Of a stretch of 43,150 nucleotides of DNA, positions 1 through 43,150 are shown piece after piece. The position numbers and the translations under genes were made by a program. The DNA is from Balneolaceae bacterium (GTDB lineage Bacteria > Bacteroidota > Rhodothermia > Balneolales > Balneolaceae). The notes beneath the pieces are model-generated. The model was not told the origin of the DNA. It saw nothing but the letters and a program-made list of their open reading frames with translations, and searched no databases. The first letter of the stretch is position 1; the number at the start of each line of letters is the position of its first letter. The stretch spans positions 1 to 43,150 of the forward strand of contig PWWL01000308.1 in NCBI GenBank assembly GCA_003561515.1. The letters are read 5' to 3'.

Positions 1-482
1 GGCCAAAAAGGCTTTCCGTTACCGGCCGCAATTACAATATTTTTGGTTTTGTAGATATGATCAGATCCAAAAACCGTATGATAACTTCTGCCCGGTTCAA
101 TTCTCAGCGCAACATCTTTTATCCTGAGCCTTTGAAGCCCGTTTCTCTCGATTACATTTTCGGCATGCCGGTTGAACAATTCCAGAGAGGGGCGGTCATT
201 AGGCGGAATGTAAAGTCTTTCATCACAAGATTCGCAGACGGCAAAATGTTTTAGGGAAAAAGGTTCGAGGTCGAGGTGATGTACTTTAGGCGAACGCAGA
301 TACTTCATCTCCACATTGTTTGTACATTTTTTCCATTCCCTGAGGGGCTCGTCGTGTGGATCCAAAACCCGCAGATCGCTGCGTCGGGTTACCCGATTTC
401 GAATAAGGGCATTGGAGAGGTAGGTACCGTGTACTCCCCCTCCAATAATGAGCCATTCAAGTACGGAATTTCGTGCGGTCAT
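1..482 (-). CDS. FAD/NAD(P)-binding flavoprotein (monooxygenase / lysine N6-hydroxylase-like), C-terminus beyond window edge
   Basis: Not in ORF track because it is open at the edge. Minus strand from ATG at 480-482 reads MTARNSVLEWLIIGGGVHGTYLSNALIRNRVTRRSDLRVLDPHDEPLREWKKCTNNVEMKYLRSPKVHHLDLEPF..., with an N-terminal GGGxxG dinucleotide-binding motif. Its ATGA overlaps the SOD stop codon. Confidence 0.75.
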   Translation of the reverse strand, partial: MTARNSVLEWLIIGGGVHGTYLSNALIRNRVTRRSDLRVLDPHDEPLREWKKCTNNVEMKYLRSPKVHHLDLEPFSLKHFAVCESCDERLYIPPNDRPSLELFNRHAENVIERNGLQRLRIKDVALRIEPGRSYHTVFGSDHIYKTKNIVIAAGNGKPFW

Positions 483-1249
483 GCAGACTGTTCGTAAATC
501 TCTGACACTTTCTCCCAGTGGATCAGATTCCACCAGTTTTCTACATACTCTCCGCGCAAGTTTTGATACTTCAAGTAGTAAGCGTGTTCCCATACGTCTA
601 CGCCGGTTAGCGGTGTAAGGCCGTCGGTAAGCGGACTATCCTGATTTGGCGTTCGAACTACCTGAAGCCTGCCTGATTCATCAGCAGCCAGCCACGACCA
701 CCCACTACCAAATACCCTGCCGGCTTCAGAAAGCAACTCTTCTTTAAGATTATCCATCGAGCCAAAATCCCGATCAACAGCTTCTTTTAGTGAATCAGTT
801 GGATCACTGCCTCCGGGTATCATCGTATTCCAGAACACCACGTGGTTCAGATGGCCACCGCCATGATTCCGAACAGCTGTTCTTACATCCTCCGGCAAAT
901 CTCTCAATCCGGCAACCAGCTCTGAGAGAGTCATAGACTGCAGCTCTGTATAACCTTCAAGTGCATTGTTTAAATTATTGATGTAACCGTTGTGATGCCG
1001 CCCATGATGAATATTCATGGTTTTTTCATCGATGTACGGTTCAAGAGCATCATCAGCATACGGCAAAGACTGAAGTGAAAATGGATATACCGTATTAAAA
1101 ATATCGTCAAAAGAGAGAAATGAGCCCGCCTGTCGTCTTTCATTCGCGGCACATGCCGTGGTTACAAGAGCGGGTGCAAAAAGAGCTGATGCCGATCCAA
1201 AAGTTAGAAATTTGAGTGCTTTCTTCCGTGAGATTATGCTTTGATTCAT
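479..1249 (-). CDS. Superoxide dismutase (Fe/Mn family) with N-terminal export signal
   Basis: YPFSLQSLPYADDALEPYIDEKTMNIHHGRHHNGYINNLN; HLNHVVFWNTM; DVWEHAYYLKYQNLRGEYVENWWNLIHW. N-terminus SRKKALKFLTFGSASALFAPALVTTACAA is signal-like. Confidence 0.95.
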   Translation of the reverse strand: MNQSIISRKKALKFLTFGSASALFAPALVTTACAANERRQAGSFLSFDDIFNTVYPFSLQSLPYADDALEPYIDEKTMNIHHGRHHNGYINNLNNALEGYTELQSMTLSELVAGLRDLPEDVRTAVRNHGGGHLNHVVFWNTMIPGGSDPTDSLKEAVDRDFGSMDNLKEELLSEAGRVFGSGWSWLAADESGRLQVVRTPNQDSPLTDGLTPLTGVDVWEHAYYLKYQNLRGEYVENWWNLIHWEKVSEIYEQSA

Positions 1250-1289
1250 GAGTTTAGATTTGGTTTGAGGGTTTTAAAGTTTTTTTGGT

Positions 1290-2333
1290 TCAGGATGATG
1301 AAAATCGTGCCTGTATCATCTTTCTATTAATGGCAGCTGCCACAACGTTTCCGGAGTATGCTGCATGAATAACCTGCCCGTTAGACCGGCTGCTTATATC
1401 CCCTATTGCGTACACACTTACCACACTACTTTCATAGCTTTCATTAACTTCAAACGAGCCATTGTCTCTCATTTCACATCCCAGAGATTCTGCAAGTTTG
1501 CTGTTTGCGCGAACGATGCCCGGTGCATAGCAGGCCTCAAAAATTTCGTAATTATCCTGCCCGGCGAGGCGAATATAAATCTCATCATTTGTTTTTGAGA
1601 TCTGTTCGACTTTTTCTTCTCTGATTACCAAACCAAAACCACGCAACATATCTACAGTCTCTTTCGGCAGGTGAAGTGGCTCTCCCCGGCTAAAATATGT
1701 GACGTTATCCGTCCAGTTCGTAATGTTTCCAGCAAAACCAAGTAAGCGCGCTCCTTCGCCTATTACAACTGTTTTTTTACCACGATTTTCCCACCCATGG
1801 CAATATGGGCAGTGATACACACCCCTGCCCCAAAGTTCTTTCAACCCATCTATTTCCTGCAGGTTATCAGTCACACCGCTGGCAAAAACGATGTGTTTAG
1901 CATTATAAACACTTCCATCGGCATGCTGAACCTCAAAAATGTCATCTTCTTGCGATATTGCCTCTACCCTGCCGTTTACCATACTGAGGTATTCTTTGTA
2001 CTGCTGCAACTGGCTTTTAGCTTCATTCCGAATGGCGCCCGGGTTTTGTCCATCACGGCTGAAGAGATTGTTTGCACTTGGTGATGTGCGATTCCGCGCC
2101 AGACCTTCATCTATCACCAAAACTGATCTGAGACAGCGTCCCAGTCCCATAGCAGCAGATAACCCGGCAAAACTTCCGCCAATGATCAGCACATCGTAAA
2201 CCTGGCCGGTTGATGCATTCCGGTTAAACGCTTCATACATCTCAGAGGCGCTAAAATGCTCCCCCGAGAAGGGCATTTGAAAAAGTGCGCCCATACCAAG
2301 AGCTGAAGTTTTAAGAAATGATTTACGGTTCAT
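1290..2333 (-). CDS. NAD(P)/FAD-dependent oxidoreductase, thioredoxin-reductase-like, with N-terminal signal-like extension
   Basis: VYDVLIIGGSFAGLSAAMGLGR, CPYCHGWE, YAIGDISSRSNGQVIHAAYSGNVVAAAI; N-terminus MNRKSFLKTSALGMGALFQMPF. Confidence 0.85.
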   Translation of the reverse strand: MNRKSFLKTSALGMGALFQMPFSGEHFSASEMYEAFNRNASTGQVYDVLIIGGSFAGLSAAMGLGRCLRSVLVIDEGLARNRTSPSANNLFSRDGQNPGAIRNEAKSQLQQYKEYLSMVNGRVEAISQEDDIFEVQHADGSVYNAKHIVFASGVTDNLQEIDGLKELWGRGVYHCPYCHGWENRGKKTVVIGEGARLLGFAGNITNWTDNVTYFSRGEPLHLPKETVDMLRGFGLVIREEKVEQISKTNDEIYIRLAGQDNYEIFEACYAPGIVRANSKLAESLGCEMRDNGSFEVNESYESSVVSVYAIGDISSRSNGQVIHAAYSGNVVAAAINRKMIQARFSSS

Positions 2334-2369
2334 ATTTTTTAGTTTCTTAGTTAATCGTTGAGCTTTGAG

Positions 2370-4631
2370 TTATAATTGTTGCAAGTATGTAACCTTAAAA
2401 ATAGCCTGTTGCTGGCCGGGTGGCCTCAAATCCAGATCATCCCCGAATGGATGCACATCGTTAAAGACCAGGTAGAAATATGAGAGCGGCGAAAATTCCC
2501 ATGAAAATCTCATGTTAACTAAATTCAGCTTCTGTTCTGTATTATGCTGAAGGGAACCGGCAAACTGAAGCCGGGGATTGAGTGCAATTCGGAAGCTTGT
2601 GGTTATCAAGTCGAGATTTCTGTCGGCTGACTCTACACCCAAATCTCGGAACTGATTACGAGTGTAGTTGCTGTATATAGCTATGTTTGGAATGGGCCTG
2701 AACCCTGTGCCAAGTCTAAGCATGGTGTACTGGCCATCATAAAAGCCACCATGAATTGCCTGTGCAGTGAAATATGCGCGAGCGCTCGTATCGGTATTGA
2801 ACGTAATTTCATGTTGTTGATATTGGTAATTTCCAGCAGCGACAGAAATCCCAGCCGGACTAAAAGCGTTCTGAAGGTTTTGCCATTCTATCATCCAGCT
2901 GTACTGAAATTGTGCACCACTGTTAAAATCAACCACAAGTGGCCTTACTGCAACAAACCCTTGTTCAAAGCTTAAATCGGAGTACTTATGATAAAAGTAG
3001 GTTAAGATACTGGGGGAAAATGCGCGTACAGAGCTCGGCCGCCATTCGGGGCGCCAATTGAAAGTAACGGCAGGGCTTGTCATAATGATGTCTCTTCGGC
3101 TTACAAAACCGGTACGTGGCAAATAATTGGAACTTACAACAGCCTGCAGCAAACCGATGTATATAAAATTGTCGAGATAGGATATCCAGAAATCCCCGGC
3201 ATGTCCCCAACTATTCTCCAGTTCATCATATGATCCTCCCAGATTGGCCGCAAAGGTTATGTTTGAAGGGAATCGCATAAACGTATCAATATTCCCGGTA
3301 ACGTTATTTTGGGATGAAAAACCATCACCTGCTTCATCGTGCCGTGCAGTTGCCATGAATCCAACCCGTTTATTGTTCCCAATATTTTCTATGTAGCGGG
3401 CAACACCAAACCATGCCGGGGAAAACTCATCAAACCCGCGCTGGCGCATAACCAAAGCCCCTATGCTTCGTTCTGTATTTTGCTCGGTAAACCGAAACCC
3501 TGCATCTATAGGTACCTGTTCACCGCCGGGTGTAAGGCCGATACGCCGGCTAAAAAACGGTTTTAACCAGTTCACTCTTCCCAGATCAAACAGGTTGGCG
3601 TTTTCGAGAAAAAACTGTCGCCTTTCTGGAAATACAACCGGAAAGCGGGAAAGATTCACCACCTGCTGATCTGCCTCTGCCTGAGCAAAATCGGTGTTGA
3701 AAGTAACATCCAGAACACTATTTCTGCTCGGAGCCCACTTAATTTCACCCCCTATTTTAGGCTCCGGACTAAAATTATTTTCATTATACGTTCGGTCTGA
3801 TTGAAGTAAAACATATGGCTGAACTCTCAAATTCATAGAAGGTGGTGGCACTTCAATTCCAGTTAACTTCCCCGCATATGACATTCGATACGCTGTGTAT
3901 GCCCGCGGCCAGGGTGCCCAAGCCGATTCTTCGTTACTCCGCCTGTGACGTCTAATGAAATTAACCCCCCATGTATCGCCGGTTTCACTATATCGAAGTG
4001 AACTCCACGGAATGGCCATTTCAACAGTCCAGCCATCTTCAAGAATTTCAGTCTCTACATGCCATACAACTTCGAAATCCCTATTAAAAATAGCATCATC
4101 AAAAACCTGCAAGTCTCTCTGATTTCCGTAAGGAGTTACCTGAAAACTGATAGCATCACGCTCGTTGTTATAAGTATCGAACACAACCCCAAACAGGTCA
4201 TTCTGGAAATACCCAAAATCCCGGTTTAGGCCAGTTACCCGCGGCCTATTACCAGGTTCATCGTACATTCTGGCACCTATGTAGATATATTGATTATCAA
4301 ACAAAACCCGCACTTCTGTTTGGAATCGGGCCGGTTCACCCTGTTCCGGTTCCACTTGCCTGAAGCCGCTGATGACCGGGGCTTTTTGCCAGGCCTCCTC
4401 ATCCATACGGCCATCAATGGTAATTGCAGCGTCTGTTTTCACAGCTTGAATCACCGGAACTGATCTTTCTTCATTTTGAGCTTGTGATTCAAGAGGCATT
4501 TCAACAATCTGAAACTTCACCATGTTATCTACTGCAAATGATGGGGACATAGCAAAAAAATAGAAAGCAACAAAGGCACCTATTTCCACAACGATGATTT
4601 TTTTGCAGTATGTTTTATTGATTCTATTCAC
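2370..4631 (-). CDS. DUF5916 domain-containing protein (CBM9-like N-terminal domain plus predicted outer-membrane beta-barrel)
   Basis: N-terminal ITIDGRMDEEAWQKAPVISGFRQVEPEQGEPA; VVFPERRQFFLENANLFDLG; beta-rich C-terminus. GTG start overlaps the stop of the upstream permease (GTGA). Confidence 0.85.
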   Translation of the reverse strand: MNRINKTYCKKIIVVEIGAFVAFYFFAMSPSFAVDNMVKFQIVEMPLESQAQNEERSVPVIQAVKTDAAITIDGRMDEEAWQKAPVISGFRQVEPEQGEPARFQTEVRVLFDNQYIYIGARMYDEPGNRPRVTGLNRDFGYFQNDLFGVVFDTYNNERDAISFQVTPYGNQRDLQVFDDAIFNRDFEVVWHVETEILEDGWTVEMAIPWSSLRYSETGDTWGVNFIRRHRRSNEESAWAPWPRAYTAYRMSYAGKLTGIEVPPPSMNLRVQPYVLLQSDRTYNENNFSPEPKIGGEIKWAPSRNSVLDVTFNTDFAQAEADQQVVNLSRFPVVFPERRQFFLENANLFDLGRVNWLKPFFSRRIGLTPGGEQVPIDAGFRFTEQNTERSIGALVMRQRGFDEFSPAWFGVARYIENIGNNKRVGFMATARHDEAGDGFSSQNNVTGNIDTFMRFPSNITFAANLGGSYDELENSWGHAGDFWISYLDNFIYIGLLQAVVSSNYLPRTGFVSRRDIIMTSPAVTFNWRPEWRPSSVRAFSPSILTYFYHKYSDLSFEQGFVAVRPLVVDFNSGAQFQYSWMIEWQNLQNAFSPAGISVAAGNYQYQQHEITFNTDTSARAYFTAQAIHGGFYDGQYTMLRLGTGFRPIPNIAIYSNYTRNQFRDLGVESADRNLDLITTSFRIALNPRLQFAGSLQHNTEQKLNLVNMRFSWEFSPLSYFYLVFNDVHPFGDDLDLRPPGQQQAIFKVTYLQQL

Positions 4632-5932
4632 AAATTTGGGGCCGGTATATCAGCAAGCTCATCCGATGTAAAAAACTCCAGCCTTTGAAACCGCGGCAGA
4701 AAAAACTCCTGCCATTCCTGCTGGAAGGACCGCATTTCATTTTCGAGATTACGCAACCGCTCCGTGTCGGTACCCGCTTTGCGCTCAAGCCAGGCCTGGA
4801 GAGTCATCGGTGGTGAGAGTGCCCGCAAGCGTGAAGCAAGCTGAGCCTGCCTTTCTCTTGGCTCTTCGAACTGTCTTTCTGCTTCGCGTTCGCGCTCTTC
4901 TGTGGCTTGGGCCCACACAAACCGTCTGATCCACGTGTTATAAAATTGAGGCGTATCCCCTTCTACAAATTCCTCGGGATGATCAACAACCCACATATCA
5001 AAAATGGCATCACCTTCTGCCTGAACGGCCTGTTGAATGGTGCGCTTTTCCGTTATCCAAAGAGCACGAGAGGGTACGGGATGCAGAGAAGTTACGACGA
5101 GCGAAATAACGGAGGGAATGATCAGCAGAAAAAATACCCAAAGGCCTGCAAGCCCAACCGCGTTCACCGCAGAAGTTGTTTGGAATAGGTTAAACAGTAC
5201 ACACAGTGCAAACCAGAACGCTGCGTAGAGTGAGATAGCGGCTATTAATTGCAGTCCCTGTATATTAAAAAGATCAATGCCAAACAGAACCGACCAGACG
5301 AGTAACGATAGGATGATAATCCCGAAAACCAGTAAAAATCGGAAGATCATTTTTTGGACTAAAATGCTCCTAATAGATACAGGTTGGGATTGGAGCAGGG
5401 AGTAGGTTCCTTTCTCCCTTTCTGATGAAATCACGTTATATCCTATCACTATAATGAAAAGCGGCACGAGCCATACAAGCACAAATGCAAAATCGAAGGA
5501 CCCGGAAACCTGCATGAACGGATTTTCGAGTGCATTATCTCTCAGCGGTTCCATTCCCGTAAGGGTTACCTTGCCGTAATAAGGCAGGATGTCAAGCTGG
5601 CCGGCCGCCAACGGTGCTAGCGGCTTTGGCTGAAGAAAGATATGCCTTCCCGCCTGGTTGAATTGGCCTAAAACCAAAGGGTTGGCCGGATTTTGAAACC
5701 AAGCTTCAACCTCGGCATCACCCCGCTCAATAGCTTCAAGCTGTGTGCGCATGTTATCATAGAAAGCATTTTCTTCTGCAATGATGCCGGCAATGGTTTC
5801 TTTTTGCTGATTTATTCGTTCACTGCCAAGGAAGAGGCTAAAACCGATAAGCAACGGCAAAACAGTGGCCGTTCCCCAAAATGCACCCGATTTGCGAATA
5901 TGAAGCCATTCAAAAGTGAAAATGTGAGCCAT
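4628..5932 (-). CDS. ABC-2 type transporter permease with large extracytoplasmic insert
   Basis: ORF-track start at 5995 trimmed to MAHIFTFEWLHIRKSG (ATG 5930-5932), giving an ATGA overlap with the upstream gene; NVISSEREKGTYSLLQSQPVSIRSILVQKM. Confidence 0.85.
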   Translation of the reverse strand: MAHIFTFEWLHIRKSGAFWGTATVLPLLIGFSLFLGSERINQQKETIAGIIAEENAFYDNMRTQLEAIERGDAEVEAWFQNPANPLVLGQFNQAGRHIFLQPKPLAPLAAGQLDILPYYGKVTLTGMEPLRDNALENPFMQVSGSFDFAFVLVWLVPLFIIVIGYNVISSEREKGTYSLLQSQPVSIRSILVQKMIFRFLLVFGIIILSLLVWSVLFGIDLFNIQGLQLIAAISLYAAFWFALCVLFNLFQTTSAVNAVGLAGLWVFFLLIIPSVISLVVTSLHPVPSRALWITEKRTIQQAVQAEGDAIFDMWVVDHPEEFVEGDTPQFYNTWIRRFVWAQATEEREREAERQFEEPRERQAQLASRLRALSPPMTLQAWLERKAGTDTERLRNLENEMRSFQQEWQEFFLPRFQRLEFFTSDELADIPAPNL

Positions 5933-7353
5933 CACTGCACCTCCTCGTTTTTGCGAGCTGCAACACCGAGAATCAGAATGGATGCTACAAACCATAGAAG
6001 AGAAATAAACAGTGGCATCAATTGAGAGGAGTTTATAAAAACAGATGCGGGCCTTTCGTATGTGAACGCAATGTTTTGGGCAAAAAAGTCTGCCCCTGCT
6101 GTGTAGCCTGCAGCACGGTCGCCAACTGCATTAATCTTTAAATCCATATTTAATTCGCGTACAAGCTCAATTCGGTACGCCTCGGCTTCTGCTGAAAAGT
6201 GGTTGAAGGCGTGCATGTCTGTCCCGGCAACAGCCATCGAAGACATTCGGGCTGCAATGGTTGGCGACAGGAATGAACTTATTGAAAAGAGCCGGTTCTG
6301 AGCTCGGTGAATCTCATCAATTTTTGCAAAATGATGGTCATATATTTTCTTTTCAAACTCTTCGCCTTCCTGCAACATCATCCCTCTGAAGTTGAACGGC
6401 AGATCGGCTACATCATCAACTCCGTGCGCTGCAAGAACTGAATCGCGAAATGCCACACTGTGCTCACTGTATGGATTATGCCCATCTATCCCTTCTAAAA
6501 GGTCGGTTCTCACAGCCTGGTAAAATTCTGACGTATTGGGAACAGGATGCACCCCTGATGCAACGTTGGTTATCAGCCTGGGCACAAGAAGTGTGCTCAG
6601 TATCCATAGGGATAGCAACACAACCATGGATGAACCCGAACTTTTTGCCAGAGCCGATATTGTAATGGTGATGTGCGCAATCACTCCAAAGTATAGCAGC
6701 CACACGATTCCCATCAGCAGAAATCCGGCTAAACTTTCACCAAAAGCACCTGTGATGATCAAAAAAATTAATCCTATCAACAAAAAAGGAATATAAATAA
6801 GCAGGATTACTGCCCATAACCCCAGCGTTTTTCCCGCGATGAGCTGGCTGCTGCTCACCCCCTGACTTTTCAGAAAACGGTACATGCCGGATTCCTTTTC
6901 GGCGGTAATGGAGCGGTAGCCTGCAAGAATGATAAAAAGAGGAAAGAGATAGGCAAAGATAAACGCCGGGGTAAGCTCTGCAAAGCGCCGTGAACTGTCT
7001 TTATCTTCAGCCAAACTAAAAGCAGCAAAATTTTGCCTGTGCCCTTCCAGGAAAATTGAAACTCCTGTATAACGGTCAACACCCGGCTCAAAAACGGATA
7101 GAACCGTTACCGGTTTGAAGGCGAATGTACCGTAATGAGCTGCAGAATGGGGGTTTTTATCTCCCTGATTTTCCCACTGTATGCGTGCCAGCTCTTCAGC
7201 CTGTTGATGCTGCTCTGCCATTTCACTGTAATAGCTGATGCCAGTAATTATCGATACGCCGAGCAAGAATAGTATCAGCAAGCCAAGCGACGCTACCACT
7301 TTATCCCGCACAAGTTGCGTGAGTTGATTATTGGCGATGGAATAGATGTTCAT
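5932..7353 (-). CDS. ABC-2 type transporter permease (DUF3526-like)
   Basis: MNIYSIANNQLTQLVRDKVVASLGLL..., RSITAEKESGMYRFLKSQGVSSSQLIAGKTLG, multiple TM segments. Confidence 0.85.
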   Translation of the reverse strand: MNIYSIANNQLTQLVRDKVVASLGLLILFLLGVSIITGISYYSEMAEQHQQAEELARIQWENQGDKNPHSAAHYGTFAFKPVTVLSVFEPGVDRYTGVSIFLEGHRQNFAAFSLAEDKDSSRRFAELTPAFIFAYLFPLFIILAGYRSITAEKESGMYRFLKSQGVSSSQLIAGKTLGLWAVILLIYIPFLLIGLIFLIITGAFGESLAGFLLMGIVWLLYFGVIAHITITISALAKSSGSSMVVLLSLWILSTLLVPRLITNVASGVHPVPNTSEFYQAVRTDLLEGIDGHNPYSEHSVAFRDSVLAAHGVDDVADLPFNFRGMMLQEGEEFEKKIYDHHFAKIDEIHRAQNRLFSISSFLSPTIAARMSSMAVAGTDMHAFNHFSAEAEAYRIELVRELNMDLKINAVGDRAAGYTAGADFFAQNIAFTYERPASVFINSSQLMPLFISLLWFVASILILGVAARKNEEVQ

Positions 7354-7355
7354 GA

Positions 7356-8057
7356 TCAGGCCCTCATGTGGTTTAGATAAATCTTCTCAAGGTCGCTGTG
7401 TGTTACGTCTGCAGCATCGAGCTCTTCAACCAGGGATCCCTTGTTCATTATGCCGATCTTTGTGCCGGTTTCTTTGGCGCGGAAAAGGTCGTGGGTTGCC
7501 ATCAAAACTGCTGATCCTCGCTCTTTCATGTTCGTAAGAAGCGTGGCAAAGTCGCTGCTTGCCGCCGGATCAAGGCCGCTGGTGGGTTCGTCAAGCAGTA
7601 ATACTTCTGAACTACGGGCTATGGCAAGAGCAATTCCCACTTTTTGCCTCATCCCTTTTGAATATCCACCCACGCGTTTATGGGCAGCTTCCTCCTGTAA
7701 GCCGGCTTCCATTAAGTATGAAACCGCATCGCTGTCGGATAGTTTTATCCCGGATAGCCCGCAAAAGAACCGTAAATTCTCTACTCCCGATAAAGATGGA
7801 TAAAGGGCTAAGTTCTCAGGAATGTAGGTGAGCTTTTCCTTCGTTTTCAGCGGCTCATCTGCTGCATTTAGCCCGCCTATTTTGGCTGTCCCGTTTTCAG
7901 GTTGCACCAGATTTAGCAACAAATTGATGGTTGTTGTTTTTCCGGCACCGTTTGCACCGAGAAGGCAGTATATCTCACCTTTCGCTACGTTCAGTTTCAG
8001 ATCTTTCACAGCTACCGTGCTGCCGAAGCTTTTGGTCAGGTCGTTGATTTCAATCAT
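7356..8057 (-). CDS. ABC transporter ATP-binding protein
   Basis: Walker A GANGAGKTT, signature YSKGMRQKVGIA, Walker B LLLDEPTSGLD. Confidence 0.95.
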   Translation of the reverse strand: MIEINDLTKSFGSTVAVKDLKLNVAKGEIYCLLGANGAGKTTTINLLLNLVQPENGTAKIGGLNAADEPLKTKEKLTYIPENLALYPSLSGVENLRFFCGLSGIKLSDSDAVSYLMEAGLQEEAAHKRVGGYSKGMRQKVGIALAIARSSEVLLLDEPTSGLDPAASSDFATLLTNMKERGSAVLMATHDLFRAKETGTKIGIMNKGSLVEELDAADVTHSDLEKIYLNHMRA

Positions 8058-8163
8058 ACATCACCAGTAATTTGAAAGTTACAGAATGGACGGTTAGGTT
8101 GCGTAAGGAACGCGCAGGCTCTCAACCGTGCGCGCACTCGTGTGACTAAATGGACGGTGAAAA

Positions 8164-8192
8164 TGCCTGCCCGGGTATCAGCCGGACAGGCA
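8164..8192 (-). terminator. Hairpin downstream of cobW-like gene, possible intrinsic terminator
   Basis: TGCCTGCCCGG-GTATCAG-CCGGACAGGCA: 11-bp stem with one mismatch, followed on the minus strand by TTTTC. Confidence 0.5.
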
Positions 8193-8218
8193 CCATGTGT
8201 GACTAAACAGTCCGGATT

Positions 8219-9268
8219 TTAACCGGACGGTACGTATGATTCTTCTGCACTTGTCAGAAGCTCTTTGATCTCTTCACGATTCAGATTCTGACCAATGAAG
8301 ACAATCTCCGTATGAGCATTTGCCGGGTCGGCGAACCTGCCAATCTGCTGAAACTGCAAAAATTTACCAGCCTGGCTCCAGAGAAATGCGGCATCCGAAC
8401 CTTCGATAGCAATCAAGCCTTTTGATCTGAGAATATTGTCAGCCAGTCCGCCATTCAGCCTGTCGATAAGCCTTTGTTCATTAAACCTGGCTTTCGTGCT
8501 GTAAACGAAGGTTTCAATTCCATACTCATCTGATTCGGACGAGAGCTCTTTTTCCAGCTCCGCTACCCATAGAGATGACTGTTCAGCCGTTTCTATATCA
8601 AAGATGCCTACATCGATGATTTCATACGGATCAACTTTCCCGAACTCAGCCACGATAATTTTGGCATGGGGGTTCATCGTCATAAACAGTTCGCGAAGCG
8701 TTGTGAGCTGTTCTGCGGTGGCGGCATCTTTTTTATTCAGAATCAAAATATTGGCACCTTCAACCTGTTCGGCCAGCAGCTGCCCGTAGCCGCGCCCGAA
8801 TTGGTCGCCTGGCACCGTGCTGTTTCGCTGGTACATATCCAGAAACTGAGCACTGTCGATCATGGTAATGATCGCATCCACAAAGACCCGATGTTGAATG
8901 TTTGGAATCCCGGGTTCTAACGCCAATAGCTCGGGCTGTACGTAAAAAGCCTGGGCTATCGGTATGGGCTCTCCAATACCGGTCGATTCTATCACAATGT
9001 GATCAAGATCATGATTTTGAAGCAAGTCATAGACACCTTCTATAAGATCACCCCGAAGCGTGCAGCAGATGCATCCGTTCGAGAGCTCTATCATCTCTTC
9101 AGTGGTGTGCTTAACAAGCCTTGAATCGACATTAACTTCTCCGAATTCATTTACGATGACAGCTATCTTGCGATTATGGTGATACTCGAGAATGTGATTT
9201 AAAAGGGTGGTTTTACCGGATCCCAGAAAACCACATAAAATGGTTACAGGTATTTTTCTCTTTTCCAT
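8219..9268 (-). CDS. CobW/COG0523 family GTPase (putative zinc metallochaperone)
   Basis: Walker A GFLGSGKTT, metal-binding NGCICCTLRGDL, NKKD. Confidence 0.93.
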   Translation of the reverse strand: MEKRKIPVTILCGFLGSGKTTLLNHILEYHHNRKIAVIVNEFGEVNVDSRLVKHTTEEMIELSNGCICCTLRGDLIEGVYDLLQNHDLDHIVIESTGIGEPIPIAQAFYVQPELLALEPGIPNIQHRVFVDAIITMIDSAQFLDMYQRNSTVPGDQFGRGYGQLLAEQVEGANILILNKKDAATAEQLTTLRELFMTMNPHAKIIVAEFGKVDPYEIIDVGIFDIETAEQSSLWVAELEKELSSESDEYGIETFVYSTKARFNEQRLIDRLNGGLADNILRSKGLIAIEGSDAAFLWSQAGKFLQFQQIGRFADPANAHTEIVFIGQNLNREEIKELLTSAEESYVPSG

Positions 9269-9367
9269 GGAATTGAATGATTCCTCTTAGGTGAAAAGGA
9301 ATTGATTAAACGTGTTAGTTCTTCAGCACCTGAAATAAGGGTGTAGATGCTGAGTGTGAGATGTGCG

Positions 9368-9643
9368 TTACACGTTAATTGAAGGAGGGGCTCTCAGAGA
9401 AAAACCTGCAGGCACCGTTTTACGGGCATCTGAATAAGCAGGTATTGCAATATCGGCTGCTGTCGCAGGGATGTAGTGCAAGTGTGAATTAAATTGGCCA
9501 TCGGTAGCCTGCGCTGTCAGTACACAATGGATACATTCTTCTTCGTCCGACAGGTCATCATCTCCGGAATGATGATGATGGTATACTTGGTCACCGTGGT
9601 CTAGCAGCAGTTCCGCAACATGCTGATATGAATGCAGCGACAT
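9368..9643 (-). CDS. Small His/Asp/Cys-containing membrane-associated protein (N-terminus probably longer than called)
   Basis: VYHHHHSGDDDLSDEEECIHCVL. In-frame upstream codons encode KKLLSISPLRVAAILFAVSGLLF with no ATG/GTG/TTG start. Confidence 0.55.
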   Translation of the reverse strand: MSLHSYQHVAELLLDHGDQVYHHHHSGDDDLSDEEECIHCVLTAQATDGQFNSHLHYIPATAADIAIPAYSDARKTVPAGFSLRAPPSINV

Positions 9644-9726
9644 AAACAGTAGTCCGGATACTGCAAAAAGAATGGCAGCAACTCTGAGGGGCGATATGGA
9701 AAGAAGCTTTTTCAGAGAGATTGTGT

Positions 9727-10170
9727 TTACCTGTTCACGAGGCGTGCGTCTTTCAACTCATAAATAATACCCATACTCGCATCGGTTACCAAATGAAATG
9801 TATCCTGCAACGCCATGGGTCTGTGATTATAATCGATTGGTTCAACAGTTCTTACGTAAACCATGGATTCCGCTTCGCCTGGACCGCAGAAAAAGCAGTC
9901 ACTCATGGGGCTGGCGCTGACAAGAAAGTTGGAATGTTGACGAGTATACTCGAGAGGGAACATGAATCCTTCTACAATCATCTCTTTTCCATCGAGTTTC
10001 TTTTGATTGTCGTTAAACTTTACCTGGTAGAAATTGCTATCCCATACCCATTCAACATTTGCAAGAACGGACCAGTCAAGCTTTTCAGCTGCCTCATCTT
10101 TATCATTGGGTGTTAATCCCATAAGCAGAATTGCAGCTGTGAGAAGTGAGAGTATTGAGAGATTCTTCAT
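9727..10170 (-). CDS. DUF3299 domain-containing exported protein
   Basis: MIVEGFMFPLEYTRQHSNFLVSASPMSDCFFCGPGEAESMVYV matches the DUF3299 pattern; N-terminal signal peptide. Confidence 0.8.
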   Translation of the reverse strand: MKNLSILSLLTAAILLMGLTPNDKDEAAEKLDWSVLANVEWVWDSNFYQVKFNDNQKKLDGKEMIVEGFMFPLEYTRQHSNFLVSASPMSDCFFCGPGEAESMVYVRTVEPIDYNHRPMALQDTFHLVTDASMGIIYELKDARLVNR

Positions 10171-10191
10171 CGGTTTAACAGGTTAATCGAG

Positions 10192-11583
10192 TTAAGCTTT
10201 GGATAACGTTTCAGCGATATCTGTTCTGTAGGCCTGAATTGCCGGAATAACGGAAGAGATAATTCCTATTCCCGCGGCGAGTAAAAGTACCCGGCCCTCA
10301 CCGGGTATAAAAACGCGGCCGCTCATTGCAAATTGTTGTGCCTCTTCAAAAAGCAGTCCTATGCCTTCAACAGCTGCATGCCCAAGAAGCATTCCCAGCA
10401 GCCCGCCGGCAAGTGAAATAAGCAGGCCTTCGAGTATTACGTTCATAAAAAGTTTCGATCTCGAACCGCCCAGCGACCTCATAATTGCAAGGTCGTACTT
10501 TCGCTCTTTCATCGAGTTTAGTAAAGCGATGAAAATTCCAAGCACGGATGCCAGAATCAGAATATATGCAAAAATCTGTATGGCATCGAGTCCTACGCCA
10601 AGAAGGTTGAGGAGCCGGGTTATTTCTACGGCAGGGGCAGCTGCCTGCATGGCTGTATTCTCATTTACAAAACGGGGAAATTGAGCAGCGGCAAGCGGAT
10701 TTCTGTACTGGATCAACATGATTGTGATCTGCTCATCATCATACTCTTCACTGAGAAAGCTCTCATCTGTGATGTCTCTTCCCCGCGAATGGTTGTGCCC
10801 GAGATGCCGGCTCTCGGTATACCCTGCATGTGCAATCTCATTCGAACCGTGATCGTGGTCATGACCGTGATCGTGATCATGGTTGTGATCGTGATCATGA
10901 CTGTGGCTATCTTCGTGATCGTGATGGTGATCATGATCATGGTCGTGGTCGTGGTCATGATCATCATGGGGTTCATGAATACCCCACATGGTTTCCACAC
11001 CTGTGAGGATCAGCCGGTCGATAACCGTCCCGGTTGTTTCAAAAATGCCAACAACATGCAGATCGTGTTCGTCGTGCGTATGTCCTGAAGCGGAGAAACC
11101 GTGACTGCTAACAAAGGTATCCCCGACCTGAAGGCCCTCGGCCCGGGCTACATCAGAGCCGAGCACAACTTCAAACTCGTGATCCCAGAGCGTGCCCTCC
11201 GCAAGTTCAGCGCTGTACCTCTCCGGATAGGCTGTGGTGGTACCCACAATACGGTAGCCTCGATAATTGTCGCCCAGCGCCTGCGGAATTGCGGAAGCCA
11301 CCAAGCGATGATTCATCAATTCACGGGCTTCCTTCAGGTTTATATTCCCTGTGGGTGCGTCAATATGAAAAATACCTGAAAGTATGAGCTGAACCGGGCT
11401 GCCTTTTGCCCCTACAACTGCATCGATGCCCTCGGCATTTTTATACAGATTATCCTCGAGCTGGTAGCTGAGCAGCAACAGAACCACAATGGTGGCAATC
11501 CCAAACGATAGCAGCAGAATGTTGAGCAGGGTATTGAGTGCCCTTCGTCTTAGGTAAGAGAAGCTGAGCTTTAGAAGGTTCAT
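10192..11583 (-). CDS. FtsX/MacB-like ABC transporter permease with long internal His-Asp tract
   Basis: True start MNLLKLSFSYLRRRALNTLLNILLLSFGIATIVVLLLL; C-terminal ALLNSMKERKYDLAIMRSLGGSRSKLF. Internal HEPHDDHDHDHDHDHDHHHDHEDSHSHDHDHNHDHDHGHDHDHGS. Confidence 0.9.
   Translation of the reverse strand: MNLLKLSFSYLRRRALNTLLNILLLSFGIATIVVLLLLSYQLEDNLYKNAEGIDAVVGAKGSPVQLILSGIFHIDAPTGNINLKEARELMNHRLVASAIPQALGDNYRGYRIVGTTTAYPERYSAELAEGTLWDHEFEVVLGSDVARAEGLQVGDTFVSSHGFSASGHTHDEHDLHVVGIFETTGTVIDRLILTGVETMWGIHEPHDDHDHDHDHDHDHHHDHEDSHSHDHDHNHDHDHGHDHDHGSNEIAHAGYTESRHLGHNHSRGRDITDESFLSEEYDDEQITIMLIQYRNPLAAAQFPRFVNENTAMQAAAPAVEITRLLNLLGVGLDAIQIFAYILILASVLGIFIALLNSMKERKYDLAIMRSLGGSRSKLFMNVILEGLLISLAGGLLGMLLGHAAVEGIGLLFEEAQQFAMSGRVFIPGEGRVLLLAAGIGIISSVIPAIQAYRTDIAETLSKA
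10848..10977 (-). repeat. Degenerate 6-bp tandem repeat encoding (His-Asp)n inside the permease
   Basis: Runs of gatcgt/ggtcat/gatcat hexamers on the plus strand; translated on the minus strand as HDHDHDH... Confidence 0.9.
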
Positions 11584-11584
11584 G

Positions 11585-12241
11585 TCAGGCAACCTCCCCC
11601 ACAGGCAATTCAAGGTCTACAACGTTGTCGAAATGCCTTTTCACCCGGCTGTCGTGGGTTGAAATAACGAGTGTGGCACCGGTTTTTTCCGCCATTTTTT
11701 TCAGCAATCCCACAACATCCTCACTGCGCAGATCGTCGAGGCTGGAGGTGGGTTCATCAGCCAACAGCAACGCCGGTTCGTTTACAACAGCCCGTGCAAT
11801 GGAGACACGCTGTTTTTGTCCCTGACTGAGCTGTCCGGGATAGGATCTCATCTTTTCCCCGATTCCAAGTTCGCTGCATAGATCACGAATGCGGTTCAGA
11901 TCTTCGGGAATACCGGCCATATATTGCGCAATGCGGATATTCACTTCAACTGATAATGTATCAATTAGATGAAGCTGCTGATAAATAACACCAATATTCC
12001 TTCCCCTGAAGCGATCGCGCTGCGATTCACTCATTTTATAGAGATCGGTGCCATTAATAGTGAGTGTTCCGCGTGTAGGCCGTAAAACACCGGCTAATAC
12101 GTGCAGAAGTGTTGATTTTCCGCTGCCAGAGAGGCCTGTAATCAGCAAATGATCACCCTTGTCAGTATGCAGTTCGGGCAGCTTAACAGTAGTTCTGGCA
12201 TCGTATGTATGGTGAGCATTTTTAAGAACCAACATAATCAA
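11585..12241 (-). CDS. ABC transporter ATP-binding protein (LolD/MacB type)
   Basis: Walker A GLSGSGKSTLLHVLAG, signature LSQGQKQRVSIARAV, LLADEPTSSLD. Confidence 0.93.
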   Translation of the reverse strand: MIMLVLKNAHHTYDARTTVKLPELHTDKGDHLLITGLSGSGKSTLLHVLAGVLRPTRGTLTINGTDLYKMSESQRDRFRGRNIGVIYQQLHLIDTLSVEVNIRIAQYMAGIPEDLNRIRDLCSELGIGEKMRSYPGQLSQGQKQRVSIARAVVNEPALLLADEPTSSLDDLRSEDVVGLLKKMAEKTGATLVISTHDSRVKRHFDNVVDLELPVGEVA

Positions 12242-12567
12242 TGACTCTCAACACACATGGAACATTCAACCCACTCTTCACTAGGGATTTGCTTTATTGC
12301 ATCGGGACTGTTGCCTTTCTCAAACACCGGCCGGAAGAGCACATTCCCTTCGGGATGACCCGTCCCGCAACTATGGCAGCTTACGTCATGATCTACCAAA
12401 ACCGGTGTATAGCCGGTAATCACCCAGCCGTCGTGCCCCTGATGCGCAGCCAGGCTCTCAAGTGCTGCACGGACCGTTTGCGACTTATTGCCGCCATAGT
12501 ACTTTTCAGAAAGCCTGTTGAGCAATTCCACGGTCTGATTGTCGAGTGTAAAGTTCAATCGCTTCAT
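12238..12567 (-). CDS. Ribbon-helix-helix-like regulator with C-terminal Cys pairs (putative metal sensor)
   Basis: N-terminal MKRLNFTLDNQTVELLNRLSEKYYGGNKSQTVRAALESL is RHH-like; C-terminus has CHSCGTGH and CSMCVESH. Confidence 0.65.
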   Translation of the reverse strand: MKRLNFTLDNQTVELLNRLSEKYYGGNKSQTVRAALESLAAHQGHDGWVITGYTPVLVDHDVSCHSCGTGHPEGNVLFRPVFEKGNSPDAIKQIPSEEWVECSMCVESH

Positions 12568-13088
12568 GACATAATATGCGTTTCTGGTTCATCTTCATTT
12601 CTCTTTTCCGGGTTGACTTCATCTTCGGTTTCAACCGGATGGTGCTGGTGCGAACTGACGGTACAGGTTTGATGATGCCGGTAGTTGAGCCAGTGGCCCC
12701 GGATTAACAAAATGCTTCCGGTCAGGGTAAATATCGTTTCGACCCAATATCCAAGCCAGAAATGGCCAAGCAGCCATCCGGCAAGAACAAGAAGCAATCC
12801 GGCACCGAGCAGGCCTGTTATCTTTCGATCAAAATGGCTTCTCTTAGAAGCGAAGTAAACCGTGGGGGCGATCAACACAATAAACAGCGGGTGCAGCCAC
12901 TCAGCCAGGAACGGTGATGTGGAGAGCAGCGGCAGTAAAGCCACAAGCACCGGAAAAAAAAGACAGTGAATGGCACAAATGGCGGATATGCCGAGTCCAA
13001 ATCGGTCCCAAAGAATAGATTCCGTGATGCTTTTTTCCGCCAAAATTAAATTTCTAAAGTGTTTATTTGAGTGTGTATTAATATACAC
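12564..13088 (-). CDS. MerC domain-containing membrane protein
   Basis: WDRFGLGISAICAIHCLFFPVLVALLPLL and His-rich C-terminus. The called GTG start lies inside a palindrome; TTG at 13041-13043 is an alternative start. Confidence 0.8.
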   Translation of the reverse strand: MYINTHSNKHFRNLILAEKSITESILWDRFGLGISAICAIHCLFFPVLVALLPLLSTSPFLAEWLHPLFIVLIAPTVYFASKRSHFDRKITGLLGAGLLLVLAGWLLGHFWLGYWVETIFTLTGSILLIRGHWLNYRHHQTCTVSSHQHHPVETEDEVNPEKRNEDEPETHIMS

Positions 13089-13091
13089 ACT
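13070..13091. promoter_or_regulatory. Inverted repeat, candidate operator of the metal operon
   Basis: AGTGTGTAT-TAAT-ATACACACT: 9-bp perfect arms. A flanking AAAGTGT (13056-13062) is also the inverse of ACACTTT (13087-13093). Confidence 0.55.
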
Positions 13092-13348
13092 TTAAACTTC
13101 CAATGGCAAGGTCGCCTTGCAGATTTTTAGCGAAGTGCAATAGAATTGTCAATTGCAAGGAATAAGCCTGACAGTCTGGACTAAGGAAAGCACTTAACGG
13201 ATGATGGATGCATCTAAAAAAGTCAAGGCTTTTTTTATCAGGAAGCGGTTCAGGGAGCGTTTAAGCATTTTAAGTTAAATTCCCCTTTTTTGTTCTCCCT
13301 CACAGTTTTCTGGATAATCAGGCAGATCACACAAAACTGCTTAGACCT

Positions 13349-14143
13349 CTAAAATTTTGCCCTGATTTCCCAAAGGTCCGGAAATACCGGACTATTTAGC
13401 GTACCGCGCAGATACTTGGCTCCATCCGAACCACCTGTACCGCGCTTGGTACCGATGGTTCGCTCCACCATTTTTACATGGCGGTAGCGCCATTCCATCA
13501 GGCCTTCGTCATAATCCACCAGGAGTTCGCACAGCAGTGCGGTTTCAGGATCATTCTTCATGATATCAACCAGCAGCTTCTGATTGTATTCAGACGTTTC
13601 ATGAACCAGCCCCTGCTCATTTAGCCGTTCCGGCATTTCGATGTTATACTCCCGATGCTGCAGGTATTTGCAGAAACTCTCCCATATGGTAGATTCTTCC
13701 TCCCTGTCGAGGAGATTCTGCTGCAGTTCTGGCTGATCTTTGTGCACGTCGATAATGTGCTTCGACCTCATCCCGCAGATAATCTCCATTTCACGAAACT
13801 GAACCGACTGAAACCCGCTAGCATTCTGAAGGAATCCACGGAAGCTGTTGAACTCAAGCGGGGTCATGGTTTCAAGTATGTCAATCTGGGAGACCATCGT
13901 TTTAAGAATAGTAAGAATACGGCGCATTGTTTTTGCCGCGCTCCAAGTGTTACCGGTTTCCAGATCGGACCGGAATTTATCCAACTCGTGCAGGATCTGT
14001 TTGAACCAGAGCTCATATACCTGGTGAATAATGATAAATAGCATCTCATCATGCTCGGCCGGTTTAGATTCGGGCTGCTGCAGTTCAAGCAGTTCTTTTA
14101 CTTTCAAGTACGATGTGTAGGTCAGGCTCTCGGATTGACTCAT
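13349..14143 (-). CDS. kynA: Tryptophan 2,3-dioxygenase
   Basis: TYTSYLKVKELLELQ, DEMLFIIIHQVYELWFKQILHELD, FRGFLQNASGFQSVQFREME, VKMVERTIGTKRGTGGSDGAKYLR. Confidence 0.95.
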   Translation of the reverse strand: MSQSESLTYTSYLKVKELLELQQPESKPAEHDEMLFIIIHQVYELWFKQILHELDKFRSDLETGNTWSAAKTMRRILTILKTMVSQIDILETMTPLEFNSFRGFLQNASGFQSVQFREMEIICGMRSKHIIDVHKDQPELQQNLLDREEESTIWESFCKYLQHREYNIEMPERLNEQGLVHETSEYNQKLLVDIMKNDPETALLCELLVDYDEGLMEWRYRHVKMVERTIGTKRGTGGSDGAKYLRGTLNSPVFPDLWEIRAKF

Positions 14144-14201
14144 GCTGATGTGTGGCAGGTAGTTGAGGTTGTGTTTAGGTGAATATAGGGAATGTTCTTG
14201 A

Positions 14202-14328
14202 GTAGCAAGTATTGAGTATCAGGTAATGAGTAATGAGATGTCTCATTGGAAACGGATATTCTCACATCCTCTTCAGAATGGAATTTTTGCCCCCAACTCA
14301 AAGCGTCTCAGTACTCAAAACTTGCTAC
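14202..14328. repeat. Inverted repeat pair flanking the TDO-PolX intergenic region
   Basis: GTAGCAAGTATTGAGTA (14202-14218) versus TACTCAAAACTTGCTAC (14312-14328), 16/17 complementary; inner palindrome AATGAGA-TG-TCTCATT (14232-14247). Confidence 0.75.
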
Positions 14329-16085
14329 TGAATACTTCCCCTACACCACTCCTCAAACTCTTCCACACTTTTAGTGTTCAGCACACGCGCCGGTTCGAAC
14401 TTCGCCTTACGGGCAATCATCACGCCGTAGCGGATATCGTCGATGCCTTCGGTACTGTGGGCGTCAGGATTGATGGAGGTGATTAGGCCTGTTTCCCTGG
14501 CTTTGTTGCCGTATCGCCAGTCGAGATCGAGCCGCCATGGGCTGGCGTTGATCTCAATAACAGTGCTGTGTTCGGCGGCGAGTTCAATCAATTTATTTAG
14601 GTCGAGCTTACTCTCCTCTCTCTTCAGCAGTAGTCGTCCGGTTGGATGTCCTAAAATCCGCGTATAGGGATTCTTAATCGCGGCCTCAAACCGCGCCATC
14701 ATTTTTTCAAGAGGCATCTCCATACCGCTATGTACGCTGGCAATCACGAAGTCAAAGCCGGCTAGGATCTCATCGGGATAATCGAGCGAGCCGTCGCTCA
14801 GAATATCCGATTCCATCCCTTTGAAGATTTTGAAACTTTTCCCTTCGCTTATGAATGCCTCATTCAGCTGATCAATCTCCTCCCACTGCTTCTTCACCTC
14901 GTCAATGGTCAGTCCGCCGGCATAGGCCGCCGTTCTGGAGTGATCTGTAAGGGCCAGGTACTCATATCCCCGCTCCATGTACGCTTCGGCCATTTGGCGG
15001 ATGGTGTACTTTCCGTCGCTATACGTGCTGTGCGCGTGCACCACTCCTTTGATGTCTTCATCGCTCACAAGCTCCATGGACTCGTGTTCGGCGTAATAGG
15101 CAAACTCGCCGCGGTCTTCACGGTGCTCGGGCGGAATAAAGTTGAGGTCAAGCTTGCTGTAGATCCCGGCTTCCGATCCGGTTTTTACCGGCTGATCGAA
15201 ATCGGTCTCTTTTTCTTCATTGAGCTTGAAAAGGCCGTACTCGTTCAGAGCCATGCCGCGTTCGCGGGCGCGCTGACGCATCACGATGTTGTGCTCCTTG
15301 CTGCCGGTAAAGTACATCAGTGCCGCCGGGTACTCCTCGGGCTTCACAATCCTGAGATCCACCTGCCTTCCGTTTTCAGTACGCACCGAGCTTTTGGTGT
15401 CGCCCCGGCCCAGCACCTCCACCACCAGGTCATGATTCACAAAGGCGTCAAAAATGGTTCCTGCATCTGCGCTATCTGCTGCCACAATAAGATCGATATC
15501 CCCGATGGTTTCGCGCGAGCGGCGAAGGGATCCTGCAATCTCGCACTGCTTAACGCCTTTTAGCCCTTTCACAAATTCAAAGTAGGGTTCCGCAATATCC
15601 AGGGCCTGGTCGAGCCGGGCTCGTTCACCGAACTTCTCCAGGTATTCGATCGACTTGATGATCTTGTCGGCCGACTTTTGCCCCAGCCCCGGCAGTTCGG
15701 CTACCGCTCCGCTCTGGCACGCTTCCTTCAGCTCAGTGATTTCGGTGATGCCCAGTTTCTGATAGATCTTTACAATGTTCTTCGGCCCGAGTCCGGATAT
15801 ATTCAACCATTCAATCAATCCTTTGGGAACTCGCTCTTTCAGATCCTCCAGTACCGGCATGGTTCCCGTCGCAGAAAATGCTTTGATATCTTCCGCAATC
15901 GATTTGCCAATGCCCTTGATGTCGGTCAGGTTATCATTTTCGATATAAGCTGTAATCTCATCGTTCAGCCCTTCGATGGTCTGTGCCGCGCGGTCGAACG
16001 CGATGGCCCGGAACCGGTTCTCTCCGGCCAACTGCATCAGGTTATACACTTCGCGAAGTTTTTCGGCTACGTCCTGGTTGGTCAT
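14325..16085 (-). CDS. polX: DNA polymerase/3'-5' exonuclease PolX (HhH, Pol X and PHP domains)
   Basis: GIGKSIAEDIKAF, GSLRRSRETIGDIDLIVAA, PHP motif VVHAHSTYSDGKYTIRQMAEAYMERGYEYLALTDHS. Confidence 0.95.
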   Translation of the reverse strand: MTNQDVAEKLREVYNLMQLAGENRFRAIAFDRAAQTIEGLNDEITAYIENDNLTDIKGIGKSIAEDIKAFSATGTMPVLEDLKERVPKGLIEWLNISGLGPKNIVKIYQKLGITEITELKEACQSGAVAELPGLGQKSADKIIKSIEYLEKFGERARLDQALDIAEPYFEFVKGLKGVKQCEIAGSLRRSRETIGDIDLIVAADSADAGTIFDAFVNHDLVVEVLGRGDTKSSVRTENGRQVDLRIVKPEEYPAALMYFTGSKEHNIVMRQRARERGMALNEYGLFKLNEEKETDFDQPVKTGSEAGIYSKLDLNFIPPEHREDRGEFAYYAEHESMELVSDEDIKGVVHAHSTYSDGKYTIRQMAEAYMERGYEYLALTDHSRTAAYAGGLTIDEVKKQWEEIDQLNEAFISEGKSFKIFKGMESDILSDGSLDYPDEILAGFDFVIASVHSGMEMPLEKMMARFEAAIKNPYTRILGHPTGRLLLKREESKLDLNKLIELAAEHSTVIEINASPWRLDLDWRYGNKARETGLITSINPDAHSTEGIDDIRYGVMIARKAKFEPARVLNTKSVEEFEEWCRGSIQ

Positions 16086-16100
16086 TGTGGATGGTTTATT

Positions 16101-16162
16101 GTGTAATCGTGTAATCGTGTAATCGTGTAATCGTGTAATCGTGTAATCGTGTAATCGTGTAA
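16101..16162. repeat. Tandem repeat, 8-bp unit GTGTAATC, about 7.75 copies
   Basis: Seven exact consecutive units plus a partial unit, 16 bp upstream of the polX start. Confidence 0.97.
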
Positions 16163-16323
16163 AGATTGTTTGTTATTTCGGAAAAGTACAATTGTAAGGT
16201 TAACTATTACACCATTGATCGCGTGAACAATTAAGAACAGAAACTAAGGAAATCCAATTCATCCGCACAGACAGAAAATGAAAAAATCAGAGGACACTCG
16301 TTTCTTTTAGAAATGAAAACTCC

Positions 16324-16331
16324 TATCTTTG
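16324..16331 (+). promoter_or_regulatory. Bacteroidota-type -7 element upstream of tRNA-Leu
   Basis: TATCTTTG matches TAnnTTTG, 20 bp upstream of the tRNA; no clear -33 TTG seen. Confidence 0.4.
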
Positions 16332-16351
16332 AAAGCTCAGTATTAAAGCAA

Positions 16352-16439
16352 GCCCTGGTGGCGGAATTGGTAGACGCGCTATCTTGAGGGGGTAGTGACC
16401 TAACCGGTCGTGCTGGTTCGACTCCAGTCCAGGGCACCA
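16352..16439 (+). tRNA. tRNA-Leu (anticodon GAG), CCA encoded
   Basis: GCCCTGG ... CCAGGGC-A-CCA acceptor stem, anticodon arm CTATC-TTGAGGG-GGTAG, long variable arm, T-arm GCTGG-TTCGACT-CCAGT. Confidence 0.95.
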
Positions 16440-16440
16440 A

Positions 16441-16475
16441 AAACCTTGTAAGTTACATGCTTGCAAGGTTTTTTT
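16441..16475 (+). terminator. Intrinsic terminator after tRNA-Leu
   Basis: AAACCTTGTAAG-TTACATG-CTTGCAAGGTTT followed by T tract; 12-bp stem with one G-U. Confidence 0.9.
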
Positions 16476-16510
16476 GTTTGTCGGGAATTTCCATCTCTCA
16501 AATCATCACA

Positions 16511-16575
16511 TGCTATCTTGTGGAGCAGTGCTCAGGCCCGAAAGCGTTCGGCATCGGGTAATGCTGGTTCGACCA
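16511..16575 (+). other. Possible decayed tRNA-Leu-derived segment
   Basis: Shares GCTATCTTG and TGCTGGTTCGAC, in the same order, with the functional tRNA-Leu 150 bp upstream; no acceptor stem. Confidence 0.35.
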
Positions 16576-16747
16576 TGCCTGCCAGCTGTGATGAATTAGG
16601 GTAAAAAATTGAATCCTGTAAACAGATGTGCGTGATAGAACCGGCACGTTATATCTGTAGAGATGCCGGGCGTGGTATGTTGTCCCGTATTTTAATGAAC
16701 ATCCGGCCATTGTGGCTGACCGGATGTTCACTTCGCCGACCTTTCTT

Positions 16748-17419
16748 CTAAAATCCTATCCCAAACAGGAAGAAGAAATCGTCGGTGTAGGGATTTGCGA
16801 TCAGGGTGCCGGTGAGGGAGATGGAGAACAGGTCCGTGATCTGCAGCGGTTTTGTAATCGACATTCCGGTATTGATCACTCCAGCCCCGGTTGTGCCGTA
16901 CAGTTCGGATGCGGCAGGCGTGAATCCCACAAACAGTTCTACATCGCTGATTTCATATCCCAGCTGGGTGTAGATGGAATAATCGTCATCATTGGTAAAA
17001 AAGATGCCGGTAAAAAAGTTGAAGGGAAACGACTCGGTCCCGGCATAACCGAATCCTGCTTCTACAAAGTGTGATGTGCGCGAGAAGTAATTGCCCTCCG
17101 CATCCTGTGGAAATGTATAGTCGGTCAGCATCAGCGAGAACTCACCGGCATCGGTGTCAAATGTGTACGATGCGTAAAAATCGACTTCTGTTCCAGCGGG
17201 ATTTCCGTTGGTGGCAAAAGCGGCCCAGGCACCGATTTCAAAATTTCCGGCACTGAAGTTGATGTCGGGCTGAATACTTGGTGAATTTCCAAAATCCGTA
17301 CCCCTCCATACATAGCGGTTCATCACATCGGCACTAAGGCCAATCTGTGCAACTGTATCGCTAATCGACACAGAAAAGAGAATTAAAAAAGCGATTGCTG
17401 CTTTCCATATTGTTTTCAT
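16748..17419 (-). CDS. TorF family putative porin
   Basis: Signal peptide then LSADVMNRYVWRGTDFGNSPSIQPDINFSAGNFEIGAWAAFATN; beta-rich, ends FFFLFGIGF. Confidence 0.8.
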   Translation of the reverse strand: MKTIWKAAIAFLILFSVSISDTVAQIGLSADVMNRYVWRGTDFGNSPSIQPDINFSAGNFEIGAWAAFATNGNPAGTEVDFYASYTFDTDAGEFSLMLTDYTFPQDAEGNYFSRTSHFVEAGFGYAGTESFPFNFFTGIFFTNDDDYSIYTQLGYEISDVELFVGFTPAASELYGTTGAGVINTGMSITKPLQITDLFSISLTGTLIANPYTDDFFFLFGIGF

Positions 17420-17471
17420 GGTGTTATATTTTGTTGGTTTCTATTGATTTGAACGATCATGAGGAAACTGA

Positions 17472-17510
17472 AAGAGCACCGGATTCCTCAATCCAGGTGC
17501 TCTTTTTTTT
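17472..17510. terminator. Hairpin between amt and the porin gene, possible terminator/attenuator
   Basis: AAGAGCACC-GGATT-CCTC-AATCC-A-GGTGCTCTT; long T tract on plus strand, only a short T run on minus. Confidence 0.7.
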
Positions 17511-17525
17511 TATTGAGAGGTTTTA

Positions 17526-18947
17526 TCAGCTTTTATCGGCCGGTGCCGGCACTTCAATGCCTGCAAAGTAGGGATAGGCCGAATTGCCATGCTCCGAGAT
17601 ATCGAGGCCTGCCGTTTCAACTCCATCGGAAACGCGCACGCCAAACAGAACCTTGATCAGGCTGAAAACCGCGAATGATGTGATAAAGATGAAGCCGATG
17701 ATAGCCGTGGTTCCCAGCAGCTGTACCCAGAAACTGACTCCAGGCACGAATATGCCTACCGCCAGGGTGCCCCAGATACCACACACCCCGTGAACCGAAA
17801 TCGCTCCAACCGGATCATCCACCTTTACCCTGTCGAAGAAGGTGATGGCAAACACCACAATCACTCCGGCAATGGCTCCCACAGCTACGGCTGCCATCGG
17901 TGAAATCACATCCGCCCCGGCTGTGATTCCCACCAGTCCGGCAAGCACGCCGTTCAGCGCCATCGGTGCGTCCATGTTTCTGAAAACCACCTGTGTAGTG
18001 AGCATCGCAGCAAGTGCGCCGGCCGAAGCGGCCAGGGCCGTGGTCACGAACACGAATGAGACTTCCGCCGGGTCTGCGCTGAGCACCGAACCGCCGTTAA
18101 ACCCGAACCATCCAAACCAGAGCAGAAATACTCCCACGGTAGCCAGCGGAATACTGTGGCCGGGAATGATATTCACCCTGCCTCCATCGAACTTCCCTTT
18201 CCTTGCGCCAAGTATCAGAACGCAGGCCAGGCCCGCGAAGCCGCCCACTGCATGAACCAGGGTTGAACCGGCAAAGTCATAGAATCCGAGGGAATCTAGC
18301 CATCCGCCGCCCCACAACCAGCTGCCTGTAATGGGGTAAAGCAACGCAACCAGGATGGCCCCAAAAAGCATAAAGGATGAGAGCTTGATTCTGCCCGTCA
18401 CGCACCCCGATACAATTGTTGCTGCCGTAGCGGCAAACATGGCCTGGAAAATGAAGTCGCTCCAGATGGTCATCTCCTCCCCGTAGGCCGGCGTAAGCAT
18501 GCCCACCGGATCGGAAGCGTCGAAACCTATCCCGAATCCCCCAAAGCCGAAAATCCCATTGAAATCGCCCGGGTACATGATCTGAAATCCGACAAAAGCA
18601 TAGGTCAGAATACCCGTACAAAGAATGAAAACATTCTTGTAAATCACATTCACGGAGTTTTTTGCCTGGGTAAGCCCGCTCTCCACAGACGCAAACCCGA
18701 GGTGCATGATAAAGACCATGCCGGCCGCTATCAGTATCCAGAGATTATCGATAATAAACTTCGGGAAGAGTGGCGAGGCTGTAAACTCTTCATAGGTGGC
18801 ATAGCCGGTTTCCTGCCCGGCTTCCTCACCTGAAACCATGACCGTCTCGGCCAGCAGTTCAGGTTCGGAATAAGCATGAATGGCTACATAGCCAGCAAGA
18901 AGAGCAAAACCTGCAAAAAGAAATGATGTTTTTAGAAACCTGTTCAT
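17526..18947 (-). CDS. amt: Ammonium transporter
   Basis: GFASVESGLTQAKNSVNVIYKN, DFAGSTLVHAVGGFAGLACVLILGARKGKF, VHGVCGIWGTLAVGIF. Confidence 0.97.
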   Translation of the reverse strand: MNRFLKTSFLFAGFALLAGYVAIHAYSEPELLAETVMVSGEEAGQETGYATYEEFTASPLFPKFIIDNLWILIAAGMVFIMHLGFASVESGLTQAKNSVNVIYKNVFILCTGILTYAFVGFQIMYPGDFNGIFGFGGFGIGFDASDPVGMLTPAYGEEMTIWSDFIFQAMFAATAATIVSGCVTGRIKLSSFMLFGAILVALLYPITGSWLWGGGWLDSLGFYDFAGSTLVHAVGGFAGLACVLILGARKGKFDGGRVNIIPGHSIPLATVGVFLLWFGWFGFNGGSVLSADPAEVSFVFVTTALAASAGALAAMLTTQVVFRNMDAPMALNGVLAGLVGITAGADVISPMAAVAVGAIAGVIVVFAITFFDRVKVDDPVGAISVHGVCGIWGTLAVGIFVPGVSFWVQLLGTTAIIGFIFITSFAVFSLIKVLFGVRVSDGVETAGLDISEHGNSAYPYFAGIEVPAPADKS

Positions 18948-19240
18948 AGGCGTGATGTTTGGTTAGAAATTGAACGCCTTAAATTTCAACTCTCAGATTC
19001 AATCTGTCAATAATTTTTTACGTTATGGCTCAATTTAGATTAAATAATTTATTCCTCCATGGAAAAGCGCTTTTAGAACTTAACATATTCCGGCCCTGTA
19101 CATTAGAATTATCTGTTACTCTCGATTTTCAGGCAAAAACTGAGAGTAAATTGATTCTGAATCTCCTGCAGCCTTTTTCTTATCTTGCACTCGTATACAG
19201 AAAAAATTACACCATACACAGACCTATCAACGACTAACTG

Positions 19241-20488
19241 ATGAATGATATTCGAGTAGTGGTAACCGGGCTTGGCGCCATCACACCTCTTGGAAATAAT
19301 GTAAACAATACCTGGAAAAGTGCCGTAGATGGCGTTAGCGGTGCAGCACCCATCACCAAATTCAACCCGGAAAAATTCAGGACCCATTTTGCCTGCGAGG
19401 TGAAAGGTTTTGAGCCGAAGGATCATCTCGACCGAAACGAGGTAAAGCGGTCGGACCTCTTCACGCAGTATGGCCTTTTTGCAGCCGCTGAAGCCATGAA
19501 AGATTCAGGCCTCGATCCCGATCGCGAGTCTCCGTTCGACATCGGAGTGATTTGGGGCACCGGCCAGGGCGGCATGGGTACCTTCGAGGAAGAGGTAAAG
19601 CAATATACCCTGAACAACTATGAGCCGAGGTTCAATCCGTTTTTTGTACCCCGCCTGATTCCCAATATGGCCTCCGGCTTGATCTCCATGAAGTTTGGCT
19701 TGATGGGAATAAATTACACTACCATTTCGGCGTGCGCCAGTTCCAACACCGCCATCATGGATGCCTTTAACTATATCAAACTGGGTAAGGCCAAAGCGTT
19801 TATTACCGGCGGATCGGAAGCTCCGGTCACAGAGGCTACCATTGGTGGCTTCACGGCCATGAAAGCGATGAGCACCCGGAACGATTCACCCGAGACCGCC
19901 TCGCGTCCGTTCGACCCCACCCGCGACGGCTTTGTAATGGGCGAAGGGTCGTGCGCGCTTGTGCTTGAAGAGTACGAACACGCCAAAAAGCGGGGAGCGA
20001 AAATTTACGCTGAGGTTGTTGGTGCTGCCATGACGGCCGATGCCTATCATCTTACGGCCACACATCCCGAGGGACTCGGAGCCCTGCGGGGTATGAGAAT
20101 TGCGCTTAAGGAAGCGGGAATGGAGCCGGAAGATTTGTCATACATCAACACACACTCCACATCCACACCTGTGGGCGACATCAGCGAAACCATAGCCGTG
20201 GCCAAACTTTATGAAGAGAGTGCCGGCAAGCCAGTAGTGACGGCCACCAAATCGATGACCGGGCACCTGCTCGGCGCCGCCGGGGCCATGGAGGCCCTCC
20301 TATCCATTCTCTCAGTGAAAGATGGCGTTATTCCGCCAACCATAAACACTGAGACGATTGATCCAGAAATACCTGAAAGCATCGACATAGTTCTCGGTGA
20401 GGCTCGTCAGGCCGATGTGACATCCGTGATGAGCAACAATTTTGGCTTTGGAGGGCACAACGCTATCGCCATTTTCAAAAAGGTGTGA
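19241..20488 (+). CDS. fabF: Beta-ketoacyl-ACP synthase II
   Basis: VVVTGLGAITPLGNNV, active-site TTISACASSNTAIMDA, SYINTHSTSTPVGD, ATKSMTGHLLGAAGA, SNNFGFGGHNA. Confidence 0.97.
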   Translation: MNDIRVVVTGLGAITPLGNNVNNTWKSAVDGVSGAAPITKFNPEKFRTHFACEVKGFEPKDHLDRNEVKRSDLFTQYGLFAAAEAMKDSGLDPDRESPFDIGVIWGTGQGGMGTFEEEVKQYTLNNYEPRFNPFFVPRLIPNMASGLISMKFGLMGINYTTISACASSNTAIMDAFNYIKLGKAKAFITGGSEAPVTEATIGGFTAMKAMSTRNDSPETASRPFDPTRDGFVMGEGSCALVLEEYEHAKKRGAKIYAEVVGAAMTADAYHLTATHPEGLGALRGMRIALKEAGMEPEDLSYINTHSTSTPVGDISETIAVAKLYEESAGKPVVTATKSMTGHLLGAAGAMEALLSILSVKDGVIPPTINTETIDPEIPESIDIVLGEARQADVTSVMSNNFGFGGHNAIAIFKKV

Positions 20489-20527
20489 TTCAGTAAAGTT
20501 TGGGATAATAATTTTGGCAAAAATCTA

Positions 20528-20571
20528 CCCTCCTTTCCAGGTCTCTTTTGATCTTAAGACCTCGGGGGAGG
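20528..20571. repeat. Intergenic hairpin repeat, copy A
   Basis: CCCTCCTTTCC-AGGTCT-CTTTTGATCTTA-AGACCT-CGGGGGAGG; related copy at 28525-28580 with compensatory stem changes. Confidence 0.75.
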
Positions 20572-20576
20572 CAGGA

Positions 20577-20620
20577 CCTGGGCTTTGCCCTGGGCTGTGT
20601 TACATGACGCCTTCAGCGTC
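20577..20620. repeat. REP-like twin palindrome
   Basis: CCTGGGCTTTGCCCTGG (20577-20593) and GACGC-CTTCA-GCGTC (20606-20620) separated by TGTGTTACAT-like spacer. Confidence 0.6.
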
Positions 20621-21080
20621 GGGTGTTTGCAGATGATAATAAAATCCAATCGGCCACATGAATCTTTTTTCTTATGGCGAGCACGTTCCGACAACGATTG
20701 GCCGGTAGCACCAGCGGTGCCCGACCAAGACACCTCCGGCCGTGATCTTCGAAAAACCAAAAAGTTTTATTCCGGAGGCTGTCCGCGATATCCGGAACAG
20801 CTGCCCGGGGCACATATCCGTTACCGAGCTTTCCCTTCAACCCCTCGGGATGGATCGCAGAGTTGATGCAGATCCACCGGATTTCACCAAGAAAAAACAA
20901 AGCTAATTGGATAATAGACAGGATGTAAACAGAACAAATCAGGGTTAGGGCTCGAACGCCTTCTCCCGTCCAAAGGTGTCGTAAGCGGGATTTGACATTT
21001 GCAGGTGGTTCCATACCATGCCCATGAAGCGTTCCCCCTCCACGTTCGCTGCGATCTTTGCAGTAAAAACCGACAGACTC

Positions 21081-23147
21081 TCAGGTTTCGATCACCTCAA
21101 ACCGAACGCTTCTCTCCCTCTCCTGGTCTGTTTCGGTGTCGATGATTCTTACGCGTAAATCATACAGTCCTGGACCCAGATCGGCCGTTTCGATTTCAAG
21201 ATCTTCAATAACCGTGCGGTATTCGTTAATGAAGTTGAGGGTAAGTACAAACTCTGCCTGCCCCTCTCTTGCGCTGCCATCTTCATCAACAGGAAGAATT
21301 CTGTAGGTAAGTTCAAAATTTGTGAACCCTGTTTCATCGTCCCGACGCTTTAAGTTGTATACTTCGAAATGAAGCACCAGCGTTTCATCGGCCGGGATCA
21401 CGGCGTTATTGGCAACCTGGAATGCAAATGGTTCGGTAGCTTTGTCCGATTCGAATCCCAAAATCAGATCTGCCACCTCCATAGAATCTGTGTGGCTCAC
21501 CAATGGTTTAGGCAGTCTGAACTGGCGTTTCCCAAGCCCTCTCAATGAACGGGGGAAAGGTGTTTCATCAATAGATCGGGAATCCGGATCATAGTTATTC
21601 AGCTCCACGGTTGCCGACTGATACGATCTCCCTGAATGGGTGCTTCTGAAAAGCGATCTTGAAGGCACAATTTCCGTTGCTGGCCGCCTGAAAAGCAACT
21701 CAGGCACATCAGTAAATTTCTGTTTTACATTCCACTCCTCATCGTATTCAATTAGTGTGTGGCTCAGCTCGTAATAAGGATGAAGATGCATAAGATTTTG
21801 ATCTGCCGCGGGCTCCTCGCTTAAATCAGACTTTGACTGATTACGGTAGTAATCGATCAGGAACGCCTCCTGCGCTTCACTCTCCACGTAAGTAAGGATA
21901 TACGGCTGACCATTTTCATCCAGAAAACGATATTGATACACATCTATTGGGACTGAAGGCATGACTCCCGCATAGGTAGATAATTCTACCGGTGCGCGGG
22001 TTGCACGTTTGCTCAGCAATTCACGGCTTTCTGCTTTAAAGGCAAGATCCATCCCCCTGAATGCCTGCAATCCCTGCTCCAGAACATTATCCTGCAACTC
22101 ATTGAGCCTGGTATTGAAAAATGGATCTATTTGAGTGAGTTGTTCATAATAAAGCAGCTGAAGCATCAATGCGGGTGTAATTCCTGCTCGCGTAAATTCA
22201 ACCCCTTCCTGCTGTCTCACCCTTTCCGTATGAAAAGCCCGTTCGGGTATGAAATCTTCTATGCTTGTTTGAAGCCTGAATTCTTCGCTGCGAACGTCCG
22301 TTCCAAAAATGAACGCTATCGCCTCATCACCTTCGATTGCAAGCTGATCGTAGAACCAAATCTCATACTCGGGATATCTGTGAAACTCATAAATCGCATC
22401 CGTTAAACGGACCAGTAAATCTTCATCTTCAACCGAACCCCTGTTTCTTTCATCTCTGCCGCTCAGCTCTTCATCAATATCCGTGTAAGGATTGAGCTGA
22501 TTTCTAAGCCACTGCTTCATGTTCAGGCTCTGTAGCGTGAGAATGCCTCTGCGGGTTCTGTCCGGTTCGCCGTAGCGAACATAGATCAGCGCCCTTTCAT
22601 CAGTGCCATACGCTGTTATGGTATTTCTGGTAAATTTCTCTCTGGATGCAGCAATACGCAGCCAGTGTTCTATTAAACGCTCGTTTGCAATCCCTGACGG
22701 GGTAGGATCGTGCTGAACCCAAAAACCTCGCATATCCGATGCAAGCCGATTATCGCTTTTTTCCCACCAGTTCACCCACTGCCGATAAATACCTTCGCCA
22801 ATGATGGGCCTCATACGGTTGATTTCCTGCCTGATGGCAACCCGGCTGTCGATACCGGATCCATCGAGAACAGCGCGGTAATACATCTCGGTAGCAGGTT
22901 CATAATACTCCCGCATTCGGTTTTCGGTAACTACCCGAATGTATTCTAATCCAATCCGGGCATCTACATACCGGATATCCCTGTATCCGTTGTACCAAAT
23001 GTCGAGCGCCTGCGTGGTGTTTCCGCGATAGAGTTCTTCAAGACCGCGTTCGTAAGCTCGCTGCGGTTGTGCATGAATCGCGTCTGTTAATACCGCCAAC
23101 ACAATGAGCGGTAATAGCTTTGATATAATTCTTTTTGCCTTGTGCAT
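21081..23147 (-). CDS. GWxTD domain-containing protein
   Basis: ORF start 23186 trimmed to MHKAKRIISKLLPLIVLAVLTDAIHAQ; YGTDERALIYVRYGEPDRTRRG typical of the GWxTD family. Confidence 0.8.
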   Translation of the reverse strand: MHKAKRIISKLLPLIVLAVLTDAIHAQPQRAYERGLEELYRGNTTQALDIWYNGYRDIRYVDARIGLEYIRVVTENRMREYYEPATEMYYRAVLDGSGIDSRVAIRQEINRMRPIIGEGIYRQWVNWWEKSDNRLASDMRGFWVQHDPTPSGIANERLIEHWLRIAASREKFTRNTITAYGTDERALIYVRYGEPDRTRRGILTLQSLNMKQWLRNQLNPYTDIDEELSGRDERNRGSVEDEDLLVRLTDAIYEFHRYPEYEIWFYDQLAIEGDEAIAFIFGTDVRSEEFRLQTSIEDFIPERAFHTERVRQQEGVEFTRAGITPALMLQLLYYEQLTQIDPFFNTRLNELQDNVLEQGLQAFRGMDLAFKAESRELLSKRATRAPVELSTYAGVMPSVPIDVYQYRFLDENGQPYILTYVESEAQEAFLIDYYRNQSKSDLSEEPAADQNLMHLHPYYELSHTLIEYDEEWNVKQKFTDVPELLFRRPATEIVPSRSLFRSTHSGRSYQSATVELNNYDPDSRSIDETPFPRSLRGLGKRQFRLPKPLVSHTDSMEVADLILGFESDKATEPFAFQVANNAVIPADETLVLHFEVYNLKRRDDETGFTNFELTYRILPVDEDGSAREGQAEFVLTLNFINEYRTVIEDLEIETADLGPGLYDLRVRIIDTETDQERERSVRFEVIET

Positions 23148-23381
23148 TGGGTCGGATAAATTAATGCATTTTAAAAAAAATACCACTCAAAAAGGAAGCG
23201 CACTTTTCGCCGGTAATGATGCCTTAAAAAGTTGCTCTCCATCTCGCGATAGCGATGTTCAAATATTTAATTTCCATTTTGGTAAACGATCACTTCGATC
23301 TGATCATATCCAGCTAATAAAGGTTCTCACAGAAAGTTCTTTTTTTAGTACCTTATGCGTGAACCGAATTGCAAGCTTTTT

Positions 23382-25388
23382 ATGGCTCAACACTACCGCG
23401 CATTAACCCGCACATACCGCCCCCAAACATTTGACGACATTGTTTCCCAGGAGCATGTTACAAGCACGCTCAAAAACGCAATCAGGCAAAATCGCATCTC
23501 ACACGCCTACATGTTCTGCGGACCCAGGGGAGTTGGAAAAACAACTATGGCCAGGGTACTGGCTCGCGCAGTGAACAATATCAGTACCGATGTGGACGGA
23601 GAGTCGCTCAATCAAACCCTCAACATCGTTGAGATGGATGCCGCCTCGAACCGAAAAATCGAGGATGTCCGCCAGCTGAAGGAAGTGATCCGCGTTCCGC
23701 CCCAGAGCGGCAACTACAAGATTTTCATCATTGACGAGGTTCACATGCTCACCAAGGAGGCATTTAATGCGCTCCTGAAAACCCTTGAGGAACCTCCGGC
23801 CCATGCCATTTTTATTTTTGCGACTACAGAACCGCACAAGGTACTTCCCACCATTTTGTCGCGCGTGCAGCGGTTCGACTTCAAGCGCATCAGCGTAGAC
23901 GAAATTGTAACCCGGCTCAGGGAAATCTGCAGTAAGGAACATATCACCATAGATGATGAGTCGCTCCACGTGATTGCAAAAAAAGCGGATGGCGCCCTAC
24001 GCGACGCCCTGGGTCTGATGGACCAAGCTATCGCCTTCTGCGGCACAACAATCAGCTACAGTGAGCTGCTGCAGGCGCTGAACGTAATCGGCCATGACCA
24101 GCTTTTTGAGCTTACAGATGCCGTCGTGAACCGCGACTCGAATGCGGGCCTTCAGCTCATCGATCGCCTGATGAAAGAAGGAGCCGACATTCAGGAGTAC
24201 CTTGTTTCACTTACTGAGCACATACGTAATCTCTATGTTGCCAAACAGGACGAACGGATGCACATGGTTGAAGCCACAACCGACACAAAAGTGCGCTATT
24301 CATCGGTGGCCGGCGAATTTAGTGAAGACGACCTGATGCGTATGCTTCACCTCGTGAGTGAGGCTCAGTTAAAAATCAAGGATGTACAACAGCCAAGAGT
24401 TCATTTTGAAATTCTTCTTCTGAAACTGGTACACATGGGCAGGTCGCGCGAACTGGGTGAGCTGCTGAAAGGCCTCGATGAGTTAAAAAAAAACGGAATT
24501 AACCGGCCTGCCGGGCAAAACAAGCCGCTGAATCAGAAAAAAGAGTCTGAGCCGGCTCCGGATGAGATTCAAAATCAGCAAACCACGGGCCCGGAAGCTT
24601 CAGATCCGAAAACTGTTTCAGAGAATCATTCTGCCTCTGCAAATAGAGATGTTAGAGTGAGTGAACCCGGCCGTGATGAAAAACAAGATGATGGCAAACA
24701 TCAAAATGCCGCGGGAACCTCACCCGAAATGCAGCAGGAAGCAGACACAACCAAAGAAGCTGGATCGGCTCAAGCATTAACAGCGGATTCATCGCAATCC
24801 GGGTCCGCCAGGGAGTTGCCAAAACAGAGCTTAAACGGACAGGCCGGCCGTGAACAGAACAATCATTTTGACGATGACGACTTTCTTACACCGAGGCCCA
24901 GCCTTGGCTTTGCCAGAGGTATAAGTTCAGGCAACGGAGGATCCTTTGAGAGTTCGGAATCGGAAGTTGCCACCGCCGAAGGTTCTGACAGTGATGGCGA
25001 AACGGAAACCATTGTGAAAACCATTTCTACCGCAGAAGATGCCGAAACACACTGGAAAGCATTTCTTGAAAACATCAAGATGAATGCCCCGCAGATGCTC
25101 TATTTCCAGATGCTTCGGGTACAGGTAAGGGACCTTCGCGGTAATGAACTTTTGCTCACCGCCGACAATGAATTTGCCTCAAGGCTGATCGATGAAAATC
25201 AGCAGATGATATCCTCTCTTTTTAAAGAGGTTAGCGGTTGTTTTCTGCGAATGAAATGCATGGTTGAGCGCAACCCGGAGGAGAAGAAGGAATCTATGAG
25301 CCCTTACGAACGTTTTAAAGATCTTCAGAAGAAAGATCCCAAACTGCGCACAATTGTAGAGCTGTTTGGAGCTGAGCTGGAGTATTGA
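23382..25388 (+). CDS. dnaX: DNA polymerase III subunit gamma/tau
   Basis: Start trimmed to MAQHYRALTRTYRPQTFDDIVSQEHVTSTLKNAI; AYMFCGPRGVGKTTMAR, IFIIDEVHMLTKEAFNALLKTLEEPP. Confidence 0.96.
   Translation: MAQHYRALTRTYRPQTFDDIVSQEHVTSTLKNAIRQNRISHAYMFCGPRGVGKTTMARVLARAVNNISTDVDGESLNQTLNIVEMDAASNRKIEDVRQLKEVIRVPPQSGNYKIFIIDEVHMLTKEAFNALLKTLEEPPAHAIFIFATTEPHKVLPTILSRVQRFDFKRISVDEIVTRLREICSKEHITIDDESLHVIAKKADGALRDALGLMDQAIAFCGTTISYSELLQALNVIGHDQLFELTDAVVNRDSNAGLQLIDRLMKEGADIQEYLVSLTEHIRNLYVAKQDERMHMVEATTDTKVRYSSVAGEFSEDDLMRMLHLVSEAQLKIKDVQQPRVHFEILLLKLVHMGRSRELGELLKGLDELKKNGINRPAGQNKPLNQKKESEPAPDEIQNQQTTGPEASDPKTVSENHSASANRDVRVSEPGRDEKQDDGKHQNAAGTSPEMQQEADTTKEAGSAQALTADSSQSGSARELPKQSLNGQAGREQNNHFDDDDFLTPRPSLGFARGISSGNGGSFESSESEVATAEGSDSDGETETIVKTISTAEDAETHWKAFLENIKMNAPQMLYFQMLRVQVRDLRGNELLLTADNEFASRLIDENQQMISSLFKEVSGCFLRMKCMVERNPEEKKESMSPYERFKDLQKKDPKLRTIVELFGAELEY
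24485..24493 (+). promoter_or_regulatory. A9 slippery tract in dnaX (candidate frameshift/transcriptional slippage site)
   Basis: GAGTTAAAAAAAAACGGAATTAACC; the -1 frame gives ..K-K-R-N-stop with TAA at 24500-24502. Confidence 0.65.
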
Positions 25389-25390
25389 AA

Positions 25391-25444
25391 GGCAACAGGC
25401 AACAGGCAACAGGCAACAGGCAACAGGCAACAGGCAACAGGCAA
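25391..25444. repeat. Tandem repeat, 7-bp unit GGCAACA, about 7.7 copies
   Basis: Seven exact units plus GGCAA, two nucleotides after the dnaX stop codon. Confidence 0.97.
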
Positions 25445-25554
25445 GCTGATCAGAGTTGATTGAAGTTTCAATATAAATAATTGAAAGATTTTAGTTTATG
25501 ACTCGCACCATTGCCTTCTCATTACCAATTTAATTTTCAAGCAATAGATCTATT

Positions 25555-25902
25555 ATGAATCAATTCAACATGGCCGATATGTTCGGCAGGATTAATGACC
25601 TCCAAAACAAAGTAAAAGAAGCGCAGGACCGCCTTGGCGAGGTGATTGTGGAAGCCGAGGCCGGTGGCGGTATGGTAAAAGTAAAAGCCAACGGCAAGCG
25701 CCAGGTCATCAGCATCGATGTTGACCGCGACGTTATCGATCCGGACGACAAAGAGATGCTTGAGGACCTGATTGTGGCCGGAGTAAATAAAGCCCTCGAA
25801 AAAGCTGAAGAAGCCGCCAAAGAAAAAATGCAGGATGTGTACAAAGACATCATGCCCGGCGGCGGCCTGCCCGGCATGGATCTGAGTAAGTTTGGGCTGT
25901 GA
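25555..25902 (+). CDS. ybaB: YbaB/EbfC family nucleoid-associated protein
   Basis: NQFNMADMFGRINDLQNKVKEAQDRLGEVIVEAEAGGGMVKVKANGKRQVISI; dnaX-ybaB-recR order. Confidence 0.93.
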   Translation: MNQFNMADMFGRINDLQNKVKEAQDRLGEVIVEAEAGGGMVKVKANGKRQVISIDVDRDVIDPDDKEMLEDLIVAGVNKALEKAEEAAKEKMQDVYKDIMPGGGLPGMDLSKFGL

Positions 25903-25949
25903 GATACAAAAGGGGACTTTTTTTGAATATCATCAATAATCAATTATAG

Positions 25950-26555
25950 ATGCAAATAACCTCCGAAGCCCTGGAAAGGGCGATTGAAGAGCTTGCGAAG
26001 CTGCCGGGCACCGGCCGGAAATCGGCCCAAAGAATTGCCATCCATCTGCTTAAACAGAGCGAAGAGCGAGTACTCACACTGGCCGACGCACTGGTGCAGC
26101 TCAAAAAATCGGTTACGCGCTGTTCTGTTTGCGGCACCATCACCGATAAAGACCCGTGTGGCATTTGCAGCAATCCCAAGCGCAGCAACGGTTCCATTTG
26201 CGTTGTGGAGGAATTTCAGGATGTATTGATCATTGAAAAAACGAACGAATTCAGGGGACGCTATCATGTGCTTGGTGGCATCATCTCCCCTCTTGAAAAT
26301 GTTGGCCCGGATGATATTCGCGTGAAAGAACTGCTTCAGCGGATATCTGACGTTGATGAACCCGTGCAGGAAGTAATTCTTGCCCTGAACCCGGATGCCG
26401 AGGGCGAAGCCACATCCTATTACATCAACAAGCTACTGCTGAATTATGACGTTAAGGTAACCAGGATCGCCTACGGAATACCCATGGGAACCGAACTTGA
26501 ATATATTGACGAAGCCACCCTGAGCCGCGCTTTTGCAAGCCGGACTTCTTTTTAA
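25950..26555 (+). CDS. recR: Recombination mediator RecR
   Basis: ELAKLPGTGRKSAQRIAIHLL, CSVCGTITDKDPCGICSN, YHVLGGIISPLENVGPDDI, LNPDAEGEATSYYI. Confidence 0.97.
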   Translation: MQITSEALERAIEELAKLPGTGRKSAQRIAIHLLKQSEERVLTLADALVQLKKSVTRCSVCGTITDKDPCGICSNPKRSNGSICVVEEFQDVLIIEKTNEFRGRYHVLGGIISPLENVGPDDIRVKELLQRISDVDEPVQEVILALNPDAEGEATSYYINKLLLNYDVKVTRIAYGIPMGTELEYIDEATLSRAFASRTSF

Positions 26556-26573
26556 ACCACAAAACTATCTGAT

Positions 26574-28469
26574 ATGAAAAACGCTACAATGACCGGTGCT
26601 GCGGCACTTTTTCTATGTTTATCCCTCTTTGTTCCCCAGCCGGCCGATGCCCAGCGCGCCGGGTACTGGCAGCAGGAAGTGGAGTATGTGATGGAGATCG
26701 ACATGGACGTGGAGACCAACCGCTTTACCGGATTTCAGGAGCTTACCTATCACAATAATTCTCCAGATACGCTGAACCGGGTTTTTTATCATCTTTTTTT
26801 TAATGCATTCCAGCCCAACAGCATGATGGACAAACGCTCGCGAACCATCGCCGACCCCGACAGCCGCGTGCGCGACCGCATTTACCACTACGATGAAACC
26901 GAGATCGGCTACCAGAAAATTGACCGGCTTAAGCAAAACGGAACGGAGGTCGATTTTACCGTGAAAGGAACCATCATGGAAGTTCACCTGCATGAACCGA
27001 TTGCACCGGGCGAGAAGGTGGTTTTTGAAATGGACTTCAATGCACAGGTGCCTCTACAGACCCGCCGCTCGGGCCGCGACAACGCCGAGGGAATCCGGTT
27101 TTCGATGGCGCAGTGGTATCCCAAAATTGCCGCGTACGATGAGATGGGCTGGCACGCCAATCCCTATATCGGCCGGGAGTTCTATGCACCGTTTGGCACG
27201 TTCGATATCAAAATTCACATCGACCGTAGCTATGTGGTGGCTTCAGGCTCTATCCTGCAAAACCCGGAGGAAGTTGGCTACGGATATGAAACGCCCGACA
27301 TGCAGGTGCAGCGTCCGAACGGCGACAAGCTTACCTGGCACTTCCGCGCCGAGAACGTGCATGATGTGATGTGGGCAGCCGATCCCGACTATACTCATGT
27401 TACAGCACAGGTGCCGGGTGGTCCGCTGCTGCGGTTTTTTTACCAGACCGATCCCGTGGCACAAAATGCGCCTGAAGAGCGTCAGGGTCAACTCTTGGCA
27501 AACTGGGAGGCACTGCCCGAATACACCATCAATGCGTTTCAGTACATGAATGAGCACTATGGTGAATATCCGTACGATGAATATATCGTGATACAGGGAG
27601 GCGATGGTGGCATGGAGTACACCATGGGCACGCTCATCACCGGGAACCGGAATCTGCGTAGCCTGGTTGGCGTAACCGTGCACGAGCTGATCCACGCCTG
27701 GTATGAGGGTGTACTTGCCAACAATGAAGTGTACGACCAGTGGATTGACGAAGGCTTCACCGTGTACGCTTCGGCTTTTGTGATGAACCACATTTTTGAA
27801 GACGGCGTCGACGACCCGATGCTTCCCCGCTACAACAGCTACTACCAGGTGGTGAACGCCGGTATTGAGGAACCGATGCACAAGCACTCCGACCACTACA
27901 TCACAAATACCGCTTACGGAATGGCCTCCTACACCAAGGGCGCCATTTTCCTGCACCAGCTGGGATACATTATCGGGGATGATGTTCTGCAGCGTGTACT
28001 TCTGCAATTCTACAACGAATGGAAATTCAAACACCCGAACGGGCAAGATTTTATCCGCATCGCCGAGCGGGAGAGCGGTATTGACCTGAAATGGTATTAC
28101 GAGTACTGGGTCACCACCACCAAAACCATAGACTACGGCATTTCGGATATTGCTGACAACGGCAGCGGTACACTCGTAACCCTGGAGCGTATCGGGCACA
28201 TGCCAATGCCCATTGACCTGGAAGTTGAATTCACCGACGGTTCCGTGGTTCACTACTACATACCGATGAGAATTATGTGGGGCCAGAAGGAAAATGAATT
28301 CTCAGGCATCGAACGCGTCGTTTCTGACGACTGGCCGTGGGTGTTTCCGGAATATGAACTGTCGATAGACCGGCCGAAGAGTGAAATCAAGCGGATAGAA
28401 ATAGATCCGACGCGAAGAATGGCGGATATCGACCGAGACAATAACGTGTGGGAACATCCCGGTTCCTAA
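26574..28469 (+). CDS. M1 family metallopeptidase (exported)
   Basis: Signal peptide, VTVHELIHAWYEG..., NNEVYDQWIDEGFTVY (HExxH-like plus downstream E), GGDGGMEYTMGTLI. Confidence 0.88.
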   Translation: MKNATMTGAAALFLCLSLFVPQPADAQRAGYWQQEVEYVMEIDMDVETNRFTGFQELTYHNNSPDTLNRVFYHLFFNAFQPNSMMDKRSRTIADPDSRVRDRIYHYDETEIGYQKIDRLKQNGTEVDFTVKGTIMEVHLHEPIAPGEKVVFEMDFNAQVPLQTRRSGRDNAEGIRFSMAQWYPKIAAYDEMGWHANPYIGREFYAPFGTFDIKIHIDRSYVVASGSILQNPEEVGYGYETPDMQVQRPNGDKLTWHFRAENVHDVMWAADPDYTHVTAQVPGGPLLRFFYQTDPVAQNAPEERQGQLLANWEALPEYTINAFQYMNEHYGEYPYDEYIVIQGGDGGMEYTMGTLITGNRNLRSLVGVTVHELIHAWYEGVLANNEVYDQWIDEGFTVYASAFVMNHIFEDGVDDPMLPRYNSYYQVVNAGIEEPMHKHSDHYITNTAYGMASYTKGAIFLHQLGYIIGDDVLQRVLLQFYNEWKFKHPNGQDFIRIAERESGIDLKWYYEYWVTTTKTIDYGISDIADNGSGTLVTLERIGHMPMPIDLEVEFTDGSVVHYYIPMRIMWGQKENEFSGIERVVSDDWPWVFPEYELSIDRPKSEIKRIEIDPTRRMADIDRDNNVWEHPGS

Positions 28470-28524
28470 CATTCAAACACAATGATTTTCTCATGTGTAA
28501 GAGATTAATTATGGGCTATAACTC

Positions 28525-28580
28525 CCCTCCTTTTCAAGTCTCTTTTGGTCTCGAGACTTTGGGTGAAGAACCAGGAGAGG
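28525..28580. repeat. Intergenic hairpin repeat, copy B
   Basis: CCCTCCTTTTC-AAGTCT-CTTTTGGTCTCG-AGACTT-TGGGTGAAGAACCAGGAGAGG. Confidence 0.75.
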
Positions 28581-28652
28581 TGATGAAGTAATTATTTAGT
28601 GTTAAATTTCAAAATCTTACTCATTCTCTGATTTTGTAACCACCCCTAAATC

Positions 28653-28676
28653 CCCTCCTTAAAAAGGAGGGCTTTT
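28653..28676 (+). terminator. Intrinsic terminator-like hairpin
   Basis: CCCTCCTT-AAA-AAGGAGGG followed by CTTTT. Confidence 0.75.
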
Positions 28677-28776
28677 ATTCCATATCAATTCAAAGATTTT
28701 ATCTCGAACTCATATTAAATTACGATTCGGTTGTATCAGCGCCGGCCAATAACCTCTTTCACAGATTTTAAAAAAC

Positions 28777-29946
28777 ATGTCTGCCAACAAGTCTCACGAT
28801 TACGCTCAACGATCCGTCGAAGCTCATAAAAAGTATGGCGGTAAAGTTGCCATCATCTCCAAGATGCCTCTTGAAGGAATTGATGATTTGAGTATTGCCT
28901 ACACACCCGGAGTGGCCCAGCCCTGCCTCGACATTGCCGAAAACAAAGAGCGCGCCTACGACTACACCAGCAAGCAGAATACCGTTGCCGTAGTGAGCGA
29001 CGGTTCAGCGGTACTCGGCCTTGGAAATATCGGCCCGGAAGCATCGCTGCCCGTAATGGAAGGAAAGGCAGTGCTATTCAAAAAATTTGCTGATGTCGAC
29101 GCCGTACCCATCGTTCTCGATACACAGGACACCGAAGAGATTATCCGCACGGTAAAGATGATCGCCCCCACATTCGGAGGAATCAACCTCGAGGATATTT
29201 CTGCCCCCCGCTGTTTTGAAATTGAAAAGCGACTGAAGGAGGACCTGAATATCCCGGTGATGCACGACGACCAGCACGGTACCGCCGTAGTAACCCTGGC
29301 CGGCATCATCAACGCCCTCAAGGTTACCGGAAAATCATTTAAGCAGCTAAAGGTGGTGATCAACGGCGCGGGTGCGGCGGGAATGGCCATCATCTATCTG
29401 CTGCGCGAGATGGGCGTGAAACTGATTGTAATGTGCGACAGCCGGGGCATCATTCACAAAGAGCGCGGCGACCTCCCCCCGGCTAAGCAGGAGGTGGCCT
29501 CCATTACAAACGAGCAAAATCTGGAGGGTAGCCTGAAGGATGCCGTAAAGGATACCGATGTGTTTATCGGGGTTTCTGTTCCCGGCGTGCTTACCCCCGA
29601 CATGGTTCGCTCGATGAACGACAACCCGATCATTTTTGCGATGTCGAATCCTACCCCGGAAATCATGCCTGCAGAAGCCATACAGGCCGGGGCCAGAATC
29701 ATCGCCACCGGGCGCTCCGACTTCCCGAACCAGATCAACAACGTACTTGCCTTTCCCGGAATCTTTCGCGGCCTGCTGGATGCCCGCTCTGCAAAACTAA
29801 CCAACGAAATGTACATTGCCGCAGCCTACGCCATTGCAGGGCAGGTAAAGGAACCAAATGAGGACAAGATCATACCGGGGCCTTTCGATGAAGGGGTTGC
29901 CATGGCCGTTGCAGCTGCGGTGAGGAAGAAAGCGGTGGGGGCATGA
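28777..29946 (+). CDS. Malic enzyme (decarboxylating malate dehydrogenase)
   Basis: YTPGVAQPCLDIAENKERAYDYTSKQNTVAVVSDGSAVLGLGNIGPEASLPVMEGK, DDQHGTAVVTLAGIINAL, NGAGAAGMAI. Confidence 0.95.
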   Translation: MSANKSHDYAQRSVEAHKKYGGKVAIISKMPLEGIDDLSIAYTPGVAQPCLDIAENKERAYDYTSKQNTVAVVSDGSAVLGLGNIGPEASLPVMEGKAVLFKKFADVDAVPIVLDTQDTEEIIRTVKMIAPTFGGINLEDISAPRCFEIEKRLKEDLNIPVMHDDQHGTAVVTLAGIINALKVTGKSFKQLKVVINGAGAAGMAIIYLLREMGVKLIVMCDSRGIIHKERGDLPPAKQEVASITNEQNLEGSLKDAVKDTDVFIGVSVPGVLTPDMVRSMNDNPIIFAMSNPTPEIMPAEAIQAGARIIATGRSDFPNQINNVLAFPGIFRGLLDARSAKLTNEMYIAAAYAIAGQVKEPNEDKIIPGPFDEGVAMAVAAAVRKKAVGA

Positions 29947-30060
29947 GACTGATTCTGTCAGGCCTGACCTGATCATTCCTGAACAACCCTGAACCCCCTC
30001 AGTGGCAGGGGCATTGCCGGAATGACACCCTATTATTCCGAACTCACATTTCTGTAGTCT

Positions 30061-32379
30061 TTATTTATACGTTCGCACCCGTACATCATTAATAACGCCA
30101 TTCCAATTGAGGCCGAATGCGAAATCATATGCATTGCCCTGCGAATCAACATGCGGCTTCATATCCCGGGGCGTATCCTCATACTGCTCTTCCACGGTTC
30201 TCATTGAGGCAGGCATCTGGAACGGCAGCAGCCCTTCGGGTTCAAACTCACCGGAAATGATTTCCAGCAACGCCTGGTCTTGTATTCCGCTGTGAATTAA
30301 TATGGATGACGCATCCTGCTCAAACTCGTGAAATACCATTGGGTTCGAAACCCGAATCGTGACAATAACCGGCTTCTCTCCCATCGCCGCCCTGGTTTCA
30401 TTCACCATTTGTAAATCGAAGCTGTTCGTAGAGGTAACGGTTTTACCGCGATAGCTTCGATTGGTGAAATCTTCAAACGGACTTCCCCCGGCAATACTTT
30501 CCTCACGGGCATGCTCTGCAGTATAGTCGCTATATTGAAGACTGATCGGAACGTAGCCGTTGCCGCCCGCTTCAACATCCGAACGAAGATAACCGTTGCC
30601 ACCCTTCGGGCTTTCTATGGCAACGATGGCAAAATCGGCCTCTTCCGGTGTTTCTACCACCTCGAAGTAACTTTCCACAATTTCAGGACTCATGAGGTAC
30701 TCCCATCGCTCCGGTGTTTCATTGCCAAACCAATCGCGTCCGGCGGGAATGTATCGCTCCGGCATGTACACCTTAAGCCGTTCCCGAATAGGAAGTGCGT
30801 TCTCACTGTTTTTCAGCATCACTACCGATCGAAGCTGGGCTTCATATCCTTCTTTCATAAAATCTGGATTCCCGACCGTTTCAATGGTATAGTTCACATC
30901 CACATAGGGATTTTCGAACAGACCGGTGTAGAAAATGTTTCGAAGCAACCGCACAGCAGAGGTCTCAAACCGCTCGCGCATATAGTCTTCGCCAAACTCC
31001 TCCACTCCCATCCGGTAAGCTTCCAATACCGGTCCCATTTCATTGTTGCCGCCGAACTGGTCGATTCCCGCTTTAATCGCTTTGTAGTGCCGTTCGGCTA
31101 CAGTGAGGTGTTCAACTCCCCATGGTTTGCCGCTGAACTGATCCACGGCAGCCACATCAGCCGTAATGAGCCAATCGGAGCATACCACACCGTCATATCC
31201 GTACTTCTCGCGGAGCAAATCAGTGATAATATATTTACTGAAGGCATTGCCTACGTTTTCTCCATACAAGGTATCCTGATCGAACGAAATCGTATAATAG
31301 GGCATCACGGCAGAGGCCATTCCGGTTTCACCATCCAGTTTAAAGGCTCCCTCGGTGAATGGCTTAAGGTGATCCTCAAGGTTATTGCCCGGATAGACTG
31401 CGTAAGAACCGTAACCGTAGTGGGCATCGCGTCCGCCTTCCTGAGCCCCGCCTCCGGGCCAGTGTTTCACCATGGCGTTCACGCTTTGGAAACCCCAGCC
31501 GCCTTCAATCACATATTCGGAAGGTGAATACTGAAAGCCATCCACGTAGGCTCGGGCCATGTCTGCTGCAAGAGCCGGGTCCTCACCCATTGTACCGTCG
31601 AACCGGCTCCATCGCGGTTCGGTTGCCAAATCAATCTGTGGTGAGAGCGCAGTGGCAATTCCCAAAGCACGGTATTCAATCGAAGCCACTTCGCCAAATC
31701 TTCGCATCAGGGCCGGATCAAATGTTGCTGCAATACCTAGTGTACCCGGCCACATGGAGATGTCGCCGCCGGCGCCCGCATTGAATTCAGCATACGAGTC
31801 GCTCCCGTGACGCGGATCTGAACTCGTATTCGACGGAATGCCAAGACCAAGTCCCTCCACATGAGCCTGCATGGTATTATTCCACCGCGCTGCAACCTCC
31901 GGAGATTCCACACTGGTGATGAGCACATGCCGTACGTTGTCATCCGTTAAAAACGTGATCTGCTGATCGGTGAGATCCCACGGATTTGCATCGCTCTCAT
32001 TGTAAGGCAATCCGCCGTACAATCCGGGCTGACCGAACCCTCCGCTTCCCGCCGGTATGGCCTGGTGACCGCTGTAGAGCATGAGTCCGGCAATTTTCTC
32101 GATGCTCATTCGTGATGCCAGGTCGCGGGCGCGCTCCTCAACCGGAAGCCGCCAGTCCTCGTAGGGATCGAGCTCCCCGTTTTGGTTGAGGTCTTTGAAT
32201 GCAAGGCCATCAGTTTCCAAAATGTCTACTCCCGATTCCGAAGAGTAGCCGAGTGTGGGACCGTTGCGATGTTCCACAAACAGGAGATCGCCTTCCGCCC
32301 TTTGTTCCCATTCAGGGCCTGAACAGGCGCCTGATGCAATCATCACCAGAATTAAAAAGAGTATGTTTATTGCTTTCAT
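30061..32379 (-). CDS. Glycoside hydrolase family 3 lipoprotein
   Basis: Start trimmed to MKAINILFLILVMIASGACSGPEW; LASRMSIEKIAGLM, KHWPGGGAQEGGRDAHY, GVVCSDWLI (SDW nucleophile motif). Confidence 0.93.
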   Translation of the reverse strand: MKAINILFLILVMIASGACSGPEWEQRAEGDLLFVEHRNGPTLGYSSESGVDILETDGLAFKDLNQNGELDPYEDWRLPVEERARDLASRMSIEKIAGLMLYSGHQAIPAGSGGFGQPGLYGGLPYNESDANPWDLTDQQITFLTDDNVRHVLITSVESPEVAARWNNTMQAHVEGLGLGIPSNTSSDPRHGSDSYAEFNAGAGGDISMWPGTLGIAATFDPALMRRFGEVASIEYRALGIATALSPQIDLATEPRWSRFDGTMGEDPALAADMARAYVDGFQYSPSEYVIEGGWGFQSVNAMVKHWPGGGAQEGGRDAHYGYGSYAVYPGNNLEDHLKPFTEGAFKLDGETGMASAVMPYYTISFDQDTLYGENVGNAFSKYIITDLLREKYGYDGVVCSDWLITADVAAVDQFSGKPWGVEHLTVAERHYKAIKAGIDQFGGNNEMGPVLEAYRMGVEEFGEDYMRERFETSAVRLLRNIFYTGLFENPYVDVNYTIETVGNPDFMKEGYEAQLRSVVMLKNSENALPIRERLKVYMPERYIPAGRDWFGNETPERWEYLMSPEIVESYFEVVETPEEADFAIVAIESPKGGNGYLRSDVEAGGNGYVPISLQYSDYTAEHAREESIAGGSPFEDFTNRSYRGKTVTSTNSFDLQMVNETRAAMGEKPVIVTIRVSNPMVFHEFEQDASSILIHSGIQDQALLEIISGEFEPEGLLPFQMPASMRTVEEQYEDTPRDMKPHVDSQGNAYDFAFGLNWNGVINDVRVRTYK

Positions 32380-32477
32380 AATAGATTGTTTTAATAATAG
32401 AATGTTTATGGCGCTAAGTTGAATCTTTTTTAACCCGAGTTTGGCATAAGATCTTTTATTTTGGTAACGAATAAGTA

Positions 32478-32664
32478 CCCTCCTTTTCAAGGAGTATGTA
32501 TTTAGCGCGTGAAAAGTGACCTTGAAGCGTTACCGGTGCTTTTCCGGGATCCTTCAAGCGTCGCATCGTCGCAAAAGAACGCTTCAAGGAGCTTACGCAC
32601 ACTTGAAGGTTCATTTTGCACTAAACACATACACGAAGGAGGGCCCCGATTTCTCGGGGTTTTT
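32478..32664. other. Multi-stem foldback element with terminator-like plus-strand end
   Basis: Outer arms CCCTCCTT/AAGGAGGG, an imperfect GTATGTnTTTAGyGC arm pair, perfect 12-bp CCTTGAAGCGTT (32520-32531)/AACGCTTCAAGG (32578-32589), ending CCCCGA-TTTC-TCGGGG-TTTTT. Confidence 0.7.
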
Positions 32665-32688
32665 CCAAATTCTTATCTCGAGCTCATC

Positions 32689-33861
32689 TCATTTAAAAAG
32701 CCTTGGTACAAAAACGGTCATATACTCCCGCCAGTTTTTCCAGGTATGGCCGCCCGCCGTTTCAACGTATTCGTATGGCATGCCGAGTTCATCCAGTTTC
32801 TGGCGATAGTTCACAACCTGGTTGTACAGAAAGTCGGTTTCACCGATTGCAATCCAGTAAAGTTCGAATCCATTCTCGTTTTGCCTCTTAAGGGTTCCAT
32901 CAAACTGTTCATACACGGCTGAAGTTGCATTTTCATTCGGAAATACGGCTGGAGAGAAAAGTCCGACATAATCAAACGTATCTGGATGATACCGGGAAAT
33001 GTGTAACGAGTGGAAACCACCCATTGACAGGCCGGCAATAGCCCGGTCCTCTTTGTTGGATTTCACCCGGTAGTTATCTTCAACAAACCGGATGATGTCG
33101 GGAAAAGTCTCTTCCTTCATTCCATCCATCGTATTGGAAAGCTGCATGGTGGGCTGAAAAAGTCCGCGGGTCGATTCACCCGGAGCTGCCTGCTGCGAAA
33201 CATTGCCGTTTGGCATTACTACGATCATCGGCCTGGCTTTGCCCTGTGCAATCAGGTTGTCCATTATCTGAGCGGTACGGCCAAGCGAAATCCACGCTTC
33301 CTCGTCCCCTCCCATTCCGTGCAGCAGATAGAGCACGGGATATTGCTCCGATCCATTCTCATAACCGGGCGGTGTATATATGGTGATGCGCCGTTCTTTA
33401 TCGAGTCCCGGAGAATGATACCAGCGCTTTGCCACGGTTCCGTGCGGCACATCCTGCACCTTGTAGAAATCACCCTGACCACCTTCCACTATAAACATAT
33501 TGAAGATGGAAGCTACATCACGAACCACGTGTACATTCCCGGGATCGTTCACGCGAAGGCTGTCAACCAGGAAAAAGTATGTATAAAGATCCGACTCCAT
33601 CACAGATGTGGTGTATGTCCAGACACCGTCATCATCCTTTTTCATGGCTGCGGTGCCGGGGCTGAATCCTTCCCATGGCATCCAGTCACCCGACAGAAGA
33701 ACCTCACCTGCTTCCGGTGCCGGCAACCGGAAGGTTACGGTTTTGTCATCGTGAATTTCGGGAGAAACGACCTGCCCTCCCCCTCCGAGGGCCTGCTGTG
33801 CAGTAAGTTGTGGAGGGATGGCTATAATAAACAAGGCAGTCAATATTTTTTTCATGATCAT
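32689..33861 (-). CDS. Esterase D/feruloyl-esterase-like protein with N-terminal E-set (CBM48-like) domain
   Basis: TFRLPAPEAGEVLLSGDWMPWEG, YHSPGLDKERRITIYTPPGYENGSEQYPVLYLLHGMGGDEEAWISLGR, AIAGLSMGGFHSLHI. Confidence 0.9.
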   Translation of the reverse strand: MIMKKILTALFIIAIPPQLTAQQALGGGGQVVSPEIHDDKTVTFRLPAPEAGEVLLSGDWMPWEGFSPGTAAMKKDDDGVWTYTTSVMESDLYTYFFLVDSLRVNDPGNVHVVRDVASIFNMFIVEGGQGDFYKVQDVPHGTVAKRWYHSPGLDKERRITIYTPPGYENGSEQYPVLYLLHGMGGDEEAWISLGRTAQIMDNLIAQGKARPMIVVMPNGNVSQQAAPGESTRGLFQPTMQLSNTMDGMKEETFPDIIRFVEDNYRVKSNKEDRAIAGLSMGGFHSLHISRYHPDTFDYVGLFSPAVFPNENATSAVYEQFDGTLKRQNENGFELYWIAIGETDFLYNQVVNYRQKLDELGMPYEYVETAGGHTWKNWREYMTVFVPRLFK

Positions 33862-33907
33862 GTGATTGATTCAGGCACTTCTCACTTTCTTTTCAGTGCT
33901 AAAAGCT

Positions 33908-33932
33908 TTATTGTTACATAATGTAACAATAA
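33908..33932. promoter_or_regulatory. Perfect palindrome between the divergent esterase and NUDIX-regulator genes, candidate operator
   Basis: TTATTGTTACAT-A-ATGTAACAATAA: 12-bp perfect arms around one central base. Confidence 0.75.
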
Positions 33933-34041
33933 TAGCTGAATAAACTATCCATCACAAATTCATTATCATAAAAGCCAGGCAAGTTCCGCTTAAAACAGCA
34001 CACTCCTCAAGAAAAAACAAACAGTTAAAAAACCTTCAATC

Positions 34042-34773
34042 ATGAGCAACAAAGACGAACGAAATTCTATCTCTGAAGTTACCTGGGATGATTACATGCC
34101 GGGCATCTCTATAGATTGCGTGATCTTCGGATATCACAAAAAGGAGTTGAAAATCCTGGTTCTCGAATATAAAAAAAGCGGTATCTTTGCCCTGCCCGGC
34201 GGTTTTTTACGGAAAAATGAAGAACTGAAAGACGCCACTGAACGTGTACTTTTTGAACGCACCGGCTTGTCTGACATTTACCTGAATCAATTTCACACAT
34301 TCGGGTCTCTTAAACGCGCTGATACAAAACCTATGCAAAGCGTTTTGAAAAAGAATCAGGTACCGTTTGAGGAAAACCACTTCCTGTTGCAGCGGTTTGT
34401 CTCTGTCAGCTATTACGCCCTTGTTGATATTAAGCGGGTAGAACCGGTAGCCGACGAACTTTCCGACAGCTGCAAATGGTACGATACTGATACCCTTCCC
34501 CCGCTGATGCTTGACCACCGTGAAATTTTTGAAACAGCGCTGAAACACCTGCGCAACAATATCAACCGAAACGTAGTGGGGATGAATCTGCTGGATGAAT
34601 CTTTTACAATGGGTGAGCTGCAAAACCTGCATGAAACCATTCTCAGCGAAAAACTGAATCGTACCGGTTTTCACAGGAAGATGATGCTCTCCGGCCGGCT
34701 GAAACGCCTCGGAAAAAAGAAAACGGGCAAGGCCCACCGGTCGCCCTTTTTATACAAATTTTTGGATGCCTGA
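34042..34773 (+). CDS. NUDIX-domain transcriptional regulator (NrtR/AraR-like, C-terminal winged helix)
   Basis: GISIDCVIFGYHKKELKILVLEYKKSGIFALPGGFLRKNEELKDATERVLFERTGL (degenerate Nudix box), wHTH-like FTMGELQNLHETILSEKLNRTGFHRKML. Confidence 0.82.
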   Translation: MSNKDERNSISEVTWDDYMPGISIDCVIFGYHKKELKILVLEYKKSGIFALPGGFLRKNEELKDATERVLFERTGLSDIYLNQFHTFGSLKRADTKPMQSVLKKNQVPFEENHFLLQRFVSVSYYALVDIKRVEPVADELSDSCKWYDTDTLPPLMLDHREIFETALKHLRNNINRNVVGMNLLDESFTMGELQNLHETILSEKLNRTGFHRKMMLSGRLKRLGKKKTGKAHRSPFLYKFLDA

Positions 34774-34949
34774 AGGTTTTGTTTGCTGAATGTATTGCCC
34801 GGTGTGAATACAAGGGATGATTTGAACCAGTTCAGGGTTGAAAATCAACGTCCGCATACTTAGCACAATTATTTTGATTTTTGATCCATGGGATGCTCAA
34901 TGCCTGTTTTCTGATGGCTTGTTTGTCACTGTGTAAGAGAACTTATGCT

Positions 34950-35181
34950 ATGAAATCGACTCTTAAGCATTCCATTCTGACGGGAGAAGCCGCCACTTTG
35001 TTTACAGTCAAAATTTTGAAACGTCTGTCATCATTTAAAGGAATCAGACCTATCTGATTCTTACTCCTGTTTTTTAAATTCACCGAACGAAGAATTGATC
35101 ATTCCATGCCCTTTTGAAATCGATATAGCCTCTGCAGTGGCTGAGGAGGTGAGGAGGTTTACTGAAGAATCTAATTCTTAA
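34950..35181 (+). pseudogene. Possible small frameshifted gene
   Basis: MKSTLKHSILTGEAATLFTVKILKRLSSFKGIRPI-stop, then another frame ...LKESDLSDSYSCFLNSPNEELIIPCPFEIDIASAVAEEVRRFTEESNS-stop; a single 1-nt shift would join them. Confidence 0.35.
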
Positions 35182-35209
35182 CTTGCAGCTGACTCTGAGT
35201 TTTACATTA

Positions 35210-35243
35210 TTGCTACGGTTAAATAAACCTTCCCTTACCTTTG
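35210..35243 (+). promoter_or_regulatory. Bacteroidota-type promoter for the XRE-cupin regulator
   Basis: TTG (35210-35212), 23-nt spacer, TACCTTTG (35236-35243), 16 nt before ATG 35260. Confidence 0.5.
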
Positions 35244-35259
35244 CCTCTATTTAATTTTG

Positions 35260-35829
35260 ATGGAATCATATCTTATTGGAATTGGAAAAAAAATCCGGAA
35301 AATCAGAAAAGAAAAAAATCTCTATGCTAGTGAAATTGCAAGACGCGCCGATGTTAGCAATGGACTTATTTCAAGAATAGAAAACGGGCGAACCATTCCT
35401 TCTTTGCCAGTTCTGTTTGCCATTATTCAGGCTCTTGAGGTTGACCCGAGTGATTTTTTTAAAAGCATCAGCCCCAACGGCTTCTTCAAATACCTTGTTG
35501 TGAGGGCTGATGAACATGAATTAATCGAAAAAGAAGATGATGCAACAGGATTCCGGTACGAATTGATTATGACAAGGGAATTAAAAAGCATTGGAACAGA
35601 ATTTGTGATGCTTACTCTGGAACCAGGATGTACAAGAGAAACTGTTGAGACAGACGCTTACGAGTACAAGTATATTCTGAATGGAAGATGTATATATGAA
35701 ATTGATGGAGAATCGGTTGAACTTGGAAAAGGAGACTCCATTTTTTTTAATGGCAGGCTCCCGCACGTACCCAAAAATCCTTTTGATAAACCGGCCAGTA
35801 TGCTGGTAATCTATCTTTACACCGATTGA
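35260..35829 (+). CDS. XRE-family transcriptional regulator with C-terminal cupin domain
   Basis: IGKKIRKIRKEKNLYASEIARRADVSNGLISRIENGRTIPSLPVLFAI; cupin YKYILNGRCIYEIDGESVELGKGDSIFFNGRLPHVPKN. ATG 35260 preferred to the called TTG at 35257. Confidence 0.92.
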   Translation: MESYLIGIGKKIRKIRKEKNLYASEIARRADVSNGLISRIENGRTIPSLPVLFAIIQALEVDPSDFFKSISPNGFFKYLVVRADEHELIEKEDDATGFRYELIMTRELKSIGTEFVMLTLEPGCTRETVETDAYEYKYILNGRCIYEIDGESVELGKGDSIFFNGRLPHVPKNPFDKPASMLVIYLYTD

Positions 35830-35842
35830 GCTCCTTAATAGC

Positions 35843-36964
35843 CTAAAGTTTTTCAATCTCTTCTTCGGCAAATCCAAACGAGAATGTCATGCCGGCTCCG
35901 CCAAAGCCGGTAACAATTTTTACACCCGTCTCAGGTTCAAATGTGTACTCCGTTCCTGCAGGATTTTTTGCATATACGCCATACCATGTTTCAGTGATTT
36001 TCATGCCATTCCCGGCAACCGTGCAAAATCCTGAGAGGTAATCCAGAATTAATTTGTTGATATCTGCCTTGTTAAACGGATCGAAAGTGAGGCCATACTC
36101 ATGTGAATCCCCGATAATCCACTCTCCTGCCTGATTTTTAGAAATCATGACGTGAATGCCATATTTATGGTAAAGAGGCAATTCTTCATTGAGACGCTGA
36201 ATCAGTTTAGCCGTTCCCTGGCATTCTGCAAAAGATTGATAGTGCTTCAATGTGAGCCCCCCACAGAGTGTTGGACCTTTAGATACCTCTTGTACCGATG
36301 AAACGGCTTTCATCATCTGAAGCTTGCTTTTAATAAGGCCACTGCTTCTGAAGGCGTTCGAATAAAGTGACTGGAAATCCGAACCGCTGCAGATATAAAT
36401 CATATCAGCTTGCCACTCTCCTGAAACTGCAGTTAACCGACCGGTTTCGGTATGAACGACTTTCTCACCGGTGATGATTGTTACACTATCCTGAGCCCGC
36501 AGCCAGTCAGTTATAGATGAGACAGCCTCCCTGGGATTTACATTTACTTCTAACTCGCTGAACAAACCTCCCAATAATCCCTTACTGTTTGAAATGGACG
36601 AGACAGTTTGAACTTCGATTGGGTTAAGAACAGACGTTTTGAACCCGAACTTTTGATGATACTCATTCAGTACGTCCATCTCATCCTGATGATAAGCCAA
36701 GTGAAGGGACCCATTCTGAAGTGCCCAGAAATCCGCCTCAACGGCGAGCTTCAGCCAGATCTCTCTGCTTCGTATGGCTCTTTCAAATAGCTTACCTTGT
36801 GGCTGACCAATAGGCCAGATCAGTCCAAAATTTCGTACGGATGCGCCAACCGCCGTTTCATCCTTTTCAAACAGAACCACTTGATATCCCTTTTTCCAGG
36901 CAGCATAAGCATGCGCAAGGCCAATGATCCCACCTCCCACAATGGCAACATCTGTTTTATTCAT
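35843..36964 (-). CDS. FAD-dependent oxidoreductase, TIGR03364-like (phosphonate-associated)
   Basis: DVAIVGGGIIGLAHAYAAWKKGYQVVLFEKDETAVGASVRNFGLIWPIGQPQGKLFERA; C-terminal TGFGGAGMTFSFGFAEE. Confidence 0.82.
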   Translation of the reverse strand: MNKTDVAIVGGGIIGLAHAYAAWKKGYQVVLFEKDETAVGASVRNFGLIWPIGQPQGKLFERAIRSREIWLKLAVEADFWALQNGSLHLAYHQDEMDVLNEYHQKFGFKTSVLNPIEVQTVSSISNSKGLLGGLFSELEVNVNPREAVSSITDWLRAQDSVTIITGEKVVHTETGRLTAVSGEWQADMIYICSGSDFQSLYSNAFRSSGLIKSKLQMMKAVSSVQEVSKGPTLCGGLTLKHYQSFAECQGTAKLIQRLNEELPLYHKYGIHVMISKNQAGEWIIGDSHEYGLTFDPFNKADINKLILDYLSGFCTVAGNGMKITETWYGVYAKNPAGTEYTFEPETGVKIVTGFGGAGMTFSFGFAEEEIEKL

Positions 36965-38346
36965 GAATTATTTCCTGTATAATAGTCATCAGTTATTTCT
37001 AGTGCTTTATCGAGTGCACTCACTATCATGTCAATTTCATCAGCTGTTACAATTAATGGTGGCATTATCCAGACACCGAATTTATCGGAAGGCAAATAGA
37101 TGTCTTTCTCATTGTATAGAAAATCGGCAAGCTCTTTTACAGGGTTATCGTCATACTTTTCGCCAGTTGATCGAATTGGTTTTTTGGATTCCCTGTCCTT
37201 CACAAGCTCCAGTGTCCACATAAGCCCGAGCCCTCGTACTTCTCCAACTGAAGGATGTTTGTCTCCAAGTTTCTTTAGCTCTTGGTGAAGGTACTCTCCC
37301 AATTTAACAGTGTTTTCGAGTATTCCTTCTTCCTCAATCACTTTAAGGCTTTCAAGAGCCGCCCTGCAGGCAAGGGCATGCCCAGAAAAGCTTTGCCCGT
37401 GGCCAAAAATGTAATCATCGAACGTTGATGCAACTTCCGCAGATACGATACATGCTGAAAGGGGGCAATAAACACCAAGAGCCTTGCCCATTACCAATAT
37501 ATCCGGGACCACATCATAGTGTTCGATGGCAAGCATTTTGCCGGTTCTGCCAAGGCCGGTCATTGTTTCGTCAACGATCAGTAACAGACCGTGCTTATCA
37601 CAAATTTCCCGCACGCGCTTCATGTAAGCTTTTGGTGCTGGAATAATTCCATTTGAGCCTACAACAGGTTCAACAATTACGGCTGCTACAAAACCGGACC
37701 CACCTTCCATTTCAATGATGTACTCAAGGTAATCTGCCGCCCTGTGGCCATCCGGATCCTCCCCAAATGGAGAACGGTACGGATACGCATCAGGTGCAAA
37801 AACAACGCCCGGCATGGAAACAGGCTCACCAAACCATCTACGGGGATCGCCGCTAGCCGACATTGCGCTGCCACCTGCCCCGTGCCATGACCGATACCTT
37901 GAAATAATTTTGTACGGGTATGGATACTGATTACTCCCCTGAAACGCCTCTCTTCCTTTTTCAAGCAGCTGGTTATACTTATAAAATCGGGCAACCTTTA
38001 AAGCTGCTTCAACAGCTCCCGCTCCGCTTTGACCAAACCACACTTTTTTATTGCCCTCGCCCGGCGTGATGTCGGACAGTTTCTTTGCAAGCAAGGCTGT
38101 TGGTTCGGAAGCAAAATCATCTGTTATGTAAATCAGACTGTTCATCTGTTTTTGCATAGCGTCTAAGATTCTCGGATGATTGAACCCCAGGTTAATACAT
38201 TCGTGAGCACTCCTGAGATCGAAAATTTTTCTCCCGTCATCTGTATGCATCCAGCATCCTTCAGTTCTCACAATTACATCAGGCAGATAGCTTTTCTGAG
38301 CTGACCAACACTGAAGCATATGTTTACTCTGTGTTTCAGATATCAT
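36961..38346 (-). CDS. Class III PLP-dependent aminotransferase
   Basis: VWFGQSGAGAVEAALKVAR, LLIVDETMTGLGRTGKMLAIEHYDVVPDILVMGKALG (PLP lysine); ATGA overlap with the oxidoreductase. Confidence 0.9.
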   Translation of the reverse strand: MISETQSKHMLQCWSAQKSYLPDVIVRTEGCWMHTDDGRKIFDLRSAHECINLGFNHPRILDAMQKQMNSLIYITDDFASEPTALLAKKLSDITPGEGNKKVWFGQSGAGAVEAALKVARFYKYNQLLEKGREAFQGSNQYPYPYKIISRYRSWHGAGGSAMSASGDPRRWFGEPVSMPGVVFAPDAYPYRSPFGEDPDGHRAADYLEYIIEMEGGSGFVAAVIVEPVVGSNGIIPAPKAYMKRVREICDKHGLLLIVDETMTGLGRTGKMLAIEHYDVVPDILVMGKALGVYCPLSACIVSAEVASTFDDYIFGHGQSFSGHALACRAALESLKVIEEEGILENTVKLGEYLHQELKKLGDKHPSVGEVRGLGLMWTLELVKDRESKKPIRSTGEKYDDNPVKELADFLYNEKDIYLPSDKFGVWIMPPLIVTADEIDMIVSALDKALEITDDYYTGNNS

Positions 38347-38630
38347 TCCGGATACAAGTTACAGTGCGAATGGCGAGAGATGATAGACATTCTATTTTTT
38401 ACTTATACTCAATTAGTATTTTAGCCAACATGACTTCTTACGCATCTTCATTAAACGGATTTATGCACATTATTGCATATTGCGATTGTTAAGAAAAGGT
38501 TATTATTTCGCTTAAAAATTACGTTTTTGTTTCTGAATGCCATTTAAGATTAACAAATCAATAAATCGAAGCTCATCCCTGCGCTATCAACCAAAAAAAA
38601 TTACTTTTACAAATACTCAAAAATATTCAA

Positions 38631-39305
38631 ATGAAATACAAACTTATTGTTTTTGATATCGCGGGCACAACCTTACAAGATGACAATGATGTTGTTACCC
38701 ACGCTTTTACAGAAGCTTTTAGAAAAGTTGGAATTGAACCTGCTGAATCTAAAATCAAACAGGTAATGGGTTACAAAAAAATAGATGCCATAAATATGGT
38801 GCTCTCGGATATGTCTATTGAGCATTCCGAAGAATTTTCTGATGAGATCCATACCCATTTTTTAGAGATTCTTAACCACTATTATCAGAACCATGACATT
38901 CACGAGATTGATGGTTCAACAAAAACATTCACAGCTCTCAAAGAAAATGGATACCGGGTTGCACTAAATACCGGTTTCAGCCGCAGTACAACCGATATCA
39001 TTCTGAAACAGCTTGGCTGGGACAACAGATTGGTCGATGCAACAATTTGCAGCGATGAAGTTGATTCCGGACGGCCATCGGCTGACATGATCAATCAGCT
39101 TGCCGGACAATTTCACATTACAGATAACCGGGAAATCGTAAAGATCGGCGACACCCCTTCCGACCTTTTGGAGGGTAAAAATGCCGGATGTGGCTTGGGA
39201 ATTGGTGTACTCCATGGTACTCATTCAGCTGAAGAATTGAAGCCATTCCCTCATGACTATCTCGTCAGTAATATGAACGAACTACTATCAATTTTGACTG
39301 ACTGA
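38631..39305 (+). CDS. Phosphonatase-like HAD hydrolase (TIGR03351-like)
   Basis: FDIAGTTLQDD (DxAGT, as in phosphonoacetaldehyde hydrolases), cap segment VMGYKKIDAI, KIGDTPSDLLEGKNAG. Confidence 0.87.
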   Translation: MKYKLIVFDIAGTTLQDDNDVVTHAFTEAFRKVGIEPAESKIKQVMGYKKIDAINMVLSDMSIEHSEEFSDEIHTHFLEILNHYYQNHDIHEIDGSTKTFTALKENGYRVALNTGFSRSTTDIILKQLGWDNRLVDATICSDEVDSGRPSADMINQLAGQFHITDNREIVKIGDTPSDLLEGKNAGCGLGIGVLHGTHSAEELKPFPHDYLVSNMNELLSILTD

Positions 39306-40651
39306 TGCCCGATAATCCGAATCTCCGTTCTGAAGGTGACATTAATACAACTGGCCGGCGACTTCGGTTCATGGAATCGGTTAATGACAAATTCACTCTT
39401 GAACTGCTTGAACGGGATTCGAATGTATTCCTGCATCAGTCTCTCTCAACCCCGTGTTTAAATGTTGTTGCCTCGTGCAGCGGGGCCTCGATTACCCTGG
39501 AGGATGGACGCACACTTCTCGATTTTCATGGAAATTACATTCACAATGCAGGTTTCTCACATCCTGTAATTTTGGAAGCTGTGACCCGGCAAATCAAAGA
39601 ACTTTCATTCTGCACCAGAAGGTACACCAACCGTCCGGCCGTCGAGCTGGCAGAGAAGCTGGCTTCTCTTTCACCCACTCTGAAACGCGTACTTTTTGCA
39701 CCTGGTGGTTCAGAAGCGATCAGCATGGCACTGAAGATTGCCCGGATTGTAACCGGCCGGCACAAAGTGATCTCGTTATGGGATTCATTCCACGGGGCTA
39801 CTCTTGATGCGGTTTCAGCCGGAGGTGAAGCTACTTTCCGGCAGGGAATTGGCCCGCTGCTTCCCGGGTTTGAACATGCTCCTCCGCCAAATCCATCAGA
39901 ATGTCCGTTTGAATGTGGCAGAGAATGTAACAAGCAATGTGCAAAGTATATCGAGTATATGCTCGAAAAGGAAGGCGATGTCTCAGCCGTGGTTGCTGAA
40001 ACCATACGTTCATCGCCCTTTATTCCACCGACCGGCTACTGGCAGATTGTTCGCGAAGCCTGCACCCGACATGGTGCTCTTTTGATTCTGGATGAAATAC
40101 CGCATGCATTGGGGCGAACCGGAAAAATGTTCACGTTTCAGCATTTCGGCATAGAGCCCGATATCGTTGTGATCGGAAAAGGACTGGGCGGAGGCATCAC
40201 TCCGTTTGCAGCTCTGCTTACACGCGATGAATTCAATGAATCTCTGAAACATCATTCCGTCGGGCATTTTACGCACGAAAAAAGTCCGGTGGCTTCAGCA
40301 GCAGCTCTTGCACTGTTTCGTGTGATCGAGGAAGAAGATCTGCTCGCCCATGTTAATCGGATGAACAAGTCTGCCATAGCACACTTATCCGGATTGAAAA
40401 AAAAGCACTCTGTAATCTCTGACGTTCGAATACTCGGACTCATGATGGGCATAGAGCTCAGAGATCCTGTCAGCGGCGGCAAAGCCCTTGATCTTGCTGA
40501 GGATGTAATGTACCGAAGCATGGAACTTGGCCTGAATTTCAAGCTTTCGATGGGCAATATCATCAACCTAACCCCTCCAATGAATGTAACTACCAGCCAG
40601 CTTGAGCAGGCTTTTGGAATCATTGACCGGGCACTGGAGGAATCGGCGTGA
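39305..40651 (+). CDS. Class III PLP-dependent enzyme, PbfA-like ((R)-1-hydroxy-2-aminoethylphosphonate ammonia-lyase candidate)
   Basis: GNYIHNAGFSHPVI, FAPGGSEAISMALKIAR, PSECPFECGRECNKQCAKYIEYMLEKEGDVSAVVAET, LILDEIPHALGRTGKMFTF, VVIGKGLGGG. Confidence 0.78.
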   Translation: MPDNPNLRSEGDINTTGRRLRFMESVNDKFTLELLERDSNVFLHQSLSTPCLNVVASCSGASITLEDGRTLLDFHGNYIHNAGFSHPVILEAVTRQIKELSFCTRRYTNRPAVELAEKLASLSPTLKRVLFAPGGSEAISMALKIARIVTGRHKVISLWDSFHGATLDAVSAGGEATFRQGIGPLLPGFEHAPPPNPSECPFECGRECNKQCAKYIEYMLEKEGDVSAVVAETIRSSPFIPPTGYWQIVREACTRHGALLILDEIPHALGRTGKMFTFQHFGIEPDIVVIGKGLGGGITPFAALLTRDEFNESLKHHSVGHFTHEKSPVASAAALALFRVIEEEDLLAHVNRMNKSAIAHLSGLKKKHSVISDVRILGLMMGIELRDPVSGGKALDLAEDVMYRSMELGLNFKLSMGNIINLTPPMNVTTSQLEQAFGIIDRALEESA

Positions 40652-41961
40652 AGAGCAGAAAGGTCACAGAATGGCTCTTAAATCAAACCCGGTGGGTTTT
40701 TTCCTTGTACGCAATCCTTGCTGCGTTCAGCGCATACGCCTGTATGTATGTTTACAGAAGGGCATACACCGCTGCTGGCTTTGAGGGTTACGAATTCATG
40801 GGAATGGAGCTGAAAACGGCCCTCATCATCTCTCAGGTTCTCGGATATATGCTCTCCAAATTTCTCGGGATAAAATTTGTTTCTGAAATGACTCCCGATA
40901 AGCGGGCATGGGCTATCATCACGCTCATTTTTTCCGCTCATTTTTCACTCCTTCTTTTCTGGCAGGTACCTCAGCCTTTTTCCATCATTTTCCTTTTTCT
41001 TAACGGCTTGCCGCTTGGCATGATCTGGGGACTTGTGTTTAGCTACCTTGAAGGAAGAAGAAACACAGAACTTTTAGGTGCTGGCCTGAGTGTCAGTTTT
41101 ATCGTAGCATCGGGTATGTCGCGCAGTGCTGGTTCCTGGGTAATGATTGAGTGGGGCGTATCTGAGTTTGCCATGCCGTTTATTACCGGCCTCCTGTTTG
41201 CAGTGCCTCTTGTCTTTTTTGTATGGATGCTGAACCAGGTACCTCCGCCAACCGAAGAAGATGAGGAACAGCGCGTTAAGAGAGTACCCATGAACAGCAG
41301 CGAACGCTGGGCTTTTTTCCGTCAATACGCTCTCGGAATTACTGTGCTCACGCTTGGGTACATGGGGCTTACCGCCTATCGCGACCTTCGTGATAATTAC
41401 GCACTCGAAATTGTAACAGCCATAGGGTATGCCGGCGATCCCGGAATTTTTACACGTACTGAAATACCCATCGCCATGATAGTGCTTGTTGTGATGGCTT
41501 CCATCATGCTGATAAAAAATAACCGCAAGGCATTGATGGTGAACCATTACATTATTGCGTTCGGCTTTTCATTGATCGGGATCTCTACCTTTTTATTTCA
41601 AAGCGACATGATTAGCGGATACTGGTGGATGGTGCTTGTTGGTCTGGGCTCCTACCTCGGCTATGTACCTTTCAACTGCATTTTGTTCGACCGTTTTATC
41701 GCCACCTTCCGCACCATGGCCAACGCGGGTTTTCTGATCTACATCGCCGATTCGTTCGGCTACCTATCAAGCGTAGGCGTGCTGCTGTACAAAACATTTG
41801 GCCAGGCTGATATCAGCTGGTACCAGTTTTTCCTGAACTTTTCATGGTTCACCTGCTTTCTCGGCCTTATTCTCACATTTGCTTCATATATCTATTTCTA
41901 CCGAAAACGCCAGCCCATGCTGGTCAAAAAACCGACCAAACAACTCATTCCGGCAAAATGA
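40648..41961 (+). CDS. DUF5690 family MFS-like membrane protein
   Basis: WVFSLYAILAAFSAYACMYVYRRAYTAAGFEG, ~12 TM segments, GSYLGYVPFNCILFDRFIATFRTMANAGFLIYIADSFGYLSS. Confidence 0.83.
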   Translation: MKSRKVTEWLLNQTRWVFSLYAILAAFSAYACMYVYRRAYTAAGFEGYEFMGMELKTALIISQVLGYMLSKFLGIKFVSEMTPDKRAWAIITLIFSAHFSLLLFWQVPQPFSIIFLFLNGLPLGMIWGLVFSYLEGRRNTELLGAGLSVSFIVASGMSRSAGSWVMIEWGVSEFAMPFITGLLFAVPLVFFVWMLNQVPPPTEEDEEQRVKRVPMNSSERWAFFRQYALGITVLTLGYMGLTAYRDLRDNYALEIVTAIGYAGDPGIFTRTEIPIAMIVLVVMASIMLIKNNRKALMVNHYIIAFGFSLIGISTFLFQSDMISGYWWMVLVGLGSYLGYVPFNCILFDRFIATFRTMANAGFLIYIADSFGYLSSVGVLLYKTFGQADISWYQFFLNFSWFTCFLGLILTFASYIYFYRKRQPMLVKKPTKQLIPAK

Positions 41962-43150
41962 TACATTCAAGAATATTCATGTTACTTACGCTTGTTCTGT
42001 TTTCAATTCTATTATCGGCATGCGAACAGGGCAACGATCAAAACAAGCGCATAGCCAGCTACGTTGTTATCATTGGCATTGATGGATTAAGTCCCGATGG
42101 TCTTCGAAATTCGGAGGCTCCGAATCTTCAGCGACTTGCCAGTGAGGGCGCCCACAGTAACCACGCAAGGGCAGTAATGCCTACCAATAGCGGACCGAAC
42201 TGGGCTTCACTGCTGAATGGAACCACTGTTGAGCAGCATGGAGTAATGGTAAACTCGTGGACTCCCGACGATTTTGTGATGCCTCCTGTGGTTGTTTATG
42301 AAGACAATGTATTTCCTTCCATATTTGCTGTAATCCGACACCAGCTTCCCGATGCCGAAACAGGTGCTATTTTTGATTGGAACCCGATGGAGCGCTACGT
42401 AGAAAATGAATTAATTAGCAACCTCCAGCTTCCATCCGATCATTTCGAAACCACCCGGCTGGCATCAGACTATTTTCGTGCGAGTCGTCCCGATTTTACG
42501 TTCATACAGCTTGACCATGTGGATAGTGCTCTTCACCGTTACGGACACGGCTCTGATGAATATTATAAAGCGGTCGCAAATGCTGACTCCCTTGTGGGAT
42601 TGATGCTGGATGCACTCAAAGAAACCGGGATGTATGAAGAAACAGTGATCTTGGTAACCTCCGATCATGGAGGGTTGGGACAAGGCCACGGCGGCAATTC
42701 TCCGCAGGAGATGCAGGTTCCATTTATCGTTTATGGAAAAGGTGTAAAAAGGGGCCACCTTCTTCGTCAGCCAATAAACGCATACGACGTTCCTGCAACT
42801 GCCCTCTTTGCTCTCGGCCTGAAAGTGCCGTTTGAATGGACCGGCCGGCCGGTAAAAGCAGCCTTTACAGGCTATGATGATCCTGAACTGATGTTTCACC
42901 TGAATCACCTGATAAATGAGCCGGAAATACTTCCGGGCAGAGACGGCTTTAACCCGGCAGGCGGACTTTTTATCGAAGAGCCGGCAATAATGGAAATTGT
43001 GAATCCTCACAATGTGGGTGAAATCCGATTTACAACAGACGGCTCACTCCCCGGTGCTGAGTCACAGTTGTACACAGGTCCGCTTGAGATCCGTGAAAAC
43101 AGTGTTGTAAGGGCACGAATTTTTGAAAATGGGCGTCCGGTTTCACACCA
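41958..43150 (+). CDS. Alkaline-phosphatase-superfamily lipoprotein (type I phosphodiesterase/nucleotide pyrophosphatase-like), C-terminus beyond window
   Basis: Not in ORF track (open at edge). MIHSRIFMLLTLVLFSILLSACEQGN (lipobox), VVIIGIDGLSPDGL, MPTNSGPNWASLLNGTTVEQHGV, LDHVDSALHRYGHGS, VTSDHGGLGQGHGG; ATGA overlap with DUF5690. Confidence 0.88.
   Translation, partial: MIHSRIFMLLTLVLFSILLSACEQGNDQNKRIASYVVIIGIDGLSPDGLRNSEAPNLQRLASEGAHSNHARAVMPTNSGPNWASLLNGTTVEQHGVMVNSWTPDDFVMPPVVVYEDNVFPSIFAVIRHQLPDAETGAIFDWNPMERYVENELISNLQLPSDHFETTRLASDYFRASRPDFTFIQLDHVDSALHRYGHGSDEYYKAVANADSLVGLMLDALKETGMYEETVILVTSDHGGLGQGHGGNSPQEMQVPFIVYGKGVKRGHLLRQPINAYDVPATALFALGLKVPFEWTGRPVKAAFTGYDDPELMFHLNHLINEPEILPGRDGFNPAGGLFIEEPAIMEIVNPHNVGEIRFTTDGSLPGAESQLYTGPLEIRENSVVRARIFENGRPVSH

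Follow-up and report, generated by a model that had tools for sequence, protein, structure and literature searches.

Predicted aminophosphonate catabolic island of a Balneolaceae bacterium, with a DUF5690 protein as candidate permease

Profile, residue and neighborhood comparisons support the reading of seven genes at positions 35260–43150 as a catabolic island for the natural aminophosphonates 2-aminoethylphosphonate (AEP), N-methyl-AEP and R-1-hydroxy-2-aminoethylphosphonate (R-HAEP). Within it, a membrane protein of the DUF5690 family is best read as a predicted inner-membrane aminophosphonate permease. The window, meaning the whole stretch of DNA analyzed, is an entire contig of 43150 bases, and all the genes named in an earlier sequence-only reading were located where that reading had placed them, by Pfam and NCBIfam profile matches.

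Gene arrangement and genomic background

Most of the genes are translationally coupled. On the minus strand the start of the oxidase gene overlaps the stop of the aminotransferase gene (ATGA), and on the plus strand the successive junctions are TGATG (HAD and pbfA), GTGA (pbfA and DUF5690) and ATGA (DUF5690 and the AP-superfamily lipoprotein). Between these two divergent groups lies a 284-bp intergenic region (38347..38630, assigned to no strand), presumed to hold both putative promoters. An HTH-cupin gene (35260..35829, plus strand; Pfam HTH_3 and Cupin_2), whose HTH is of the Cro/cI type and PuuR-like, probably encodes the regulator of the locus; homologs of 36–59% identity adjoin DUF5690 elsewhere, at a distance of 7.5 kb or less in 17/34 and 40/80 loci.

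We also searched the genome assembly that contains the window, which is 84% complete. PEP mutase was not found in it, ruling out phosphonate biosynthesis, and neither was C-P lyase (PhnJ), ruling out that route of degradation. No PhnD importer was found in the assembly either; on these three absences the locus is taken to be catabolic and to lack the usual importer.

Entry enzymes, hydrolase and second aminotransferase

By family assignment, the product of 39305..40651 (plus strand) is predicted to be PbfA, the R-HAEP ammonia-lyase, as it scored 618.7 bits with the equivalog model NF049939 (cut-off 525). The product of 35843..36964 (minus strand) belongs to the FAD-dependent aminophosphonate oxidoreductases of TIGR03364 (385.6 bits, NCBIfam cut-off 285.1), and the same kind of assignment makes it a predicted PbfD-type oxidase acting on N-methyl-AEP or AEP. 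PbfD enzymes of this family oxidize N-methyl-AEP, and in some cases also AEP, to phosphonoacetaldehyde (PMC10590968).

The HAD protein (38631..39305, plus strand) carries the motifs DxAGT (D9-A11) and MGYKKID (K50), confirming the DxAGT and MGxxKID segments previously noted, with K50 as the candidate Schiff-base lysine. It thus has the Asp nucleophile (D9), the Ala at +2 and the MGxxK Lys that mark PhnX, and D9, A11, G12, T13 and K50 are kept in 54/54 relatives. Its closest relative in the PDB by both sequence and fold is PhnX: the best sequence match was 2iof (E 6.6e-18, PhnX K53 aligned), and the top four Foldseek matches of its AF2 model were all PhnX. The protein scored below the NCBIfam cut-offs of the equivalog TIGR01422 (120 bits vs 220) and of the phosphonatase-like hydrolase model TIGR03351 (180.9 bits vs 218.9). 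Since it falls under the TIGR01422 cut-off we name it PhnX-like and do not file it as PhnX; residues and fold point to a predicted PhnX-like phosphonoacetaldehyde hydrolase. With PbfA and the oxidase above their cut-offs and such a hydrolase beside them, the proposal that aminophosphonate catabolism converges here on phosphonoacetaldehyde is supported at the level of predicted function.

The remaining enzyme, a class III PLP aminotransferase (AT_B; 36961..38346, minus strand; Pfam Aminotran_3, 305 bits), reached no NCBIfam cut-off, its best model being PRK06062 (377 of 472). Judged by its motifs it is a canonical transaminase, which retains the HGQSFSGHALA loop, a feature lost from PbfA. The sequence-only reading had seen AT_B as standing in for PhnW, and as the AEP:pyruvate (or 2-oxoglutarate) transaminase of the organism it would have the expected motifs, a genome assembly in which PhnW was not found, and the taurine:2-oxoglutarate aminotransferase 6jix among its closest solved structures, taurine being the sulfonate analog of AEP. 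We nevertheless consider this substitution unlikely. PhnW is a class V aminotransferase (TIGR02326), a class to which AT_B does not belong. Orthologs of AT_B (about 60% or more identity) occur in 4/327 genomes, and PhnW is above cut-off in all three of the others (G119, G223 and G179), so that AT_B is not simply a PhnW replacement. Furthermore, phosphonoacetaldehyde would already be obtainable through the TIGR03364 oxidase. The related claim that PhnW and an ABC importer are missing holds for the assembly as searched, and is weakened by the 84% completeness of that assembly and, for PhnW, by relatives that carry it within or beside the same cluster. Going by these relatives, PhnW and a metallophosphoesterase would be expected past position 43150.

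Genomic association and remote homology of DUF5690

The product of 40648..41961 (plus strand) matched PF18943 (DUF5690) with 549 bits against a Pfam cut-off of 25. No paper on DUF5690 was found in the literature searched. Among 327 genomes of the phylum, about one in ten of which carry DUF5690, the family was present in 25/27 genomes with TIGR03364 (hypergeometric 9e-28), 10/12 with PbfA (2e-9) and 5/8 with PhnW (4e-4), values that ignore shared ancestry. The oxidase gene lay within 12 kb of DUF5690 in 21 of the 25 genomes having both. Cultured hosts of DUF5690 include Zobellia russellii (L158) and Leeuwenhoekiella blandensis (L140). At least two core phosphonate genes lay within 7.5 kb of DUF5690 in 21/34 and 39/80 loci, compared with 0/20 controls; these neighbor counts were made with a homology-first choice of ORFs, spurious overlapping ORFs being present in L057, the GC-rich L092 and L214. 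The family is not tied to one kind of locus: it occurs with those of the PhnX type, of the PhnA/PhnY type and of the HD-oxygenase type, the pattern one would expect from a transporter. The three phosphonate genomes without DUF5690 have a GlpT/AepP-like MFS protein instead, directly after PbfA-PhnA-PhnY-oxidase in two of them. AepP, a relative of GlpT, is a proven 2-AEP permease (PMC8316502).

Some DUF5690 genomes lack the core genes. Seven of 34 (one by a sub-threshold match) had neither TIGR03364, PbfA nor PhnW, and TIGR03364 was absent altogether from 16 of 25 further genomes in which DUF5690 has no core neighbors, so some members of the family may transport other substrates.

Comparison of profiles suggested where DUF5690 belongs among transporters. 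Neither Pfam MFS_1 nor the NCBIfam OPA models matched it directly, PF18943 being the only match, and its own profile found no match among PDB sequences; for this reason we call it a remote relative of the organophosphate:phosphate antiporters (OPA) and not a member of that family. Alignment with hhalign to single sequences, where scores were 16–33 for OPA and 15–21 for non-OPA proteins, was too weak alone, and therefore profile-profile comparison with controls was used. The OPA profile aligned with DUF5690 over the full length at 96.4% (E 1.4e-9), whilst a reversed OPA profile gave 0.3% and mixed non-OPA MFS 0.1%; when the AepP-like proteins were left out, the resulting smaller OPA profile gave only 57% (E 1e-4). 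In the full-length OPA alignment R37, K71 and R245 of DUF5690 matched R45, K80 and R269 of GlpT, and all three, the basic residues looked for in OPA proteins, are invariant among 65 DUF5690 sequences. GlpT H165 is not kept in DUF5690, and is missing also from AepP-like proteins. The AF2 model (pLDDT 93) has a 12-helix MFS fold by its Foldseek matches, the top ones being G6PT/SLC37 with SLC37 first, at a small margin (1.6e-7 vs 4.4e-7 for OxlT) and with GlpT only at rank 50. On these comparisons, DUF5690 is a remote homolog of OPA antiporters.

Co-distribution, synteny, replacement by AepP-like proteins and remote OPA homology together give the earlier suggestion of DUF5690 as an uptake protein, a predicted function, far more support than it had as a guess. 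The same suggestion also survived a refutation set in advance, namely that orthologs of DUF5690 and of the lipoprotein would never be found near phosphonate genes.

Substrate release and the proposed pathway

The last gene (41958..43150, plus strand) encodes an AP-superfamily type I phosphodiesterase lipoprotein (Pfam Phosphodiest, PF01663, 116 bits). It is partial, because the window is the whole contig and its end falls inside this gene. The protein has a signal peptide with the lipobox LLSAC and a CHB_HEX_C domain (CHB_HEX_C_1), and a full-length relative, in L046, has 546 aa and a PA14 domain. D42, S78, D186, H193, D236, H237 and H244, which from knowledge of the family we take to be metal and nucleophile residues, are conserved in 19 relatives. 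This subtype of the AP superfamily co-occurs with PbfA (odds ratio 10.6, P 9e-6). Esters of glycans or lipids may be what the lipoprotein cleaves to liberate phosphonates, and this proposed role, to which the association with PbfA lends indirect support, is plausible.

Two other readings bear on these two proteins. The lipoprotein could be a general phosphate-scavenging phosphodiesterase and a passenger of the operon, a reading to which we give a real but minority chance: the NPP/phosphodiesterase family is broad, the best solved matches were ENPP4 and bacterial NPPs, and phosphate loci of Bacteroidota commonly pair SusCD with phosphodiesterases (PMC8115612). Against it stand the ATGA overlap within the operon, the association with PbfA, the PA14 and CHB_HEX_C domains of the relatives, and the natural bound forms of the substrate, as R-HAEP has been described in an amoeba polysaccharide and HAEP in the membrane lipids of bacteria (PMC8154272). 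It is improbable, in our judgment, that DUF5690 is part of the locus but not its importer, exporting a product (phosphate or an inhibitory intermediate) or sensing like UhpC while an unlinked protein performs uptake. OPA relatives do comprise a sensor, UhpC, which shares R45, K80 and R269, and Pi-exchange members, and excess phosphate arises when phosphonates serve carbon or nitrogen needs. However, the equivalent place in loci without DUF5690 is taken by AepP-like permeases, related to the proven 2-AEP importer, and no PhnD-type importer was found in the genome assembly. In addition, five Chitinophaga loci pair DUF5690 with SusC/SusD and the regulator, the enzymes being absent and TIGR03364 lying elsewhere in those genomes.

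With uptake by DUF5690 as the preferred reading, we regard the following pathway as a whole as likely. The secreted lipoprotein would release phosphonates from glycan- or lipid-bound esters, and DUF5690, an MFS protein of 12 helices and a distant relative of GlpT and AepP, would carry the freed aminophosphonate through the inner membrane, a step for which genomics gives strong support, probably in exchange for phosphate. PbfA would deaminate R-HAEP, and the oxidase N-methyl-AEP or AEP, to phosphonoacetaldehyde, both by family assignment. The C-P bond of this intermediate would then be cut by the HAD enzyme through a K50 Schiff base, as its residues and fold suggest, yielding acetaldehyde and phosphate. 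AT_B might, speculatively, transaminate an additional aminophosphonate and so broaden the range of substrates, with the HTH-cupin protein as the presumptive regulator.

The hydrolytic PhnWX/PbfA/PbfD pathway (Zangelmi et al., PMC8154272, PMC10590968) likewise clusters PbfA, a TIGR03364 oxidase and a PhnX-like hydrolase that converge on phosphonoacetaldehyde; the present locus differs in its extra class III transaminase, its AP lipoprotein, a DUF5690 protein instead of an established transporter and an assembly in which PhnW was not found. AepP (PMC8316502) resembles DUF5690 as an OPA-type MFS protein beside 2-AEP catabolic genes with shared phosphate-binding basic residues, whereas DUF5690 has neither a Pfam MFS_1 nor a PDB sequence match and is related by profile-profile comparison only. 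Many DUF5690 loci fit the phosphate utilization systems (PUS, PusCD) of Flavobacterium (PMC8115612). Unlike these, the window has no SusCD before the contig ends, and where the main text of that paper does not name DUF5690, we propose it as the inner-membrane partner and show its OPA relation.

A wider and more tentative reading, which we hold to be possible but not the probable outcome, is that DUF5690 is an unrecognized family of aminophosphonate:phosphate exchangers and the locus a phosphonate counterpart of the polysaccharide utilization locus. In this picture a phosphodiesterase at the cell surface, bearing glycan-binding domains and joined in relatives by SusCD, would free R-HAEP or AEP from phosphonoglycans or phosphonolipids, DUF5690 would swap it for the Pi formed, and several entry enzymes would lead to phosphonoacetaldehyde.

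In the sea, in soil and in sediment, Bacteroidota act as major degraders, and to our knowledge their uptake of aminophosphonates is poorly known. If the prediction is true, a DUF5690 permease would fill this transporter gap and explain how Bacteroidota take up aminophosphonates, and its gene would serve to mark the use of phosphonates in metagenomic data. Were the exchange also true, phosphate would be predicted to be released to neighboring organisms.

Layout of the island and its catabolic enzymes

The island (35260-43150) lies on a contig taken whole as the window (G000:C247, 43150 bases), from a 3.57 Mb assembly of 408 contigs that is 84% complete. Its genes run in the order HTH-cupin regulator (+), oxidoreductase (-) and class III aminotransferase (-), followed by the HAD, PbfA, DUF5690 and AP-superfamily lipoprotein genes (+), the last of which is incomplete, being interrupted by the contig end. 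Stop and start codons overlap between aminotransferase and oxidoreductase (ATGA), HAD and PbfA (TGATG), PbfA and DUF5690 (GTGA), and DUF5690 and lipoprotein (ATGA), and these four overlaps therefore indicate two divergent, translationally coupled operons. To the left, at 32689-34773, a feruloyl-esterase-like esterase and a divergent Nudix/NrtR-type regulator apparently form a separate unit.

PbfA scored 618.7 bits (curated cut-off 525) and the oxidoreductase 385.6 bits (TIGR03364 cut-off 285.1). PbfA is an R-1-hydroxy-2-aminoethylphosphonate (R-HAEP) ammonia-lyase producing phosphonoacetaldehyde (PMC8154272), whilst TIGR03364 members (PbfD) oxidise N-methyl-2-aminoethylphosphonate, and in some cases also 2-aminoethylphosphonate (AEP), to the same product (PMC10590968). 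The HAD fell under its curated cut-offs (TIGR03351, 181 versus 219 bits; TIGR01422, 120 versus 220), yet its best solved match by sequence was PhnX (2iof, E 6.6e-18), with PhnX Lys53 aligned to K50, and the DxAGT residues and K50 were invariant across 54 HAD homologues near DUF5690. The best four Foldseek matches of its AlphaFold model (pLDDT 94) were all PhnX, with other HAD phosphatases close behind. For these reasons we name it a predicted PhnX-like enzyme.

The island is catabolic. No PEP mutase, PhnJ or PhnD-type binding protein was found in the 84% complete source assembly, nor any PhnW over cut-off or, in a second search, at E < 1e-60. The absence of PhnW is weak evidence, because PhnW lies within or next to the cluster in related loci (L046, L059, L101), and the present contig breaks off before the island is complete.

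Elsewhere in the Bacteroidota, PbfA over the equivalog cut-off stands alone, without surrounding phosphonate genes, in several genomes (loci L093-L097; e.g. L094:9281-10624) that have DUF5690 at another site. At one further locus (L100) it lies between a purple-acid-phosphatase-like protein and a protein weakly matching metallo-beta-lactamases (11650-13242, 14603-15871), together with SusCD and two AP-type enzymes.

The AP-superfamily lipoprotein and the second class III enzyme

The lipoprotein carries a lipobox, and CHB_HEX_C comes after its type I phosphodiesterase domain; a full-length orthologue (L046) has an extra PA14 domain. The residues put forward as nucleophile and metal ligands are conserved across 19 relatives. 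This subtype was commoner with PbfA (13/25 PbfA loci against 9/97 others; odds ratio 10.6, P 9e-6), a count that is indicative only, since these are related loci, one of them apparently counted twice (L057 and L102). R-HAEP is known in amoeba polysaccharide and HAEP in bacterial membrane lipids (PMC8154272), and the natural reading is of a putative surface enzyme releasing R-HAEP or AEP from polysaccharide or lipid esters. In the two nearest relatives (L046:12258-14093, L091:8435-10441) the gene after the lipoprotein encodes a calcineurin-like phosphoesterase, which, by analogy, would be expected directly beyond the window end. A second AP-superfamily subtype (~360 aa; L049:257-1342 (-) and relatives) is found repeatedly next to SusC/SusD and DUF5690, at loci most of which have no PbfA. 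The association of SusCD with phosphonate-degrading enzymes is not new, as it was already reported in Flavobacterium (PMC8115612).

The second class III enzyme retains the canonical transaminase loop HGQSFSGHALA, where PbfA has THEKSPVA, and its solved relatives include taurine:2-oxoglutarate aminotransferase. Of the 327 genomes, only four have an ortholog (~60% identity or more), and each of the four also has PbfA or a gene resembling it; PhnW is present in the three other than the source, and in G119 (L091) the ortholog lies next to the AP lipoprotein and metallophosphoesterase genes. The enzyme is thus an accessory of this locus type, a predicted transaminase.

Resemblance of DUF5690 to organophosphate:phosphate antiporters

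The predicted permease DUF5690 (40648..41961, +; PF18943) has its nearest named homologue, at 79% identity, in a Balneolaceae MAG (L101), which makes the source organism a probable member of that family. Its AlphaFold model (pLDDT 93) is all-helical, and the top Foldseek matches were the human glucose-6-phosphate transporters G6PT and SLC37A2 (E 1.6e-7), members of the organophosphate:phosphate antiporter (OPA) group; other MFS proteins were near the top, and GlpT ranked 50. Profile-profile comparison is the more specific: DUF5690 matched a profile of GlpT, UhpT, UhpC and relatives with a probability of 96.4% (E 1.4e-9, 418 columns), against 0.3% for the reversed OPA profile and 0.1% for a LacY/EmrD/NarK/GalP/DgoT profile, which itself matched the OPA profile at 99%. 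With the AepP-like proteins left out, a smaller OPA profile gave 57% (E 1e-4, 102 columns).

R37, K71 and R245, which do not vary among 65 DUF5690 proteins, fall on GlpT R45, K80 and R269 in the profile alignment, where R45 and R269 are established phosphate-binding residues. GlpT H165 is not conserved in DUF5690, and AepP-like proteins also lack it. The GlpT phosphate-binding residues are reported to be common to AepP, a proven 2-AEP permease (PMC8316502).

Distribution and neighbours of DUF5690

We searched 327 genomes of the phylum and found DUF5690 in 34 (33 over cut-off), TIGR03364 in 27, PbfA in 12 and PhnW over cut-off in 8. DUF5690 was co-present in 25/27, 10/12 and 5/8 of the latter, respectively, with significance values that ignore shared ancestry, and the oxidase gene lay within 12 kb of it in 21 of the 25 genomes with both. 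Two or more core genes (HAD, oxidase, PbfA, PhnW, PhnA) lay inside 7.5 kb of DUF5690 in 21/34 loci and in 39/80 loci of another collection, compared with 0/20 control stretches from the same genomes. The companions differ by locus: PhnX-like HAD and oxidase, PhnA and PhnY, PhnW, or an HD-domain phosphonate oxygenase (TIGR03276, 206.5 bits, slightly under cut-off). DUF5690 thus stays constant while the neighbouring chemistry varies, the pattern expected of a transporter. A PHP-domain protein (~280 aa), possibly an additional phosphoesterase step, recurs beside it in Cyclobacteriaceae-type loci (17/80; e.g. L049:8430-9272).

The three genomes with phosphonate genes and no DUF5690 all have a GlpT/AepP-like MFS protein, its gene directly after PhnW-AP-PbfA-PhnA-PhnY-oxidase in G215 and G259 and inside a HAD-PhnW-PbfA cluster in G179. 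Seven DUF5690 genomes (one a sub-threshold match) have no TIGR03364, PbfA or PhnW, and the neighbours inspected there were unrelated genes. TIGR03364 was found at another site in 9 of the 25 genomes with none of the core enzymes near DUF5690; these include all five Chitinophaga with a compact HTH-cupin/SusC/SusD/DUF5690 unit (L135, L137, L150, L153, L170, around 10000) adjoined by no catabolic enzyme. The assignment of DUF5690 appears new, since a literature search, with subscription papers and supplements outside it, gave no paper naming the family, and some of its members may have substrates other than aminophosphonates.
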